DNA of 64,000 nucleotides from Streptomyces syringium (GTDB lineage: Bacteria > Actinomycetota > Actinomycetes > Streptomycetales > Streptomycetaceae): positions 1,674,001 to 1,738,000 of the forward strand of contig NZ_JAGIOH010000001.1 of assembly GCF_017876625.1 (NCBI RefSeq). Reading direction: 5' to 3'. Below are positions 1-64,000 of the stretch, in pieces. Within the stretch, counting starts at the first letter, position 1. Every line of letters begins with the position of its first letter. The notes below the pieces were generated by a model. It was not told the origin of the DNA and made no database searches. It saw only the letters and a program-made list of their open reading frames with translations. The position numbers were made by a program, and so were the translations under genes.

Positions 1-1106
1 GTCGGCTTGTAGCCCCGGTCCTCCAGGATGTTCTGCCAGAGGTAGGTGGAGGCGACGGCCTCGTCCCACGGGAAGTAGCCCAGCTTGATCTGCTTGCCCC
101 GGCCGACGTTCGGACCGCTCGCGGTGGTCTCCCGGTCGTCGCCGTGGGTGAGGTTCATACCGCCGGCGACGAGCGCGAGGACCACGATGCCGACGGTGGC
201 GACCGCCGTGCCGGGCCGGTAGCGCAGGAAGGCCAGGCCCCGCACCGACGCGGCGGCCTTGGCGGCGGCCCGGCGGCCGATCGGGGAGACCCGCTGGCCG
301 AGGGCGCCGGTCATCCGGTCCAGGTACATGGCGAGGACGACGACGGCGAGGCCGCTCTCGACACCGCCACCGATCTGGACCTGGGTGACGGCCGCGTACA
401 CGGACTCACCGAGACCGCCCGCGCCCGCCATGCCGGCGATGACGACCATGGACAGCGCCAGCATGATCACCTGGTTGACGCCCGCCATGATCGTGGGCAG
501 GGCGAGGGGCAGCTGCACCCGGGTGAGGGTGTCGCGCGGGGTGGTGCCGAAGGCCCGGGCGGCCTCGACGAGTTCGCCGTCGACCTGCCGGATGCCCAGT
601 TCGGTCATCCGGACGCCGGGCGGCATCGAGAAGACGATGGTCGCGATCAGACCCGGGATGGGCCCGATGGAGAAGAACATCACGCCGGGGATCAGATAGA
701 CGAAGGCGGGCATCGTCTGCATGACGTCCAGCACGGGCCGCAGCACACCGCTCACGGTGCGGCTGCGCGCCGCCCAGATGCCCAGCGGCACGGCGGCCAG
801 CAGGGTGATGACGCTGGCGACGAGCACCAGCGACAGCGTCGCCATCGCCTCGTCCCACAGGCCGAAGGAGTCGATGAGCGCCATGCCGGCGAAGGTGCAC
901 ACACCGGCGAGCAGTCCGCGCAGCCAGCAGGCGACGACGGCCAGGATGCCGGCCATGAGCAGCGCGTGGGGCGCGCCGAGCACGGCCTCGACACCGTCGT
1001 ACATCCCGGTCAGGACGGTGTTGATGAAGTCGAACAGCCAGCCCAGGTGGTTCTGGAGCCAGTCCACGGCGTTCTCGACGCCGTCACCGAGGTTGATCCT
1101 AGGCAC
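1..1106 (-). CDS. Glycine betaine/proline ABC transporter, permease fused to substrate-binding domain (partial)
   Basis: Membrane permease of an osmoprotectant (betaine/proline) importer. The GTG start at 1106 gives a protein opening PRINLGDGVENAVDWLQ, followed by several hydrophobic segments and a typical ProW/OpuAB core (VMQTMPAFVYLIPGVMFF, then PPGVRMTELGIRQV). After the last membrane segment the frame runs on into NVGRGKQIKLGYFPWDEAVA, the start of an OpuAC-type binding domain, so this is a permease-binding protein fusion. The window edge cuts the C-terminus. The start overlaps the stop of the ATPase gene by 8 bases, indicating translational coupling in one operon. Family assignment is firm; the exact substrate is inferred from the family. 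Confidence 0.9.
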   Translation of the reverse strand, partial: MPRINLGDGVENAVDWLQNHLGWLFDFINTVLTGMYDGVEAVLGAPHALLMAGILAVVACWLRGLLAGVCTFAGMALIDSFGLWDEAMATLSLVLVASVITLLAAVPLGIWAARSRTVSGVLRPVLDVMQTMPAFVYLIPGVMFFSIGPIPGLIATIVFSMPPGVRMTELGIRQVDGELVEAARAFGTTPRDTLTRVQLPLALPTIMAGVNQVIMLALSMVVIAGMAGAGGLGESVYAAVTQVQIGGGVESGLAVVVLAMYLDRMTGALGQRVSPIGRRAAAKAAASVRGLAFLRYRPGTAVATVGIVVLALVAGGMNLTHGDDRETTASGPNVGRGKQIKLGYFPWDEAVASTYLWQNILEDRGYKP

Positions 1107-2211
1107 GGGCGGTCACCTCCTGCTCGGACTCCTTCGCAAGGGGCGCTTGCCGGCCTCGCGGCTGGTCGCCGAGCGCGGCCAGCATCCGGTCGCGGGTGAC
1201 GACCCCGGTCAGCGTGCCGTCGGCATCGGTGACGGCGACCATGTCGCCGCTGTGCGAGAAGGGGGTGAACAGCTCGGCGACGGGGGTGTCGGCGTCCACC
1301 GTCGCGGGCGCGGCGTCGAGGACGTCCTGCGCGCTGCGGGTGGTGCCGTCGGCCGCCCGGGCACTGTCCGGCTCGTCCATGATCGATCCGGCGGTGAGGA
1401 CCCGGGAGCGGTCCACGTCCTGGATGAAGGAGGCGACGTAGTCGTTGGCGGGCCGTACGAGGATGTCCTCGGCGGTGCCGTTCTGCACGATCCGGCCGTC
1501 GCGCATGACCGCGATCCGGTCACCGAGGCGCATGGCCTCGTTGAGGTCGTGGGTGATGAAGACGATGGTCTTCTTCAGCCGCGTCTGCAGCTCCAGCAGC
1601 TGGTCCTGCATGTCGCGGCGGATCAGCGGGTCGAGCGCGCTGAAGGACTCGTCCATCAGCAGCAGGTCGGCGTCGGTGGCGAGCGCGCGGGCGAGGCCCA
1701 CGCGCTGCTGCATGCCGCCGGACAGCTCGTCGGGCCAGGAGGTCTCCCAGCCCTTGAGGCCGGTGAGCTCCAGGGCCTCGGTGGCGCGCTTCTCGCGCTC
1801 CGCGCGGGGCACGCCCTGCACCTCCAGGCCGTACGCGGCGTTCTCCAGCACGCTGCGGTGCGGGAAGAGGGCGAAGTGCTGGAAGACCATGCTGATCTTC
1901 CGGGAGCGGACCGAGCGCAGCTCGGCGGGGGGCAGCGCGGTCAGGTCCTGACCGTCGAAGAGCACGCGCCCGGCGGTCGGTTCCAGCAGTCCGTTCAGCA
2001 TGCGCAGCAGCGTGGACTTGCCGGATCCGGAAAGGCCCATGACCACGAAGATCTGACCCGCCTCGACATCGAACGAGGCGTCGATGACCGCCGCGGTGGT
2101 GCCGTCGGCGCGCAGCTCGTCGCGGCCGGTGCCGCTCTCGAGCCGCTTCACGGCGGCTTCGGGTCGTCTGCCGAACACCTTGTACAAGTGCTCGACGTGC
2201 AGCCTGGACAC
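1099..2211 (-). CDS. Glycine betaine/proline ABC transporter ATP-binding protein
   Basis: Cytoplasmic ATPase that powers the osmoprotectant importer encoded next to it. Visible motifs are Walker A (GLSGSGKST), the signature (DELSGGMQQRVGLARAL), Walker B (LLLMDESFSALDP) and the H-loop (VFITHDLNEAM). The C-terminal part carries a CBS-like region (HSGDMVAVTDADGTLTGVV), as in ProV/OpuAA, where CBS domains sense ionic strength. I place the start at GTG 2211 (protein SRLHVEHLYKVFG) because GAGAGGTG lies just upstream; GTG 2217 is an alternative. The open frame continues to 2514, but that extension is low-complexity and lacks family similarity. About 370 residues. Confidence 0.92.
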   Translation of the reverse strand: MSRLHVEHLYKVFGRRPEAAVKRLESGTGRDELRADGTTAAVIDASFDVEAGQIFVVMGLSGSGKSTLLRMLNGLLEPTAGRVLFDGQDLTALPPAELRSVRSRKISMVFQHFALFPHRSVLENAAYGLEVQGVPRAEREKRATEALELTGLKGWETSWPDELSGGMQQRVGLARALATDADLLLMDESFSALDPLIRRDMQDQLLELQTRLKKTIVFITHDLNEAMRLGDRIAVMRDGRIVQNGTAEDILVRPANDYVASFIQDVDRSRVLTAGSIMDEPDSARAADGTTRSAQDVLDAAPATVDADTPVAELFTPFSHSGDMVAVTDADGTLTGVVTRDRMLAALGDQPRGRQAPLAKESEQEVTARA

Positions 2212-2485
2212 ATACACCTCTCGGGTCGAACTCAGGACGGTCCGCCGCCCCCGGTGGGGCGCCCCCGCATGGCGGGTGACGGGCCGTGGAGCGGTGCGGT
2301 ATCGGTCCGCGCGCCCGGGTAACGCATGAGTCGCGTGTGACCGGGGTCCGCTCCAGTGCCGCGCCTGCCCAGGCGCATTCACCGCAAACCGAACAGTGAC
2401 CGGCCTCACACTCGGGCCCGTCCGGGGCGGGCGGGGGCGGTGGGCCTGCGACCGGCTGTCACAGGCGTGCGGCATCATCGACCCC

Positions 2486-3406
2486 GTGACGCGACGCCTG
2501 ATGCTCCTCGACACCGCTTCCCTGTACTTCCGCGCCTACTTCGGGGTGCCCGACTCGGTCCGCGCCCCCGACGGCACCCCGGTGAACGCGGTGCGCGGCC
2601 TGCTGGACTTCATCGCCCGGCTCGTCCAGGACCATCACCCCGACGACCTCGTGGCCTGCATGGACTTCGACTGGCGGCCGGAGTGGCGGGTCGAGCTGAT
2701 CCCGTCGTACAAGGCGCACCGGGTCGCGGAGGAGCTCACCGGCGCGCCGGACGAGGAGGAGATCCCCGACACCCTCTCCCCCCAGGTGCCGGTCATCGAC
2801 AGCGTGCTCGACGCGCTCGGCATCGCCCGCGTGGGCGCGCGCGGCTTCGAGGCCGACGATGTGATCGGCACGCTCGCCGGGCGGGCGACGGGCCCGGTGG
2901 ACATCGTCACCGGCGACCGCGACCTCTATCAGCTCGTCGACGACCGGCGCGGGGTGCGGGTGCTGTATCCGCTCAAGGGCGTCGGCACGCTCCAGATCGT
3001 CGACGAGGCGCTGCTGCGGGAGAAGTACGGGGTGGACGGGCCCGGCTACGCCGACCTGGCGCTGCTGCGCGGCGACCCCAGCGACGGACTGCCGGGCGTG
3101 CCGGGGGTCGGCGAGAAGACGGCCGCGAAGCTGCTGGCCGCCTACGGCGACCTGGCCGGGATCATGGCGGCGGTCGACGACCCGGCGAGCAGGCTCACCC
3201 CCACCCAGCGCAAGCGGCTGGACGAGGCCCGGCCGTATCTGGCGGTCGCGCCGAAGGTGGTGCGCGTCGCCTCCGAGGTGTCGCTGGCCCCCTTCGACGC
3301 CAGGCTGCCGCACGTCCCGCGCGACCCGGAGGCGCTGCTCGCCCTCGCGGAGCGCTGGGGTCTGGGCGGGTCCCTGCAGCGGCTGGTCACCGTTCTCGCC
3401 CGCTGA
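2486..3406 (+). CDS. Stand-alone 5'-3' exonuclease (DNA polymerase I N-terminal domain family)
   Basis: Predicted flap/5'-3' exonuclease of about 306 residues, similar to the N-terminal nuclease domain of DNA polymerase I but without polymerase domains. Visible features are the N-terminal LMLLDTASLYFRAYFG, the metal-binding acidic stretches (GFEADDVIGTLA and DIVTGDRDLYQLV), and the helix-hairpin-helix segment GVPGVGEKTAAKLLAAYG that binds DNA. GTG 2486 is chosen because family similarity begins there; the upstream in-frame extension from 2396 is unlike the family. ATG 2501 is possible. Likely acts in Okazaki-fragment processing or repair. It stands alone between divergent and tandem neighbours. 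Confidence 0.88.
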   Translation: MTRRLMLLDTASLYFRAYFGVPDSVRAPDGTPVNAVRGLLDFIARLVQDHHPDDLVACMDFDWRPEWRVELIPSYKAHRVAEELTGAPDEEEIPDTLSPQVPVIDSVLDALGIARVGARGFEADDVIGTLAGRATGPVDIVTGDRDLYQLVDDRRGVRVLYPLKGVGTLQIVDEALLREKYGVDGPGYADLALLRGDPSDGLPGVPGVGEKTAAKLLAAYGDLAGIMAAVDDPASRLTPTQRKRLDEARPYLAVAPKVVRVASEVSLAPFDARLPHVPRDPEALLALAERWGLGGSLQRLVTVLAR

Positions 3407-3440
3407 GCCCCTATTCCCACCGTTTCCACCGGAAGAGCTG

Positions 3441-3459
3441 TTAGGTTAGGCGTACCTTA
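3441..3459. promoter_or_regulatory. Iron box (DmdR/IdeR-type operator)
   Basis: TTAGGTTAGGCGTACCTTA is a near-perfect 19-bp inverted repeat that closely resembles the actinobacterial IdeR/DmdR consensus TTAGGTTAGGCTAACCTAA. It ends 27 bases before the start of the siderophore-interacting protein gene, where a bound repressor would block transcription. Inferred role: Fe(II)-dependent repression of that gene. Confidence 0.85.
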
Positions 3460-3485
3460 CTTAGCAGTGTTCAGGGGAGACATCC

Positions 3486-4334
3486 ATGGCAGACCGTCCC
3501 GTTCGCAAGAAGCCGATGCTCCACCGCGCGCGTGTGATCCACACCGAGCGGCTGACCCCCCACATGGTGCGCGTGGTCCTCGGCGGCGACGGGCTGGCGG
3601 ACTTCACCGCCGGCGAGCACACCGACCACTACGTCAAGCTGCTCTTCCCCGTCCCGGGCGTCAGCTACCCCGAGCCGTTCGACATGGAGGTCATCCGCCG
3701 CGACCTTCCCCGCGACCAGTGGCCCAGCACCCGCACCTACACCGTGCGCTCCTGGGACCCCGCCACGCGCGAGCTGGCGGTGGACTTCGTGGTCCACGGC
3801 GACGAGGGCCTGGCCGGCCCCTGGGCCGCGGGCGTCCAGGCGGGCGCGGAGATCTACTTCCTCGGCCCGGGCGGCGCCTACTCCCCCGACCCGGCCGCCG
3901 ACTGGCATCTGCTGGCCGGTGACGAGAGCGCGCTGCCCGCGATCGCCGCCGCCCTGGAGCGGATGCCCGCGGGCGCCCGCGTCACCGCCTTCGTCGAGGT
4001 CGCGGACGCGGCCGACGAGCAGAAGCTGACCCTGCCCGAGGGCGTCGAGATCACCTGGCTGCACCGCGGCGCGGCACCCGTCGGCGACGCCCTCGTCGAG
4101 GCCGTGCGCGCGCTCGCGTTCCCGCCCGGCGACGTGCAGGCCTTCGTGCACGGCGAGGCGGGCTTCGTGAAGGAACTGCGCCGCCATCTGCGCATGGAGC
4201 GCGAGGTGCCGCGCGAGCGCCTGTCCATCTCCGGCTACTGGCGTCGCGGTCACGACGAGGACGGCTGGCAGGCCTCGAAGCGCGAGTGGAACCAGCAGGT
4301 GGAGGCGGAACAAGAGGCAGGATCCACGGCCTGA
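3486..4334 (+). CDS. Siderophore-interacting protein (FAD-dependent ferric reductase family)
   Basis: Predicted cytoplasmic flavoprotein of 282 residues that releases iron from ferric siderophores by reduction with NAD(P)H or ferredoxin. The family's FAD-binding motif RTYTVRSWD is present, preceded by the N-terminal beta-barrel (MVRVVLGGDGLADFT) and followed by the nucleotide-binding half (LLAGDESALPAIAAALE and the YWRRG motif near the C-terminus). AGGGGAGA sits 5-13 bases before ATG 3486. The adjacent iron box makes iron repression likely. No siderophore biosynthesis or uptake genes are in the window, so this is a solitary gene. Confidence 0.93.
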   Translation: MADRPVRKKPMLHRARVIHTERLTPHMVRVVLGGDGLADFTAGEHTDHYVKLLFPVPGVSYPEPFDMEVIRRDLPRDQWPSTRTYTVRSWDPATRELAVDFVVHGDEGLAGPWAAGVQAGAEIYFLGPGGAYSPDPAADWHLLAGDESALPAIAAALERMPAGARVTAFVEVADAADEQKLTLPEGVEITWLHRGAAPVGDALVEAVRALAFPPGDVQAFVHGEAGFVKELRRHLRMEREVPRERLSISGYWRRGHDEDGWQASKREWNQQVEAEQEAGSTA

Positions 4335-4413
4335 TCCGCGGCGGACAACAGCGGCGCCGCCGCCTCCGGCTCCTGGGCGGGGAGCGGCCCCAGGTCACGG
4401 ATATCCTCGGCCC

Positions 4414-5055
4414 ATGAAGCGTGTCCGGATAGCCCTCACGAGCGTGGCCGCCGCGGCCCTCGTCCTCACCTGTGCCGCGGGCGCCTCGGCGGAGGACCCC
4501 TACTGGACCGTCTCGAACAGCGATCCCACCCAGCGCGGCCGTGAGGCCGAGTTCGTCGTGACGATCGAAGAGGCCACGCTCGACGACGACAAGGGCTACG
4601 TGACCCTCGAATCACCCGCCTTCGTCGAACCGGTCAAGATCAAGGCGGAGGAGTTCCGCGAGGGCAAGGACGGCACGCCCCGCGCTTCGGGGCGGGGCAT
4701 GGTCCTCTGCGACATCAAGCCCGGCACGTATCCGGTGGAGCTGAAGGACCACGGCCAGGGCGAGGCCGTGGACACCGTCGATCTGACCGTGGTGGCCGAA
4801 ATGGACCCCGGCAACCGCGAGTTCTGCGCCGGCCCGAAGGACTACGACGAGGTCAAGGACAAGACCAGCGAGTCCGCCCTGGGCGCGGAGGACGACGAGG
4901 ACGGCGAGGACGACGACGAGGGCGGCTTCGGCGTCGGCACGGTGGCCGGCGTGGGCGTCGGTGCCGCCGTACTGGCCGCCGCCGGTACGTACGCCCTGGC
5001 CCGGCGCCGACGCGCCCCGGGCACCGGCGGCAGCGGCCCCGGCACCTCCGCGTAA
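4414..5055 (+). CDS. Secreted, membrane-anchored protein of unknown function
   Basis: A 213-residue protein with a clear N-terminal signal peptide (MKRVRIALTSVAAAALVLT, cleavage near ASA-ED). The extracellular part of about 130 residues looks like a small beta-rich domain, followed by a very acidic linker (EDDEDGEDDDEGG) and a C-terminal membrane helix ending in ARRRRAPG. There is no LPXTG-type sortase signal, so it is probably held by the helix. No Shine-Dalgarno is visible; TATCCT lies six bases before ATG, so the mRNA may be leaderless. I do not recognise the family. Confidence 0.8.
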   Translation: MKRVRIALTSVAAAALVLTCAAGASAEDPYWTVSNSDPTQRGREAEFVVTIEEATLDDDKGYVTLESPAFVEPVKIKAEEFREGKDGTPRASGRGMVLCDIKPGTYPVELKDHGQGEAVDTVDLTVVAEMDPGNREFCAGPKDYDEVKDKTSESALGAEDDEDGEDDDEGGFGVGTVAGVGVGAAVLAAAGTYALARRRRAPGTGGSGPGTSA

Positions 5056-5156
5056 GGGCCGCGGCCGGCCCCGGCGGTGCGTCCGGTCATCGCCCGGCGC
5101 CGGGCTTCCGGCGTGCGGCATGATGACCGGATCATCGAGGGAAGGGGCGTCCGCGG

Positions 5157-6098
5157 ATGGATCGCAGCAGCAGGGCCATCGGGGCCGTCGTCGGTTCGGC
5201 GGTCGGGGACGCGCTCGGCGCACCCTTCGAGTTCGGGCCGCCCGGCGCGTACACCGCCCGTTTCCCCGACGGCCGCGGGCAGATGTGCGGGGGCGGCGGC
5301 TGGGATCCCGGTGAGGCCACCGACGACACACAGATGGCCGTCCTCGTCGGCGAATCCCTCGTCGAACGGGGCGGGCTGGACCTGCCCGACATCTTCGGGC
5401 GCTTCCAGCGGTGGGCGGCGGGCTCCCCCAAGGACATCGGCCTGCAGACCGAGGACGTCCTCACCAACGGTCAGCCCTGGGACCGGGCCGCGGCCCTGCA
5501 CTTCCGGATCAATGTGCGCGCCGCCGGCAACGGCTCCCTGATGCGCGCCGCCACCTCGGCCGTCCACTTCGCGGGCGCCGGGCGTGCGGCGACCATGGAC
5601 GCGGCCCGCCGCATCTCGGCCCTCACCCACGGCGATCCCGCCACCGGGGAGGGCACCGCCGTCTTCCACGACCTGGTGCGCGTCGCGCTCGACGGCGGCG
5701 ACCTGTCGGCCGCCGTGCCCGACGCCCTCGCCGCCGTCGAGGCCGATCACCGCGCCCGCTGGGCGACGGCCCTGGCCCCCGGCTGGCACCCCGCGGACGC
5801 CACGGAGGTCAACGGCGCGGTCTGGCCCTGCCTCGGCTCGGCCCTGTGGGCGGTACGGACGACGGGTTCGTTCGAGGACGCGCTGCGCGCGGCCATCGAC
5901 CTCGGCGGCGACACGGACACCGTCGCGGCGGTCACGGGCGGCCTGGCCGGGGCGGTGTACGGCTATGAGGCGATCCCCGAGCGATGGACGGCGGCCCTGC
6001 ATCTGCCGCTGCCGGGCTTCGGGGACCGGGTCCTGCGTCTGCCCGAATTTTTGCGGCTCGCCGAACAGTTGGCGCAGCCCAGTCGCCGGACGGGTTGA
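5157..6098 (+). CDS. ADP-ribosylglycohydrolase family protein
   Basis: Protein of 313 residues of the DraG/ARH family, which removes ADP-ribose from proteins or small molecules using two Mg ions. Family motifs are GAVVGSAVGDALGAPFEF at the N-terminus, EATDDTQMAVLVGESL (metal-binding TDDT), AAGNGSLMRAA, and the C-terminal DLGGDTDTVAAVTGGLAGA with metal-binding Asp residues. All key acidic residues appear intact, so it should be active. The substrate cannot be told from sequence. The 3' end of the gene lies inside the left arm of a dispersed palindromic repeat, which probably acts as its terminator. Confidence 0.9.
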   Translation: MDRSSRAIGAVVGSAVGDALGAPFEFGPPGAYTARFPDGRGQMCGGGGWDPGEATDDTQMAVLVGESLVERGGLDLPDIFGRFQRWAAGSPKDIGLQTEDVLTNGQPWDRAAALHFRINVRAAGNGSLMRAATSAVHFAGAGRAATMDAARRISALTHGDPATGEGTAVFHDLVRVALDGGDLSAAVPDALAAVEADHRARWATALAPGWHPADATEVNGAVWPCLGSALWAVRTTGSFEDALRAAIDLGGDTDTVAAVTGGLAGAVYGYEAIPERWTAALHLPLPGFGDRVLRLPEFLRLAEQLAQPSRRTG

Positions 6099-6154
6099 AA
6101 GCCCGTCCGGCGATTGAGGACGCGCCCGCAGGGCGCCCGCCTCCGCAGGCGGCA
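6083..6154 (+). repeat. Dispersed palindromic repeat, copy 1
   Basis: A 12-bp perfect stem TCGCCGGACGGG/CCCGTCCGGCGA (6083-6094 and 6102-6113), followed by hairpin GCGCCC-gca-GGGCGC (6122-6136) and a third hairpin around CGCCTccgcAGGCG. Related elements recur in the opposite orientation at 20109-20210 and 53144-53258. The left arm overlaps the stop codon of the upstream gene. Lies between convergent genes, so it probably terminates transcription. Confidence 0.85.
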
Positions 6155-6200
6155 AACACGGCCTGCCACCCGAAATCCGCCGGACAGGCAACAGGCAGGC

Positions 6201-9029
6201 TCAGCCCACGGACGAGTACGCGACGACCCCACGCAGCAGACCGTCGACCGCCTTGCGGGCGTTGCGCGCGACCGGGCTGCCCTGGGGGGCCGCCGCGGCG
6301 ATCTGTCCGAGGACGTCGATCAGCTGCTTGGTCCAGCGCACGAAGTCGCCCGCGGGCATCTCGATCTCGCGGAGCACCTCGTCCAGCCCGTGCCCCGACG
6401 CCCAGCGGTACGCGGGCCACGCGAAGCCGAGATCGGGCTCGCGCTGGCCGACGCCCTCCGCCTGGTTGATCCGGTGTTCCTCCTCCAGGGCGTCCAGCCG
6501 GCCCCAGATCCGGACCATCTCGCCGAGGGCGTCCTTCGCGGCGCCCGTGGGCAGCTTCGGCGCCACCGCGTCGTCGGCCGCGCGGGCCTCGTACACCAGG
6601 GCCGAGGCGCAGGCCGCCAGCTCGGCCGGCCCCAGGCCGTCCCAGACGCCGTCGCGCAGGCACTCGGAGGCCAGCAGGTCCAGCTCGCCGTAGAGCCGCG
6701 CCAGCCGGCGGCCGTCGTCGGTCACCTCGTCGGCCCGCAGATAGCCGAGGTCGGTCAGCAGCGCGCAGATGCGGTCGAAGGTGCGGGCGATGGTGTTCGT
6801 CCGGCCCTGGATGCGGCGCTCCAGCTGGCGGGTGTCGCGCTGCAGGCGGTGGTAGCGCTCGGCCCAGCGGGCGTGGTCCTCCCGGTCGCTGCACCCGTGG
6901 CAGGGGTGGGCGCGCAGGGCCGTGCGCAGCCGGGTGATCTCGGTGTCGTCGGCGGCGGCGGAGCGCTGCTTGCGGTGCCGGTCGGGCTCGATGTGCCCGG
7001 CCTTCGTGCGCAGCGCGGAGGCCAGGTCGCGGCGCGACTGCGGGCTGCGCGGGTTGAAGGACTTGGGCACCCGCATCCGCTCCAGCGCCTCGACCGGCAC
7101 CGGGAAGTCGATCGCGGCGAGCCGCTTGACCTGCCGCTCGGCGGTGAGGACGAGCGGGCGCGGCCCGTCGTGCGGGTCGTAGCCGCGGCGGGGGTCGGTG
7201 CGCCCGGCGGGCAGACCGGGATCCAGTACCAGGGCCAGCCCCGCGAACTTTCCGGTGGGGACGTGGATGACGTCACCGGGCTTGAGCTTCTCCAGCGCGG
7301 CCGCTGCGGCGGCCCGGCGCTGGTTGGCGCCCTGCTTGGCCAGCTCGGTCTCGCGGTCCTTCAGCTCGCGGCGCAGCCGCGCGTACTCCTCGAAGTCGCC
7401 CAGGTGGCACTCGATGGCCTCGCGGTACCCCGCCAGGCCCTCCTCGTTCTTCTGCACCTGCCGGGAGATCCCGACGACCGACTTGTCGGCCTGGAACTGG
7501 GCGAAGGAGGTCTCCAGCAGCTCCCGCGAGCGGTGCCGGCCGAACTGCGAGACGAGGTTGACCGCCATGTTGTACGACGGCTTGAAGCTGGAGCGCAGGG
7601 GGTAGGTGCGCGTACCGGCGAGGCCCGCGAGCGCGTCGGGGTCCATGGCGCGCTGCCAGAGCACGACGGCGTGGCCCTCGATGTCGATGCCGCGCCGCCC
7701 GGCGCGGCCGGTCAGCTGGGTGTACTCGCCGGGGGTGATGTCGGCGTGCTGCTCGCCGTTCCACTTGACGAGCTTTTCCAGCACGACGGTGCGGGCGGGC
7801 ATGTTGATGCCGAGGGCGAGGGTCTCGGTGGCGAAGACGGCCTTGACCAGGCCCTTGACGAAGAGCTCCTCGACGACCTCCTTGAAGGTCGGCAGCATGC
7901 CGGCGTGGTGCGCGGCGATGCCCCGCTCCAGGCCCTCCAGCCACTCGAAGTATCCGAGGACGTGCAGGTCCTCGTCGGGGATGGCGGCGGTGCGCTCCTC
8001 GACGATCTCCCGGACCCTGGCCCGGGCCGTGTCGTCGTTGAGCCGCAGGCCCGCGTACAGGCACTGCTGCACGGCCGCCTCGCAGCCCGCGCGGCTGAAG
8101 ATGAAGGTGATGGCGGGCAGCAGGCCCTCGGAGTCGAGCCGCTCGATGACCTCGGGGCGGCCGGGGGTCCAGATCCGGCTGCGCTGACGGCGCTCCCGCT
8201 CGCGGTCGGCCTCGCGCACCATCTTGCCGCGGCGGCGCTCGCGCGGGTTGTAGGTGCGGCTGTTCTCCATGCGGGCCATGCGCAGCAGGTCGGGGTTGAC
8301 CTCACGCCGGGCGGCACCGCGGCCGCCGTGATCGGTCTCCTCCTCGAAGAGGTCGTACATCCGCCGGCCGGCCAGCACGTGCTGCCAGAGGGGGACGGGC
8401 CGCTCCTCGGAGACGATCACCTCGGTGTCGCCGCGCACCGTGTCCAGCCAGTCGCCGAACTCCTCGGCGTTGGAGACGGTGGCCGACAGGGAGACCAGGG
8501 TCACCGAATCCGGGAGGTGGATGATGACCTCTTCCCAGACGGCGCCGCGGAAGCGGTCGGAGAGGTAGTGCACCTCGTCCATCACCACATGGCCGAGGCC
8601 GGCCAGCGCCTGGGAGCCCGCGTAGAGCATGTTGCGCAGCACTTCGGTGGTCATGACGAGCACCGGGGCGTCGGCGTTGACGCTGTTGTCGCCGGTGAGC
8701 AGGCCGACCTTGTCGGCGCCGTAGCGCTTGACGAGGTCGCTGTACTTCTGGTTCGACAGCGCCTTGATGGGGGTGGTGTAGAAGCACTTGCGGCCCTGGG
8801 ACAGGGCCAGGTGGACGGCGAATTCGCCCACGATGGTCTTGCCGGAGCCGGTCGGCGCCGCGACCAGCACTCCCTTCCCGGCTTCCAGGGCCCGGCAGGC
8901 CTCTATCTGGAAGGGGTCCAGCTCGAAGTCGTACATCTCGCGGAAGGGAGCGAGCGCGGTGGCCTGCTCCGCGGCGCGCACCCGGGACAGGGCGTAGCGC
9001 TCAGCAGGGGACATGGTGTCGTCGGTCAT
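6201..9029 (-). CDS. helY: Ski2-like DEVH-box RNA helicase (HelY family)
   Basis: Superfamily 2 helicase of 942 residues. Walker A APTGSGKT is near residues 58-65, the DEVH box near 151-154, TPIKALSNQKYSDL is motif Ia, and the second RecA domain has FATETLALGINMPARTVV and QLTGRAGRRGID. A long C-terminal half of mixed helical and winged-helix type follows, as in Ski2/Mtr4. The family unwinds structured RNA in processing or decay; the exact role in actinobacteria is not well established. Its place downstream of the tat genes is a conserved actinobacterial arrangement. The region just upstream has TAGGCT about ten bases before ATG and no strong Shine-Dalgarno. Confidence 0.9.
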   Translation of the reverse strand: MTDDTMSPAERYALSRVRAAEQATALAPFREMYDFELDPFQIEACRALEAGKGVLVAAPTGSGKTIVGEFAVHLALSQGRKCFYTTPIKALSNQKYSDLVKRYGADKVGLLTGDNSVNADAPVLVMTTEVLRNMLYAGSQALAGLGHVVMDEVHYLSDRFRGAVWEEVIIHLPDSVTLVSLSATVSNAEEFGDWLDTVRGDTEVIVSEERPVPLWQHVLAGRRMYDLFEEETDHGGRGAARREVNPDLLRMARMENSRTYNPRERRRGKMVREADRERERRQRSRIWTPGRPEVIERLDSEGLLPAITFIFSRAGCEAAVQQCLYAGLRLNDDTARARVREIVEERTAAIPDEDLHVLGYFEWLEGLERGIAAHHAGMLPTFKEVVEELFVKGLVKAVFATETLALGINMPARTVVLEKLVKWNGEQHADITPGEYTQLTGRAGRRGIDIEGHAVVLWQRAMDPDALAGLAGTRTYPLRSSFKPSYNMAVNLVSQFGRHRSRELLETSFAQFQADKSVVGISRQVQKNEEGLAGYREAIECHLGDFEEYARLRRELKDRETELAKQGANQRRAAAAAALEKLKPGDVIHVPTGKFAGLALVLDPGLPAGRTDPRRGYDPHDGPRPLVLTAERQVKRLAAIDFPVPVEALERMRVPKSFNPRSPQSRRDLASALRTKAGHIEPDRHRKQRSAAADDTEITRLRTALRAHPCHGCSDREDHARWAERYHRLQRDTRQLERRIQGRTNTIARTFDRICALLTDLGYLRADEVTDDGRRLARLYGELDLLASECLRDGVWDGLGPAELAACASALVYEARAADDAVAPKLPTGAAKDALGEMVRIWGRLDALEEEHRINQAEGVGQREPDLGFAWPAYRWASGHGLDEVLREIEMPAGDFVRWTKQLIDVLGQIAAAAPQGSPVARNARKAVDGLLRGVVAYSSVG

Positions 9030-9074
9030 CTTGTGTACGAGCCTACCGGGGACCCCTGACAGCGCACCCGATCT

Positions 9075-10046
9075 TTATTGAGCTCCCAGCAGCCGCACGG
9101 CCCCGGGCACCGTCTCGGCGGTGAGCGGCAGTAGTCCGAGCGGCTCGCCGTCGGCGTATCCGGTGATGCCGGGGCCTGCCGCGCGGCCGGTGCGGAGGGG
9201 GCCGTCGGGGGCGGCCTCCAGCGTCACCTTCGCCGCCCGGTGCACGGTCACCCGGGGGTGGTCGAGGTGGGTGCCCCTGTACACCCGGGGGAAGACCTTC
9301 AGCAGGGTCGAGCGGCTGCAGGGGCCGACGATCGTGATGTCGAAGAGCCCGTCGTCCATGCGCGCGTCCCCGCAGATGCGCATGCCGCCGCCGTAGGAAT
9401 CGCCGTTGCCGACCGCGATCAGGGTCGCCGCCACCTGCTGCCACGGCCCGTCGTCGAGGCGGATCCGGTACGGGAGGGGGCGCAGCGCCGCCAGCTCGGC
9501 CAGCACGGCCACGTCGTAGCGCAGCCGCCCGATGGGCAGGCGCATGCGGTTGCCCCGGTCGTTGACCCGGGAGTCGAAGCCGGAGGCGAGCACGGTGCCG
9601 AACCAGGTGCCGGCGTCCATGGAGCCACTCGGGCCGGTGCCGTCGCCGCGGACCACCCTGCCGAGATCGACGGGCCGCCCGCCGTCCTCCTTGAGGGCGC
9701 CCGCGACGATCCGGGCCGCCGCCTCGGGGTCGCGGACGGGCAGGCCGCACGCGCGGGCGAAGTCATTGCCGGTGCCGACGGCCACCACCCCGAGGGGGGT
9801 CGTGGTCCCGGCGACGGCCTGGAGGGCGAGGGAGACCACGCCGTCCCCGCCGACGGCTATCAGCGCGTCCGTACCGGCCGCGACCGCCTGCCGTGCCCGT
9901 CGCAGGGCGTCGGGCGCGTCCTCGCCCAGGACCGTACGGACACCGAAGCCCGCGGCGCGGAGCACCCGGGCGGCGGGCCGGGTGGCGCGGGCGCCCCGGC
10001 CGCGGCCCGCCGTGGGGTTGACGAAGAGCGTGATGTCGCTGGTCAC
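9075..10046 (-). CDS. Diacylglycerol kinase-like lipid kinase
   Basis: Protein of 323 residues of the DAGK catalytic (DgkB/YegS) family, which phosphorylates diacylglycerol or related lipids at the inner membrane face. It has the N-terminal NPTAGRGRG nucleotide-binding loop, the hallmark AVGGDGVVSLALQA, and GVVAVGTGNDFARACGLP. Starts at GTG 10046 with TAGTGT six bases upstream and no Shine-Dalgarno, so a leaderless mRNA is likely. A strong hairpin at 10120-10160 separates it from tatC, so it is probably transcribed independently. Lipid substrate is not determinable here. Confidence 0.88.
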   Translation of the reverse strand: MTSDITLFVNPTAGRGRGARATRPAARVLRAAGFGVRTVLGEDAPDALRRARQAVAAGTDALIAVGGDGVVSLALQAVAGTTTPLGVVAVGTGNDFARACGLPVRDPEAAARIVAGALKEDGGRPVDLGRVVRGDGTGPSGSMDAGTWFGTVLASGFDSRVNDRGNRMRLPIGRLRYDVAVLAELAALRPLPYRIRLDDGPWQQVAATLIAVGNGDSYGGGMRICGDARMDDGLFDITIVGPCSRSTLLKVFPRVYRGTHLDHPRVTVHRAAKVTLEAAPDGPLRTGRAAGPGITGYADGEPLGLLPLTAETVPGAVRLLGAQ

Positions 10047-10119
10047 GCCGGGACACTACCGGCTCGTCGGCGGCCCGCCGACCGCCTGGCCGAGACCTTG
10101 CGACCGCCGGGCGCGCGAA

Positions 10120-10160
10120 CGCCGCGGGGCGGTCGCCGTCCTTGCGACCGCCCCGCGGCG
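10120..10160 (-). terminator. Hairpin terminator downstream of tatC
   Basis: Perfect 17-bp stem (10120-10136 paired with 10144-10160, arm CGCCGCGGGGCGGTCGC) with a 7-base loop, 29 bases past the tatC stop. It has no long T-run, as is usual for streptomycete terminators. Confidence 0.75.
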
Positions 10161-10189
10161 TCGGTGTCCGTCGGCCGTCCGCGCCCGGA

Positions 10190-11146
10190 TCAGGTCACGT
10201 CGTCGTAGCCGCCCCGGCGGGTGGGCCGCTCGCCGCCCGCGTCACCGCTCGAACCGGCCCCGGCCTGCCCCGGGAGGGCCGGCATCGGCTCGGAGTCGCC
10301 GAGGGGCAGCGGGGTGAGGTCCAGCGGGGACGCCTCGTCGTCGTCGAGCAGGGCGTCGGGGTTGTTCCTGGCCCGCCGCTTGTCGTTGAGGAGGGAGAAC
10401 CCGACGGCGCAGAAGTACAGAATGATGATCGGAACGGCGAGGATGCACATGCCGAACGGATCGGTGCTGGGCGTGGCGATCGCGCCGAAGACGAAGATGC
10501 CCATCACGACGCCGCGCCACCACGTGGCCATGGTCTTGCCCGTGACCATGCCCACCATGTTCATCATGACGAGTATCAGGGGCAGCTCGAAGGCCAGGCC
10601 GAAGACCAGGATCATCCGGACCGTGAAGTCGAGGATGTCGTTCAGGCTGAGGGTGTTGGCCGCGGTCTCCGGGGTGATGCTGAGCAGCACCCGCATGCTC
10701 ATGGGCATGATCAGGTAGGCGAGGTAGGCGCCCGCGACGAAGAGGGGAGCGGCCGTCGCCACGAAGGCGACCGTGTACTTCTTCTCGTTCTTGTGCAGAC
10801 CGGGGGCGAGGAACGCCCACAGCTGGTAGAGCCAGACCGGGGAGGAGATCGTGACGCCCGCGAGCAGGCACACCTTCACCACCGTCCCGAACGGCGCTCC
10901 CAAGGAGTTGAACGTCAGGACCGCGCAGTTGCCGCCGTGGCTCTGGGCCAGGTCGCGGTCGGGGCACTTGGGAACGGGGCTGGACAGGAAGTCCATGAGC
11001 TGCGTGTTGTAGAACGCGGCGAGGAGCGCCACCACGACAATGGCCAGCACCGCCTTCGCCAGGCGGTTCCGCAGTTCCCGCAGGTGCTCCGCGAGCGGCA
11101 TCCGCCCCTCGGGGTCCTTCTCCTTCTTGCGGGCAGACTTGAGCAA
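10190..11146 (-). CDS. tatC: Twin-arginine translocase subunit TatC
   Basis: Integral membrane protein of 318 residues that recognises twin-arginine signal peptides and, with TatA, exports folded proteins. The conserved N-terminal cytoplasmic segment MPLAEHLRELRNRL precedes six hydrophobic segments; FGLAFELPLILVMMN and ATPSTDPFGMC are typical family stretches. The C-terminus is a charged cytoplasmic tail (about 60 residues). The start is TTG 11146, preceded by AGGGACG at suitable spacing; an internal ATG sits at the start of MPLAEHL. Lies 83 bases after tatA and probably shares its transcript. No tatB is nearby. Confidence 0.95.
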   Translation of the reverse strand: MLKSARKKEKDPEGRMPLAEHLRELRNRLAKAVLAIVVVALLAAFYNTQLMDFLSSPVPKCPDRDLAQSHGGNCAVLTFNSLGAPFGTVVKVCLLAGVTISSPVWLYQLWAFLAPGLHKNEKKYTVAFVATAAPLFVAGAYLAYLIMPMSMRVLLSITPETAANTLSLNDILDFTVRMILVFGLAFELPLILVMMNMVGMVTGKTMATWWRGVVMGIFVFGAIATPSTDPFGMCILAVPIIILYFCAVGFSLLNDKRRARNNPDALLDDDEASPLDLTPLPLGDSEPMPALPGQAGAGSSGDAGGERPTRRGGYDDVT

Positions 11147-11229
11147 CCCACGTCCCTATCTCGTGCGGCAGGCGGACGCCAAGGACGGCCGGCCCGATCC
11201 CTCGGTCAGTGCTGGGTCTGTACGGCTGC

Positions 11230-11511
11230 TCAGTGCTGCGTGGTGCGGTCGCTCGGCTCGGTCACCGGGCGGGCACCGGCGACATCACCGGGAGCGGCCT
11301 TGATCGTACGAGGCGTGGCGGTGGCCGGCGGGTCGGCCGGGGCGGAGGCGTTGTCCTGGCCCTCGGACTTCATGGCCTTGGCCTCGCTCTTGAGGATCCG
11401 GGCGGACTTGCCGAGGGAGCGCGCCATGTCCGGAAGCTTCTTCGCACCGAACAGCAGGACGATGACGACGAGAATGAGAATGATCTCGGGGGCGCCGAGC
11501 CTTCCGAACAT
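11230..11511 (-). CDS. tatA: Twin-arginine translocase subunit TatA
   Basis: Small protein of 93 residues with one N-terminal membrane helix ([20 protein letters not shown]), the [19 protein letters not shown] hinge and amphipathic helix typical of TatA, and a disordered C-terminal tail rich in Ala, Pro and Thr. TatA polymers form the translocation pore of the Tat pathway. GAGAAGG lies upstream of the ATG. Followed by tatC on the same strand. Confidence 0.95.
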
Positions 11512-11738
11512 AAGCGATTACCTTCTCACCGAAGCGGCATGGGTGTGGGGCTGGCCGACTGATCGGACATATGTCCACCAGGCGTACGTCAGCGATCGTA
11601 ACGCGCAGGGGTAAACGCTGGGCAATCCCTGTGCGTACTCCCGTACGTGACCCTGCGCCTCGCCTCAGGGCCATCCGGACCAGACTACCGCCCGGTCCGA
11701 AACCCCAGCAGGGGCCGTGCGAGCCCGCTGACCTACGG

Positions 11739-11960
11739 TCATCCGTCCTGACGCAGCGTGTGCGCGGTCTGCGCGGCGAGCGGGGTCGCGGCCCGTTCGA
11801 GGTCCTCGGCGGCGCGGGTGATGCGCTGCGAACTCGTCGCCACCTGCCGGGCCAGCCGGCGCACTTCGACGAACACCCGTGCGGCGAGGACACCCAGCAC
11901 GGCGATGCCGCAGAAGGCGAGGGCGATGGCGAGCATGGGCCAGAGCATGGGCCAGAGCAT
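11739..11960 (-). CDS. Small single-pass membrane protein of unknown function
   Basis: Protein of 73 residues with one hydrophobic N-terminal segment (LAIALAFCGIAVLGVLAARVF), followed by an amphipathic, probably coiled-coil tail (VRRLARQVATSSQRITRAAEDLERAA). This resembles short DUF948-like proteins, but I cannot assign a family with certainty. ATG 11960 is preceded by TAGGCT at six bases and no Shine-Dalgarno; two further in-frame ATGs (11948, 11936) come from a small repeated ATGGGCCAGAGC unit, so the exact start is open. It sits between tatA and the zinc-ribbon gene. Confidence 0.6.
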   Translation of the reverse strand: MLWPMLWPMLAIALAFCGIAVLGVLAARVFVEVRRLARQVATSSQRITRAAEDLERAATPLAAQTAHTLRQDG

Positions 11961-12067
11961 GGGAGGAGCCTATCGGGCGGAAAAGGACCGGCGGCGAGGC
12001 GGGGGCACCGCCGGAAAGGGACGCGAAACGGGCGGGAAAGAGCCGGGAGCCGGCTGGAAGTCGCGGG

Positions 12068-12307
12068 TCACACCGTCGAGTGCAGCCGCAGCGTCCGCAC
12101 GCCGCCACCGGTCAGCAGCTCCACGATCCGCTCCCCGGCCGGCTTGCGGACCGCGGAGCCGCAGTCCGGACAGGTGAAGGAGTAGAAGGTGGTCCGGTGG
12201 CTGGCCCCGATCGCCAGCCGCAGCGCACCCGCGGCCAGCTCGAAGCATCCCCGACAGTCGGGGCAGGCCGCCTTGAAGACGGCGGCGGCCGTGGTCCTCA
12301 CGTTCAT
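12068..12307 (-). CDS. Small zinc-ribbon protein
   Basis: Protein of 79 residues with two CPDC knuckles (residues 15-18 and 46-49: ACPDCRGCF and TCPDCGSAV), predicted to bind one zinc ion. The start at ATG 12307 has AGGGG five bases upstream; GTG 12310 is an alternative. It follows pafC by 35 bases on the same strand and may be cotranscribed with pafBC. The larger open frame up to 13156 in this register is a shadow of pafC. Function unknown; nucleic-acid or protein binding would be a guess. Confidence 0.7.
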   Translation of the reverse strand: MNVRTTAAAVFKAACPDCRGCFELAAGALRLAIGASHRTTFYSFTCPDCGSAVRKPAGERIVELLTGGGVRTLRLHSTV

Positions 12308-12342
12308 CACGTCCCCTGTCGCTTTCACCTGGACCCGCCCTC

Positions 12343-13305
12343 CTACTCTCCGTACGCCGCGAGCGCCTCGCGGGCCGCGTCCCGCGCGCTGTCGGCCAGC
12401 GCGAGCGGGGAGACGATCCGCCCGTCCCGGCCGAGCCGCAGCGCCAGCCGGCGCAGCGAGGCCGGGTCGGGGGTGCGCAGCGTGATCCGCAGTCCGCCGT
12501 CGGGCAGCTCCTCGGCGCTGTCGTGGGGGTAGTACTCGGCGACCCAGCGCCCGCCGGGGCCGACCTCGACGACCACCTCGGGGTCCTCGGCCGCGGGCTG
12601 CACCAGGCTCTCGGACAGATCGCGCAGCTCGACCGGCGGCGGGTCGGAGGGCTCGTCGAGCAGCCTGATCTCGGCGACCCGGTCGAGCCGGAAGGTGCGG
12701 CGGGCCTCCGAGAGCCGGCACCACGCCTCCATGTAGGTGTGGCCCACGGCGAACAGCCGGATCGGGTCGACCTCGCGCTCGGTGAGCTCGTCCCGCGCGG
12801 GCGAGTAGTAGCGCAGCCACAGCCGGCGGCGCTCGGCGATGGCCCGGTCGACGTCCGCGAAGACCCCGCCCTCGGACTCGAAGGTGACCGAGAGGCGGGA
12901 GCTGGCGCCCGCGGCCTCCCCGGCCGCGGCCTCCAGCTTGGCGGTGGCGCGCAGCAGGGCCTGCCGGTCGCCCTCGCGCAGCCCGGGGAGGGTGGCGACG
13001 GCGCGCGCGGCCACCAGCAGCGCGGTGGCCTCGTCGGCCGCCAGCCGCAGCGGCTCGCCCGTGCTGGTGCCCGAGGCGTCGGGGTTGTGCCACCAGATGC
13101 GGTCGCCGTCGGTGTCGATGTCCAGCAGGTCGCCGCCGCGGAAGCTCGTCCCGCACATCGGCAGCACGTCGAGGTCACCGATCAGCTCGTCCTCGGTGAT
13201 GCCGAAGGCGCGGGCCACATCGGTGACACGGGCGCCGGGGCGCTCGCGCAGATAGGTCACCAGCGAAAGCATCCGCCGGGTCTGGTCAATGGCGTTGCCG
13301 GCCAT
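12343..13305 (-). CDS. pafC: PafC-like WYL-domain transcriptional regulator
   Basis: Protein of 320 residues with an N-terminal helix-turn-helix (RMLSLVTYLRERPGARVTDVARAFGITEDELIGDL) and a WYL domain in the middle (AIAERRRLWLRYYSPARDELTEREVDP, RLFAVGHTYMEAWCRLSEARRTFRLDRV). In mycobacteria PafB and PafC form a pair that activates the LexA-independent DNA-damage response and senses single-stranded DNA through WYL domains. Here it lies 71 bases after pafB on the same strand, consistent with one operon. The name follows this pairing and the nearby pafA. Confidence 0.85.
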   Translation of the reverse strand: MAGNAIDQTRRMLSLVTYLRERPGARVTDVARAFGITEDELIGDLDVLPMCGTSFRGGDLLDIDTDGDRIWWHNPDASGTSTGEPLRLAADEATALLVAARAVATLPGLREGDRQALLRATAKLEAAAGEAAGASSRLSVTFESEGGVFADVDRAIAERRRLWLRYYSPARDELTEREVDPIRLFAVGHTYMEAWCRLSEARRTFRLDRVAEIRLLDEPSDPPPVELRDLSESLVQPAAEDPEVVVEVGPGGRWVAEYYPHDSAEELPDGGLRITLRTPDPASLRRLALRLGRDGRIVSPLALADSARDAAREALAAYGE

Positions 13306-13376
13306 AAGAAGTCGGTCCGTGCCCTTCCACTCTGGTCAACTCTGGTCCGAACTGGTCCCGCTCGGGTGCGCCGGTG

Positions 13377-14450
13377 TCAGCCCTTGGCCACGGCGCGCAG
13401 CCGGTCGAGGACATCGGCCCGCAGCTCGGCCGGTTCGAGCACCTTCACATCGGGACCGAACTCCACCAGCCACGCGTCCAGCCCGTGCCCGTACGGAATC
13501 TCCAGCTCGTCCCAGCCGTCGCCCAGATCCCGGGTGACGGTGGCACGGGCCCGCAGCGGATAGCCGTGGCCGGCCCGCACGGTGATCCGGGCGGTACGGG
13601 TGGCCGTCTCGCCCGACCAGCTCTCGACCGTCTCGCGGACGGTGACGTGGTCCGGCACCGGGACGGTGAACGGCACGGCCCGCGAACGGACCTTCCCCGT
13701 GATCCGGGAGAGCCTGAAGACCCGCTCGGCACCCCGGTCCCGGTCCCAGCCGGCCAGGTACCAGTGGCCGCGCCAGCACTCCAGGGTCCACGGCTCGACG
13801 TGCCGCTGCTCGGGACGGGCGGCGTTGGCCTTGTGGTAGTCGAAGACGACGGTCCGGCGGTCACGGGCGGCGAGCATCAGCGGCTCGAAGGCCGCCTCGT
13901 GCACGGGGATGCGCGGCTCGAGGGCGCTCTGGCTCTCGTACGTGTCCTCCGCGAGCGGCATCCCGGCCGCCCGCAGCTTCTGCAGCGCGCCACTGGCGGC
14001 ACCCGCGAGCCGGGCCTGCTGCCAGACCTTCGCGGCCAGGCCCAGGGCGGCGGCCTCCTCCACGTCGAGAGTGATCGGAGGCAGCCGGTTGCTGTCACGG
14101 CGGGCGAGATAGCCGATCTCCCCGTCGATGCCCTCGACGGTCTCGATGATCAGGCCCAGCTCGCGCAGATCGTCCTTGTCGCGCTCGAACATCCGGTTGA
14201 AGGCATCCTCGGAGCTGCCCGCCCCGGAGCGCTTGCCCGGTGCGGAGCCGGCGACGGCCTCCGGCCCGGACTCCCCCGGCTGACCGGCAGGCGCGGCGCT
14301 CCCCGGCCCGAAGGCCGCGGCGTTTCCCGGCCCGAAGGCTTCGAGGTAAGCCTCGATCGAGCCCCGCAACTCCCGCTTGCTGAGCGGCCGGCGGGTGCCC
14401 AACAGGCACAGCGCCAGGTTCATCAGCCGCTCGGCCTTGGCAATCGCCAT
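13377..14450 (-). CDS. pafB: PafB-like WYL-domain transcriptional regulator
   Basis: Protein of about 357 residues, partner of PafC. The N-terminal helix-turn-helix region (AERLMNLALCLLGTRRPLSKRELRGSI) is interrupted by a low-complexity insert (AFGPGNAAAFGPGSAAP and onward), then continues with AFNRMFERDKDDLRELGL. The WYL part is ARDRRTVVFDYHKANAARPEQRHVEP with HWYLAGWDRDRGAERVFRLSRI. I choose ATG 14450 because similarity starts with MAIAKAERLMNL; the frame extends to 14555 but crosses a terminator hairpin. The insert between the two helices is unusual in length and contains a repeated AFGPG unit. Confidence 0.87.
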   Translation of the reverse strand: MAIAKAERLMNLALCLLGTRRPLSKRELRGSIEAYLEAFGPGNAAAFGPGSAAPAGQPGESGPEAVAGSAPGKRSGAGSSEDAFNRMFERDKDDLRELGLIIETVEGIDGEIGYLARRDSNRLPPITLDVEEAAALGLAAKVWQQARLAGAASGALQKLRAAGMPLAEDTYESQSALEPRIPVHEAAFEPLMLAARDRRTVVFDYHKANAARPEQRHVEPWTLECWRGHWYLAGWDRDRGAERVFRLSRITGKVRSRAVPFTVPVPDHVTVRETVESWSGETATRTARITVRAGHGYPLRARATVTRDLGDGWDELEIPYGHGLDAWLVEFGPDVKVLEPAELRADVLDRLRAVAKG

Positions 14451-14513
14451 CGACGCCCTCTCTACTTGTGCTCTCAACCGTTGACCGTACCGCTCGCGCG
14501 TCGTACGGCAAAA

Positions 14514-14549
14514 GCCGAGGGCCCATGCCAGGAGGCATGGGCCCTCGGC
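14514..14549 (-). terminator. Rho-independent terminator after the small FKBP gene
   Basis: Perfect 16-bp stem (14514-14529 with 14534-14549, arm GCCGAGGGCCCATGCC) with a 4-base loop. On the minus strand it is followed directly by TTTT. It separates the FKBP gene from pafB, leaving about 60 bases for a pafBC promoter. Confidence 0.9.
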
Positions 14550-14566
14550 CTTCACTTACGACCGTC

Positions 14567-14941
14567 TCAGACCGCGATCAGGTCACAGACGAAGATCAGC
14601 GTCTCGCCCGGGGCGATCAGACCGGCGCCCGCGCCACGGTCGCCGTAGGCGAGGTGCGCGGGAATGGTCAGCCGGCGGCGGCCGCCGACCTTCATGCCCT
14701 GGACGCCCTGGTCCCAGCCCGGGATGACCTGGCCGGCACCCAGCTTGAACTCCAGCGGGTTGCCACGGTTCCAGCTCGCGTCGAACTCCTCGCCGGTGGA
14801 GAACGCCACGCCCACGTAGTGGACCTTGACGAAGTCGCCGGCCTTGGCGACAGCGCCGTCGCCCTCCCAGATGTCCTTGATCACAAGGTCGGCCGGCGGC
14901 TCGCCCTCGGGGAAGTCGATCTCGGGCTTGTCGATGCTCAC
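14567..14941 (-). CDS. FKBP-type peptidyl-prolyl cis-trans isomerase
   Basis: Cytoplasmic FKBP of 124 residues that catalyses proline isomerisation during folding. The single domain is complete: VKVHYVGVAFSTGEEFDASWNRG, then FKLGAGQVIPGWDQGVQGMKVG (the active-site VIPGW segment) and RRRLTIPAHLAYGDRGAG, ending ETLIFVCDLIAV. No signal peptide. It lies 67 bases downstream of the FKBP lipoprotein gene on the same strand and ends at a strong terminator. Known Streptomyces homologues are small FK506-binding proteins. Confidence 0.94.
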   Translation of the reverse strand: MSIDKPEIDFPEGEPPADLVIKDIWEGDGAVAKAGDFVKVHYVGVAFSTGEEFDASWNRGNPLEFKLGAGQVIPGWDQGVQGMKVGGRRRLTIPAHLAYGDRGAGAGLIAPGETLIFVCDLIAV

Positions 14942-15008
14942 GGAGTGCTCCTACGAAAGAATCTTGCAGACAACCGTGCAATTCTGGCAGATCTCCGACC
15001 CGGGTCGG

Positions 15009-16019
15009 TCAGACCTTGCCCACGATGTCCACGACGAAGACCAGCGTGTTCTTGTCGAGACCGCTCTGCGGCTGGCCCTCGTAGCCCAGCTTCGGCGGGA
15101 TGACCAGCTCGACCCGGTCCCCCACGCGCTTGCCGACCAGGCCCTTGTCCCAGCCCTGGACGACCGAGCCGGTGCCGATCTGGAAGGCCGTAGCGCCGTT
15201 GTGGTCCCAGGAGGAGTCGAACTTCTCGCCGTTCTCCCACTTCACACCGGTGTACTGCGCGATCAGGCCGTCGCCCGCCTTGACCTCCGGGCCGCTGCCC
15301 TTGATCAGCACCTGCTCCTTGAGGTCGGTCGGCGCCTTCTCCCCCTTGGGGATGGTGATGCTCGCGGCCTTCTGGGAGGTGTACTTCACCTCGGGCATGC
15401 CCGCGGCCGGGGCGGCCTGGTCGCCCTTGACCTCACTCTTGGGGTCGATCTTCTTCGTCGCCACGACGTCGATCACCCACACCAGGCCGTCCTCCGGCTT
15501 GACGCCCGCCTGCGGGTTGAGCTGATCACCGATCAGCGCCTTCGCCGTGCCCTCGACCTCGAAGCGGGTGCCCGCCTTCTTGCCGATCACCTCGTCCAGC
15601 ACCTTGGCGGGCATCTCCTGGCTGGGCTGGCCGACCTGGGCCACCATCTGGCGCCGGGGGCCCTTGGCGCCCGGCTGGGTCGTCCAGGTGCCGCCGAGGG
15701 ACTTGTTGTCCTTCATGGTCTGCCCGGCGAAGTCGAGCCGCACGAAGCCGCCCTTCTCCACCTTCTCGCCCGAGCCCTCGGTGATCGTCTTGACGACGAG
15801 CTTGTCGGCGGGCTTCGCGTCCTTGGGGGTGGAGATCTCGGGCTTCTCGCCGAACTTCCCCTCCACCTTCACCTGCGCGTCGGAGGAGCCACCGTCCTCC
15901 GACCCGCACGCCGTGGCGGCGAAGAGCAGGGCGGGCACGGCCAACGCGACGGCGAAGCGACGCGGGTTCTTCGAGTACGAGCGAGAGAGCGGGGGTCGGC
16001 CCCCGAGGAATTGCAGCAT
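15009..16019 (-). CDS. FKBP-type isomerase lipoprotein with two FKBP domains
   Basis: Exported lipoprotein of 336 residues. The N-terminus has a signal ending in LLFAATACGSEDGGSS, where Cys would be lipidated. Two FKBP-like modules follow: the first (about residues 55-165; GGFVRLDFAGQTM) lacks the usual VIPGW segment and looks degenerate, while the second (about 215-335; LIAQYTGVKWENGEKFDSSWD, SVVQGWDKGLVGKRVGDRVELVI) is complete. It probably assists folding of secreted proteins at the outer membrane face. The signal has an RR pair (NPRRFAVAL) but not a good twin-arginine consensus. Confidence 0.88.
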   Translation of the reverse strand: MLQFLGGRPPLSRSYSKNPRRFAVALAVPALLFAATACGSEDGGSSDAQVKVEGKFGEKPEISTPKDAKPADKLVVKTITEGSGEKVEKGGFVRLDFAGQTMKDNKSLGGTWTTQPGAKGPRRQMVAQVGQPSQEMPAKVLDEVIGKKAGTRFEVEGTAKALIGDQLNPQAGVKPEDGLVWVIDVVATKKIDPKSEVKGDQAAPAAGMPEVKYTSQKAASITIPKGEKAPTDLKEQVLIKGSGPEVKAGDGLIAQYTGVKWENGEKFDSSWDHNGATAFQIGTGSVVQGWDKGLVGKRVGDRVELVIPPKLGYEGQPQSGLDKNTLVFVVDIVGKV

Positions 16020-16101
16020 CAGTCCAACTCGGGCTAGGGGGGTGGCTTGGCAGTGTCCGCCACTTTACGGCTTGTGCTCTGTCGATCAACCCTGCCCGAC
16101 A

Positions 16102-16138
16102 CGGTCGGATGCCGGACCCCGGGGCCCGGCACCGACCG
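16102..16138 (-). terminator. Hairpin downstream of pafA
   Basis: Long imperfect stem: CGGTCGG (16102-16108) with CCGACCG (16132-16138), then TGCCGG with CCGGCA, then CCCC with GGGG. Lies about 40 bases past the pafA stop on the same strand. Likely terminator; no T-run. Confidence 0.6.
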
Positions 16139-16180
16139 CGCTCGTACCACTCTCATACAACCTTCATGCGGAGCCCGGGC

Positions 16181-17542
16181 TCACATGCCGGCGATCAGCT
16201 TCTCCACCCGGTCGTCCACCGACCGGAAGGGGTCCTTGCACAACACCGTGCGCTGCGCCTGGTCGTTGAGCTTGAGATGCACCCAGTCGACCGTGAAGTC
16301 CCGGCGCTGCTCCTGCGCACGGCGGATGAAGTCGCCGCGCAGCCGGGCCCGGGTGGTCTGCGGAGGCACGGACTTGCCCTCGAAGATCTTGAGGTCGTTG
16401 CAGACCCGGGCGGCCTGGCCGCGCCGCTCCAGGAGGTAGTACAACCCCCGGCGGCGGTGGATGTCGTGGTAGGCCAGATCTATCTGGGCGACCCGCGGAT
16501 GCGACATGGTGATGTTGTTCTTCGCGCGGTACTTCTCGATCAGCTGGTACTTCATCACCCAGTCGATCTCGGTGGCGATCCGGTCCAGGTCCTCGTCCCG
16601 GATGGCCTCCAGCGTGCGGCCCCACAGCTCCAGGACGCGCTCGACCGTGCCGGTGCGGATGCCCCGGCGCTCGCAGAAGTCCACGGCCTTCTCGTAGTAC
16701 TCCTGTTGGACCTCCAGGGCGGAGGCCTCCCGGCCGCTGGCCAGGCGCACCTTGCGGGTGCCGGTGGTGTCGTGGCTGACCTCGCGGATGGCCCGGATGG
16801 GATTCTCCAGGGTCAGGTCCCGCATCACGGTGCCCGCCTCGATCATGCGCAGGACGAGATCGGTGGCACCGACCTTCAGCAGCATGGTCGTCTCGGACAT
16901 GTTCGAATCGCCGACGATGACGTGCAGCCGGCGGTAGCGCTCGGCGTCCGCGTGCGGCTCGTCCCGGGTGTTGATGATCGGGCGCGAACGGGTGGTGGCG
17001 GAACTGACGCCTTCCCAGATGTGCTCGGCGCGCTGGCTGACGCAGTACACCGCGCCGCGCGGGGTCTGGAGCACCTTCCCCGCCCCGCACAGCAACTGCC
17101 GGGTGACGAGGAAGGGGATGAGGATGTCCGCCAGCCGGGAGAACTCCCCGTGCCGGGCCACGAGGTAGTTCTCATGGCATCCGTAGGAGTTTCCGGCGGA
17201 GTCCGTGTTGTTCTTGAACAGATAGACGTCGCCCGCGATCCCCTCCTCGTGCAGGCGGCGCTCGGCGTCGACGAGCAGACCTTCGAGAATGCGCTCGCCC
17301 GCTTTGTCGTGCGTGACCAGCTCGATCACGTTGTCGCACTCGGGTGTTGCGTATTCCGGGTGCGATCCCACGTCCAGATAGAGGCGGGCGCCGTTCCGCA
17401 GGAAGACATTGCTGCTGCGGCCCCAGGAAACGACACGGCGGAAGAGGTAGCGCGCCACTTCGTCAGGTGACAGTCGGCGCTGTCCCCTGAACGTGCACGT
17501 GACGCCGTACTCGTTCTCCAGCCCGAAAATGCGGCGATCCAT
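16181..17542 (-). CDS. pafA: Pup-protein ligase PafA
   Basis: Enzyme of 453 residues with a glutamine-synthetase fold that uses ATP to join the C-terminal Glu of Pup to substrate lysines. Recognisable family segments are [15 protein letters not shown] at the N-terminus, [61 protein letters not shown] and [10 protein letters not shown]. It is clearly PafA and not Dop, which is encoded at 22806-24317. The MFS gene ends nine bases upstream, and a TAATGT box overlapping that stop codon lies six bases before ATG, suggesting a leaderless transcript. Followed by a hairpin at 16102-16138. Confidence 0.96.
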
Positions 17543-17551
17543 GTCTGAACA

Positions 17552-18814
17552 TTACGCCTGATGCCCTGCGCTGAAACCGGGTTCGACAGCACCGATTCGA
17601 TCATTTTCCGGCAACGCACCGGCTTCGGCCACGGCGACGGGCGGTCCGAAGGAGCGCTGCGCCGCCAGGAGCACCAGCAGGGCGACCGCGCCGCCGCCGA
17701 CGGCGACCGCGAAACCGGCCTTCGAGCCGCCGTACTCCACGGCCGGGCCGACGACGGCGATGCCGATCGAGGCGCCCACACCGAAGGCGGTCACCAGCCA
17801 GGAGAAGGCCTCGGTGACGGTGCCGCGCGGCGCGTGGCGGTCCACGACGACGAACGCGCACGCGAGCGACGGCGCGAGGAAGACTCCGGCCACACCGGCG
17901 AGCACGGTCATGGCGACGACGCCCGGGACGAGCAGGAGCGGCAGATAGCAGACCGCGAGGCCCGCGACGAGCATCCGCAGCCGGCGCTCGGGCTCGCCCG
18001 CCCACTGCCGGCCGCCGTAGACGACACCGCCGATGAGCGCACCGACACCGAGGGCGGACAGCAGATAGCTGGAGACCATCCCGCCGCCGTGCTCGTCGGC
18101 GTACGCCACCGACGCCACGGATATCGAGCCGAGGGCCGAGCCGACGAAGAAGAACGCGCCGAGCAGCACGAGCAGCCCGCGCGAGCGCAGCGCCCCGAGC
18201 CAGTGCGCCTCACGGGGCGCGCTGCGCCACTTGCGGGAGGGCGGGGAGGTGACCACGGCCAGGGCGCCGAGGACGCCTATCGCGTTGATGACGAGCAGCG
18301 CGGCGGCCTCGGACCAGGCGGCGACGATCAGGGTGACGGCCAGCGGGCCGACCGCGTACATGACCTCCTGGGCGATGGCGTCGAGCGCGTACGCGGCGTG
18401 GATGCGGTCCTCGCGCTTGAGGACGTCCGGCCACAGGGCGCGCAGACCGCCCTCCAGGGGCGGGGTGAAGAATCCGGCGACGACCATGGCCGCGTAGGCC
18501 AGCGGCAGCGGTTCCAGGCCGATCAGGCAGAACAGCACCATGCCGAGCGCGGAGAGCACGGCGGAGGGCAGCATCACCCGGGGCTGGCCGAAGAGGTCCA
18601 CGGCCCGGCCCAGCAGCGGCTGGCCGATGGCGTTGCCCACGCCGTAGACGGCCGACAGCGCGCCCGCGAGGGCGTAGCTGCCGCCCTCCGCACGGGCGAA
18701 GAGCACGATCGCCAGAGCGGCGGTGGCGCTCGGCAGCCGCCCCACCAGCGTGCCCGCGAGCAAGCGCGCCGCGTGCCGCGTCCTGAGCATTTCGCCGTAG
18801 CCGGCCGCCATCAT
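17552..18814 (-). CDS. Major facilitator superfamily transporter
   Basis: Integral membrane protein of 420 residues with about twelve hydrophobic segments in two halves (for example AALAIVLFARAEGGSYALAG and GLLVLLGAFFFVGSALGSI). The loop between segments 2 and 3 (GQPLLGRAVDLFGQPRVML) is MFS-like. Substrate unknown; an exporter of small molecules is most likely. The gene begins with two ATGs behind GGTGGA. It is divergent from a LacI-family regulator, with a perfect inverted repeat between them, so that regulator probably controls it. Its stop is nine bases before pafA. Confidence 0.85.
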   Translation of the reverse strand: MMAAGYGEMLRTRHAARLLAGTLVGRLPSATAALAIVLFARAEGGSYALAGALSAVYGVGNAIGQPLLGRAVDLFGQPRVMLPSAVLSALGMVLFCLIGLEPLPLAYAAMVVAGFFTPPLEGGLRALWPDVLKREDRIHAAYALDAIAQEVMYAVGPLAVTLIVAAWSEAAALLVINAIGVLGALAVVTSPPSRKWRSAPREAHWLGALRSRGLLVLLGAFFFVGSALGSISVASVAYADEHGGGMVSSYLLSALGVGALIGGVVYGGRQWAGEPERRLRMLVAGLAVCYLPLLLVPGVVAMTVLAGVAGVFLAPSLACAFVVVDRHAPRGTVTEAFSWLVTAFGVGASIGIAVVGPAVEYGGSKAGFAVAVGGGAVALLVLLAAQRSFGPPVAVAEAGALPENDRIGAVEPGFSAGHQA

Positions 18815-18850
18815 CTGTCCACCTTCGCTGACCGAGACACCCTCGGGTTT

Positions 18851-18877
18851 TACGTATAACCTTCGGCGTTATACGTA
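18851..18877. promoter_or_regulatory. Inverted repeat, candidate operator between MFS and LacI genes
   Basis: TACGTATAAC (18851-18860) and GTTATACGTA (18868-18877) form a perfect 10-bp inverted repeat with a 7-base spacer. It is centred in the divergent intergenic region, 37 bases from the MFS start and 75 from the LacI start, and is AT-rich against a GC-rich background. Probably the binding site of the adjacent LacI-family protein. Confidence 0.65.
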
Positions 18878-18952
18878 CCATGTCGGCAACCCGCGGGTCC
18901 ACTCGCGGGGAGGCGGGAATCAGGCGGGGAACGGGAAAAGGGGCGCGGACCG

Positions 18953-20071
18953 GTGGCGGAGACAGAGCAGGGGTCGTGGCGCGGGCGGGCGGCGGCGCGC
19001 GGTGACGAGCGGTGGCCGAACGTCCGGGAGCTGGGCCAGCCGCGCGCACGGGTCACCAGCCGGGACGTGGCGCGCGCCGCGGGGGTGTCACAGGCCACCG
19101 TCTCGCTGGTCATGGGCGACAAGTGGCGCGGCCGGGTCTCCGAGCGGACCGCCGAGGCCGTGCGCACCGCCGCGCGGGAGCTGGGCTACCGGCCGAATCT
19201 CGCGGCGCGCAATCTGCGGCTGGGCCGCACCCGCACGGCGCTGCTGGTGGTCCCCGCGCTCACCAATGAATTCTTCGCCCGCGTCTACACCGGTGCCGCC
19301 CGGGCCGCGGCCGAGCACGGCGTCGGTGTGGTCCTCTACCCCTCCCCGGAGGGCATCGGGCCCGCCCGTGACCCCTTCGCCTCCGCCCGCGCGACTCTCG
19401 ACGGCGTCATCGCCTCCTCCATGGCGGTGGATGCCCTGGCCGACATCCGCGACGGCGATCTGCCGCTGGTCATGCTCGACAGCGACCCCGGGCGGACGGA
19501 GGCGTCGGCGACCGTCAACCTCGACATCGCCGACGGCATGCGCCAGGTCACCGAGTATCTGCTGGGGCTCGGCCACCGCCGGTTCGCCCACCTCGCGGCC
19601 GACGTCGACTCCTGGACCTTCCACGAACGGGCCCGGGCGCTGGCCGGCACCCTGAGCGGGGTCGCGGACGCGGGTCTGACGACGGAGCCCGCGGCCCTCG
19701 ATGTGCGGGCGGGCCGGGCGGCCGCCGAGCGGGCCCTGACCGGCCCCGGGCCGCGGCCCACCGCGCTGATCTGCGACAGCGACATCCTGGCGGCGGGCGC
19801 CTGCAAGGCGGCCCGGCGGCTGGGGCTGCGCGTGCCCGACGACGTCTCGGTGACCGGTTTCGACGATCTTCCGCTGGCGACGGCCGTCGAGCCGGAACTG
19901 ACGACGGTGCGGCTGCCGGCCGAGGCCGTGGGCGAGGCGGGCATGCGGGCCCTGATGACCGTCCTGGACGGCCGGCCCGCCGCCCCCACGACGCTGCCGG
20001 TGGAGCTCATCGCCCGGGGCTCGTCCTCCCACGATGGCGCTCGCACTGGCGAGGGAGTAACGGCGGGCTAG
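18953..20071 (+). CDS. LacI-family transcriptional regulator
   Basis: DNA-binding regulator of about 372 residues. The LacI helix-turn-helix is RVTSRDVARAAGVSQATVSLVM (about residues 33-54), with hinge ELGYRPNLAARNLR. A periplasmic-binding-protein-like effector domain follows (TALLVVPALTNEFFARVY, ICDSDILAAGACKAARRLGLRVPDDVSVTGFDDLPLA). A 30-residue extension precedes the helix-turn-helix, so the real start may be downstream of GTG 18953. Divergent from the MFS gene; the pair looks like an inducible export system with an unknown sugar-like or other ligand. Confidence 0.88.
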   Translation: MAETEQGSWRGRAAARGDERWPNVRELGQPRARVTSRDVARAAGVSQATVSLVMGDKWRGRVSERTAEAVRTAARELGYRPNLAARNLRLGRTRTALLVVPALTNEFFARVYTGAARAAAEHGVGVVLYPSPEGIGPARDPFASARATLDGVIASSMAVDALADIRDGDLPLVMLDSDPGRTEASATVNLDIADGMRQVTEYLLGLGHRRFAHLAADVDSWTFHERARALAGTLSGVADAGLTTEPAALDVRAGRAAAERALTGPGPRPTALICDSDILAAGACKAARRLGLRVPDDVSVTGFDDLPLATAVEPELTTVRLPAEAVGEAGMRALMTVLDGRPAAPTTLPVELIARGSSSHDGARTGEGVTAG

Positions 20072-20108
20072 GCGGCGTCCGGCGTGTCTGCGACTGCGGG
20101 CACGTCTT

Positions 20109-20210
20109 TGCCGCCTGCGGCGGCGGGCGCCCTGAGGGCACGTCCTCGAACGCCGGACGGGCTGGTTTTGGCTGAACTCAGCCAACCAGCCCGTCCGGCG
20201 TTCGAGGGCA
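20109..20210 (-). repeat. Dispersed palindromic repeat, copy 2
   Basis: GCCGCCTGCGGCGGCGGGCGCCCTGAGGGCACGTCCTC module followed by a long stem: 20144-20167 pairs with 20184-20207 (outer arm CCTCGAACGCCGGACGG), with an inner GGCTGA/TCAGCC helix. Opposite orientation to copy 1. Sits between the convergent LacI and prcA genes. Confidence 0.85.
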
Positions 20211-20218
20211 CCGCCGTC

Positions 20219-20995
20219 CTAGGACGCGCCCGGCGCCTCGTCCGCCCCCGGCCCGGGAGCCGCCTCCTCCGATTCGTCGACGCTCACATCCGTGGCGTGC
20301 CCCTCGAGCAGACGCGAGAGCTGACGGCCCAGCAGCCGCTTGAACTTCCGCTGCTGCGGTCGCGTCCGGTCCAGGACCGCCACCTCGAGCTGCTCGGCGG
20401 TCAGCGTGCGCTCACCGCCGTTGTTGTCACGGGTGAGCGACTCGACGGCGAGCTTGAGCGCCTCGGCGAGGGTCATCCCGTCCCGGTGCCGCTGGTCGAG
20501 ATAGCTGCTGATCTGGTCGGCGTTGCCACCGACCGCGACCGATCCGTGCTCGTCGACGATCGAGCCGTCGTGCGGCAGCCGGTAGATCTGGTCGTCCTCG
20601 GGGCCCGGCCCGACCTCGGCGACGATCAGCTCGACCTCGTAGGGCTTCTCCGCGGCGCTGGAGAAGATCGTGCCCAGCGTCTGGGCGTAGACGTTCGCGA
20701 GACCGCGGGCCGTCACATCGTCGCGGTCGTAGGTGTAGCCGCGCAGATCGGCGTAGCGCACCCCGCCGATCCGCAGGTTCTCGAACTCGTTGTACTTCCC
20801 CACCGCGGCGAAGGCGATGCGGTCGTAGATCTCGCTGACCTTGTGCAAGGCGCGGGACGGGTTCTCGGCGACGAAGAGAACGCCGTCGGTGTACTGGAGT
20901 ACGACGACGCTACGGCCGCGGGCGATGCCCTTGCGGGCGTACTCGGCGCGGTCGGCCATGGCCTGCTGGGGTGAGACATAGAACGGCGTCGACAC
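20219..20995 (-). CDS. prcA: 20S proteasome alpha subunit
   Basis: Structural ring subunit of the bacterial proteasome, 258 residues. The N-terminus [28 protein letters not shown] is the gate-forming segment and contains the alpha-type helix; [43 protein letters not shown] is the core. There is no catalytic N-terminal Thr. The acidic C-terminal tail ([18 protein letters not shown]) is typical of actinobacterial alpha subunits. GTG 20995 has AAGGGACGG upstream. Follows prcB by 49 bases in the same operon. Confidence 0.96.
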
Positions 20996-21044
20996 CGGCT
21001 GTCCGTCCCTTTCTGTCAGTGGCGGGTAAAGGTTCCGTAGGGCG

Positions 21045-21890
21045 TCAGAGCAGTGCGGCCCGCGGACCGTCCGGCTCCTGCAGGCGCCGCTCGTGGATCG
21101 CGCGGACGACCTCGGCGCACTGGGCGTCGGTCAGCTTCCGGAACCCCTCGTCGGTGATGACGGTGACGATCGGATAGATACGGCGGGCGAGGTCGGGCCC
21201 ACCGGTCGCCGAGTCGTCGTCGGCCGCGTCGTACAGCGCCTGGACGACGAGCGTGGTGGTCTGATCCTCCGTCAAGTTCTCCCGGAAGAGCTTCTTCAGC
21301 GCACCGCGCGCGAAGACCGAGCCGGAGCCGGTCGCCGCGAAGCCGTGCTCCTCGGAGCGCCCGCCGGTCACGTCGTAGGAGAAGATGCGACCCTTGTTGC
21401 GATCGACGTCCCAGCCGGCGAAGAGCGGCACCACGGCGAGGCCCTGCATGGCCATGCCGAGATTGCTGCGGATCATGGTGGACAGCCGGTTCGCCTTGCC
21501 CTCCAGGGAGAGTTGGACGCCCTCGACCTTCTCGAAGTGCTCGAGCTCGAGCTGGAAGAGCTTGACCATCTCGACGGCCAGCCCGGCCGTGCCGGCGATG
21601 CCGACGGCCGAGTACTCGTCGGCCGGGAAGACCTTCTCGATGTCCCGCTGCGCGATGACATTGCCCATCGTCGCCCGCCGGTCGCCGGCGAGCACCACAC
21701 CGCCGGGGAAGGACGCGGCGACGATCGTCGTGCCGTGCGGCGCCTCGACGGCGCCCTTCAGCGGAGGCAGCTGCCGATTGCCCGGCAGCAGGTCCGGCTG
21801 GTGCGTACCGAGGAAGTCCATGAAGGACGACGAGCCGGGCGTCAGGAAGGCAGCCGGCAGACGCCCGATGCTACGAGTGTTGGCTTCCAC
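21045..21890 (-). CDS. prcB: 20S proteasome beta subunit (with propeptide)
   Basis: Catalytic subunit of the proteasome, 281 residues. A propeptide of 53 residues ends at EAPHG, and the mature protein begins with Thr54 ([23 protein letters not shown]), whose hydroxyl is the nucleophile; the family's Asp and Lys residues follow in GDRRAT. GTG 21890 is chosen because TGGAAGGAAACGC precedes it at good spacing, even though this overlaps the end of the endonuclease VII gene by 49 bases. That overlap implies close translational coupling. Confidence 0.96.
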
Positions 21891-22435
21891 GCGTTTCCTT
21901 CCAGATAAGCGATCGCCCGACGCATCGCGCCACGATCATCTCTCAACTTGCCGAGTGCCGAATTACAGTTGAAGCACAGTACGCCCCGGACTTTACCCGT
22001 CTCGTGATCATGATCCACATGCTCGGCCGGGGCAACGAGACAGATCACGCACACACCGCCCTGCCGCTTCACCAAGTCACGCAACTGGTCCTGACTCAAG
22101 CCGTACTTGCGGCGGAAGCAGCTATCCCGGTTACGCCCCGCCCGACACTCGCGGCAGTAGCTCGACCAGCCGTCCGAAGATGTCTTGTTTCGCTCCCACT
22201 CACTGTGCGGCTTCACCTTCTCGCACTGTGGACACCGCTTGTGCCCCCGCGGAACGGGCACCTTAACCCGCACCACGCGCCCCTTGGCTTCCTGACGCCG
22301 CTTGTAGTAGTCGGCAGAGCACACTCGGCAGTACGACTGAAGGCCGTCACTGATCGATTGGTTGGAGGCGAAGGCATCACGAGGCAACGTCCGCTTGCAT
22401 CGGGAGCATTTCTTTCCTGGATGCAATTCGGACAT
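21842..22435 (-). CDS. Endonuclease VII-like HNH nuclease with tandem zinc modules
   Basis: Protein of 197 residues inserted between pup and prcB. It has two similar four-cysteine modules, C10-C13/C36-C39 and C68-C71/C94-C97, each with a SDGxxSYCRxC stretch. The C-terminal endonuclease VII core follows: [22 protein letters not shown] (C129, C132), [19 protein letters not shown] (His142/144, C154, C157, Asn158). The zinc ligands, His and Asn of the His-Me nuclease are all present, so activity is plausible. G+C by hand count is 60% over 21961-22440, well below its neighbours. The start ATG 22435 uses GGAGAG inside the pup stop region. Its cellular role is not known to me. Confidence 0.87.
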
Positions 22436-22441
22436 TACCTA

Positions 22442-22660
22442 CTACTCTCCACCCTTCTGGACAAATGACCTCACGAAGTCCTCGGCGTTCTCCTCGAGGA
22501 CATCGTCGATCTCGTCCAGCACGGAGTCCACGTCGTCCGACAGCTTCTCCTGGCGTTCCTTGAGGTCTTCCGAAGCCTGCGCGTCCTGTGCCTGCTCCTC
22601 GACCTCCTCCGTGGAACGCGTGGCCTTCTGCTGCCCGCCGCCGGTGTCCTTGGTCGCCAT
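22442..22660 (-). CDS. pup: Prokaryotic ubiquitin-like protein Pup
   Basis: Small, acidic, largely disordered modifier of 72 residues, beginning MATKDTGGGQQ. The central helix segment (EDLKERQEKLSDDVDSVLDE) binds the coiled coils of Arc/Mpa. The C-terminus is FVQKGGE: the last codon is GAG (minus strand of 22445-22447), so Glu is encoded directly and no deamidation of Gln is needed before ligation by PafA. ATG 22660 is chosen because the family begins there. The endonuclease gene starts six bases after the stop. Confidence 0.97.
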   Translation of the reverse strand: MATKDTGGGQQKATRSTEEVEEQAQDAQASEDLKERQEKLSDDVDSVLDEIDDVLEENAEDFVRSFVQKGGE

Positions 22661-22805
22661 ATCCCTCACCCCGCTCGGTTCGACGTACAAGATCGGATGT
22701 ACCTGTTCAGACCCTACAAGCAGGGTCCGCGATCGGCCCCGCACTTGCTACAACATCCCGGGACCACCGTGATGATTCCCAGAACGCAGTCTCCTCAGAC
22801 CCCCC

Positions 22806-24317
22806 TCAGCCCCCGGACAGGACGCGGACCAGTTCCTCGGCCGTGCGACAGCGGTCCAGGAGCTCCTTGACGTGATTGCGGGTCCCCCGCAGTGGCTCCA
22901 GCGTGGGCACCCGTTGCAGAGAGTCACGACCGGGCAGATCGAAGATCACCGAGTCCCAGGAGGCGGCGGCCACGTCGTCCGCGTACTGCTCCAGGCAGCG
23001 GCCGCGGAAATAGGCCCGGGTGTCCTCCGGCGGGGCCGTGATGGCCCGCTGGACCTCGTCCTCCTCCAGGAGCCGCTTCATCCGTCCGCGGGCCGCCAGC
23101 CGGTTGTACAGGCCCTTGTCGGGGCGTACGTCCGCGTACTGGAGGTCCACCAGGTGCAGCCGGGCGGCGTCCCAGTCCAGGGTGTCCCGGCGGCGGTAGC
23201 CCTCCAGCAGCTCGCGCTTGGCCACCCAGTCCAGCTCGCCGGCGAGGCTCATCGGATCGCGCTCCAGCCGGTTCAGCACGTCCTCCCAGCGGCCGAGGAC
23301 GTCCTTGGTCTGCTCGTCCGCGTCCGCGCCGAAGCGGTCCTCGACGTACTTGCGGGCCAGCTCGAAGTACTCCATCTGGAGCTGTACGGCCGTGAGCGTA
23401 CGGCCGCTACGGAGCGTGATGAGCCGGCGCAGCGTGGGGTCGTGGCTCACCTGGTGGAGGGTGCGGACCGGCTGGTCGATCGCCAGGTCGGCGGCGATGA
23501 AGCCGTCCTCGATCATCGACAGCACCAGGGCGGTGGTGCCGAGCTTGAGGTAGGTGGAGATCTCGGAGAGGTTGGCGTCACCGATGATGACGTGCAGCCT
23601 GCGGTACTTCTCGGCGTCGGCGTGCGGCTCGTCGCGGGTGTTGATGATGGGCCGCTTGAGGGTGGTCTCCAGGCCGACCTCGACCTCGAAGTAGTCCGCG
23701 CGCTGGCTGAGCTGGAAGCCGTGCTCACGGCCGTCCTGGCCGATGCCGACGCGGCCGGCGCCGGTGACGACCTGCCGGCAGACGAAGAACGGCGTCAGAT
23801 GGCGCACGATGTCCGAGAAGGGGGTCTCCCGCTTCATCAGGTAGTTCTCATGGGTGCCGTAGGAGGCGCCCTTGTTGTCGGTGTTGTTCTTGTAGAGGTG
23901 GATCGGCTGCGCGCCGGGCAGCTGGGCGGCGCGCTCGGCGGCCTCGGCCATGATGCGCTCGCCCGCCTTGTCCCACAGCACGGCGTCACGCGGATTGGTG
24001 ATCTCCGGCGAGCTGTACTCGGGGTGGGCGTGGTCCACGTACAGCCGCGCGCCGTTGGTGAGGATGACATTGGCCAGGCCGATGTCCTCGTCGGTGAGCT
24101 GGCTGGAGTCTGCGGCCTCGCGGGCGAGGTCGAAGCCGCGGGCGTCCCGCAGCGGGTTCTCCTCCTCGAAGTCCCAGCGGGCTCGTCGCGCCCGGTGCAT
24201 CGCAGCCGCGTAGGCATTGACGATCTGGGACGAGGTGAGCATGGCATTGGCGTTCGGGTGACCGGGGACGGAGATCCCGTACTCCGTCTCGATGCCCATT
24301 ACTCGCCGTACGGTCAT
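22806..24317 (-). CDS. dop: Depupylase/deamidase Dop
   Basis: Enzyme of 503 residues related to PafA, which removes Pup from substrates (and in species with Pup-Gln also deamidates it). Family segments are [21 protein letters not shown] at the N-terminus, [42 protein letters not shown] and [22 protein letters not shown]. The longer insert after GIETEYG ([27 protein letters not shown]) distinguishes it from PafA. Lies 145 bases upstream of pup on the same strand. Because Pup here already ends in Glu, its essential role should be depupylation. Confidence 0.95.
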
Positions 24318-24657
24318 GCGGCCCTCCTAGCCCGGCGGCGCCCCGTGGTGGGGTCGCCGCTCAAGTACCGCTGCTCTTCCGGTCCGTGCGCTTCCCCCAC
24401 GTGCTTCGTGGCCCGGTACCGAAGAGCCTAGAACGGCTTTGCGGCGGTGGGGAGATCATTACAGTCATTGCTCCGGTTCGTGCCGCGCCCGGCCCGGCCG
24501 GGCCGCCTCGTGCCCGCCGGGGCCTCCCGGGTGATTTCCGGACGCGCCGGGGCCCGACCGGCGCAAAAGCGTCCGGCTGCGGACGCCCCCGGAGCACCCC
24601 GCCCCGGCACCGGGGCGCCAAGGGCGGGACGAGGACATCCGCAGCCGGACGACGGTG
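24318..24657. other. Intergenic region between arc and dop
   Basis: 340 bases without a gene. The arc-proximal half holds the large nested hairpin at 24571-24650. The dop-proximal part (24420-24480) is comparatively AT-rich and is the likely promoter region for the dop-pup-prcBA operon. No further structure was recognised. Confidence 0.6.
24571..24650 (-). terminator. Nested hairpin terminator downstream of arc
   Basis: GTCCGGCTGCGGA (24571-24583) pairs perfectly with TCCGCAGCCGGAC (24638-24650). The 54-base loop contains a second stem GCCCCGG/CCGGGGC at 24601-24616. On the minus strand the structure begins seven bases after the arc stop and is followed by CGCTTTT. It should end the arc transcript. 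Confidence 0.8.
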
Positions 24658-26424
24658 TTACAGATACTGGCCGGTATTGGCCACGGTGTCGATCGAGCGA
24701 CCGGTGTCCGCGCCCTGCTTTCCGGTGACGAGGGTGCGGATGAAGACAATCCGCTCGCCCTTCTTGCCGGAGATCCGGGCCCAGTCGTCCGGGTTGGTGG
24801 TGTTGGGAAGGTCCTCGTTCTCCTTGAACTCGTCCACACAGGCGGCGAGCAGATGGGAGACGCGAATGCCCTTCTGGTTCTGGTCGAGGAATGCCTTGAT
24901 GGCCATTTTCTTCGCCCGGTCCACAATGTTCTGGATCATCGCGCCCGAGTTGAAGTCCTTGAAATACAGGACTTCCTTGTCGCCATTGGCGTACGTGACC
25001 TCGAGGAAGCGGTTTTCCTCGGACTCCGCGTACATCTGCTCGACGACCGACTGGATCATGCCGGCGACGGCGGCCCTGGCCGACCCGCCGTGCTCGGCCA
25101 GGTCGTCCCCGTGGACCGGCAGGGTCTCGGTGAGGTACTTGGAGAAGATGTCCTTGGCCGCCTCGGCGTCCGGACGCTCGATCTTGATCTTGACGTCGAG
25201 CCGGCCGGGCCGCAGGATCGCGGGGTCGATCATGTCCTCGCGGTTCGAGGCGCCGATGACGATGACGTTCTCCAGGCCCTCCACGCCGTCGATCTCGGAG
25301 AGCAGCTGCGGGACGATGGTGTTCTCCACGTCCGAGCTGACTCCGGAGCCGCGGGTGCGGAAGAGGGAGTCCATCTCGTCGAAGAAGACGATGACGGGCG
25401 TGCCCTCGCTCGCCTTCTCCCTGGCGCGCTGGAAGATGAGCCGGATGTGCCGCTCGGTCTCCCCCACGTACTTGTTGAGCAGTTCGGGGCCCTTGATATT
25501 GAGGAAGAAGCTCTTCCCCGCGGGCTTGCCGGTGACCTCGGCGACCTTCTTGGCAAGGGAGTTGGCCACCGCCTTGGCGATGAGCGTCTTGCCGCAGCCG
25601 GGCGGGCCGTAGAGCAGCACGCCCTTGGGCGGGCGCAGTTCGTGCTCCTTGAAGAGGTCGGGGTAGAGGTACGGCAGCTCGACCGCGTCGCGGATCAGCT
25701 CGATCTGGTTTCCCAGTCCGCCGATCTTCGTGTAGTCGATGTCCGGGACCTCTTCGAGGACGAGCTCCTCGACCTCGCTCTTCGGGATGACCTCATAGAC
25801 GTAGCCGGACCGGGATTCGAGCAGCAGGGCGTCGCCGGGGCGGATGGTGACGTCCAGCAGCGGCTCGGCGAGCCGCACCACCCGCTCCTCGTCGGTGTGC
25901 CCGATGACCAGGGCCCGCTCGCCGTCCTCGAGGATCTCCTTGAGGGTGACGATGTCCCCGGCCCGCTCGAAGGCCATGGCCTCGACCACATTGAGCGCCT
26001 CGTTGAGCATGACCTCCTGGCCACGCCTGAGGTCCTCGGCCTCGACGCTCGGGCTGACATTGACCCGGAGTTTCCGGCCTCCGGTGAAGATGTCCGCCGT
26101 GCCGTCCTCATTGGTCTGCAGGAAGACGCCGAAGCCGGCCGGCGGCTGTGCGAGCCGGTCCACTTCCTCCTTGAGGGCCACGATCTGGTCGCGGGCCTCG
26201 CGGAGGGTGTTGGCGAGCCGCTCGTTCTGAGCGGACACCCCGGCCAGGTTGGTCTGGAGCTCGACGATCCGCTCTTCGAGAATCCTCGTGTGACGCGGAG
26301 AGTCGGCGAGCTTGCGCCGCAGGACGGCGATCTCCTGCTCGAGATAGGCAACCTGGCCCGCGGGGTCGTCAGACCCTCGCCCGGGCCGGATGCCGCGGTT
26401 CATGTCGTCGTCGTGGGCTGCCAC
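24658..26424 (-). CDS. arc: Proteasome-associated AAA ATPase (Arc/Mpa)
   Basis: Hexameric unfoldase of about 588 residues that captures pupylated proteins and threads them into the proteasome. It has an N-terminal coiled coil ([17 protein letters not shown] and onward), OB-like interdomains, Walker A GPPGCGKT, Walker [13 protein letters not shown] and the second region of homology [22 protein letters not shown]. The C-terminus is TGQYL; GQYL is the motif that docks into PrcA pockets. GTG 26424 has GGAGGTGAG upstream at good spacing; ATG 26442 would add six residues. Own transcription unit, ended by the hairpin at 24571-24650. Confidence 0.96.
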
Positions 26425-26666
26425 GGTCCTCACCTCCTCCAAGGGGAGCTGGACGCTTCCAGACCCTACCTGGGCTGGTGCAGGTTGAAACCCCTAGATC
26501 ACAAACCCGGTCGGAGTGTGTCCGATCTTCACCCTTGCGCACGTCCTCACGTCAGGGGAATACCCACCCATCAACATCGGAAAGCGGGCGGTTGTATCGT
26601 CGAGTCGGTCAACACCCGTCAGTGCTGGCTCCAATTGGTTCACGTAGGTAGGAAACGGCAGGCGAG

Positions 26667-26963
26667 ATGACCGTGCGGAACGAAGGCCTCGACGAGCTGG
26701 AAGTCTGGATCGACCAGGACCTGTGCACGGGCGACGGCATTTGCGTGCAGTACGCCCCCGAGGTCTTCGAGCTGGACATCGACGGGCTGGCGTATGTGAA
26801 GAGCGCGGACGACGAGCTGCTGCAGGACAAGGGTGCCACCACGCCCGTGCCGCTGCCGCTGCTGAGCGATGTCAGGGACTCGGCGAAGGAGTGCCCGGGG
26901 GACTGCATCCACGTCCGCCGCGTCGCCGACAAGGTCGAGGTCTACGGCCCCGACGCCGAGTGA
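26667..26963 (+). CDS. Ferredoxin
   Basis: Small acidic iron-sulphur protein of 98 residues. Cysteines are in LCTGDGICVQYAPEVFELDIDG (C-x5-C) and KECPGDCIHV (C-x3-C), close to the single-cluster 3Fe-4S/4Fe-4S ferredoxins that donate electrons to cytochromes P450 or other oxidoreductases. A 30-residue insert (KSADDELLQDKGATTPVPLP) between the two cysteine groups is longer than usual. No P450 lies nearby, so its partner is unknown. Divergent from arc, with about 240 bases between starts. Confidence 0.87.
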   Translation: MTVRNEGLDELEVWIDQDLCTGDGICVQYAPEVFELDIDGLAYVKSADDELLQDKGATTPVPLPLLSDVRDSAKECPGDCIHVRRVADKVEVYGPDAE

Positions 26964-26967
26964 CGTC

Positions 26968-27888
26968 TCACACACTCCCCGCGACGGGGAGTGCCGTGAG
27001 GGCGAACTTGCCGCCCTTCCACCGCCATTCGACGGCCCGGCGCAGATCCGGGCAGCAACGCGGCACCTTCCCGTCGGAGTAGCCGAGCAGCGTGGCCGAA
27101 ACCGTACCGGTGCCGCTCACCGCGAAGCCGGTGACGCTCATCCGCTGCCCGGGGTCGACCAGGGTCGCCGTGACACGCGGCGCGGCGCCCCGCGCGGGCG
27201 GCGGCGCGAGGACGTAGATCCCACTGGGCCGGGTGCCCGTCTCCGAGTGGCAGCGCACCACCGCGACCGTCTCCGGCCGTCCGTCGCCGTCGAGGTCGGC
27301 CGCGGCCTGTCGCACGACGTCCACCGGTGTTCCGCCGCAGTCGACCGGATAGCGCGCCGCCCGGGGATCGGGGGCCGCCGCGGGCGGGGCGCCCGCACCG
27401 GGCACGGAGCCGGGCGCCGAACCGGGCGCGGAAGCGGTGACGGTGGTGGTCGCCGTCGCGTCGCCGGGGCCGAGGAGCGCGGCGCCGAGGAGCACGGCGG
27501 CCAGTGCCGCGGCGGTCGCGATCCAGTGCACGGGGCGGCTGCGGTTGTGCGCGGGTCTTTCGGGGGCCGGCGGGGCGGAAGGCGGCGGGAAGGACGCAGG
27601 GCGGGGCGGCGGGAAGGACGCAGAGTGGGGCGGCGGGAAGGATTCGGGGCCGGCCGGAGGCTGCACGCGGGCTGAACTCCTGTGAGAGCTGTGGCTGCGG
27701 GGGGTGCCCAGCATCGTGCCATACGGTCCGGTGCCGGGGAACAGCGGGCGCGGGGTGCCGCCCGATGGGGTTTCCTCGGCCGGGCGCCGTGGAGGTGCCG
27801 CCGCGGATGTGCCTTCGGCGCGCCTCAACGCAGAAGTGCCGCCGCCGAGTTCCGCGCGCGGGAGGCGTGCGGAACCCGGTGGCGGCAC
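26968..27888 (-). CDS. Proline-rich single-pass membrane protein
   Basis: Up to 306 residues. The N-terminal cytoplasmic part is rich in Pro and Ser and contains three 8-residue SFPPP repeats encoded by 24-bp repeats at about 27581-27652. One membrane helix follows (HWIATAAALAAVLLGAALLG), then an extracellular Ala/Pro linker and a small domain with DLDGDGRPETVAVVRC, which resembles a calcium-binding VCBS/FG-GAP motif. Four cysteines in the outer domain could form disulphides. The start is uncertain: GTG 27888 lies 16 bases after trmI, ATG 27714 is the other candidate. Function unknown. Confidence 0.7.
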   Translation of the reverse strand: MPPPGSARLPRAELGGGTSALRRAEGTSAAAPPRRPAEETPSGGTPRPLFPGTGPYGTMLGTPRSHSSHRSSARVQPPAGPESFPPPHSASFPPPRPASFPPPSAPPAPERPAHNRSRPVHWIATAAALAAVLLGAALLGPGDATATTTVTASAPGSAPGSVPGAGAPPAAAPDPRAARYPVDCGGTPVDVVRQAAADLDGDGRPETVAVVRCHSETGTRPSGIYVLAPPPARGAAPRVTATLVDPGQRMSVTGFAVSGTGTVSATLLGYSDGKVPRCCPDLRRAVEWRWKGGKFALTALPVAGSV

Positions 27889-27904
27889 CGGGGTCGATGA
27901 GGGG

Positions 27905-28810
27905 TCAGCGCTCGGCGGATCCGCTGGCGCTGCCGGGGCCGGTGTAGTCGTCGCCGTAGGCGCCCTTGGCGGGACGGCGGCGGCGCAGCGGCGGCTCCAC
28001 GCCGTCCGCGAGGCGGCGGGCGGTGAGCAGGAAGCCGGTGTGGCCGATCATCCGGTGGTCGGGGCGTACGGCCAGGCCCTCGACGTGCCAGGTGCGGACC
28101 ATGGACTCCCACGCCGACGGCTCGGCGAAGCAGCCGATCTCACGGATGGACTCGACGGTCCGGGCGAGCTGCGTGGTGGTCGCCACGTAGCAGCACAGGA
28201 TGCCGCCGGGCACGAGTGCCTTGCGGACGACCTCCAGGCACTCCCAGGGGGCGAGCATGTCGAGGATGACCCGGTCGACGTCGGTGTCGGACAGATTGTC
28301 CTGGAGGTCGCCGACGGTGAGCTGCCACGCGGGGTGGGGGCCGCCGAAGTAGCGCTCCACGTTCTGTGTGGCGATCTCGGCGAAGTCGGCGCGGCGCTCG
28401 TAGGAGTGCAGCATGCCCTGGTCGCCGATGGCGCGCAGCAGGAAGCTGCTGAGGGAGCCGGAGCCGACACCCGCTTCCACGACGCGGGCGCCGGGGAAGA
28501 TGTCGGCCATCGCCAGGATCTGCCCCGCGTCCTTGGGGTAGACCACGGCGGCTCCGCGCGGCATGGACAGGACATAGTCGGGGAGCAGGGGGCGCAGCGC
28601 GAGGTAGGCGACGTTTCCCGTGGTACGGACAACACTGCCCTCGGGAGCACCGATCAGCTCGTCGTGTGGGAAGGCACCCTTGTGGGTGTGGAACTGCTTC
28701 CCGGCTTCGAGCGTGAAGGTGTAGTGGCGTCCCTTGGGGTCGGTGAGCTGGACCTGGTCCCCGACCTGGAAGGGCCCGCGTCGGCGGGCGGCACCGGTCG
28801 GTTCGGACAT
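27905..28810 (-). CDS. trmI: tRNA (adenine-58-N1)-methyltransferase TrmI
   Basis: SAM-dependent enzyme of 301 residues that makes m1A58 in the T-loop of tRNAs. It has the family's N-terminal beta domain (FQVGDQVQLTDPKGRHYTFTLEAGKQFHTHKG), the SAM-binding ARVVEAGVGSGSLSSFLLRA and the catalytic-region DRVILDMLAPWECL. Arginine-rich C-terminal tail. In actinobacteria the gene often lies near the Pup-proteasome locus, as here. TAGTCT sits six bases before ATG with no Shine-Dalgarno, so the mRNA is probably leaderless. Confidence 0.94.
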   Translation of the reverse strand: MSEPTGAARRRGPFQVGDQVQLTDPKGRHYTFTLEAGKQFHTHKGAFPHDELIGAPEGSVVRTTGNVAYLALRPLLPDYVLSMPRGAAVVYPKDAGQILAMADIFPGARVVEAGVGSGSLSSFLLRAIGDQGMLHSYERRADFAEIATQNVERYFGGPHPAWQLTVGDLQDNLSDTDVDRVILDMLAPWECLEVVRKALVPGGILCCYVATTTQLARTVESIREIGCFAEPSAWESMVRTWHVEGLAVRPDHRMIGHTGFLLTARRLADGVEPPLRRRRPAKGAYGDDYTGPGSASGSAER

Positions 28811-28943
28811 GTGACCAGACTACCGGGCGTGCGCGGCGCCTGTTGACCACGGCGGGGGTGGCCGGCCCGCATGAGCCGCCGCCGAGCCGCCGCCGAGCCG
28901 CCGCGGGGGCGTCGCGGGGCCGCCGCGGGGCCGTCGGCGGGTG

Positions 28944-30185
28944 TCAGGAGGAGGGCCGCGCCATGGCGGAGACGAAGGCCCGCTCGACGTCGGTGGTGGC
29001 GAGGACGCCGTAGACCTCGCCGGTCTCCTCGACCACGAGGTATTCGGTGGCGGGGGTGGCTCGGAGGGTGTCGAGGAGCTCTTCGCCGGAGAGTTCCGCG
29101 GAGACCCGCATGCCGTCCTTGAGGTCGGTGGCCAGGCCGCTGACGGCGACCCAGGGGCGGCGGTGCTCGGGGACACCGACGATGGCGGCTTCGCGGACGA
29201 GGGCGGCGGGCCGGCCCTGTCCGTCGACGACGACCAGGGCCCGGGCCCCCGCCTCGTTGGCCCGCCGCAGGGCCTCGGAGAGCGGGGTGGCGGCCTCCAC
29301 GGGCACGGCTCGCCTGGTGAGGGTGCGGGCGCTGAGGTGGGGCAGCCGCTCGCGCAGCCGGGCCATGCGCAGGGCGTTGCCCGCCCCGGTCCAGATGATC
29401 GCGGCGAGGATGGCGGCGAGCAGGGCGTCGGTGAGCGAGTCGAGGCCGCCGAGGCTCTCGGAGTCGCCGTCGCCGAGGCCGCCGCGGGCGTGGGTGAGGA
29501 GCGGGAGGCCGATGAGCACGGCGACGGCGAGCGCGCGGCCGACCCAGGCGGCGGCGACGGTGCCGGTCATGGGCTTGCCGCTGATCTTCCAGACGACGGC
29601 GCGGAGCATCCGGCCGCCGTCCAGCGGCAGGCCGGGCAGCAGGTTGAAGGCCGCGACGAGCAGGTTGGAGATCATCAGGCCGGCGAGCAGGACGCCGGGG
29701 ACGGTGCCGGGCTCGACGCCCTGCATGCCGAGGTAGAAGACGCCCGCGAGGACGAGGGAGAGCAGCGGGCCGACGAAGGCGAGGACGAATTCGCGGCCGG
29801 GGGTCTCGGTCTCCTTCTCGATCTCGGAGACGCCGCCGAAGAACTGGAGCTGGATGCGGCGCACCGGGAGCTTGAAGCGGAGGGCGGCGACCGTGTGCGC
29901 GAGTTCGTGGACGAGCACCGAGGCGTAGAAGGCCACGGCGAAGAAGAGGGCGACGAGATAGCGGGCGCGGCCGAGCTCGGGCAGCACCCGGTCGAGCTGG
30001 CCGCCGAAGACCCAGGTGATGAGGGCGGCGACGAGGAACCAGCTGGGGGCGACGTAGACGGGGACGCCGAAGGGGCGGCCCATGAGGATGCCGCCGCCCG
30101 TCCGCGGCCGTCCCGGTTTGCCGTCGCCGGGCCCGGCCCCGTGACCGGCGCCCCCGCCGGACTGGCCCTTCCCGCTGTTGTCCAC
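28944..30185 (-). CDS. Site-2 protease family zinc metalloprotease with CBS domains
   Basis: Intramembrane protease of about 413 residues (M50 family, SpoIVFB-like). The zinc motif HELAH is at about 93-97, in ASVLVHELAHTVAALRF, and the third ligand is in FNLLPGLPLDGGRM. Several hydrophobic segments surround them. Two CBS repeats fill the C-terminal third (RRAVPVEAATPLSEALRR, then GLATDLKDGMRVSAELSG), which in such proteins bind nucleotides and regulate activity. GTG 30185 has AGGGGACACC upstream. The substrate, probably a membrane-bound regulator, cannot be told. Confidence 0.93.
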   Translation of the reverse strand: MDNSGKGQSGGGAGHGAGPGDGKPGRPRTGGGILMGRPFGVPVYVAPSWFLVAALITWVFGGQLDRVLPELGRARYLVALFFAVAFYASVLVHELAHTVAALRFKLPVRRIQLQFFGGVSEIEKETETPGREFVLAFVGPLLSLVLAGVFYLGMQGVEPGTVPGVLLAGLMISNLLVAAFNLLPGLPLDGGRMLRAVVWKISGKPMTGTVAAAWVGRALAVAVLIGLPLLTHARGGLGDGDSESLGGLDSLTDALLAAILAAIIWTGAGNALRMARLRERLPHLSARTLTRRAVPVEAATPLSEALRRANEAGARALVVVDGQGRPAALVREAAIVGVPEHRRPWVAVSGLATDLKDGMRVSAELSGEELLDTLRATPATEYLVVEETGEVYGVLATTDVERAFVSAMARPSS

Positions 30186-30309
30186 GGTGTCCCCTCGTCG
30201 GCTGCGGCCCCCGCACCGCTGGTGCCGTTCACTGATCATGCAGTGCGAGGGGGTCTGTCGTCGATGGTATTCGCCCGGCTGTCAGTGACGGGCCGTAGGG
30301 TTCTCTGTC

Positions 30310-31362
30310 ATGGGTATCGCCACCGACAATTCCACCGGGCCGGGCTCCGAGCGCGCGGCCGACCGGTCCGCCGGGCCTGCCGCCAGGCCTGCCGGGGCGG
30401 CGCGGCCGGCCGCGCTGTCGCCGTCGCGCGCGGCCGATTTCATGCGGTGTCCGCTGCTCTACCGCTTCCGGGTGATCGACAAGCTGCCGGAGAAGCCGAG
30501 CGCGGCGGCGACGCGGGGCACGGTGGTGCACGCGGTGCTGGAGCGGCTCTTCGACGCCCCGGCGGCCGAGCGCACGGCCGGGCGGGCCAAGGGCCTGGTG
30601 CCGGGCGAGTGGGAGAAGCTGCTGGCGGCCCGGCCGGAGCTGGCGGAGCTGTTCCAGGGGGAGGACGGGGAGCAGGACGGCGAGCGGCTGGCCCGCTGGC
30701 TGGCGGACGCGGAGCGGCTGGTCGAGCGGTGGTTCACGCTGGAGGACCCGACGCGCCTGGAGCCCGCCGACCGTGAGCTGTATGTGGAGACGGTGCTCGA
30801 GGGCGGCGGGGGCGAGGGGGCCGCCGGGGAGGCGGGGCTGACGCTGCGCGGCTTCATCGACCGGGTGGACGTGGCGCCGTCGGGCGAGGTGCGGATCGTC
30901 GATTACAAGACGGGCAAGGCCCCCGCTCCGCAGTACCGGTCGGAGGCCCTGTTCCAGATGACGTTCTACGCCCTGGTGATGTGGCGGCTGCGCGGGCGGG
31001 TCCCGCGTCGGCTCCAGCTGGTCTACCTGGGCAGTGGCGATGTGCTGACGTACGACCCGACGGAGGCGGAGCTGCTGGCCGTGGAGCGCAGGCTGCGCGC
31101 GCTGTGGGAGGCCATTTCGCTGGCGACGGAGACCGGTGACTGGCGGCCGCGGCCCACCAAGCTGTGCGGCTGGTGCGACCACCAGGCCGTCTGTCCTGAG
31201 TTCGGGGGCACTCCCCCGCCGTACCCGCTGCCCCTGCCCGCACAGCGCGCCCCCGAGGCCGCTGGGGAGACCGGTGCCGAGGCCGCTGGGGAGACCGGGG
31301 CGGACGCCGACGGCCGGGTGGTGGCCGACGGGGAGGCTCAGGGCAGAATGGACCCGGTCTAG
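30310..31362 (+). CDS. RecB-family exonuclease with Cas4-type iron-sulphur cluster
   Basis: PD-(D/E)XK nuclease of 350 residues. Motifs are RGTVVHAVLERLF (active-site His), GFIDRVDVAPSGEVRIVDYKTGK (catalytic D-x-D-Y-K), and QMTFYALV. Four cysteines, C47 and C286, C289, C295 (KLCGWCDHQAVC), would bind a 4Fe-4S cluster as in Cas4 and AddB. The C-terminal tail has a 24-bp direct repeat (31255-31302) coding EAAGETGA twice. No helicase or cas genes are nearby. TAGGGT lies eight bases before ATG. The response regulator starts 13 bases after its stop, so the two are probably cotranscribed. Confidence 0.9.
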   Translation: MGIATDNSTGPGSERAADRSAGPAARPAGAARPAALSPSRAADFMRCPLLYRFRVIDKLPEKPSAAATRGTVVHAVLERLFDAPAAERTAGRAKGLVPGEWEKLLAARPELAELFQGEDGEQDGERLARWLADAERLVERWFTLEDPTRLEPADRELYVETVLEGGGGEGAAGEAGLTLRGFIDRVDVAPSGEVRIVDYKTGKAPAPQYRSEALFQMTFYALVMWRLRGRVPRRLQLVYLGSGDVLTYDPTEAELLAVERRLRALWEAISLATETGDWRPRPTKLCGWCDHQAVCPEFGGTPPPYPLPLPAQRAPEAAGETGAEAAGETGADADGRVVADGEAQGRMDPV

Positions 31363-31375
31363 CGAAGGAGTTCCT

Positions 31376-32047
31376 GTGGCGATCCGCGTCCTACTGGTCG
31401 ACGACCAGCCGCTGCTGCGCACCGGCTTCCGCATGATCCTCGAGGCCGAGCAGGACCTCGCGGTCGTCGGCGAGGCCGGGGACGGTCTCCAGGCACTGGA
31501 CCAGGTCCGGGCGCTGCAGCCCGATGTGGTGCTGATGGACATCCGGATGCCGCGGATGGACGGCGTCGAGGCGACCCGGCAGATCACCGGCCCCGAGCGG
31601 AACGGCCCGGCCAAGGTCCTGGTGCTGACCACCTTCGACCTCGACGAGTACGTGGTGGAGGCGCTGCGGGCGGGGGCCAGCGGCTTTCTGCTCAAGGACG
31701 CGCCGGCCCATGAGCTGGTGCAGGCGATCCGGGTGGTGGCGGGCGGCGAGGCGATGCTGGCGCCGAGCATCACCCGGCGGCTGCTGGACAAGTACGCCGG
31801 GCATCTGCCGTCGGGCGAGGAGCCGCTGCCGGACACGCTGCACACGCTGACCGACCGCGAGGTCGAGGTCCTGAAGCTGGTGGCCCGCGGCTTGTCGAAC
31901 GCGGAGATCGCGGCGGATCTGTTCGTCAGCGAGACGACGGTCAAGACGCACGTGGGGCATGTGCTGACGAAGCTGGGGCTGCGGGACCGGGTCCAGGCCG
32001 CGGTCTACGCCTACGAGAGCGGCCTGGTGCGCCCCGGCGCGCAGTAG
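31376..32047 (+). CDS. NarL/FixJ-family response regulator
   Basis: Two-component regulator of 223 residues. The receiver domain begins AIRVLLVDDQPLLRTGF and has the phosphorylation site Asp55 in VVLMDIRMPRMDG and a switch Lys in GFLLKDAPAHEL. The C-terminal LuxR helix-turn-helix is LTDREVEVLKLVARGLSNAEIAADLFVSETTVKTHV. GTG 31376 has GAAGGAG at ideal spacing. There is no sensor kinase in the window, so the partner is elsewhere. Cotranscription with the nuclease gene is likely. Confidence 0.93.
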   Translation: MAIRVLLVDDQPLLRTGFRMILEAEQDLAVVGEAGDGLQALDQVRALQPDVVLMDIRMPRMDGVEATRQITGPERNGPAKVLVLTTFDLDEYVVEALRAGASGFLLKDAPAHELVQAIRVVAGGEAMLAPSITRRLLDKYAGHLPSGEEPLPDTLHTLTDREVEVLKLVARGLSNAEIAADLFVSETTVKTHVGHVLTKLGLRDRVQAAVYAYESGLVRPGAQ

Positions 32048-32114
32048 CCGCCCGGCGGGCAGTGGTCCGGACGCGTTCCGGACCGCGGGGAGCTCGTAGC
32101 GGAGCGGGAAAACC

Positions 32115-32158
32115 GAGAGGGGCCGGATACGCCGTCGACGGCGTATCCGGCCCCTCTC
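32115..32158. terminator. Bidirectional terminator, perfect 44-bp palindrome
   Basis: GAGAGGGGCCGGATACGCCG... reads as a perfect palindrome with two 22-base arms and no spacer (32115-32136 and 32137-32158). Flanked by AAAACC on the left, giving GGTTTT after the stem on the minus strand. Lies between the convergent response regulator and peptide-binding protein genes. Confidence 0.85.
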
Positions 32159-32170
32159 AGTCGTGCTCGG

Positions 32171-33769
32171 TCAGTCCTTGGCGGACTTGCTGATCTCCCA
32201 GAACCGGAAGACGGTCGAGGAGTCCAGGGTCCACTGCAGACCGGTGATCCGCTTGTTGGCCACCGCGTACTGCTTGCCCTGCCACAGCGGCAGGATCGGC
32301 AGGTCCTGGGCGACGGTGGTCTGCAGACGGGCGAAGTCCGGGACGGTCGCCGGGCGGCTGCCCTGGGCGGCGGTCGTCGGCAGGATCTTCCCCGTGATCT
32401 CCTTCGACTCGTAGTTGTTGGAGAGCACGTTGTCCTTGCCGAAGAAGGGCGCCGTGAAGTTGTCCGGGTCCGGGTAGTCGGGGACCCAGCCCTTCACGTA
32501 GACGCCGTACTTGCCCTCGGTGATGCCCTTGTCGTACTCGTCGAACGGGACGCTCTGGACGTCCGCGTCGAAGAGGCCGCTCGCGTTGAGCTGCTTGGCG
32601 ATCTCCTTGAACGCGGGCACGGTGCCCGGGCCGTAACGGATGGGCGTGGCCCACAGGGTGAGCTTGACCTTGCCGGAGACGTTCGCGGACCGCAGGGCCG
32701 CGGCGGCCTTCTCGGGCTGCGGGCGGTCGCCGTAGGCCTCGAAGAACGGCGTCTTGTGGCCGGTGATACCGCTCGGGACGATCGAGTACAGCGGCTCGGC
32801 GGTCCGCTTGTAGACGTCACGGACGAGGGTGCTGCGGTCGATCAGGTACGCGATGGCCTTGCGCACGCCGACCTTGCCGACCACCGGGTCCTTGGTATTG
32901 AACACCAGGTGCTGGACCTCGGCGCTGCTGCCTTCGACGACCTCGAGGTTCTTCTTGTCGCCGGCTTCGGCGGCCTCGAGGTCGGCGATGTCCTTCATGG
33001 CCAGACCACGGTAGGCGATGTCGACGTCGCCCTTCTGGACCGCGTTCTTCAGCTCCTCCTGCTGGCCGTGGAAGAACTTCATCGTGACGCCGCGGTTCTG
33101 GACCTTCGCGGCACCCTGGTAGGTGCTGCTGACCGAGAACTTGGCCTGCTGCTTGTCGAACGACTCGAGCTTGTAGACACCCGAGCCGACGGCCTTGCCG
33201 TCGGTGCGCAGCTTGTCCATCGGGTACTCGTGGTGGTCCACGATGGAGCCGGCGCCGGAGGCGATCTTCTGCGGGAAGGTCGCGTCGGGCCGCTTGAGCT
33301 GGAAGACGACCGTCGCCTTGTCCGGGGTCTTGATCTCCTTGATCGAGGAGAGCAGGGAGGACGCCGGACCCTTCTTGTCGTTGATCTTCAGGGTGCGGCG
33401 GAAGGAGTGGGCGACGTCCTCGGAGGTGAGGTCGTGGCCGTTGCTGAACTTCAGGCCGTCCCGGAGCTTGCACTGGTAGACCGTGCTGCCCCCGTCCTTG
33501 AAGCTGCACTCCTTGGCGGCTTCCGGCTGGGGCGTCGTGCTGCCCTTGGGGAAGCTCAGAAGCGACTGGAAGACGTTGTTGAAGAGCAGCCAGGAGCCCG
33601 GGTCGTAGCCGGAGGCCGGGTCGGTGGACACGACCTCGTCGGACATCCCCATGACCACCGACTCACCGGTGCCGGCCGCCTCGCCGTCGTCCGAACCGCA
33701 CCCGGTGAGCAGGGCGGCGGCGAGCCCCGCGCCGAGCGGGGCGGCAAGCCACTGGTCACGTTTCCTCAC
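32171..33769 (-). CDS. Oligopeptide-binding lipoprotein (ABC transporter family 5)
   Basis: Extracellular solute-binding protein of about 532 residues. The lipoprotein signal ends LLTGCGSDDG. The OppA/DppA fold shows in GLKFSNGHDLTSEDVAHSFRR, GSGVYKLESFD, AEPLYSIVPSGITGHKTPFFE and PDYPDPDNFTAPFF. GTG 33769 is preferred over 33775 because TGAGGA lies eight bases upstream. It is a paralogue of the next gene. No permease or ATPase gene is adjacent, so it must use a transporter encoded elsewhere. Ligand is probably an oligopeptide but is unproven. Confidence 0.92.
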   Translation of the reverse strand: MRKRDQWLAAPLGAGLAAALLTGCGSDDGEAAGTGESVVMGMSDEVVSTDPASGYDPGSWLLFNNVFQSLLSFPKGSTTPQPEAAKECSFKDGGSTVYQCKLRDGLKFSNGHDLTSEDVAHSFRRTLKINDKKGPASSLLSSIKEIKTPDKATVVFQLKRPDATFPQKIASGAGSIVDHHEYPMDKLRTDGKAVGSGVYKLESFDKQQAKFSVSSTYQGAAKVQNRGVTMKFFHGQQEELKNAVQKGDVDIAYRGLAMKDIADLEAAEAGDKKNLEVVEGSSAEVQHLVFNTKDPVVGKVGVRKAIAYLIDRSTLVRDVYKRTAEPLYSIVPSGITGHKTPFFEAYGDRPQPEKAAAALRSANVSGKVKLTLWATPIRYGPGTVPAFKEIAKQLNASGLFDADVQSVPFDEYDKGITEGKYGVYVKGWVPDYPDPDNFTAPFFGKDNVLSNNYESKEITGKILPTTAAQGSRPATVPDFARLQTTVAQDLPILPLWQGKQYAVANKRITGLQWTLDSSTVFRFWEISKSAKD

Positions 33770-33836
33770 GTGCACGTTCCTCACAGTTTCTTGATCGTCT
33801 GAAGAGATCGGAAGGATGGGACTGAACAGCTGTGCC

Positions 33837-35435
33837 TCACTTGCCGCGGCCGAGCTCCCACGGCTGCATCTCGGAGGCGGAGTTGAGCGCCCACTCGGCA
33901 CCGGTGACCCGGTCCCGGGCGGCCACGTACTGCTTGCCCTGCCACAGCGGCAGCACCGGGACTTCCTCGGCCACGATGTCCTGGGCCTGCTGGAAGTACT
34001 TGGCTGCCGCGTCCCGCTGGGTCACCTGACGGGACTGCGGGATCAGTTCGTTGCTGATCTTCGCGTTCCGGTACGGGGACTGCAGGAAGTTGTCCTTGCC
34101 GATGAACGGCGCGACGAAGTTGTCCGGGTCCGGGAAGTCGGGGAACCAGCCCATGCCGTAGACGGCGTACTTGCCGGCCGAGGCGTTGGGGCGGAACTCC
34201 GACCACTTCACGCCCTGGAGCTTCGCCTTGAAGAGCCCGCTGGAGTTCAGCTGCTTCTGCAGGTTCTTGAAGGCCTTGCCGGTGGCCTCGCCGTAGTGGT
34301 CCGTGGTGTACGAGAGGGTCAGCGGCACCGGGGCGTCGATGTGCGCGGCGCGCAGGATGGCGCGGGCCTTGTCGACGCTGGGCGCCTCGTACCGGTTGGA
34401 GAAGGAGTTCTGATGACCGGTGATGCCGCTGGGCACGATCGAGTACAGCGGGTCGTTCGTGCGGTCGGAGTCCTCCTTGGCCAGCGACTGCCGGTCGACC
34501 AGCTGGGCGATGGCCTGGCGCACGGCCTTCGGCTTGACCGCCGCGTCCTCGGTGTTGAACGCGAGGATGCTGATCTCCTGGCCCGGGGCCTCGATGAAGC
34601 GGACGCCCTTGGTCGTGGTGGACCGCAGCCGGCTGATCTGCTGCGGGGACAGCGTCCGGTTGATGATGTCGATGTCGCCGGACTTGAGCGCCTTCTCCAT
34701 CGACTGCGAGTCGTCGTAGAAGCGCATTTCGACCTTGTCGTTCTGCAGCTTCAGCGGGCCCTGGTAGTCCTTGTTCCTGCTGAAGACGGCCTTGACGACC
34801 CGGCCGTCCTTCTGCTCGGTCTCCAGGGTGTACGGGCCGGAGCCGGTCACCTTGAAGCCGTTGTCGAGCTTGTTCTTGGAGTAGCTCTCGCTGTCGACGA
34901 TGGCCGCGGCCGGAGTGGCGATCTTCTGCGGGAACGTCGCGTCGGGCGACTTGAGGTGGAAGACGACCTCGAGTTCGCTCGGCGTCTCCACCGAGTCGAT
35001 GTTGTTGAGCAGCGAGACCGGGCCGTTCTCGAAGTTGATGGCGCGGGCGCGGTCGATGGAGAACTTGACGTCCTCGGCGGTGAGCGCGTGGCCGTTGGAG
35101 AATTTCAGCCCGCTGCGCAGCGTGCAGCGGAACTGCTCGTTGCGGCGGTCCCCGAAGGAGCACTTGGAGGCGGCGTCGGCGATCGGGGCGGTGCCCGAGC
35201 GGGGCAGCCGCAGCAGTGTCTGGAAGGTGCTGTGCAGGACGTTCCAGGCGCCGATGTCGTACGCGACGGCGGGGTCGAAGGGCGCCGGGGCGTCCGTCGT
35301 CTCCTCGAACCGGTCGGTGGTGCCGATGACGATGGCGCTCTTGCCCGCTCCGGCTCCGTCGGTCCCGCCACATGCGACGAGGACGGGGGCCAGCAGGCCT
35401 GCCACGGTCGGCAGCACCAACGTCTTGCGGTTCAT
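33837..35435 (-). CDS. Oligopeptide-binding lipoprotein, paralogue of the downstream gene
   Basis: About 532 residues, the same length as the gene after it. The lipobox is PVLVACGGTDG. Shared family stretches are GLKFSNGHALTAEDVKFSIDRA, GSGPYTLETEQ, NDPLYSIVPSGITGHQNSFSN and PDFPDPDNFVAPFIGKDN. The start ATG 35435 is preceded by AGGGAGAA. The two genes lie 67 bases apart on one strand and look like an old tandem duplication that has diverged. No translocator genes are adjacent. Confidence 0.92.
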   Translation of the reverse strand: MNRKTLVLPTVAGLLAPVLVACGGTDGAGAGKSAIVIGTTDRFEETTDAPAPFDPAVAYDIGAWNVLHSTFQTLLRLPRSGTAPIADAASKCSFGDRRNEQFRCTLRSGLKFSNGHALTAEDVKFSIDRARAINFENGPVSLLNNIDSVETPSELEVVFHLKSPDATFPQKIATPAAAIVDSESYSKNKLDNGFKVTGSGPYTLETEQKDGRVVKAVFSRNKDYQGPLKLQNDKVEMRFYDDSQSMEKALKSGDIDIINRTLSPQQISRLRSTTTKGVRFIEAPGQEISILAFNTEDAAVKPKAVRQAIAQLVDRQSLAKEDSDRTNDPLYSIVPSGITGHQNSFSNRYEAPSVDKARAILRAAHIDAPVPLTLSYTTDHYGEATGKAFKNLQKQLNSSGLFKAKLQGVKWSEFRPNASAGKYAVYGMGWFPDFPDPDNFVAPFIGKDNFLQSPYRNAKISNELIPQSRQVTQRDAAAKYFQQAQDIVAEEVPVLPLWQGKQYVAARDRVTGAEWALNSASEMQPWELGRGK

Positions 35436-35859
35436 TGTCTGGGGTTCTCCCTGCGATGCGATCGGTCCCGGGACCATACCGATGTCGGTTGTGCTGGTCA
35501 CCCGGGCAGCCGTGAAGTTCTCGCGAAAAGATTAGTGCGCGAGGCCACTGCCCCCGGAACACGGCGAAGTTGAAGGAATATCACGCGGTGATAACAGCCG
35601 ACGGATCACCGATATCCGGACGCCGGAACGATTCACGCAGGAGATCATTAATCGGGACACAAGGGTGCGCTCCGGCCCCCACGGGAGCACTTCCGGGGGG
35701 CCGGAGGCATGCCGGACACCCCCGAATCCGGTGACGAACGTCACTCATTCGGCTTCAGGGCCGGCTACGGGAATTCAGCCAGCGCATTCGTCACGGAAAA
35801 CAATCACTCCGGCGCCGAGAGTTCCTTGGTCATTACGCGGGGCACGCTCAGTGCATGGT
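35436..35859. other. Intergenic region upstream of the binding-protein genes
   Basis: 424 bases with no convincing gene, and more AT-rich than its surroundings between 35520 and 35670. Likely holds the promoter of the tandem binding-protein genes on the minus strand. A 9-bp direct repeat TCAGTGCAT lies at the HAD 3' end near 35849-35869. No operator or terminator was recognised. Confidence 0.5.
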
Positions 35860-36561
35860 TCAGTGCATTCCCGTAATCAGTCCGCGCAGGAAAGTGAGAT
35901 CGACTTCCTCCAGCGAACCGACCACCGTGCGCCCCGCGGCGGGCGGGATCGGGGCCACCGACGGCACCGCCAGCACCCGGCAGCCGGCCGCCTCGGCGGC
36001 CGTGACACCGGTCATGGTGTCCTCGATCACGGCACACCGCGCCGGGTCCACACCGAGCCTGGCGGCGGCCTCCAGATACGGGTCCGGGTGCGGCTTCGTC
36101 CGCGCGATCTCGTCGCCCGCGACGGTCAGGGCGAAGTTCTCCGCACCGAGGGTGAGCAGCACCCGGTCGATGATGTGCCGGTGCGAGGCGGAGACCAGGG
36201 CGGTCGGGACGCCGTGCGCGGCGAGCTCCGCGAGCAGCCGTCTGGCACCCGGCATCAGCGGCACGCCCTGGCCGATCATCTCGGAGAAGCGCATGTTGAG
36301 CAGGACGGTCAGCTCGGTGACGGCGATCTTGGCGCCGGTGGCCTGAATCAGGAACGAGGCGCTGCGGGTCATGGGGCCGCCGACGACGACCTGGCGGTAC
36401 TCCTCGAGGAGCTGGTGCCCGAGCTCGGCGAAGACCGCGACCTCCACGTCCCACCAGAAACCCTCCGTGTCGACGAGGGTGCCGTCCATGTCGAGAAGGA
36501 CGGCCTGAAGGGCCGAGCCGGCTGCCGGGCGGGCGTCGACAGCGGGAATGCTGCTGGTCAT
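35860..36561 (-). CDS. HAD-superfamily hydrolase (phosphatase/beta-phosphoglucomutase-like)
   Basis: Cytoplasmic hydrolase of about 233 residues. HAD motif I is LQAVLLDMDGTLVDTEGF, motif II is in TALVSASHRH, motif III is the Lys in IARTKPHPDPYLEAA, and motif IV is AVIEDTMTGVTAA. The cap domain lies between motifs I and II. Substrate is probably a small sugar phosphate, but it cannot be assigned. GGAGGTG precedes ATG 36561. A 10-bp inverted repeat at 36587-36622 in its leader (arms GAAGGCCGGT/ACCGGCCTTC) may be an attenuator or a terminator for readthrough from metH. Confidence 0.9.
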   Translation of the reverse strand: MTSSIPAVDARPAAGSALQAVLLDMDGTLVDTEGFWWDVEVAVFAELGHQLLEEYRQVVVGGPMTRSASFLIQATGAKIAVTELTVLLNMRFSEMIGQGVPLMPGARRLLAELAAHGVPTALVSASHRHIIDRVLLTLGAENFALTVAGDEIARTKPHPDPYLEAAARLGVDPARCAVIEDTMTGVTAAEAAGCRVLAVPSVAPIPPAAGRTVVGSLEEVDLTFLRGLITGMH

Positions 36562-36586
36562 ACGGGCACACCTCCAGGGGGGACGA

Positions 36587-36622
36587 GAAGGCCGGTCCGC
36601 CACGTGGGGCGAACCGGCCTTC
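36587..36622 (-). promoter_or_regulatory. Inverted repeat in the leader of the HAD gene
   Basis: Perfect 10-bp arms GAAGGCCGGT (36587-36596) and ACCGGCCTTC (36613-36622) with a 16-base loop, about 25 bases upstream of the start codon. No T-run follows. Could be an operator, an mRNA leader hairpin or a weak terminator. Confidence 0.45.
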
Positions 36623-36709
36623 ACCGGACCGACAAGTGTACGGCGGTCATTACCGTGCGTCACTTCGATATTCAGGACTCGTCGGGCCGGGCGGGCTCCA
36701 GGGCAGCCG

Positions 36710-36899
36710 CTACCGCGCGTTGCCGTGCCCACCCGGGGATGACCCCGGACCCCAGCCGCTTCCCCGCGCTACCGCGCGTTGCCGTGCCCACCCGGGGATG
36801 ACCCCGGACCCCAGCCGCTTCCCCGCGCTACCGCGCGTTGCCGTGCCCACCCGGGGATAACCCCGGGCCCCAGCCGCTTCCCCGCGCTACCGCGCGTTG
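36710..36899 (-). repeat. 59-bp tandem repeat that copies the metH 3' end
   Basis: Three full units start at 36710, 36769 and 36828, and a partial fourth at 36887 is the metH stop region itself (CTACCGCGCGTTG). Each unit carries the complement of the last codons of metH, Asn-Ala-Arg-stop, plus a hairpin CCGGGG-nnnn-CCCCGG. Units 1 and 2 look identical; unit 3 has changes (GATAACCCCGGGC) that extend the stem by one pair. The array probably multiplies the metH terminator. Confidence 0.9.
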
Positions 36900-39800
36900 A
36901 AGTACTTCGCCTCCGGGTGGTGGATGACGATGGCGTCCGTGGACTGCTCCGGGTGGAGCTGGAACTCCTCCGAGAGCTGGACGCCGATCCGCTCGGGCTC
37001 CAGCAGGTCGGCGATCTTCGCGCGGTCCTCCAGGTTGGGGCAGGCGCCGTAGCCGAGGGAGAAGCGGGCGCCGCGGTACTTGAGCGCGAACATGTCCTCC
37101 ACGTCCGCCGGGTCCTCGCCCGCGAAGCCGAGCTCCGAGCGGACCCGCGCGTGCCAGTACTCGGCGAGGGCCTCGGCCAGCTGCACCGACAGCCCGTGCA
37201 GCTCGAGGTAGTCGCGGTAGGCGTCGGCGGCGAACAGCTCGGCCGTGGCCCCGCCGATCCGCGAGCCGACCGTGACGACCTGCAGGCCCACGACGTCCGT
37301 CTCGCCGGACTCCTCCGGGCGGAAGTAGTCCGCGAGGCACAGCCGGCGCCCGCGGCGCTGCCGGGGGAAGGTGAAGCGGGTGCGCTCGGTGCCGTCCTCG
37401 TGGAGCAGGATCAGGTCGTCGCCCTTGGAGACGCACGGGAAGTAGCCGTAGACGACGGCCGCCTCCAGCAGGTTCTCCGTGTGGAGCTTGTCCAGCCAGC
37501 CGCGCAGCCGGGGCCGGCCCTCGGTCTCCACCAGCTCCTCGTACGTGGGGCCGCCGGCGCGGGCCTGCTTGAGGCCCCACTGGCCCTTGAAGAGCGCGCC
37601 CTCGTCCAGCCAGGACGCGTAGTCCTTCAGGGGGATGCCCTTGATGACCCGGGTGCCCCAGAACGGCGGCTCGGGGACGCGGTTGTCGACGGCGACGTCG
37701 GAGCGCACGGAGCCCTCCGGCTCCTCCTCCTCGACGACCGCGGTCTCGCGCTTGGGCACCCGGCGCTGCTTCAGCTCGGGGAGCGCCGCGCCGGGCACGC
37801 CGCGCTTGACGGCGATCAGGGCGTCCATCAGCCGCAGGCCCTCGAACGCGTCACGGGCGTAGCGGACCTCGCCCTCGTAGATCTCGTGCAGGTCCTGCTC
37901 GACGTAGGCGCGGGTCAGTGCGGCCCCGCCGAGGATCACCGGGTAGTCGGCCGCCAGCTTGCGCTGGTTCAGCTCCTCCAGGTTCTCCTTCATGATCACG
38001 GTGGACTTCACCAGCAGCCCGGACATGCCGATCACATCCGCCCGGTGTTCCTCGGCGGCCTCCAGGATCGCGGAGACGGGCTGCTTGATGCCGAGGTTGA
38101 CGACGTTGTAGCCGTTGTTGGAAAGGATGATGTCGACGAGGTTCTTGCCGATGTCGTGGACGTCGCCGCGGACCGTGGCCAGCACGATGGTGCCCTTGCC
38201 CTCCGCGTCGCTCTTCTCCATGTGCGGCTCGAGATAGGCGACGGCGGTCTTCATGACCTCGGCGGACTGGAGGACGAACGGCAGCTGCATCTGGCCGGAG
38301 CCGAACAGCTCGCCGACGACCTTCATGCCCTCCAGCAGCGTGTCGTTGACGATGTCCAGGGCGGGGCGGGTGGTGAGCGCCTCGTCGAGGTCGGTCTCCA
38401 GGCCGTTCTTCTCGCCGTCGATGATGCGGCGCTGGAGCCGCTCGTCCAGCGGGAGGGCGAGGAGTTCCTCGGCCCGGCCGGCCTTCATCGACTTGGTGTT
38501 GACGCCCTCGAACAGCTCCATGAGCCGCTGCAGCGGGTCGTAGCCCTCGGCGCGGCGGTCGTAGATCAGGTCCAGCGCGACCTTGACCTGCTCCTCCTCC
38601 AGGCGGGCGATCGGCAGGATCTTCGAGGCGTGCACGATCGCCGAGTCGAGCCCGGCCTTGACGCACTCGTCCAGGAAGACGGAGTTGAGCACGATCCGGG
38701 CGGCCGGGTTGAGGCCGAAGGAGATGTTGGACAGGCCGAGCGTGGTCTGCACCTCGGGGTGGCGGCGCTTGAGCTCGCGGATCGCCTCGATGGTGGCGAT
38801 GCCGTCGCCCCTGGACTCCTCCTGGCCGGTGCAGATGGTGAAGGTGAGGCAGTCGATGAGGATGTCCGACTCCAGCACCCCCCAGTTGGTGGTGAGGTCG
38901 TCGATGAGCCGCTCGGCGATGGCGACCTTGTGCTCGACGGTGCGGGCCTGGCCCTCCTCGTCGATGGTCAGCGCGATGAGTGCCGCGCCGTGCTCGACGG
39001 CGAGCTCGGTGACCTTGGCGAAGCGGGACTCGGGCCCGTCGCCGTCCTCGTAGTTGACGGAGTTGATGACGGCGCGGCCGCCCAGCTTCTCCAGGCCCGC
39101 CCGGATGACCTCCAGCTCGGTGGAGTCCAGCACGATCGGCAGCGTGGAGGCGGTGGCGAACCGGCCCGCGATCTCCGCCATGTCCGCGACGCCGTCCCGG
39201 CCGACGTAGTCGACGCAGAGGTCGAGCAGGTGGGCACCCTCGCGGATCTGCTCGCGGGCCATCTCGACGCAGTCGTCCCAGCGGCCTTCCAGCATGGCCT
39301 CGCGGAACTTCTTCGAGCCGTTGGCGTTCGTCCGCTCGCCGATGGCCAGGTAGGAGGTGTCCTGGCGGAAGGGGACCGTCTGGTAGAGCGAAGCGGCGCC
39401 CGGCTCGGGCCGCGGCTGCCGCTCGGTGGGCCGCATGTCCCGGACCCGCTCGACGACCTGTCGCAGATGCTCGGGGGTCGTGCCGCAGCAGCCGCCGACG
39501 AGCGAGAGCCCGTACTCCCGGACGAACGTCTCGTGCGCGTCCGCCAGCTCCGCGGGCGTCAGGGGGTAGTGCGCCCCGTTCTTCCCCAGGACCGGCAGGC
39601 CGGCGTTGGGCATCGCGGAGACCCGGGTGCGGGCGTGGCGGGAGAGGTAGCGCAGGTGCTCGCTCATCTCCGCCGGGCCGGTCGCGCAGTTGAGGCCGAT
39701 CATGTCGATGCCCAGCGGCTCCAGGGCGGTGAGCGCCGCGCCGATCTCCGAGCCGAGCAGCATGGTGCCGGTCGTCTCGACGGTCACCTGGACCAGCAGC

Positions 39801-40393
39801 GGCAGATCCGCGCCGGCCGCCTTCAGGGCGCGGCGCGCTCCGATGACGGACGCCTTGGTCTGGAGCAGGTCCTGAGTGGTCTCCACCAGGATCGCGTCGG
39901 CGCCGCCGGCGATCAGGCCCTCGATGTTCTGCTGGTAGGCGTCGCGCAGCTTGACGTAGGGGGCGTGGCCGAGGGTCGGCAGCTTCGTGCCGGGGCCGAC
40001 GGAGCCGAGCACCCAGCGGGTGCGGCCGTCGCGCGCGGCGAACTCGTCCGCGACCTCGCGGGCGATCCGCGCGCCCGACTCCGACAGTTCGAAGATGCGC
40101 TCGGGGATGTCGTACTCGCCGAGGGCGGCGAGGTTGGCGCCGAAGGTGTTGGTCTCCACGCAGTCCACGCCGACGGCGAAGTACTCCTCGTGCACCGAGC
40201 GCACGATGTCGGGCCGTGTGACGTTCAGGATCTCGTTGCAGCCCTCCAGCTGCTGGAAGTCCTCGAGGCTGGGGTCCTGCGCCTGGAGCATCGTGCCCAT
40301 CGCCCCGTCGGCCACCACGACGCGGGTGGCGAGCGCCTCACGCAGGGCGGAGGCTCGGGCGGAACTGGCGGTCGATGGCGTGTACGAGGCCAT
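36887..40393 (-). CDS. metH: Cobalamin-dependent methionine synthase
   Basis: Enzyme of 1168 residues that transfers a methyl group from methyl-tetrahydrofolate to homocysteine through B12. Domains in order: homocysteine-binding with zinc ligands (GLNCATGP and VGGCCGTTPEH, near residues 230 and 305), pterin-binding (YLAIGERTNANGSKKF), cobalamin cap and binding domain (VRGDVHDIGKNLVDIIL with the lower-ligand His), and the reactivation domain at the C-terminus (GWLDKLHTENLLEAAVVYGYFP, RFSLGYGACPNLEDRAKI). All domains are complete. GGGAG lies seven bases before ATG. The leader is structured, and the 3' end is copied in a 59-bp repeat. Confidence 0.97.
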   Translation of the reverse strand: MASYTPSTASSARASALREALATRVVVADGAMGTMLQAQDPSLEDFQQLEGCNEILNVTRPDIVRSVHEEYFAVGVDCVETNTFGANLAALGEYDIPERIFELSESGARIAREVADEFAARDGRTRWVLGSVGPGTKLPTLGHAPYVKLRDAYQQNIEGLIAGGADAILVETTQDLLQTKASVIGARRALKAAGADLPLLVQVTVETTGTMLLGSEIGAALTALEPLGIDMIGLNCATGPAEMSEHLRYLSRHARTRVSAMPNAGLPVLGKNGAHYPLTPAELADAHETFVREYGLSLVGGCCGTTPEHLRQVVERVRDMRPTERQPRPEPGAASLYQTVPFRQDTSYLAIGERTNANGSKKFREAMLEGRWDDCVEMAREQIREGAHLLDLCVDYVGRDGVADMAEIAGRFATASTLPIVLDSTELEVIRAGLEKLGGRAVINSVNYEDGDGPESRFAKVTELAVEHGAALIALTIDEEGQARTVEHKVAIAERLIDDLTTNWGVLESDILIDCLTFTICTGQEESRGDGIATIEAIRELKRRHPEVQTTLGLSNISFGLNPAARIVLNSVFLDECVKAGLDSAIVHASKILPIARLEEEQVKVALDLIYDRRAEGYDPLQRLMELFEGVNTKSMKAGRAEELLALPLDERLQRRIIDGEKNGLETDLDEALTTRPALDIVNDTLLEGMKVVGELFGSGQMQLPFVLQSAEVMKTAVAYLEPHMEKSDAEGKGTIVLATVRGDVHDIGKNLVDIILSNNGYNVVNLGIKQPVSAILEAAEEHRADVIGMSGLLVKSTVIMKENLEELNQRKLAADYPVILGGAALTRAYVEQDLHEIYEGEVRYARDAFEGLRLMDALIAVKRGVPGAALPELKQRRVPKRETAVVEEEEPEGSVRSDVAVDNRVPEPPFWGTRVIKGIPLKDYASWLDEGALFKGQWGLKQARAGGPTYEELVETEGRPRLRGWLDKLHTENLLEAAVVYGYFPCVSKGDDLILLHEDGTERTRFTFPRQRRGRRLCLADYFRPEESGETDVVGLQVVTVGSRIGGATAELFAADAYRDYLELHGLSVQLAEALAEYWHARVRSELGFAGEDPADVEDMFALKYRGARFSLGYGACPNLEDRAKIADLLEPERIGVQLSEEFQLHPEQSTDAIVIHHPEAKYFNAR

Positions 40394-40505
40394 GGAAGTG
40401 CTCCCGGGGTTGCGACGGCTGTCGGCTTTACGCCTTCCGGCAGAAGGCGCACGTCGTCAGCGTAGCTGGCACCACCACGGATGGGAGAGGGCATCTCACC
40501 TGACG
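40394..40505 (-). promoter_or_regulatory. Structured leader of metH
   Basis: The metH leader holds a 7-bp hairpin CGCCTTC/GAAGGCG (40431-40449) close to the ribosome-binding site, and an outer helix CGTCAG (40455-40460) with CTGACG (40500-40505) that encloses further small stems. I could not match it to the conserved boxes of cobalamin or SAM riboswitches, so a regulatory RNA is only a suggestion. Confidence 0.35.
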
Positions 40506-40538
40506 GGCGGACTGGTGCGGCGCAAAACAGCCGGTCGA

Positions 40539-40550
40539 TACTGGCTGGTC
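40539..40550. promoter_or_regulatory. Candidate GylR operator upstream of gylR
   Basis: TACTGGCTGGTC resembles the near-palindrome TACCGGCCAGTA that occurs twice upstream of glpF (41623-41634, 41643-41654). Shared sites before the regulator and its target operon fit IclR-type autoregulation. Inferred from sequence only. Confidence 0.5.
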
Positions 40551-40638
40551 GGAGCCCTGGTGCGAGCCGCCCCGCGCTCTCAGCGATCATGGAAGGGTCC
40601 GCGGTCAGCTACCCCTTGGTCGGCATCGGCCGATAGTG

Positions 40639-40653
40639 TTCAGCATTGCCGAA
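40639..40653. promoter_or_regulatory. Palindrome just upstream of gylR
   Basis: TTCAGCATTGCCGAA is a nearly perfect 15-bp palindrome 22 bases before the gylR start. A related palindrome, TCGGCATTGTCGA, lies upstream of glpF at 41749-41761. Possible second class of GylR site or promoter-overlapping operator. Confidence 0.5.
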
Positions 40654-40675
40654 CGGCATGTGAGGAGGTTGCTCG

Positions 40676-41440
40676 ATGGCTCGGACCATCCAGTCGCTCG
40701 AACGGGCGGCGGCGATGCTGCGGCTGCTCGCAGGGGGTGAGCGACGGCTCGGTCTGTCCGATGTGGCCTCGGCTCTGGGGCTCGCGAAGGGCACCGCGCA
40801 CGGCATCCTGCGGACGTTGCAGCAGGAGGGCTTCGTCGAGCAGGACCCGGCCTCCGGGCGCTACCAGCTGGGCGCGGAACTGCTGCGCCTGGGCAACAGC
40901 TATCTGGACGTGCACGAACTGCGCGCGCGGGCCCTCGTCTGGGCCGACGACCTGGCGCGTTCCAGCGGTGAGAGCGTCTATCTGGGCGTGCTCCACCAGC
41001 AGGGCGTGCTGATCATCCACCATGTCTTCCGGCCCGACGACAGCCGTCAGGTGCTGGAGGTCGGCGCGATGCAGCCGCTGCACAGCACCGCCCTGGGCAA
41101 GGTGCTGTGCGCCTACGATCCGGTGGCGCACAGCGAGGTGGCGGAGGCCGAGCGCGAGGCGTTCACGCCGCACACGGTGACGGGCCTCGGCGACTTCGAG
41201 GAGATCCTGGATCTGACCCGGGCCCGTGGCTGGGCCGCGGACGTCGAGGAGACCTGGGAGGGCGTGGCCTCGGTCGCCGCCCCCATCCACGACCGGCGGC
41301 GGATGCCGGTGGGCGCGGTGGGCATCACCGGCGCGGTGGAGCGCGTGCGCGAGGGCGGGGAGCTGAGCGCGCAGCTGGTGGCGGCGGTGCGGGACTGCGC
41401 GCGGGCCGTCTCCCGCGACCTGGGCGCCGGGCGTTTCTGA
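40676..41440 (+). CDS. gylR: Glycerol operon regulator GylR (IclR family)
   Basis: DNA-binding regulator of 254 residues. The N-terminal winged helix-turn-helix is SLERAAAMLRLLAGGERRLGLSDVASALGLAKGTAHGIL; the C-terminal IclR effector domain includes SGESVYLGVLHQQGVLIIHHV, PLHSTALGKVLCA and GVASVAAPIHDRRRMPVGAVGITG. In S. coelicolor GylR controls glycerol-inducible, glucose-repressed expression of the operon that follows. ATG 40676 has TGAGGAGG upstream. Divergent from metH and followed by glpFKD. Confidence 0.94.
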   Translation: MARTIQSLERAAAMLRLLAGGERRLGLSDVASALGLAKGTAHGILRTLQQEGFVEQDPASGRYQLGAELLRLGNSYLDVHELRARALVWADDLARSSGESVYLGVLHQQGVLIIHHVFRPDDSRQVLEVGAMQPLHSTALGKVLCAYDPVAHSEVAEAEREAFTPHTVTGLGDFEEILDLTRARGWAADVEETWEGVASVAAPIHDRRRMPVGAVGITGAVERVREGGELSAQLVAAVRDCARAVSRDLGAGRF

Positions 41441-41622
41441 ACGCCGGGGCCGCCGCCGGGCCCCGACACGGTCCCGCGCTGGCCGAGAACCGATCGGCCG
41501 CCGACCGGAAACAGTCTGAGCCAGGGGCGGGCGCGGAGCGAGAATCGACCGGCGGGCCACGGCGCGACCGCTCCGGGAAATCGGTTCAAGATCGACATCT
41601 CACCAAGATCGGCACCGTCGGA

Positions 41623-41654
41623 TACCGGCCAGTAGCAGTGCGTACCAGCCAGTA
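41623..41654. promoter_or_regulatory. Two direct-repeat operator candidates upstream of glpF
   Basis: TACCGGCCAGTA (41623-41634) and TACCAGCCAGTA (41643-41654) are near-palindromes spaced 20 bases apart, about two helical turns, so two dimers could bind the same DNA face. A similar site precedes gylR. Candidate GylR operators. Confidence 0.55.
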
Positions 41655-41748
41655 GCCGAACGATGGTTTTCAGCCATGTCAACCACGAGTTTTCGGTCAC
41701 AGGACCCTTGACGCGCCCTTAACAGTGCAGAAAACTGCCGTTCATCGG

Positions 41749-41776
41749 TCGGCATTGTCGAACACCTAACGACAAT
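41749..41776. promoter_or_regulatory. Overlapping palindromes near the glpF promoter
   Basis: TCGGCATTGTCGA (41749-41761) is close to the palindrome before gylR. It overlaps an inverted repeat ATTGTCG-(9)-CGACAAT (41754-41760 and 41770-41776). Position, 114-141 bases before glpF, suits an operator or promoter element. Confidence 0.45.
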
Positions 41777-41889
41777 ATTCGCTATGGTGGACACTGCCGC
41801 GGGACCGATCACCGCCCTCTCGGAGGGTGCGGACCACCGGAGGGACCCGGGGTTCGCCTTCCCCTGGACGAAGGACAAAGGAGTCGCGG

Positions 41890-42672
41890 GTGTCCAGCTC
41901 CGACATCTTCACCGGTGAGCTCATCGGTACAGCAGTATTGATTCTGCTCGGCGGCGGCGTGTGCGCCGCCGTCACTCTGAAGCGCTCGAAGGCGCTCAAC
42001 GCGGGCTGGCTCGCCATCACGTTCGGCTGGGGGTTCGCCGTACTGGCCGGTGCGTACATCGGCGCCAAGTCCGGTGCGCACCTCAACCCCGCCGTGACGT
42101 TCGGCCTCGCCCTCGACGGTGCGGTCGAGTGGAGCGATGTGCCGCTCTACATCGGCTCCCAGCTGCTCGGCGCGATGATAGGCGCGACGCTGGTCTGGCT
42201 CGCCTACTACGGTCAGTTCAGGGCTCACCTGACCGACCCGGAGCTGGTCGCGAGCCTGAACCCCAAGGAGGGCATGGTCGACCAGACCGCGACCCCCCAG
42301 GCCGGCCCGGTGCTGGGCATCTTCTCCACCGGCCCCGAGATCCGTCACGCGGTGCAGAACCTCGTCACGGAGATCATCGGAACCGCCGCGCTGGTGCTCT
42401 TCATCCTCACGATGGGCCTGACCAAGGGTCTGGCCGTCAGCGGCACCGGCACCCTGATGGTCGCCCTCGTCGTCGTCGGCATCGGCCTCTCGCTCGGTGG
42501 CCCGACCGGATACGCCATCAACCCCGCCCGCGACCTCGGCCCGCGCATCGTGCACGCGCTGCTGCCGCTGCCCAACAAGGGCGGTTCGGACTGGGGCTAC
42601 GCCTGGGTACCGGTGGTCGGACCGCTCGTCGGTGCCGCGCTCGCCGCAGGCATCCACAAGATCGCGTTCTGA
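41890..42672 (+). CDS. glpF: Glycerol uptake facilitator (aquaglyceroporin)
   Basis: Membrane channel of 260 residues for passive glycerol entry. It has six hydrophobic segments and the two NPA boxes of the family: [14 protein letters not shown] in the first half and [15 protein letters not shown] in the second, where the Asp after the second NPA (NPARD) marks aquaglyceroporins. A longer extracellular loop ([20 protein letters not shown]) lies between. GTG 41890 has AAGGAG upstream at seven bases. First gene of the glycerol operon; glpK follows after 46 bases. Confidence 0.95.
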
Positions 42673-42718
42673 GCACCCGCCGCCGAGAACTTCAGACTTT
42701 CCCAGGAGCACACACACC

Positions 42719-44263
42719 ATGACCGACGCGAACACCACGACCGGCTCCCACGGCACGGGCCCGTTCATCGCCGCGATCGACCAGGGCACCACCTCGTCCC
42801 GCTGCATCGTCTTCGACCGGGACGGCCGCATCGTCTCCGTCGACCAGAAGGAACACGAGCAGATCTTCCCGAAGCCGGGCTGGGTCGAGCACGACGCCAC
42901 CGAGATCTGGGCCAACGTCCAGCAGGTCGTCGCCGGCGCGATCGAGAAGGCGGGCATCACCGCCGCCGACGTCAAGGCGATCGGCATCACCAACCAGCGT
43001 GAGACCACGCTGCTGTGGGACAAGAACACCGGCGAGCCGGTCCACAACGCGATCGTCTGGCAGGACACCCGCACCGACGGTCTCTGCAAGGAGCTCGGCC
43101 GCAACGTCGGCCAGGACCGCTTCCGCCGCGAGACCGGCCTGCCGCTGGCGAGCTACTTCTCCGGCCCGAAGGTCCGCTGGCTGCTGGACAACGTCGAGGG
43201 CCTGCGCGAGCGCGCCGAGGCCGGCGACATCCTCTTCGGCACCATGGACTCCTGGGTCATCTGGAACCTCACCGGTGGCACCGACGGCGGCGTGCACGTC
43301 ACCGACGTCACCAACGCCTCCCGCACGATGCTGATGAACCTGCGCAGCCTCGCCTGGGACGAGCGCATCGCGGAGTCGATGGAGATCCCCGTCGCCGTGC
43401 TGCCGGAGATCCGCTCCTCCGCCGAGGTCTACGGCACCGCCAAGGGCGGCGCGCTGGACGGCGTGCCCGTCGCCTCCGCGCTCGGCGACCAGCAGGCGGC
43501 CCTGTTCGGCCAGACCTGCTTCTCCGAGGGCGAGGCCAAGTCGACGTACGGCACCGGCACGTTCATGCTGATGAACACCGGCGACGAGCCCGTCAACTCC
43601 TACAACGGCCTGCTGACGACCGTCGGTTACCGCATCGGCGACGAGAAGCCGGTCTACGCCCTCGAGGGCTCCATCGCCGTCACCGGCTCCCTCGTGCAGT
43701 GGATGCGCGACCAGATGGGCCTGATCAAGAGCGCGGCCGAGATCGAGACGCTCGCCAGCTCCGTCGAGGACAACGGCGGCGCGTACTTCGTGCCGGCCTT
43801 CTCCGGCCTGTTCGCCCCCTACTGGCGCTCCGACGCGCGCGGTGTCATCGCGGGTCTGACCCGCTACGTCACCAAGGCGCACATCGCCCGCGCCGTGCTC
43901 GAGGCCACCGCCTGGCAGACCCGCGAGATCACCGACGCCATGACGAAGGACTCCGGCGTCGAGCTGACCGCGCTCAAGGTCGACGGCGGCATGACCTCCA
44001 ACAACTTGCTGATGCAGACGCTCTCGGACTTCCTGGACGCCCCCGTGGTGCGCCCGATGGTCGCCGAGACCACCTGCCTCGGCGCCGCCTACGCCGCCGG
44101 CCTCGCCGTCGGCTTCTGGCCGGACACCGACGCCCTGCGCGCCAACTGGCGCCGGGCCGCCGAGTGGACACCCCGGATGGACGCGGACACGCGTGACCGC
44201 GAGTACAAGAGCTGGCTCAAGGCCGTCGAGCGGACCATGGGCTGGATCGAGGACGAGGAGTAA
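42719..44263 (+). CDS. glpK: Glycerol kinase
   Basis: Cytoplasmic enzyme of 514 residues that phosphorylates glycerol with ATP, trapping it in the cell. FGGY-family motifs: [18 protein letters not shown] at the N-terminus, [58 protein letters not shown] and [20 protein letters not shown] precedes ATG 42719. Between glpF and glpD in the operon; the stop is two bases before the glpD start. Confidence 0.97.
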
Positions 44264-44265
44264 TC

Positions 44266-45873
44266 ATGAGCACCCTGCAGAGCGTCCCGACCCTCGGGAC
44301 GCACCCGGCTGCCGGTTCCAACCCGAGCCGCGCCGAGACCCGGGACCGACTGTCCAACGCGACGTACGACCTCCTGGTGATCGGCGGCGGCATCCTGGGC
44401 ACCTCGGTGGCCTGGCACGCCGCGCAGTCCGGACTGCGGGTCGCGATGGTGGACGCCGGCGACTTCGCCGGCGCCACCTCCTCCGCCTCCTCCAAGCTCG
44501 TCCACGGCGGTCTGCGCTACCTGCAGACCGGCGCGGTCAAGCTGGTGGCGGAGAACCACCACGAGCGTCGGGTGCTGGCCAAGGACGTGGCCCCGCACCT
44601 GGTCAACCCGCTCACCTTCTACCTGCCGGTCTACAAGGGCGGCCCGGTCGGCGCCGCCAAGCTGGGCGCCGGTGTCTTCGCCTACTCCGCGCTGTCCGCC
44701 TTCGGCGACGGCGTCGGCAAGGTCATCTCCCCGGCGAAGGCCCAGGCCGCCAACCCGGGTCTGCGCACGGACAACCTCAAGGCCGTCGCGGTCTACTACG
44801 ACCACCAGATGAACGACTCGCGCGTGGCCGTCATGACGGTCCGCGCGGCCGTCGAGTCCGGCGCCGTGGTCCTCAACCACGCCGAGGTGACCGGTCTGCG
44901 CTTCACGCACGGCAAGGTGACCGGCGCGGAGCTCAAGGACCGCACCGACGGCACCGAGTTCGGCGTCAACGCCCGCGTCGTGCTCAACGCCACCGGCCCG
45001 TGGGTCGACCACCTGCGCACCATGGAGGACAAGGGCGCCGCCCCCTCCATCCGCCTCTCCAAGGGCGCGCACATCGTGATGAAGCGCAAGTCGCCGTGGA
45101 AGGCCGCCATGGCCACCCCGATCGACAAGTACCGCATCACCTTCGCCCTCCCGTGGGAGGACCAGCTCCTCCTCGGCACCACCGACACCGCGTACGAGGG
45201 CGACCCGGCCGATGTCCGCGCCACCGAGGAGGACATCCAGCAGATCCTCGACGAGGCGGCGTTCTCCATCCAGGACGCGGACCTCGACCGCGACCTGATG
45301 ACGTACGCCTTCGCGGGCCTGCGCGTGCTGCCGGGCGGCCCCGGCGACGTGGCCCAGGCCAAGCGCGAGACGGTCGTCTCCGAGGGCAAGGGTGGCATGC
45401 TGTCCGTCGCCGGCGGCAAGTGGACGACCTACCGCCACATCGGCCGTACGGTCATGAGCAAGCTCGCCAAGCTCCCCGGCAGCCCGCTGACCGAGGACAT
45501 GGAGCCCATCTCCAACCTGGTCCGCCGCACCCCGCTGCCCGGCATCTCCAACCCCAACGCGGTCGCCCACCGACTGCTGGTGGACCGTGAGCCCGGCAGC
45601 CGCATGGACCCGCTGACCGCCCGTCACCTCGCCTCGCACTACGGCTCGCTGTCCTTCGACATCGCGCGCCTGGCGAACGAGAACCCGGAGCTGGCCGAGC
45701 GCATCCACCCCGACGGCCCCGAGATCTGGGCCCAGGTCGTCTACGCCCGTGACCACGAGTGGGCCGAGACGGTCGACGACGTGCTGCGCCGCCGCACGAC
45801 CCTGACGATCCGCGGCCTGGACTCCGAGGACGTCCGCGCCAAGGTCAAGGACATGCTGGGCGACAAGGGCTGA
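44266..45873 (+). CDS. glpD: Glycerol-3-phosphate dehydrogenase (FAD-dependent)
   Basis: Membrane-associated flavoenzyme of 535 residues that oxidises glycerol 3-phosphate to dihydroxyacetone phosphate. The FAD-binding motif is YDLLVIGGGILGTSVAW, followed by ATSSASSKLVHGGLRYLQTG and LLGTTDTAYEGDP; GGKWTTYRHIG marks the C-terminal part. The ribosome-binding site (GAGGAG) is inside the last codons of glpK, and only two bases separate the genes, so translation is coupled. A 17-bp stem at 45904-45940 ends the operon. Confidence 0.97.
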   Translation: MSTLQSVPTLGTHPAAGSNPSRAETRDRLSNATYDLLVIGGGILGTSVAWHAAQSGLRVAMVDAGDFAGATSSASSKLVHGGLRYLQTGAVKLVAENHHERRVLAKDVAPHLVNPLTFYLPVYKGGPVGAAKLGAGVFAYSALSAFGDGVGKVISPAKAQAANPGLRTDNLKAVAVYYDHQMNDSRVAVMTVRAAVESGAVVLNHAEVTGLRFTHGKVTGAELKDRTDGTEFGVNARVVLNATGPWVDHLRTMEDKGAAPSIRLSKGAHIVMKRKSPWKAAMATPIDKYRITFALPWEDQLLLGTTDTAYEGDPADVRATEEDIQQILDEAAFSIQDADLDRDLMTYAFAGLRVLPGGPGDVAQAKRETVVSEGKGGMLSVAGGKWTTYRHIGRTVMSKLAKLPGSPLTEDMEPISNLVRRTPLPGISNPNAVAHRLLVDREPGSRMDPLTARHLASHYGSLSFDIARLANENPELAERIHPDGPEIWAQVVYARDHEWAETVDDVLRRRTTLTIRGLDSEDVRAKVKDMLGDKG

Positions 45874-45903
45874 CGCCCGGCCGCACCGCGGCACCGCATC
45901 ACC

Positions 45904-45940
45904 CGTCGAGGGGAGAGACGCAGCGTCTCTCCCCTCGACG
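45904..45940 (+). terminator. Terminator of the glpFKD operon
   Basis: Perfect 17-bp stem CGTCGAGGGGAGAGACG/CGTCTCTCCCCTCGACG with a 3-base loop, starting 31 bases after the glpD stop. No T-run follows. Confidence 0.85.
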
Positions 45941-46169
45941 CGTGTCCCGCCGGCGCCCCCGCCGGCCCGGGGACCGGCCGCGGGGGCGACTCCCGTCGTA
46001 CGGGGGCCGCGACCGCGGGACGCGGAAGCCGTAGGCTTGAGGTCGCACGCGGGAAGCGGGCCGCCGACGGGCGACCGACGGGCCCGCGGAACACGCGACA
46101 GAACTGCACGGAACTGCAACCGGCGGTGGCACGGACACCCGTTCCGCCCCGGTCGGAAGGAGGCGCTGG

Positions 46170-47222
46170 GTGATCGAGCTTGAGGGGGTTCCCGAGCTGA
46201 TCGACCCGGTCATGATCTGTGCCTTCGAGGGGTGGAACGACGCCGGGGACGCCGCCTCCAGCGCGGTCGCGCACCTCGACCGCGAGTGGAAGGGCGAGGT
46301 CTTCGGGGCGCTCGACGCCGAGGACTACTACGACTTCCAGGTCAACCGGCCCACGGTGTGGCTGGACGGCGGGGTCCGCAAGGTCACCTGGCCGACCACC
46401 CGGCTCTCCGTGGTGCGCACGGGCGGGGCGACACCGCGCGATCTGGTCCTGGTCCGGGGCATCGAGCCGAGCATGCGCTGGCGCTCGTTCTGCAACGAGA
46501 TCCTCGGCTTCGCCCACGAGTTGGGGGTGGAGATGGTCGTGATCCTGGGCTCGCTGCTCGGTGACACCCCGCACACCCGGCCGGTACCGGTCAGCGGCGT
46601 CACCTCCGACCCGGACCTGGCGCGCACCATGGATCTGGAGGAGTCCCGCTACGAGGGCCCGACCGGCATCGTCGGCATTCTCCAGGAGGCGTGCACGCAC
46701 GCGGGCATCCCGACGGTGAGCCTGTGGGCGGCGGTGCCGCACTACGTCTCGCAGCCGCCGAACCCGAAGGCGACCCTGGCGCTCCTCAACCGCCTGGAGG
46801 ACCTGGTCAATCTGCGGATTCCGCTCGGCGACCTGCCGGAGGACGCGCGGGCCTGGCAGCTCGGCGTGGACCAGCTGGCGGCGGAGGACAGCGAGGTCGC
46901 GGAGTACGTCCAGTCGCTGGAGGAGGCGCGGGACACCGCCGAGCTGCCGGAGGCCTCCGGTGAGGCCATCGCCCGGGAGTTCGAGCGCTATCTGCGGCGC
47001 CGCGACGGCCAGCCCGGACCGGGGCAGCCCGGCCTCGGGACCGACCCCGGCGTCGCCGACGGCCGGGATTCCTCGTACCTCCGTGACACCTCCAGCGGCC
47101 GCACACGGCCGCCGAAGCCACAGCCCAAGGACGAGTCGCAGTCGTCGGCGTCCGAGGATGACCCCGGCACCGGACCGGCCCCCGAGGGGCCGAACGACAA
47201 GGGGCCGGACGGCAAGGACTGA
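46170..47222 (+). CDS. PAC2-family protein (proteasome assembly chaperone-like)
   Basis: Protein of 350 residues with the PAC2/ATP-grasp-like fold family pattern: LIDPVMICAFEGWNDAGDAASSAVAHL, DYYDFQVNRPTVW, LVRGIEPSMRWRSFCNEIL and VVILGSLLGDTPHTRPVPVSG. The C-terminal 70 residues are disordered and charged. In eukaryotes PAC2 helps assemble proteasome alpha rings; whether actinobacterial members act on the proteasome is not established, though the window does encode a proteasome. GTG 46170 has GGAAGGAGG upstream. Convergent with mshC. Confidence 0.88.
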   Translation: MIELEGVPELIDPVMICAFEGWNDAGDAASSAVAHLDREWKGEVFGALDAEDYYDFQVNRPTVWLDGGVRKVTWPTTRLSVVRTGGATPRDLVLVRGIEPSMRWRSFCNEILGFAHELGVEMVVILGSLLGDTPHTRPVPVSGVTSDPDLARTMDLEESRYEGPTGIVGILQEACTHAGIPTVSLWAAVPHYVSQPPNPKATLALLNRLEDLVNLRIPLGDLPEDARAWQLGVDQLAAEDSEVAEYVQSLEEARDTAELPEASGEAIAREFERYLRRRDGQPGPGQPGLGTDPGVADGRDSSYLRDTSSGRTRPPKPQPKDESQSSASEDDPGTGPAPEGPNDKGPDGKD

Positions 47223-47281
47223 CCACCCCCTGAAGGCACCTCCCCAAGGCGCCTCCTGGAGGCTCCTGGAGACCGGTGACG

Positions 47282-47332
47282 CGACGGTGCCCGGGACGAC
47301 CGCGACCGACGCGGGCGTCCCGGGCACCGTCG
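47282..47332. terminator. Strong hairpin between convergent PAC2 and mshC genes
   Basis: Perfect 17-bp stem (47282-47298 with 47316-47332, arm CGACGGTGCCCGGGACG) and a 17-base loop. It lies 60 bases past the PAC2 stop and probably serves mainly that gene. Confidence 0.8.
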
Positions 47333-47368
47333 TCTTCGTGGCGCGGTCCGGCAACCGCCGTGCACGCG

Positions 47369-47413
47369 AAGGAGGGTGCTCCCCGGCCGTTCGAGCCGGG
47401 GAGCACCCTCCTT
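47369..47413. terminator. Second strong hairpin, mshC side
   Basis: Perfect 19-bp stem (47369-47387 with 47395-47413, arm AAGGAGGGTGCTCCCCGGC) and a 7-base loop, 24 bases past the mshC stop. Likely terminator for mshC and a barrier to readthrough. Confidence 0.85.
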
Positions 47414-47436
47414 GGGAAATGCGCGGGGTCAGCCCG

Positions 47437-48666
47437 TCACAGGGCCACGCCGAGCAGTGCGTCGACGGCCCGCGAGACGACGCCGGGCGCGCCCTCGTCG
47501 CTGCCGCCGTCGGCGGCCTGGGCGGCGGCCCAGCGGTCGACCGCGGCGAGCGCGGCCGGGGCGTCGAGGTCGTCCGCGAGGGCGTCGCGGATCTCCTCGA
47601 CCAGGGCGTCGGCGGACGGTCCGTCCGGGCGCGAGACGGCCGCGCGCCAGCGGCCGAGGCGGTCGACGGCCTCGGTCAGGACGGCGTCGGTCCACTCCCA
47701 GTCGGCCCGGTAGTGGTGGGCGAGCAGGGCGAGGCGGATGGCGGCGGGGTCGACGCCGTCACGGCGCAGCCGGGAGACGAAGACCAGGTTGCCCTTGGAC
47801 TTGGACATCTTCTGGCCGTCCAGGGCGACCATGCCCGCGTGCACGTACGTCTTGGCGAACGGGTGCTCGCCGGTGAGCGCCTGGGCGTGCGAGGCGCCCA
47901 TCTCGTGGTGCGGGAAGACGAGGTCGCTGCCGCCGCCCTGCACGTCGAAGCCCATGCCGAGGTGCTCGAGGGCGATCGCGACGCACTCGATGTGCCAGCC
48001 CGGGCGGCCGGGGCCGAGGGAGGCGCCGTCCCAGCTGGGCTCGCCCGGGCGGGCGGCCATCCACAGCATGGGGTCGAGGGGGTTCTTCTTGCCGGGGCGG
48101 TCCGGGTCGCCGCCGCGCTCGGCGGACAGCAGTCGCATCGCCTCCGCGTCGAGGCCGGAGACCGCGCCGAAGTGGCTGTCGGACGCGACGGAGAAGTAGA
48201 CGTCGCCCTCGAGCTCGTAGGCGGCACCGGCGTCACGCAGCCGCTCCACCAGCGGAACGATCTTGGGTATCGACTCCACGGCGCCCACGTAGTGCCGCGG
48301 CGGCAGCATCCGCAGCGCGGTCATGTCCTCGCGGAAGAGGGCGGTCTCGCGCTCGGCGAGCGCGGTCCAGTCGTCGCCGTTGGCGAGGGCCCGCTCGAGC
48401 AGCGGGTCGTCGACGTCGGTGACGTTCTGGACGTAGTGGACCTGCCGCTTGGTGTCGAGCCACACGCGCTGCACGAGGTCGAACGCGTTGTAGGTCGCCG
48501 CGTGCCCCATGTGGGTGGCGTCGTACGGCGTGATGCCGCAGACATAGATACGGGCGACGGGACCGGGGGCGAGGGTCACTCGCTCGCCGGTCGCGGTGTC
48601 GTGGATCCGGAGGTCGCGGCCACTGCCAGGCAGGGCGGGTACCTCAGAAGCGGGCCAGGCATGCAT
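47437..48666 (-). CDS. mshC: Mycothiol ligase MshC
   Basis: Enzyme of 409 residues related to cysteinyl-tRNA synthetase that joins Cys to GlcN-Ins with ATP in mycothiol synthesis. Class I synthetase motifs are present: [19 protein letters not shown] (zinc Cys and HMGH in place of HIGH) and [14 protein letters not shown] (KMSKS). It is shorter than CysS and lacks the anticodon-binding domain, and [14 protein letters not shown] is the typical MshC start. ATG 48666 has TAGGCT seven bases upstream and no good Shine-Dalgarno, so it may be leaderless. ATG 48690 is an alternative. Confidence 0.95.
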
Positions 48667-48772
48667 GTCCTGAAGCCTAACCGGACGCATGTTCCGGATA
48701 CGAACCGGACTCGGCTCTTGGCCGAAGTCAAGCTCTTGCGCGATCTCGGCCAATCCGTACCGGCGGACCGTC

Positions 48773-49606
48773 TCAGACCGGCGGCCAGGGGATGGCGGGC
48801 CACTGGCCACTGGGCTCGCGGTGCCGCCCGGTCCGCAGGAGGTCCGCGACGCGGGCGCGCAGCGCCTCGATCTCGGCGGGGGTGATCAACTCGGCCAGAC
48901 GTGCGGCCAGGGGCCGCCCCTCGGCCAGATCGGCCGAAAGTCGCCGTAGGGCCTCCAGGGCCTCCTCGGGCAGCGGCTCGCCGGCCCAGCCCCACAGCAG
49001 GGTGCGCAGCTTGTCGTCGGCGTTGAAGGTCACGCCGTGGTCGATCGCGTACAGCCGCCCGTCGGCCGCGGGCAGCAGATGGCCGCCCTTGCGGTCACCG
49101 TTGTTGATCACCGCGTCGAGCACGGCCAGCCGCCGCAGCCGCACGTCGTCGGCGTGCACCAGCAGCGCGGTGCGGTCCTCCCCGACCTCCGCGAAGCCGA
49201 CGGCCTTCCAGCCCGGGCCCGGCTCCTCGCCCTCGACCAGCGCCAGCAGCTCCGCGCCGGCGGCCGCCTCCTCGTCCGGGCCCTCGATCCACAGCTGGCA
49301 CATGCCCTCGCCGTACGGGCCGTCGCGCAGCACCGTCGGCGGGATCAGTCCCCAGCCCATGGCCTCGGAGAGTTCGTACGCCGCCACCTCGCGCTGCGCC
49401 AGCGTCCCGTCGGGGAAGTCCCACAGCGGGCGCTCCCCGGCGACCGGCTTGTAGACACAGGAGGCGGTGACGCCCTCGTAGGTGACCGTGCAGTACAGGA
49501 CCGCGTTGGACGCCTCACGGACCCGGCCGCGCACCGTCAGCTCGCCCAGTGCCAGCAGCTCGTGCGGGGTCACGCTCCGCGGCGGTATCCGTTCTGGCGC
49601 GGACAT
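48773..49606 (-). CDS. SCO1664-family protein (phosphatidylinositol 3/4-kinase-like fold)
   Basis: Conserved actinobacterial protein of 277 residues. It begins [51 protein letters not shown], resembling a kinase N-lobe with Lys in VYKP, and continues [33 protein letters not shown], which looks like the catalytic NNxDRKxxH and metal-binding IDHG motifs of PI3/4-kinase-like enzymes. The substrate is unknown. ATG 49606 with GGAGGGAC upstream makes it overlap the DUF3090 gene by 37 bases, so the two are coupled. Its neighbour with phosphatase-like fold may be the functional counterpart. Confidence 0.85.
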
Positions 49607-50160
49607 ACGTGTCCCTCCGGGTCGAGCGGCAGGCTGCACAGCGGGCACGGCGGGCGGCCGGCGTTGACGACTTCGAGGGCACGCTTGGCGAACGCGCGGG
49701 CCATGGTGCCGGTCAGCCGCACGCGCAGCATCGGCGGACCGTTCGCCTCGTCCTTGAGCAACCGCTCCTCGGCCTCGGCGAGGTCTTCCTCGGTGTCCGC
49801 CGCCAGCTCGACGAGGGCCTGCGCCTCCACCACCATCCGCTCGTGCTCGCCGTCCCAGGCCAGTGCCATGGTGCCGACCCGGAACTCCTCCTCGACGGGG
49901 GTGTCCAGGGGGGCGGTGTCGGCGAGTTCGGCGGGGGCCACGGCCGGCACCGGGGCATTGCCCCCGGTGCGCCGGACCACCTCGTCCAGCAGCTCGTCGA
50001 TGCGCTCGGCGAGCGCCTCCACCTGGGTCTTCTCCAGCATGACGCTGGTGGTCCGGCCGGCCGCCGAGGCCTGGAGGAAGAAAATGCGGCGGCCCGGCAG
50101 CCCGACCGTACCGGCGACGAATCGGTCCGGCGGGTCATAGAGGAACACCTGACGGGACAA
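49570..50160 (-). CDS. DUF3090-family conserved protein
   Basis: Protein of 196 residues, known from actinobacteria but without assigned function. It starts SRQVFLYDPPDRFVAGTVGLPGRRIFFLQA, has a helical acidic middle (LVELAADTEEDLAEAEERLL) and ends with a zinc-knuckle-like [19 protein letters not shown]. The start is TTG 50160 with GGAGCAGGACG upstream, an unusual but supported choice. Probably an operon of three with the phosphatase-like gene before it and the kinase-like gene after it. Confidence 0.85.
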   Translation of the reverse strand: MSRQVFLYDPPDRFVAGTVGLPGRRIFFLQASAAGRTTSVMLEKTQVEALAERIDELLDEVVRRTGGNAPVPAVAPAELADTAPLDTPVEEEFRVGTMALAWDGEHERMVVEAQALVELAADTEEDLAEAEERLLKDEANGPPMLRVRLTGTMARAFAKRALEVVNAGRPPCPLCSLPLDPEGHVCPRQNGYRRGA

Positions 50161-50305
50161 CGTCCTGCTCCATTTGGTTCGGGTGGTCGGAGTGGCTGTG
50201 CGGCTCGGGGCGGGTCATGTGCGGTGCGGTACGGCCCGTTCCGGCGAGGCGATCACCGGCAGCGAGGCGGGCACCCCCGCCTCACCACCCTACTGCGCAC
50301 GACGA

Positions 50306-51001
50306 TCACGGTGCTCCCGCACCACCCCCGACGGCCGCGTCCCCCTCGCGCTCCGTCGGCGGCTGCCCGCTCGGGGCGAGATCGGCCAGGTCACCGGTGT
50401 CGCCGAGCCGCGCCAGATAGGGCCGCAGCCGGGTGTAGCGGATGGCCGTGACCGAGCAGGGGTCGACGGCGATCCGCTGGAAGAGATCGAGGTGGAGGCC
50501 GAGGGCGTCGGCGGCGAGCGCCTTGATGATGTCGCCGTGCGTGCACATGAGATAGACGGCGTCCGGTCCGTGGTCCCGCTCGATCCGCTCGTTCCAGTCG
50601 CGGACCGCGTCCAGTGCCCTCGCCTGCATGGCGCGGACGGACTCCCCGCCGGGGAAGGCGGCGGCGGAGGGGTGCTGCTGCACGACGGCCATCAGCGGCT
50701 CGTCGTGCAGTTCGGCGAGCTTGCGGCCCGACCAGTCGCCGTAGTGGCACTCCCCGATCCGCTCGTCGGTGTGCGACGGCAGCTCCGGCCGCGCGGCGAG
50801 CAGCGGTGCCAGGGTCTCCTGACAGCGCTGGAGCGGGCTGGCGACGGCGGCGGCGAGCGGCACGTCGCGGAGCCGGGCGGGGAGGGCGGCCGCCTGGGCG
50901 GCGCCGCGCTCGTCGAGGGCGACCCCGGGGGTCCACCCCGCGAGCACTCCCCCGGTGTTGGCGGTGGACCGGCCGTGCCGGAGCAGGATCAGCGTGGGCA
51001 T
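50306..51001 (-). CDS. Histidine phosphatase (phosphomutase-like, MSMEG_4193 family)
   Basis: Protein of 231 residues with the phosphoglycerate-mutase fold. The catalytic motif LILLRHGRSTANTGG supplies the phospho-His; CHYGDWSGRKLAEL and YLMCTHGDIIKALAADALG supply the acid and second His. It recurs with the DUF3090 and SCO1664-like genes in actinobacteria, as I recall. TAGGCT lies seven bases before ATG with no Shine-Dalgarno, so the first gene of this group is probably leaderless. Divergent from corA by 73 bases. Confidence 0.9.
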   Translation of the reverse strand: MPTLILLRHGRSTANTGGVLAGWTPGVALDERGAAQAAALPARLRDVPLAAAVASPLQRCQETLAPLLAARPELPSHTDERIGECHYGDWSGRKLAELHDEPLMAVVQQHPSAAAFPGGESVRAMQARALDAVRDWNERIERDHGPDAVYLMCTHGDIIKALAADALGLHLDLFQRIAVDPCSVTAIRYTRLRPYLARLGDTGDLADLAPSGQPPTEREGDAAVGGGAGAP

Positions 51002-51074
51002 GACGACCAGCCTACGTCCGTAACCGGGCGTCCCAGGCGCCCCTCCGGTGCGCCGGGGGCGGATTGGCGGAAGA

Positions 51075-52067
51075 ATGCCTGTCGTGATCGTCGACGTCGG
51101 CATTTACCGGGACGGGCGCCGCGCGGAGGGCCCCGCCGACCTCTCGGACGCGCTGCGGGAGGCGCGCGCCAAGGGGCACTCCTTCGTGTGGGTCGGGCTG
51201 TACGAGCCCACGGAGGACGAGTTCGACCTGGTGACGAACGAGTTCGAGCTGCACCCGCTGGCCGTCGAGGACGCGCTCAACGCGCACCAGCGGCCGAAGC
51301 TGGAGGTGTACGACGACTCGCTGTTCATGGTGCTCAAGCCCACCACCTACGACGACGCGGCGGGCACGGTCACCACCGGTGAGCTGATGCTGTTCGTCGG
51401 CGACTGCTTCGTCGTCTCGGTCCGGCACGGCGAGGGCAGCCCGCTCGCGCGGGTGCGGCAGCGGCTGGAGCACGAGCCGGAGGTGCTCAAGCACGGTCCG
51501 ACGTCGGTGATGTACGCGGTGAGCGACGCGGTGGTGGACCACTACATCGATGTGGCGGCGGCGCTCCAGGTGGACCTGGAGGAGCTGGAGGCCGAGGTGT
51601 TCGCGCCGGTCGGCGGGGACAACAGGAACACCGCCTCGCGGATCTACGCCTTCAAGCGGCAGGTCGTGGAGTTCCGGCGGGCGACGGTCCCGCTGGCCGA
51701 GCCGATGACCCGGCTCGCGGAGGCGCGGCTGCCGTTCGTGGACAGCGGTTCCCAGCCGTTCTTCCGTGATGTGAGTGATCATCTGACCCGGGCGAACGAG
51801 TCCGCGGAGGGCCTGGACCGGCTGCTTTCGGACATCCTGTCGGCCCATCTCGCGCAGACCGGCGTCCAGCAGAACGACGACATGCGCAAGATCTCGGCGT
51901 GGGCGGCTATGGCGGCCCTTCCGACGATGATCGCCGGGGTGTACGGGATGAACTTCGACCACATGCCGGAGTTGCGCCAGCCCTGGGGGTATCCCGCGGT
52001 GCTGGGGCTGTTGGCCGTGCTGGAGTTCGGACTGCACCGGCTCTTCAAGCGGCGCGGCTGGCTCTGA
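51075..52067 (+). CDS. CorA-type magnesium/cobalt transporter
   Basis: Membrane channel subunit of 330 residues for divalent cation uptake. A large cytoplasmic domain (FVWVGLYEPTEDEFDLVTNEFELHPLAVEDALNAHQRPKLEVYDD) precedes two C-terminal membrane helices; the first ends with the signature YGMNF in TMIAGVYGMNFDHMPEL. The C-terminus is basic (RLFKRRGWL). ATG 51075 is chosen at the family start. Active as a pentamer in known members. Confidence 0.93.
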   Translation: MPVVIVDVGIYRDGRRAEGPADLSDALREARAKGHSFVWVGLYEPTEDEFDLVTNEFELHPLAVEDALNAHQRPKLEVYDDSLFMVLKPTTYDDAAGTVTTGELMLFVGDCFVVSVRHGEGSPLARVRQRLEHEPEVLKHGPTSVMYAVSDAVVDHYIDVAAALQVDLEELEAEVFAPVGGDNRNTASRIYAFKRQVVEFRRATVPLAEPMTRLAEARLPFVDSGSQPFFRDVSDHLTRANESAEGLDRLLSDILSAHLAQTGVQQNDDMRKISAWAAMAALPTMIAGVYGMNFDHMPELRQPWGYPAVLGLLAVLEFGLHRLFKRRGWL

Positions 52068-52103
52068 GGGCGCGGTGCCCGGCGGCCGGGTCGCGGGGCG
52101 CGG

Positions 52104-52892
52104 TCAGGCGAACTCGGGGGCGGGCTCGGCGGGACCGCGCAGCGCGTCGAGGCGGTCGGGCAGCCGCAGACCGACCGTCCGCCGCCAGCCGCCGAGCCGC
52201 TCGTACCCGTACAGGGCACGGATGCCCGCCGTGAGCGCCGCGGACTTGGCCTTCGGCCACCTCAGGATGCGGCCCATGTGGCCCATCACCGCGAGGCTGA
52301 CGTCCCGGTAGACCACGATCTCGGCGAGCGCGCTCTGCTGGAGGGCCGACAGGATGGTCCGGCCGTATCCGGCGGCGGCGAGCCGCAGCAGCTCCTCGTG
52401 GCAGTAGGCGAGGTGGTTGGCCTCGTCGTGACAGATCATCTTGATCGCCCTGCCGACCTCGGGGTGCTCGCCGAAGTGCTTGGTGAGCATGTCCATCTGA
52501 TCGGAGGCGCGTTGCTCGGTGACCCGGCTGTGCGCGAGGTAGGCGACGATGTCCCGCTCGGTGAGCGGGGTGTCGGCGCGCAGCTTGGTGTGGGGAAGCC
52601 CGATGCCCCGGCGTTCGAGGATGGCCGTGTAATCGGTCTCCGGCGGGACCGGCACGGGCTCCAGCCCCCGTTTGCGGAGCAGGGCGAGGAAGATCCGGCC
52701 GTGCTTGTCCTCGTCCGCGCCGTGTCGTGCGATCTTGGGTGCGAGGGCCTGCAGCTCGGGTGGCACCAGCGCGGCGATCCGGCCGTTCTCCCAGCCCCCC
52801 TGCGCTTCGCCGCCGGCGGCGATGGAGCAGAAGAGCCGGTACGACTCGTCGTTGTCGAGGATCTCCTGGAACACGCTTCTGGCCGAGAGCAT
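52104..52892 (-). CDS. Ferritin-like domain protein
   Basis: Helical protein of about 262 residues. Two E/D-x-x-H-type motifs suggest a di-iron site: ARHGADEDKHGRIFLALL and ICHDEANHLAYCHEELL, with further Glu in GGEAQGGWENG and SRVTEQRASDQMDML. It resembles diiron oxygenases or ferritin-like proteins of unknown substrate. ATG 52892 has GGAGG at eight bases and is preferred over GTG 52901. The C-terminus is basic and may associate with membranes or DNA, but this is speculative. Confidence 0.8.
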   Translation of the reverse strand: MLSARSVFQEILDNDESYRLFCSIAAGGEAQGGWENGRIAALVPPELQALAPKIARHGADEDKHGRIFLALLRKRGLEPVPVPPETDYTAILERRGIGLPHTKLRADTPLTERDIVAYLAHSRVTEQRASDQMDMLTKHFGEHPEVGRAIKMICHDEANHLAYCHEELLRLAAAGYGRTILSALQQSALAEIVVYRDVSLAVMGHMGRILRWPKAKSAALTAGIRALYGYERLGGWRRTVGLRLPDRLDALRGPAEPAPEFA

Positions 52893-53288
52893 GACTGCCA
52901 CCTCCGTGCACGACGTCCCGAAGGCAAGTCAACTGCCGCGGTCGGGGCGCGGCAAACGCTCGGGCCGCGCGCTCGGCCGAATGCCGGACGGTGGGGAAAC
53001 GGCGAGGGAAGGACGAAGGGCCCCGCGGTGCGTAACCACGGGGCCGTAGGGGGCGTTGTCCTCGGTGACGGCCGTGGCGGGGAAGGCACCCCGAGCCCCC
53101 ACCACGGCCGCGGTTTGTCGTGCCGACTGCGGGCCGACTTTGTGCCGCCTGCGGCGGCGGGCGCCCTGCGGGCGCGTCCTCAATCGCCGGACAGGCTGCT
53201 GTGCTCTGTCCTCAATCGCCGGACGGGCTTGAATAAGCCCGTCCGGCGATTGAGGACACCGCCGCGCAGCGGAGGTGCAGCACCAGGC
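52893..53288. other. Intergenic region with several hairpins and repeat copy 3
   Basis: 396 bases. Near the ferritin-like gene is GGCCCCG-CGG...CCA-CGGGGCC (about 53019-53046), and after it GGCCGTGG/CCACGGCC (about 53070-53110). The distal part is dispersed repeat copy 3. These structures should stop transcripts from the LLM gene. No gene was seen. Confidence 0.6.
53144..53258 (-). repeat. Dispersed palindromic repeat, copy 3 (extended)
   Basis: GCCGCCTGCGGCGGCGGGCG module, then CGTCCTCAATCGCCGGAC (53175-53192), then a perfect 24-bp stem with 4-base loop: 53207-53230 with 53235-53258 (arm begins TGTCCTCAATCGCCGGAC). The TCCTCAATCGCCGGAC box is therefore duplicated here. Same orientation as copy 2. 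Confidence 0.88.
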
Positions 53289-54347
53289 CTAGGCGAGCCC
53301 CGCCCGCTCCAGGGCGTCGACGCCGGCCCGCAGGCTCGCGATCCGCTCGTCGAGGGTGAACCCGGCGGGGGCCAGCGACAGTGTGGTGACCCCGGCCTCC
53401 GCGTAGGCCTGCATCCGGTCGGCGACGCGCTCCACCGGGCCGAGCAGGGTGGTGGAGTCGATCAGCTCGCGCGGCACCGCGGCCGCGGCGCCCGCCTTGT
53501 CGCCGGAGAGGTACTTCTCCTGGATCTCGGCGGCCGCCTTCTCGTACCCCATGCGCTGGGCGAGCTTGTTGTAGAAGTTCTGCTTGGCGCTGCCCATGCC
53601 GCCGACGTAGAGGGCGGTGTACGGGCGGAAGAGGTCCGCGAGGGCGTTCACGTCGTCGCCGACGGCCATGGGCACGGTCGGCACGAGGTCGAAGCCGTCG
53701 AGGTCCTTGCCCGCCTTCGCGCGTCCGGCCCGCAGGGCGCCCAGGGTGGTCTCCTCGGCGTGCTCGGGGGCGAAGAAGACGACGAGGGCGCCGTCGGCGA
53801 TCTCGCCGGTCTGCTCCAGGTTCTTCGGGCCGATGGCCGCGATGTAGAGCGGGATGTGCTCGCGCACCGGGTGGACGGTGAGCTTGATGGGCTTACCCGG
53901 GCCGCCCGGCAGCGGCAGCGTCCAGTGGTCGCCGTCGTGGGCGACGCGCTCACGGGACATGGCCTTGCGGATGATCTCGACGTACTCACGGGTGCGGGCG
54001 AGCGGCTTGTCGAACTTCACGCCGTACCAGCCCTCGGAGACCTGCGGGCCGGAGACGCCGAGGCCGAGGCGGAAGCGGCCGCCGGAGAGCGAGTCGAGGG
54101 TCGCGGCCGTCATGGCCGTCATCGTGGGCGTACGGGCCGGGATCTGGAAGATCGCCGAACCGACGTCGATCCGTTCGGTCTGCGCCGCGACCCAGGAGAG
54201 CACCGTGGGCGCGTCGGAGCCGTACGCCTCGGCCGCCCAGCAGACCGCGTAGCCCAGCCGGTCGGCCTCGCGGGCGACCGCGAGGTTGTCCGCGTCCGTC
54301 CCGGCTCCCCAGTAGCCGAGGTTGATTCCGAGCCTCATCCGAGCCAT
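53289..54347 (-). CDS. LLM-class F420-dependent oxidoreductase
   Basis: Flavin/F420-type enzyme of 352 residues with the luciferase-like TIM barrel: MRLGINLGYWGAGTDADNLAVAREADRLGYAVCWAAEAYGSDAPTVLSW at the N-terminus, SGGRFRLGLGVSGPQVSEGWYGVKFDKPLARTREYVEII in the middle and PLYIAAIGPKNLEQTGEIADG later. The pattern is that of the F420-dependent branch (MER/FGD-like) in actinobacteria. Substrate unknown. Ends at repeat copy 3 and is divergent from the aldo/keto reductase. Confidence 0.9.
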   Translation of the reverse strand: MARMRLGINLGYWGAGTDADNLAVAREADRLGYAVCWAAEAYGSDAPTVLSWVAAQTERIDVGSAIFQIPARTPTMTAMTAATLDSLSGGRFRLGLGVSGPQVSEGWYGVKFDKPLARTREYVEIIRKAMSRERVAHDGDHWTLPLPGGPGKPIKLTVHPVREHIPLYIAAIGPKNLEQTGEIADGALVVFFAPEHAEETTLGALRAGRAKAGKDLDGFDLVPTVPMAVGDDVNALADLFRPYTALYVGGMGSAKQNFYNKLAQRMGYEKAAAEIQEKYLSGDKAGAAAAVPRELIDSTTLLGPVERVADRMQAYAEAGVTTLSLAPAGFTLDERIASLRAGVDALERAGLA

Positions 54348-54487
54348 GCGGGCGCCCCTTACCGATCAGTAACGTCGTTGTTCCGGGGACTGTAGCGCGC
54401 CGACCTGGGGTACGTCACCGGCGCTGTGCACAGGCGGCTGTCCACAGGCGGCCACGGGCCCGGCCCCGGCCAGTAACCTCAGCGCTC

Positions 54488-55471
54488 ATGGAGTCAAGGC
54501 ATCTCGGCCGCACGGGACTGCGGGTTTCGAGGATCGGGCTCGGCACCCTCACCTGGGCCCGGGACACCGGCGAATTCGACGCCGCCGAGCAGCTCAAGGT
54601 GTTCTGGGAGGCGGGCGGCACCCTCGTCGACACCGCCGACGTCTACGCGGACGGCGGCGCGGAGTACCTCCTCGGCCGGCTGATGGAGGACCTCGTGCCG
54701 CGCCGCGATCTGGTCGTCGCGACCAAGGCGGGCAGCGTCCCGGACCCGGGCCGGCGCTTCGACGGCTCGCGGGGGCATCTGCTCTCGGCGCTCGACGCCT
54801 CGCTGACCCGGCTGGGCACGGACTACGTCGACCTGTGGCAGATCCACGCCTACGATCCCTTCACCCCGACCGAGGAGACGCTGCAGGCGCTCGACATGGC
54901 GGTGGGCAGCGGCCGGGCCCGCTATGCCGGGGTGTCCAACTTCTGCGGCTGGCAGCTCGCCAAGGCCGCCACCTGGCAGCTCGCCGGGCCGGGCACCCGT
55001 ACCCGGCTGGCCAGCACACAGATGGAGTACTCGCTGCTGCAGCGCGGCATCGAGCGCGAGGTGCTGCCCGCGGCGCTCGACCTGGGCATCGGGGTGCTGC
55101 CGTCCTCGCCGCTCGGCCGGGGCGTGCTGACGGGCAAGTACCGCCACGGGACGCCCGTCGACTCGCGGGGGGCCTCCGACCACCTCGCCCCCTTCGTCGA
55201 GCCCTATCTGGACGCCGACGCCACCCGCGTCGTCGACGCCGTCACCACGGCCGCCCACGGGCTCGCCACGACCCCTTTGCAAGTGGCTCTCGCGTGGGTG
55301 CGCGACCGCCCCGGCGTGGTCGCCCCGATCGTAGGCGCGCGGAACGCGACGCAGCTCGAAGCCGCGTTGTCAGTGGAGAGCCTTACTCTTCCAGACGAGA
55401 TCTGCCAGGCGCTCGACGATGTGTCGGCGCCCGTGCACCGCTATCCCGATCAGGACTGGAGCACGCTGTGA
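54488..55471 (+). CDS. Aldo/keto reductase
   Basis: NADPH-dependent reductase of 327 residues with a TIM barrel. Catalytic Asp and Tyr lie in LVDTADVYADGGAEYLLGRL, Lys in VVATKAG, and His in YVDLWQIHAYDPF; the cofactor region ends IVGARNATQLEAALS. It belongs to the YajO/Kv-beta-like branch. TAACCT lies eight bases before ATG, without Shine-Dalgarno. The stop overlaps the next start as GTGA, so this gene is translationally coupled to the RecD2-like gene, a curious pairing. Substrate unknown. Confidence 0.92.
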   Translation: MESRHLGRTGLRVSRIGLGTLTWARDTGEFDAAEQLKVFWEAGGTLVDTADVYADGGAEYLLGRLMEDLVPRRDLVVATKAGSVPDPGRRFDGSRGHLLSALDASLTRLGTDYVDLWQIHAYDPFTPTEETLQALDMAVGSGRARYAGVSNFCGWQLAKAATWQLAGPGTRTRLASTQMEYSLLQRGIEREVLPAALDLGIGVLPSSPLGRGVLTGKYRHGTPVDSRGASDHLAPFVEPYLDADATRVVDAVTTAAHGLATTPLQVALAWVRDRPGVVAPIVGARNATQLEAALSVESLTLPDEICQALDDVSAPVHRYPDQDWSTL

Positions 55472-57816
55472 GTACCGACCGCGACCCCCTCGCCGTCGAG
55501 GACGCGTCCGCGCCCTCCCCCGAGGAGGCCGCCCCGGCCGGGACGGGCGAGCCGGGCGACGCCGCGTCACCGGCCACCCCCGCCGACGACACCGGGGCCG
55601 GGACGGACGGCGACGGTCGTGAGGCCGAGGACGGCCCGCGGGAGGAACGGTCCCCGCAGGAGCAGCCTGCTCCGGCGGCCGAGGCCGGAGCCGGGGCAGG
55701 GGCCGGGACCCCCGCACCGGGCGGCGGCAGCCGGTCCGCCGCCGCGGAGGCGCTGGCGGCCGCGGTGCGGGCCGTGGAGAGCGGGGAGCGCCCGGCGGCG
55801 TCGTTCTTCACCGGGCCGTCCGGCGGCAGGCGTGCCGCCGGTGCGCCGGCGCCGGGCAGCGGCGCCTCCCCCCGGCCCGAGCGGGCCGCCGCACCCGCGC
55901 CGACGGCGGCCGCGGCCCCCGCTCCCCCGCGCCCGGCCCTGCACATCAGCGCCGAAGGGCTCGACGGCGTACGGCAGGTACTGACCGCGGGCGGCGCTCC
56001 CGAGACGCTGGCCGGGCAGGTGGTCGGCGTGCTCGGGGAGCAGGCCGCCGAGACCCTGCGCGACGACCCCTGGCAGTTGCTGGCCGTCCCGGGCGTGCGC
56101 CCGGAGCAGGCGGACGGCTTCGCGCGGGCGCTGCTGGGCGCGGAGTGCGGTCCGGGTGACGAGCGCCGGGGCCAGGCCCTGGTCGGCTGGCTGCTGGAGC
56201 GCGCCGCGCTGGCCGGGCACACCGTCCTGGAGGCGTCGGTGCTGCGCACCGCGCTCGGCAAGCAGTCCGTGCCGGAGCCGGACGAGGCGCTGCAGAGCGC
56301 GCTCGCGGAGGGCTCGGTGCTGGTGTTCCAGGAGGCCCTGGAGACCCCGGGTGCCGCCCGTCCCGAGCCGGACGGCTCGGAGACGGAGGTCCCGGTCCGG
56401 CTGCTGCTGGGACTGGACCGCTACGCGATGGCGGAGGAAAGCCTGGCCGACGGCCTCGCCCGGCTGATCAGCACCCTGGGCGCGGAGCCGGCGCCCGCCG
56501 CCGCGGAGGCCGAGGCGGTCGCGGACAGCGGTGAGGACGGGCAGGAGGCCGGAGCGGACGGTGCCGGCTCCGGTGCCGGCTCCCCCACCGACAGCGGCCC
56601 GGCGTCACCCGCGGCGGACCCCGGCACGGGCTCCGGTGCGGCCGCCCCCGACTGGGAGGCCGCCGCTGCCGCCGCGCCCTCCCCCTCCGCCGGTGAGCTG
56701 ATCCGGGCCGTCGCGTCCTCCGGGCTCGTGACGCACAGCGGTGGCGAGGCGGCCCGCGCGGAGCCCCTCGCCCTCGTCCTCGCGGCCCGCGCCCTGGGCC
56801 TGCGGGCCTGTGCCGCCGCGCACACCGAGGACGGCAAGCGGCGTCTCGTCGCGCTCGGCGACCCCGACGCGGTCACCGTCACCGGGCTGCTGTCCGGCCA
56901 GGAGGGCCCCGGGCGGGACGCCGAGGGCGCCCTCGCGCTCGATGTGCTCGCCGTACTGGACGCACCGCAGCTGGACGTGGAGACGGCGGCGATGCTGGTG
57001 GAGTCGCTGACGGACGGCACCCGGCTGGTGCTGAGCGGTGACCCCGGCGTGCTGTGGTCGGCCGGGCCGGGCCGGGTCTTCGCGGATGTGGTGGCCGCGC
57101 GGGCCTGCCCAGCGGTCGTCTCGCGCACCCCGGACGAGGGCCCGATCGGCGAGCTGGTGTCGGGGATCGGGGTCGGTGAGCTGACCACGGTGGACGCCCC
57201 CGGCAAGGAGGTCGTGATCGTCCCGGTCCGGGACGCGGGCGAAGCCGTCCACCGCACCGTGCAGCTCGTCGCGGACTCGGTGCCGCGCGCCATCGGCGTG
57301 CCCGCCGATCACACCCAGGTGATCACGCCGGGCCACGGCGGTGCCGTCGGCACCCGGGCGCTCAACGCGGCGCTGAAGGAGCGGCTCAACCCCGGGCCGG
57401 GCCGGTTCGGCGGCTTCGACCCGGGCGACCGCATCGCCTACGTACCGGCGCCGGGCCGTATGGTCCCCGGCACGGTCGTCTCGGCGGACGCGGCGGGGCT
57501 CCGGCTGGACTGCGCGGGCTCGCCCGTCGTCGTGCCGCCCGAGCGGGTGGGCGGCACGGTACGGCACGGCTGGGCCGTCACCGCGCACCAGGCGGCCGGT
57601 ACGCGCTGGCCGGCGGCCGTGGTGGTGCTGCCCGGCGACGCCGCCCAGGAGCTGACGAGGGCGTGGATCTACACCGCGTTCAGCCGGGGCGAGCGGCATC
57701 TGTCGGTCGTGCACGGCGTGGACCAGGCGCTGCCCCGCGCGGTGGCCGAGATCCCGGCGAAGGAGCGGACCACCCGGCTGCGGTCCTTGCTGCGGGCCCC
57801 ACAGTCCGAGGCGTGA
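55468..57816 (+). CDS. Degenerate RecD2-like protein with helix-hairpin-helix domain
   Basis: Protein of about 782 residues. The first 160 are disordered (Ala, Pro, Glu). A RecD2-type helix-hairpin-helix region follows (TLRDDPWQLLAVPGVRPEQADGFARALLG, then GDERRGQALVGWLLERAALAGHT). The helicase part aligns by eye to SF1B, but the Walker A loop is absent: the region reads ALGLRACAAAHTEDGKRRL near 450. Walker B VDEASMLD is replaced by LDAPQLDV near 497. Motifs VTAHQAAGTRWPAAVV (about 704) and IYTAFSRGERHLSVV (about 735) remain. Likely a non-catalytic DNA-binding descendant. GTG 55468 overlaps the reductase stop. Confidence 0.85.
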   Translation: MSTDRDPLAVEDASAPSPEEAAPAGTGEPGDAASPATPADDTGAGTDGDGREAEDGPREERSPQEQPAPAAEAGAGAGAGTPAPGGGSRSAAAEALAAAVRAVESGERPAASFFTGPSGGRRAAGAPAPGSGASPRPERAAAPAPTAAAAPAPPRPALHISAEGLDGVRQVLTAGGAPETLAGQVVGVLGEQAAETLRDDPWQLLAVPGVRPEQADGFARALLGAECGPGDERRGQALVGWLLERAALAGHTVLEASVLRTALGKQSVPEPDEALQSALAEGSVLVFQEALETPGAARPEPDGSETEVPVRLLLGLDRYAMAEESLADGLARLISTLGAEPAPAAAEAEAVADSGEDGQEAGADGAGSGAGSPTDSGPASPAADPGTGSGAAAPDWEAAAAAAPSPSAGELIRAVASSGLVTHSGGEAARAEPLALVLAARALGLRACAAAHTEDGKRRLVALGDPDAVTVTGLLSGQEGPGRDAEGALALDVLAVLDAPQLDVETAAMLVESLTDGTRLVLSGDPGVLWSAGPGRVFADVVAARACPAVVSRTPDEGPIGELVSGIGVGELTTVDAPGKEVVIVPVRDAGEAVHRTVQLVADSVPRAIGVPADHTQVITPGHGGAVGTRALNAALKERLNPGPGRFGGFDPGDRIAYVPAPGRMVPGTVVSADAAGLRLDCAGSPVVVPPERVGGTVRHGWAVTAHQAAGTRWPAAVVVLPGDAAQELTRAWIYTAFSRGERHLSVVHGVDQALPRAVAEIPAKERTTRLRSLLRAPQSEA

Positions 57817-57825
57817 GCTGACGGA

Positions 57826-57863
57826 TGACCCCGGGGCGGGCCGCCGCCCGCGCCCCGGGGTCA
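57826..57863. terminator. Hairpin between convergent genes
   Basis: TGACCCCGGGGCGGG... pairs with GCGCCCCGGGGTCA over about 16 bp with one bulge (57826-57863). Lies nine bases past the RecD2-like gene and 24 bases before the end of the convergent gene. Probable bidirectional terminator. Confidence 0.75.
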
Positions 57864-57886
57864 CCGCCCTCGGTGAGAGACGTCCC

Positions 57887-58618
57887 TCAGTGCCCGGGGC
57901 CCGGGGACCTCGCGGCCCCGTCCTGCTGCTCGGCACCGTCCGGGGCAGCCTCGTCGCCGTCCTCGTCGTCACCGTCCTCGTCGAGGTCGAGTTCCTCGTC
58001 GAAGACCGCGCTGACGTCGAAGCGGCAGATGACCCGCTGCGGATCGGCCTGGTCGAAGGGGGCGGACAGCCATTCACCGGGCTCGGCGGGGTCGTCGGCC
58101 GCCGCCACCCACAGGGTGGAATCGCCTTCCTCCAGGCCGAATTCCTTGTGCCGGGATGCGATCTCGTCCGGTTCGTACTCTCCGAAGAGCACCCCGAGGG
58201 CGGCGTGGACACTGCTGCCGACGAGGTCCGCCGCGTTCCCCGGCGAGCCCGGGGGCGCGTCGATGTCGGGATCGAGGTCGGCGACGCGCTGGGCCTGGGC
58301 GAGGAGCCGGTGTGGTTCGACCACCGCGTAGTCCCTGCGGATCAGCACACTGAGCGCGCTGGGCTCCTCGGGCCCGGCGTAGGCGGGCAGCGTGTCGTCA
58401 CCGGGGATCTCGAAGGGTGTGACCTCGTCATAGGCGTCGTACAACAGCTCGTCGTACGCCTCGGCTGTCGCGGCCAGCTCGTTGAACGCGGCGTAGACAG
58501 CCGGATCGGTCGCCCCCGATCGGTGTTCGACGGCATCGAGGTGGCGGTCCAGCGCGGCTTTGACCGCCTCGGCGGCGGCGCGTACCTCGGCAGCGGTTGG
58601 CTGCGCAGCATCAGACAT
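57887..58618 (-). CDS. Conserved acidic protein of unknown function
   Basis: Protein of about 243 residues. The N-terminal third is helical (SDAAQPTAAEVRAAAEAVKAALDRHLDAVEH); the middle is RRDYAVVEPHRLLAQAQRVADLD; near the end is a strongly acidic tail (DEELDLDEDGDDEDGDEA). There is no signal or membrane segment. The start at ATG 58618 is chosen because TAGCGT lies seven bases upstream and no Shine-Dalgarno is seen; an upstream GTG/ATG would run into the divergent gene. I do not recognise the family. Divergent from the small DUF5703-like gene with only 47 bases between. Confidence 0.75.
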   Translation of the reverse strand: MSDAAQPTAAEVRAAAEAVKAALDRHLDAVEHRSGATDPAVYAAFNELAATAEAYDELLYDAYDEVTPFEIPGDDTLPAYAGPEEPSALSVLIRRDYAVVEPHRLLAQAQRVADLDPDIDAPPGSPGNAADLVGSSVHAALGVLFGEYEPDEIASRHKEFGLEEGDSTLWVAAADDPAEPGEWLSAPFDQADPQRVICRFDVSAVFDEELDLDEDGDDEDGDEAAPDGAEQQDGAARSPGPGH

Positions 58619-58665
58619 AGTGCAGACGCTATCCGCACCGAGCCCGTTCCCGCACAATAGATGCG

Positions 58666-58854
58666 ATGCCGGAATACGAATTCTGTGATGTGTATGTGCC
58701 TCGAGGGGTCTCTCGAGGAGCAGCCACTCGCTTGCTGACCGACCATGCCGAGTACGGACACTGGGAGTTGGACCGACTGCGTCTTTATCCCGACGGCAGC
58801 CGCCGGGTGCGGCTGCGGCGTCGGATCATCCGCCAGGTGCGTGCCACGTGGTGA
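58666..58854 (+). CDS. Small basic protein (DUF5703-like)
   Basis: Protein of 62 residues, MPEYEFCDVYVPRGVSRGAAT at the N-terminus and a very basic end (RRVRLRRRIIRQVRATW). It looks like the DUF5703 family of short actinobacterial proteins with unknown role; the name is from memory. A single Cys at position 7. No Shine-Dalgarno is visible; CACAAT lies seven bases before ATG. Ends seven bases before a strong 16-bp hairpin. Confidence 0.75.
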   Translation: MPEYEFCDVYVPRGVSRGAATRLLTDHAEYGHWELDRLRLYPDGSRRVRLRRRIIRQVRATW

Positions 58855-58860
58855 AAGCGT

Positions 58861-58896
58861 ACGGAGCGGGCCCCGCCACTGCGGGGCCCGCTCCGT
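58861..58896. terminator. Terminator between the DUF5703-like gene and chpC
   Basis: Perfect 16-bp stem ACGGAGCGGGCCCCGC/GCGGGGCCCGCTCCGT with a 4-base loop, between convergent genes. Probably works in both directions. Confidence 0.85.
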
Positions 58897-58953
58897 GCTG
58901 TCGGCCTGGCTGCCGGTCCCGGACTAGTGCCGTCCGGGATCAAGCGGTGTGAT

Positions 58954-59811
58954 TCAGCCCTGCGCGGCACGCGCGCGGCGGTAGAGCACCGCGCCGCCGA
59001 GCAGGAGGCCCACGGCCGGGACCGCGATGCCGAGCTGGCCCGCACCGGTGTGCGCGAGCTCACTGGCCTTGGCCACCGGGAAGGAGGAGGCCTCCTCCTG
59101 GTGGGCGGCCTTCACCTCGGTGGGCGGCTTGGCGTGACCGGCCGGCTTGTGGCCGGGCTTCTCGGCCGTCGGGGTGTGCTTCGCCGGGGGCTTGTGACCG
59201 GGCTTCTCGGCGGGCGGGTTGTGCTTCGCCGGGGGCTCGTGCGGGGTCGGGTGGCCGGGCCGCTCGTGCGGCGGCTTGTGACCGGGACCCTGCGGGCCGT
59301 GACCGTGGGAGTGGCCGTTGTTGACGCACTCGTTGCCGGTGGCGGGGTTGCCGATGCCGACGACGTCGACGCTGTTCCCGCACGCGTTGACCGGCACCTG
59401 CACCGGCGCCTGGACGGTGTTGCCGGACGCGACGCCCGGCGAGCCGACGCTCTTGCCGTCGGCGCCGTGACCGCCGCCGTGGTGGCCGCCCTGGCCGTGA
59501 CCGTGGTGACCCTGGCCGTTGCCGTGGTTGCCGTGGCCCTTGTCACCGTGCTTGCCGTGGCCGCCGGACACGTTGGCGCACTTGTTGCCCGAGGCGGGGT
59601 TGAGCAGCCCGACCACGTTCACCGTGTTGCCACAGGCGTTGACCGGCACGTGCACCGGGACCTGGACGGTGTTGCCGGACGCGACGCCCGGGGAGTGCGC
59701 GGCGGTACCCATGGCACCCGAGTCCGCGTGTGCGGCGTAGCCGCTGGTCACGGCGAATACGCCGCTTGCCGCCGCTGCTGTGAGCAAGCCCTTCTTGGCG
59801 ACCTGTCGCAT
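58954..59811 (-). CDS. chpC: Long chaplin with two chaplin domains and sortase signal (ChpC-like)
   Basis: Secreted cell-surface protein of 285 residues that helps form the hydrophobic sheath of aerial hyphae. After a signal peptide (ending around AAHA-DS) it has two chaplin domains, residues about 40-82 and 123-165, each with SPGVASGNTVQ and a pair of Cys (60/78 and 144/162). Between them is a His/Gly-rich linker (about 83-118). A Pro/His-rich stalk follows, then the sortase signal LAHTG (252-256), a hydrophobic helix and RRARAAQG. Named chpC by gene order beside chpH; it could be another long chaplin. Confidence 0.93.
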   Translation of the reverse strand: MRQVAKKGLLTAAAASGVFAVTSGYAAHADSGAMGTAAHSPGVASGNTVQVPVHVPVNACGNTVNVVGLLNPASGNKCANVSGGHGKHGDKGHGNHGNGQGHHGHGQGGHHGGGHGADGKSVGSPGVASGNTVQAPVQVPVNACGNSVDVVGIGNPATGNECVNNGHSHGHGPQGPGHKPPHERPGHPTPHEPPAKHNPPAEKPGHKPPAKHTPTAEKPGHKPAGHAKPPTEVKAAHQEEASSFPVAKASELAHTGAGQLGIAVPAVGLLLGGAVLYRRARAAQG

Positions 59812-59949
59812 AGCTATTCCTTCTGCCTTCTACCAAGCGGAATGCGCACGGCCGAGTCGGCCGTGCGCCGAATACCCAGCAGCCCCGGAGCGCATGGCGC
59901 GCACTCCGGGGCCGCCTTGATTCACACCCTTACGGGCTGAGGAACAACG

Positions 59950-60183
59950 TCAGTGGTTGACGCAGGTGTTACCGAAGGTGGGGTTCAGCAGCCCGACGAT
60001 GTTGAGCGTGTTGCCACAGGCGTTGACCGGCACCGAGACCGGCACCTGGACGACATTGCCGGACGCGATGCCGGGCGAGTTGACTGCAGCTCCCTGGGCG
60101 CCCGAGTGCGCAGCGGCCACGCCCGCGCCGGCGAGCACGAGACCACTGGTGGCAGCCGCAGCAGCGACGACCTTCTTGAGCAT
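59950..60183 (-). CDS. chpH: Short chaplin (ChpH-like)
   Basis: Secreted 77-residue chaplin with a signal peptide (MLKKVVAAAAATSGLVLAGAG, cleavage near AAA-HS), and one chaplin domain (SPGIASGNVVQVPVSVPVNACGNTLNIVGLLNPTFGNTCVNH) with Cys56 and Cys74, which form a disulphide in known members. Short chaplins assemble into amyloid-like fibres that lower surface tension. GGAGGAACCC lies just before ATG. Named by position next to the long chaplin. Lies 138 bases upstream of chpC on the same strand. Confidence 0.94.
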   Translation of the reverse strand: MLKKVVAAAAATSGLVLAGAGVAAAHSGAQGAAVNSPGIASGNVVQVPVSVPVNACGNTLNIVGLLNPTFGNTCVNH

Positions 60184-60325
60184 GGGTTCCTCCTTGTTGG
60201 CAATGCGGTCCCAGCCGCGGACCGCATAGATGTAACGACGAGGAGGTGGGCGAGCTACGTGATGCTTTGGCCATTCACCCTTTCCGGTTAAGTGCGCGGC
60301 AGAAGCGCACACGTTGGCGAAATAC

Positions 60326-61660
60326 TCAGGCCTCGTCCAGGAACCGGTCGAGCACCCGCGCGCCGAACTTCAGTCCGTCGAGCGGCACTCGCTCGTCCAC
60401 ACCGTGGAACATCCCGGCGAAGTCCAGCTCCGGCGGCAGCTTGAGCGGCGCGAACCCGAAGCCGCGGATGCCCAGGTCGTCGAAGGACTTGGCGTCGGTG
60501 CCGCCCGAGAGCATGTACGGCACGGCACGCGCGATCGGGTCCTCGGCCCTGAGCGCCGTCTGCATGGCGTCGACCAGGTCGCCGTCGAAGGAGGTCTCCA
60601 GTGCCTTGTCGGCATGAACGTCCTCGCGCTTGACCTTTGGCCCGAGGATCCGGTCGAGGTCGGCAAGGAACTCCTCCTCGTACCCCGGCAGGAAGCGGCC
60701 GTCGACGTGGGCCGTCGCCTGCCCCGGGATCACATTGACCTTGTACCCCGCGCCGAGCATCGTCGGGGCGGCGGTGTTGCGCAGGGTCGCCCCGATGAGC
60801 TTCGCGATGCCGCCGAGCTTGGCGAGGGTGGCTTCCATGTCCTCGGGGTCGAGCGGGGTGCCGAGCGCGTCGGACAGCTCGTCGAGGAAGGACCGCACGG
60901 TCTTGGTCACCCGGACCGGGAACCGGTGCCGGCCGAGCCGGCCGACCGCCTCGCACAGCTCCGTGATCGCGTTGTCGGTGTTGGTCATGGAACCGTGCCC
61001 GGCGGTGCCCTCCACCGTGAGCCGCATCCAGTGCATGCCCTTCTGGGCGGTCTCCACCAGATACAGCCGCAGATTCTCGTTGACGGTGAAGGAGAAGCCG
61101 CCGACCTCGCTGATCGCCTCGGTCACCCCGTCGAAGAGCCCGGGGTGCTTGTCCACCAGGAAGCGGGCGCCGTAGGTGCCACCGGCCTCCTCGTCGGCGA
61201 GGAAGGCGAGGACGACGTCGCGCGGCGGCTTACGGCCGGAGCGCATCCGGTCGCGGACGACGGCGAGCGTCATCGCATCCATGTCCTTCATGTCGACCGC
61301 GCCGCGCCCCCACAGGCAGCCGTCCGCGATCTCGCCCGCGAAGGGGTGGTGGGTCCAGTCGTCGGCGTCGGCGGGCACGACGTCGGTGTGGCCGTGGATC
61401 AGCAGCGCGGGCCGGGAGGGGTCCTCGCCCTCGATCCGCGCCACCGTCGAGGCCCGCCCCTTGTGGGACTCGAAGATCTGGGGTTCGAGCCCCACCTCGG
61501 CGAGCTTCTCGGCGACGTACTCGGCGGCGGCGCGCTCGCCGGGGCCGGAGTGGTCGCCGTAGTTGCTGGTGTCGATCCGGATCAGATCACGACAGAGGTC
61601 GACGACCTCGTCCTCGGCGCTCGGGCCCGTTCCGCTACGGCCGGGCTTCGACTCGCTCAC
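60326..61660 (-). CDS. M20-family metallopeptidase
   Basis: Cytoplasmic zinc peptidase of about 444 residues (ArgE/DapE/CPG2 type). Zinc ligands are seen in LIHGHTDVVPADADDW and WGRGAVDMKDMDA, the catalytic Glu pair in FLADEEAGGTYGA and the last His near the C-terminus in SGGTDAKSF and GMFHGVDERV. The dimerisation domain includes TVEGTAGHGSMT. No signal peptide. GTG 61660 with GGAGGCAGC upstream is chosen; the upstream extension is not family-like. The substrate, probably a peptide or acylated amino acid, is not known. Confidence 0.92.
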   Translation of the reverse strand: MSESKPGRSGTGPSAEDEVVDLCRDLIRIDTSNYGDHSGPGERAAAEYVAEKLAEVGLEPQIFESHKGRASTVARIEGEDPSRPALLIHGHTDVVPADADDWTHHPFAGEIADGCLWGRGAVDMKDMDAMTLAVVRDRMRSGRKPPRDVVLAFLADEEAGGTYGARFLVDKHPGLFDGVTEAISEVGGFSFTVNENLRLYLVETAQKGMHWMRLTVEGTAGHGSMTNTDNAITELCEAVGRLGRHRFPVRVTKTVRSFLDELSDALGTPLDPEDMEATLAKLGGIAKLIGATLRNTAAPTMLGAGYKVNVIPGQATAHVDGRFLPGYEEEFLADLDRILGPKVKREDVHADKALETSFDGDLVDAMQTALRAEDPIARAVPYMLSGGTDAKSFDDLGIRGFGFAPLKLPPELDFAGMFHGVDERVPLDGLKFGARVLDRFLDEA

Positions 61661-61886
61661 GCTGCCTCCTCGTGGTTCGCCGCCGGGAGCCGCCACAGCC
61701 CGGCGGCCCCGGCGTGGGTCCACGGCCATCCTCTCTCTCCCACCCGCACAGCCCAAGGCCGCAATGCTGCCGACACACGCCCGTCACGAGTCCCCCGGGA
61801 GCGCCCGGCCGGGTGATCGAGCACCCCTGGATGTTTGCTATTGTTTTCCTTGTCGGAAGGGCAGCGGCCCCGAAGACAGACACCTT

Positions 61887-61974
61887 GTCCGGGTGGCGGA
61901 ATGGCAGACGCGCTAGCTTGAGGTGCTAGTGCCCTTTATCGGGCGTGGGGGTTCAAGTCCCCCCTCGGACACCA
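61887..61974 (+). tRNA. tRNA-Leu(GAG)
   Basis: 88 bases. Acceptor GTCCGGG pairs with CTCGGAC; the anticodon stem CTAGC/GCTAG holds loop TTGAGGT with anticodon GAG, reading CUC/CUU. A long variable arm (GCCC/GGGC) marks a class II tRNA, the T stem is GGGGG/CCCCC around TTCAAGT, and 3' CCA is encoded. A strong terminator follows. Confidence 0.96.
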
Positions 61975-61980
61975 GTGAAA

Positions 61981-62005
61981 AACCCCAGCTCAGCTGGGGT
62001 TTTTT
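61981..62005 (+). terminator. Rho-independent terminator after tRNA-Leu
   Basis: AACCCCAGCT/AGCTGGGGTT stem followed by a T-run (62000-62005), seven bases after the tRNA. The preceding A-run could serve a minus-strand transcript from the lipase gene as well. Confidence 0.93.
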
Positions 62006-62046
62006 GGTTTTTGCGGCCAGGTGGGACCCGCGCCGTGCGCGGAAGG

Positions 62047-62910
62047 TCAGCCGGCGCAGGTGGTCGGGGTGGCGTGGGCGGGGTCGAGGGCGTTGGTGAT
62101 CTCGTGGAAGGCCAGGCGGTCGACGACGCCGATCGCCACGTGCCCGGAGAGGTCGAGCGAGCAGCGGTCCTGGATGAGGATGTTGGTGACGTCGGGGCCG
62201 GAGAGATATCCGGACCGGTAGGGCGTGACGATCTCGTCGTACTTCGTCGCGATCACCGTGTAGCGGACGCCGGGCACGGTGTCGCCGCCCTCGTTCAGGC
62301 GCCGCAGGAAGTCGGAGCCCGTCGCCTGGTCGGTCAGTCCGGGGGTGAGGCCGTGTATCGCGTCCCGGGCGCCGGGGACGATGTCGAGGAGCTTGGTCAG
62401 GCCGAGCAGGGTCGTGCCGTGGTTGTCGGGGGCGATGCCGACGAGGGCGTTCACCTTGGCCGCGCCGCCGAGGAATTTGAGGTAGTGGCGGGGCATCAGG
62501 GCGCCCTGGGAGTGGCCGACCAGGTCGGCCTTGCGCGCGCCGGTGGCCGCCAGGACCTTGTCGACGAACGCGGAGAGCTGTTCGGCCGACTTCGCGACCG
62601 GGCCGAGGCCGTGGAAGAAGGGCACGCCCGGCAGTTGTCCGTAGTCGAGGGAGAAGACGCAGTAGCCGCGGTCCACCAAGTGGGGGGCGAGGGTGACCCA
62701 GTTGTCGACGGAGTTGGCGAGCGTGCCGTGGACGAGGACGACGGGCCGGGGGTGGGCGGCGGTGGGCTTGCAGGAGTAGTCGTTCCACCCGCTGGTCACG
62801 GCCGGGGCGCGGGTGGGGGCGGCGGCCGCGGCGCTCGGGGCCGCCACGGCGGCGAACGCCAGGGCGAGAGCGGGCAGCAGGGTGCGGAGGGGTCTCCAGG
62901 TCAGCGTCAT
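62047..62910 (-). CDS. Secreted lipase/esterase (alpha/beta hydrolase)
   Basis: Extracellular hydrolase of about 287 residues. The signal peptide is MTLTWRPLRTLLPALALAFAAVAAPSAAAAAP. The oxyanion region is RPVVLVHGTLANSVDNW and the nucleophile Ser lies in LVGHSQGAL; catalytic Asp and His are further along (SLDLSGHVAIGVVD). Cys pairs (SCKPT, DRCSL, PTTCAG) fit a disulphide-stabilised secreted enzyme of the Lipase_2 type known from Streptomyces. GAGGTG precedes ATG 62910. Confidence 0.9.
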   Translation of the reverse strand: MTLTWRPLRTLLPALALAFAAVAAPSAAAAAPTRAPAVTSGWNDYSCKPTAAHPRPVVLVHGTLANSVDNWVTLAPHLVDRGYCVFSLDYGQLPGVPFFHGLGPVAKSAEQLSAFVDKVLAATGARKADLVGHSQGALMPRHYLKFLGGAAKVNALVGIAPDNHGTTLLGLTKLLDIVPGARDAIHGLTPGLTDQATGSDFLRRLNEGGDTVPGVRYTVIATKYDEIVTPYRSGYLSGPDVTNILIQDRCSLDLSGHVAIGVVDRLAFHEITNALDPAHATPTTCAG

Positions 62911-63083
62911 CCGAACACCTCGTGAGGGAGTGATGAGCACACTGATGTCCACCCGGTGATCCGGGTGGCGGCAGGCCGGAAAGCGGGCTGAGAGCCCGTC
63001 ACGTTACTTCCGAGTAGGATGCGGGCTTGTCAGGCACCCGTCAATACATGCGACCCGAACGACTCATCGGCCCCTGCGCTCAC

Positions 63084-64000
63084 TCACGCCACGTCCAGCG
63101 TCGCCGCGGGCCCCACCGCGGCCACCCCGAAGCGCGCCCGCGCCCGGTCGACGGCCGCCTCGACGCGGTACGCCTTGTCGTCCGCGAGGTCGAACGTCAG
63201 CTGGCGCGAGGCGAGCGCGGCGTCGCCGAGCCCCTCCGCGCGCAGCGCCACGGACCGCACCCGGGCACGCTGCAGTCCGAGTGCGCCGTGCAGCGCGTAT
63301 GCCGTGGCGGTCAGCGCCGGGGTGTGCGCGGTGGGCTCGGCGAAGGTCCTGGAGCGGGTGGTCGAGGAGCCGTCGGCGTAGCGGACGGTGAGCGTCAGTC
63401 CGCGGGCCACCTGCCGGCCCTCCCGCAGCCGGGCCCCCAGGCCGTCGGCGAGCGTGAGCAGCGCGCGGCGCCGGTACTCCGCGTCCAGTTCGTCGTGGGT
63501 GAAGCGGTGTTCGGCACCCATCGAGCGGGCCCGTTCGTCGGGGGTGACGGGGGTCGGGTCGAGGCCGTGCGCCCGTTCGTGGATCCGGCGCCCGGCGGTC
63601 GCGCCGAGGATGCGCTGCAGCGCGGACAGCGGTGCCGCGGCGATCCGGCCGATGCTGTCGAGGCCGTACGAGCAGAGGGTGCGGGCGGTGGCGGGCCCCA
63701 CACCGTAGAGCGCGGCGGCGGGCTTGCGCGCGAGGAACGCCGCCACCGCCTCCGGGTCACCGGGGAGTTCGCGGACCGCTCCGGGCGCCCCGTCCTGCGC
63801 GGCCATCCGCGCGAGCATCGGGTTGTCCGCGATCCCGACCGTGCAGTCCACGCTGTAGTGGGCGAGCGTGCGTACGCGCAACAGCTCGGCGAGCTCGGCC
63901 GCGTCGTGCCCGAAGTAGCGCACGGCGCCGCGGACGTCCATCAGCGCGGCGTCGGGGGGCAGCGCCTGAACGACGGGCGTCACCTCGGCGAGGAGGGCGA
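63084..64000 (-). CDS. Y-family DNA polymerase (DinB-like), partial
   Basis: Translesion polymerase, cut by the right edge. The visible part has the palm-to-thumb helices DAALMDVRGAVRYFGHDA and TLAHYSVDCTVGIADNPMLARMAA, the HhH AALYGVGPATARTLCSYGLDSIGRIA, and the little-finger domain (SMGAEHRFTHDELDAEYRRRALL). This fits polymerase IV/DinB of actinobacteria; an ImuB-type assignment is less likely but cannot be excluded without the N-terminus. The frame remains open to the window end, so the start is outside. Catalytic acidic residues at the N-terminus cannot be seen. Confidence 0.87.
   Translation of the reverse strand, partial: ALLAEVTPVVQALPPDAALMDVRGAVRYFGHDAAELAELLRVRTLAHYSVDCTVGIADNPMLARMAAQDGAPGAVRELPGDPEAVAAFLARKPAAALYGVGPATARTLCSYGLDSIGRIAAAPLSALQRILGATAGRRIHERAHGLDPTPVTPDERARSMGAEHRFTHDELDAEYRRRALLTLADGLGARLREGRQVARGLTLTVRYADGSSTTRSRTFAEPTAHTPALTATAYALHGALGLQRARVRSVALRAEGLGDAALASRQLTFDLADDKAYRVEAAVDRARARFGVAAVGPAATLDVA

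Follow-up and report, generated by a model that had tools for sequence, protein, structure and literature searches.

The proteasome operon of Streptomyces syringium carries, between pup and prcB, a gene for an Endonuclease VII-type nuclease. This gene is probably a free-standing, homing-endonuclease-like mobile cassette that has its home at the pup-prcB junction of actinomycetes, a reading drawn from sequence comparisons, with DNA cleavage as a step that we infer. The nuclease gene has not been inserted recently, nor has it become fixed as a gene of the proteasome. In close relatives, the comparison of genomes makes visible both the exchange of the cassette, together with the 3' end of pup, and the ends of the exchanged tract.

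The nuclease gene and its operon

The window is the whole stretch of 64,000 nucleotides of S. syringium DNA that was analyzed, and its relevant features are collected in Table 1. An earlier reading of this DNA, made from the sequence only, had described a 197-residue nuclease between pup and prcB, six bases after the former and overlapping the latter by 49 bases. These coordinates were confirmed: the open reading frame (21842-22435, minus strand) comprises 197 codons and starts with ATG, with 6 bases between the pup stop codon and this start. Its five neighbors were typed with Pfam as Pup, PrcB, PrcA, the proteasomal ATPase, and, at the dop position, a Pup-ligase-family protein. The short spacing and the overlap suggest that pup, the nuclease gene, and prcB are cotranscribed, as had also been proposed in the sequence-only reading.

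Table 1. Features of the pup-prcB junction in the window.
Feature	Position	Strand	Basis or remark
Endonuclease VII-type (DHHRN, beta-beta-alpha-Me) nuclease gene, 197 aa	21842..22435	-	PF02945 E 1.9e-24; phrog_2633 E 6.3e-41; Hpy99I E 1.2e-16 and T4 Endo VII E 4.7e-12 by profile
First four-Cys zinc module, C10-C39; most variable region, most linked to pup 3' end	22319..22408	-	
Second four-Cys zinc module, C68-C97; within the Hpy99I-matching stretch	22145..22234	-	
Catalytic core, C129..C132..D141 H142 H144..R150..C154..C157 N158	21962..22051	-	invariant in 47 sequences
49-nt overlap of nuclease 3' end and prcB 5' end	21842..21890	-	stop position same in 59/62 intact Streptomyces copies
GGAAGGAAAC, Shine-Dalgarno-like sequence of prcB, made by nuclease codons (YLEGN)	21893..21902	-	seen in the sequence and in the consensus of each locus class (intact, broken, remnant, spacer)
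Last ~60 nt of pup, flank exchanged with the nuclease; contains last sense codon GAG (Glu)	22442..22501	-	
pup; Pup of 72 aa from the usual ATG, end GGE	22442..22660	-	PF05639 E 2.8e-29; start picked by eye from the ORF
prcB (proteasome beta subunit), GTG start	21045..21890	-	TIGR03690 E 3e-115

The base composition of the gene differs from that of its surroundings. Recomputation gave a G+C content of 60.0% over positions 21961-22440 and 78.3% over 21661-21720, in exact agreement with the 60% and 78% counted earlier; the nuclease gene as a whole has 60.4%, compared with 71.3% for the window, 69.8% for prcB without the overlap, and 69.0% for dop. The foreign-like composition noted in the sequence-only reading is also seen at third codon positions, where GC3 is 0.71 in the nuclease gene, 0.86 in pup, and 0.92-0.93 in prcB, prcA, dop, and arc. 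The protein contains two CxxC...CxxC modules (C10/13/36/39 and C68/71/94/97) followed by an Endonuclease VII core, as that reading had it, and the core residues C129, C132, D141, H142, H144, R150, C154, C157, and N158 are invariant in 47 aligned sequences. This gene is the single PF02945 match in the genome to which the window belongs. Because the nuclease recurs at the same place in other genera and orders, the reading frame is far beyond chance. A species with the gene at this position is S. coelicoflavus (L283).

The first approximately 17 codons of prcB are almost frozen, both in the window (21840-21890) and in the Streptomyces loci, even where no nuclease is present, and several of them end in A or T. 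Such codons are rare in Streptomyces. The overlapping code may account for only part of this conservation.

Family and predicted fold of the nuclease

PF02945 (Endonuclease_7) covers residues 107-179 of the 197, with a score of 85.8 against a cut-off of 23.6 (E 1.9e-24). A profile built from 47 locus sequences (the window and 46 others) was compared with solved structures; it matched Hpy99I across the second zinc module and the core (E 1.2e-16) and T4 endonuclease VII, with which a comparison had been proposed earlier, over the core only (E 4.7e-12). An AlphaFold2 model of the nuclease (mean pLDDT 88, pTM 0.60) likewise retrieved Hpy99I as the top hit of a fold search (E 2.8e-5, probability 1.00), at a TM-score of only 0.26 that makes the domain arrangement tentative. 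The catalytic D, H, H, R, and N and the CxxC...CxxC site are all present, which places the protein among the Endonuclease_7, or DHHRN, beta-beta-alpha-Me nucleases; D141, H142, H144, R150, and N158 are the counterparts of the DHHRN signature of F-CphI.

In T4 endonuclease VII, an N-terminal core is followed by a large C-terminal part that serves in junction binding and dimerization. The window nuclease has the opposite arrangement: its core is C-terminal and is followed by only about 18 residues, modeled with low confidence. In a published classification, proteins whose core is C-terminal belong for the most part to the homing and restriction clade, and those whose core is N-terminal for the most part to the resolvases (PMC6083498). 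By motif position, the C-terminal Endonuclease VII motif places our protein in the DHHRN homing/restriction clade. A Holliday-junction resolvase resembling T4 endonuclease VII, for which the common catalytic fold and the profile match of E 4.7e-12 speak, is scarcely credible, since a core lying behind two zinc modules is the arrangement of most endonuclease-clade members (PMC6083498) and since Hpy99I is the better match.

Hpy99I (PDB 3fc3), which combines a zinc module with an Endonuclease VII core as our nuclease does, is a type II restriction enzyme, and PADLOC also returned a match to its REase_II profile (E 1.8e-6). Moreover, the first zinc module is the most variable region, with a protein identity of 0.50 compared with 0.75 in the core. 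One could therefore think of a restriction or defense-like nuclease under diversifying selection, in which alleles of different specificity are exchanged and rare types favored. We consider it quite improbable. A methylase adjoins Hpy99I and almost every one of its Helicobacter relatives (PMC6083498), but no partner methyltransferase of a type II restriction-modification system was found among the six Pfam-typed proteins of the operon; the nuclease keeps a single fixed address, and such a system offers no evident reason for the co-exchange of the pup 3' end described below.

With a median omega of 0.16 over 12 disjoint pairs, the nuclease evolves under purifying selection, which agrees with the homing reading and fits a function in the cell equally well.

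Some variants of the enzyme were also observed. Four loci (L150, L155, and L156, in genomes G256, G238, and G229, and L329) contain, 3' of pup, open reading frames of 308-384 aa with two complete DHHRN cores each, resembling a fused nuclease dimer. In G025 (L042) and G085 (L128), the frame is of full length but the second Cys of the first core CxxC is replaced by Arg; these are possibly dead enzymes.

Occurrence across actinomycetes

Six peptides taken from the window protein served as seeds for a scan of 84,980 species genomes, which biases the scan to close relatives. It confirmed 160 relatives, of which the best 80 were kept. Among these, pup lies upstream in 80/80, with the match beginning 4-333 nt past the pup stop, and prcB downstream in 79/80, the remaining locus (L329) ending before prcB. 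The 80 come from Streptomyces, Kitasatospora, Embleya, Actinacidiphila, Catellatospora, Actinocorallia, Geodermatophilus, Blastococcus, and Jatrophihabitans, as well as from Frankiaceae, Frankiales, and a few other actinomycetes, and thus from the orders Kitasatosporales, Micromonosporales, Streptosporangiales, Geodermatophilales, Frankiales, and Jatrophihabitantales. Motif-bearing open reading frames of 150 aa or more were found in all of these orders except the last.

A class-wide draw took in 128 genomes, of which 117 are from outside Streptomyces. A PF02945 gene was present in 21 non-Streptomyces genomes and stood after pup in 16 of these; in G156, G181, G239, G255, and G263 it is located away from pup. 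Each of 14 other family codes includes at least one genome in which pup and prcB abut or overlap without a nuclease, with extrapolated gaps of -28 to +11 nt.

The synteny check suggested by the sequence-only reading found the nuclease, with an intact active site, at the pup-prcB position in many Streptomyces, and the pattern that would have spoken against that reading, i.e., recent insertions in a few strains with an unconserved active site, was looked for and not found. A recent insertion from a phage was rejected because the close homologues occupy the pup-prcB locus itself; the 15 phage records listed among 1,820 matches are only 29-33% identical (60 of the 1,820 cover at least 80% of the query, and two matches at 60-80% identity cover less). 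Among plasmids, the 15 records listed of 18 are partial matches with 31-45% identity.

Further observations concern the wider gene content. Five loci of family f15 (L142, L143, L147, L148, and L166) gave no prcB match within about 1.5 kb 3' of pup, and long opposite-strand open reading frames were seen there. Many Streptomyces genomes (e.g., L028) have extra PF02945 genes away from pup, often with longer frames. Several also contain, elsewhere in the genome, second, diverged prcB-like sequences with 72-75% DNA identity (examples are G016:C968, G008:C1:9113715, G006:C1:4621378, and G010:C2:292806).

Decay and loss in Streptomyces

We read both pup and prcB in 150 Streptomyces genomes and called a nuclease intact if an open reading frame of at least 160 aa contained the zinc/DHxH motif. 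The junctions comprised 62 intact genes, 11 long broken copies, 47 remnants, and 30 loci with a spacer only. Recognizable nuclease sequence is therefore left in 58 of the 88 loci without an intact gene, and the 30 spacer-only loci are inferred to have arisen by decay as well. The complete motif DHxH-R-CN occurs in 62/62 intact copies, for whose selection a looser form had been used; by pattern, the first four-Cys module was recognized in 59 and the second in 55. Remnants were also seen by eye in a second family, f16.

Even the most reduced junctions keep a gap of at least 105 nt between pup and prcB. Decayed loci mostly retain GGAAGGAAAC ahead of the prcB start, a sequence that in live copies consists of nuclease codons.

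As an optional gene between two conserved genes, the nuclease shares a trait of free-standing homing endonucleases. Pup was found in 150/150 genomes and an intact nuclease in 62/150, so the nuclease is not a constant component of the Pup-proteasome system. The proposal of a foreign origin with later fixation consequently did not hold in its second part, as the gene is decayed or missing in 88/150 genomes and live copies have often been replaced between species. A single gain followed by plain vertical loss was also rejected. On a host tree built on prcB alone, the intact or non-intact state needs 29 changes, at least 16 of them forced by starred branches, and the genome with the most similar nuclease is also the one with the most similar prcB in just 6/62 cases. 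Weighing against the homing reading, inheritance is largely vertical at the level of clades, as indicated by an overall Spearman correlation of 0.49 between nuclease and prcB identity.

In G147, a full gene is nested in a clade of spacers of 109-112 nt, which makes a gain of the nuclease in this genome probable. The window locus shows a related pattern. The closest match to its nuclease is in G086 (73% DNA identity, prcB 81%), while the five nearest prcB genes among the 150 genomes (G058, G017, G049, G035, and G047; 87-89%) stand beside remnants or a bare 105-nt spacer, and four of these five genomes have a Pup ending in GGQ, compared with GGE in the window. This is compatible with re-entry of the cassette, at distances too large for proof in this strain.

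Exchange of the cassette between close relatives

Four pairs of genomes (G137/G138, G012/G107, G019/G108, and G115/G133) have prcB genes that are 97.8-98.6% identical and nucleases that are only 60-70% identical; in a fifth, G147 with its full gene is paired with G053 with a 109-nt spacer, at 99.0% prcB identity. Identity profiles of these five pairs in 60-nt windows share one shape. Through dop and most of pup, identity is mostly 92-100%, it falls to 77-90% in the last 60 nt of pup and mostly to 45-80% in the nuclease, and from the start of prcB it is again 97-100%, with the exception of G147/G053, whose first two prcB windows are at 92 and 95% before values of 98-100% are reached. In G137/G138, the 240 nt that precede the pup stop contain 18 mismatches, every one of them between -88 and -7. 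Over all ten pairs profiled, which had been selected for differing, the last pup window was at 67-90% and the first prcB window at 92-100%. Identity thus drops over a stretch that begins in the final ~60-90 nt of pup and ends where prcB starts, and it is high again on either side, so that the swapped tract is a cassette of about 650 nt bounded by the pup 3' end and the start of prcB.

Of the eight assemblies in the four allele-swap pairs, 4/8 are single-contig, two have 2-3 contigs, and two (G019 and G108) are drafts, so that contamination is an unlikely cause. Fast point mutation was rejected as an explanation, because prcB, dop, and prcA of the same pairs are mostly more than 90% identical, on average about 98%, and because the nucleases differ by indels and are more like alleles of other species.

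The same pattern of exchange is repeated in new pairs and in another order. In Catellatospora, L331 and L334 compared with L335 are mostly 93-100% identical upstream and in prcB (single windows 83-88%), and the last 60 nt of pup are at 83-87%; the first ~360 nt of the cassette are at 45-57%, followed by 65-68% and then 90-100% in the rest. Here, too, Pup ends in Glu in one type and in Gln in the other. What the comparisons reveal is local gene conversion with co-conversion of the flank, a hallmark of homing endonucleases.

Tests on close pairs and linkage to the flanks

To avoid pairs picked for differing, disjoint closest pairs were formed by distal prcB identity of at least 0.95 (20 pairs), and their spacers were called different or same with identity cut-offs of 0.75 and 0.80, which were fixed after a first look at the data. 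Ten pairs had different and ten the same spacer content. Over all close pairs, the last 51 nt of pup were 0.809 identical in the 20 with different cassettes and 0.916 in 18 with the same cassette; the former value equals practically the genus mean for random species pairs (0.815), whereas pup positions -204 to -102 stay at 0.95-0.97 in close pairs.

The exchange was associated with a live copy of the nuclease. At comparable prcB identity, the last 51 nt of pup had a median identity of 0.961 where both copies are dead (n=9) and of about 0.82 where one or both are intact (n=11, p=0.0008). Lowering the threshold to 0.93 gave a median of 0.931 for dead-dead pairs (n=14), compared with 0.84 (n=7) and 0.80 (n=12) for pairs with an intact copy (p 0.00015). 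Exceptions occur in both directions. The dead-dead pair G026/G128 has a pup end at 0.82, and G125/L324, with no live copy by the criterion used, nevertheless has different cassettes; G038/G041 and 4/4 same-cassette pairs of a second set (see below) have two live copies and yet the same cassette.

Linkage was estimated as the partial correlation of nuclease identity with flank identity, with distal prcB as the control and 300 permutations. It was found with pup positions -60 to -3 (partial r 0.19-0.25, 0/300 permutations) and with prcB positions 0 to 60 (partial r 0.18, 6/300) and was not significant beyond approximately 60 nt on either side. Along the nuclease, linkage to the pup end declines from 0.34 in the first zinc module to 0.22 in the second, and then to 0.12 and 0.08.

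These results bear on the idea of a host nuclease for DNA processing or stress, co-expressed with the Pup-proteasome system (e.g., in the DNA-damage response), whose alleles spread by ordinary recombination and are lost where unneeded. The low omega, the invariant active site in 47 sequences, and the constant position across orders would all agree with it, and a review ties the Pup locus to DNA damage through PafBC. Still, 88/150 Streptomyces genomes have a decayed or missing copy, ordinary recombination should reach further than the ~60 nt of linked flank, and we found no profile match, and no paper in the open literature searched, linking the nuclease to the proteasome or to repair. We judge this explanation unlikely.

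The last residue of Pup

In the 150 Streptomyces genomes, Pup ends in GGE in 74 and in GGQ in 76, and this label changes 44 times on the prcB tree. For the 62 genomes with an intact nuclease, the nuclease tree requires 14 changes of the label (mean after shuffling 20; 1/500 shuffles as low) and the prcB tree 22, no better than shuffled. Among the 20 close pairs, the last residue of Pup differs in 8/10 with different and 1/10 with the same cassette (Fisher p 0.0055); at the 0.93 threshold, it differs in 14/20 different, 1/13 same, and 1/2 in-between pairs (p 0.0009). By association, then, the terminal Glu or Gln is exchanged along with the cassette. The direct correlation of nuclease identity with Glu/Gln identity is small (r only 0.05, 10/300 permutations), and the frequency of a Glu/Gln difference did not differ significantly between dead-dead and any-intact pairs (p 0.09 and 0.08), with two of the nine dead-dead pairs (G026/G128 and G040/G024) differing.

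A second set drew on 62 further named loci, paired disjointly so that one or both members of each pair were new; several genomes used before reappear with new partners, and prcB was compared unaligned, which can only miss close pairs. At 0.95, the residue differs in 4/6 different, 3/3 in-between, and 0/3 same pairs (p 0.17 for different versus same), and at 0.93 in 9/13, 3/4, and 0/4, respectively (p 0.03).

A Pup that ends in Gln must be deamidated before ligation (PMC8223512), and the exchanged last codon is thus biochemically meaningful. One might suppose that the target of selection is the Glu/Gln terminus, or else expression at the junction, with the nuclease as a passenger of recombination. 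The 8/10 versus 1/10 contrast would suit this, but a single base change would suffice to alter the terminus, G137/G138 and G147/G053 swapped cassettes without any Glu/Gln change, and dead-dead pairs mostly retain the pup 3' end; we hold the supposition to be very improbable. A functional tie between pupylation and DNA cleavage, raised by the sequence-only reading, found no support; the link that was found is genetic, as exchange of the cassette rewrites the 3' end of pup.

Proposed mechanism and comparison with known systems

Under the preferred reading of a homing-endonuclease-like cassette, a strain with a live allele would meet the chromosome of a relative, e.g., by conjugation. The nuclease would read the DNA through its zinc modules and cut the relative's junction near the pup 3' end, while its own copy would be guarded by silent differences at that end. 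Repair from the donor allele would then carry over the cassette along with the adjoining ~60-90 nt of pup and, on the other side, no more than a short piece of prcB. In its new place, the cassette would ride in the pup transcript and supply the Shine-Dalgarno sequence of prcB, which may be the reason why decay leaves the observed stub. Idle copies decay, and loci would later be refilled, most clearly in the one nested clade described above. As a side effect, the last residue of Pup, Glu or Gln, would be swapped with the cassette.

Free-standing homing endonucleases are best known from phages. The nearest parallel is F-CphI of cyanophage S-PM2, which has the same D-H-H-R-N residues, a C-terminal Endonuclease VII core, and a free-standing gene beside a conserved one (PMC6083498). 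F-CphI is a phage gene adjoining an intron-containing psbA, and the intron guards its own copy (PMC6083498), whereas our nuclease resides in a bacterial core operon and may be self-protected by silent pup differences. The free-standing endonucleases of phage T4 (segF, segG, and others; intronless homing, marker exclusion) are likewise optional genes between conserved genes and cause local gene conversion with a co-converted flank, as in the pup-prcB cassette. These are GIY-YIG or HNH enzymes whose mobility was demonstrated in mixed infections. Signals of the next gene embedded in them make their loss costly; these are promoters in T4 and a Shine-Dalgarno-like sequence in the cassette (for T4, PMC2988022). 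T4 endonuclease VII itself (PDB 1e7d) has the catalytic beta-beta-alpha-Me domain in common with the nuclease and is a resolvase with an N-terminal core, unlike the C-terminal core found here.

The enzyme family and its lifestyle are known from phages. The open literature searched, with most subscription papers outside its scope, contained no mention of a proteasome-operon nuclease with consequences for Pup, and "nuclease", as any part of a word, is absent from the main texts of Iyer 2008 and of three reviews. It is quite possible, and we put it forward tentatively, that a free-standing homing endonuclease has long resided in this bacterial core operon, that competition between alleles maintains polymorphism at silent sites in the pup 3' end, which serve as both target and self-immunity, and that a by-product of this competition switches Pup from Glu to Gln and back, leaving it to a selfish element whether deamidation by Dop is needed.

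Significance

Decay, replacement, and probable re-entry of the cassette are all visible within one genus. The findings advise caution against inferring a proteasome function for the nuclease from its operon neighborhood. If the cassette is homing, a resident of a chromosomal core operon across bacterial orders would be a natural system for the study of gene-drive-like elements. If such switching is true, it would explain the scattered GGE and GGQ ends in Streptomyces (74 versus 76 of 150), and the mosaic of Pup termini in Glu and Gln would have a specific cause that can be tested.
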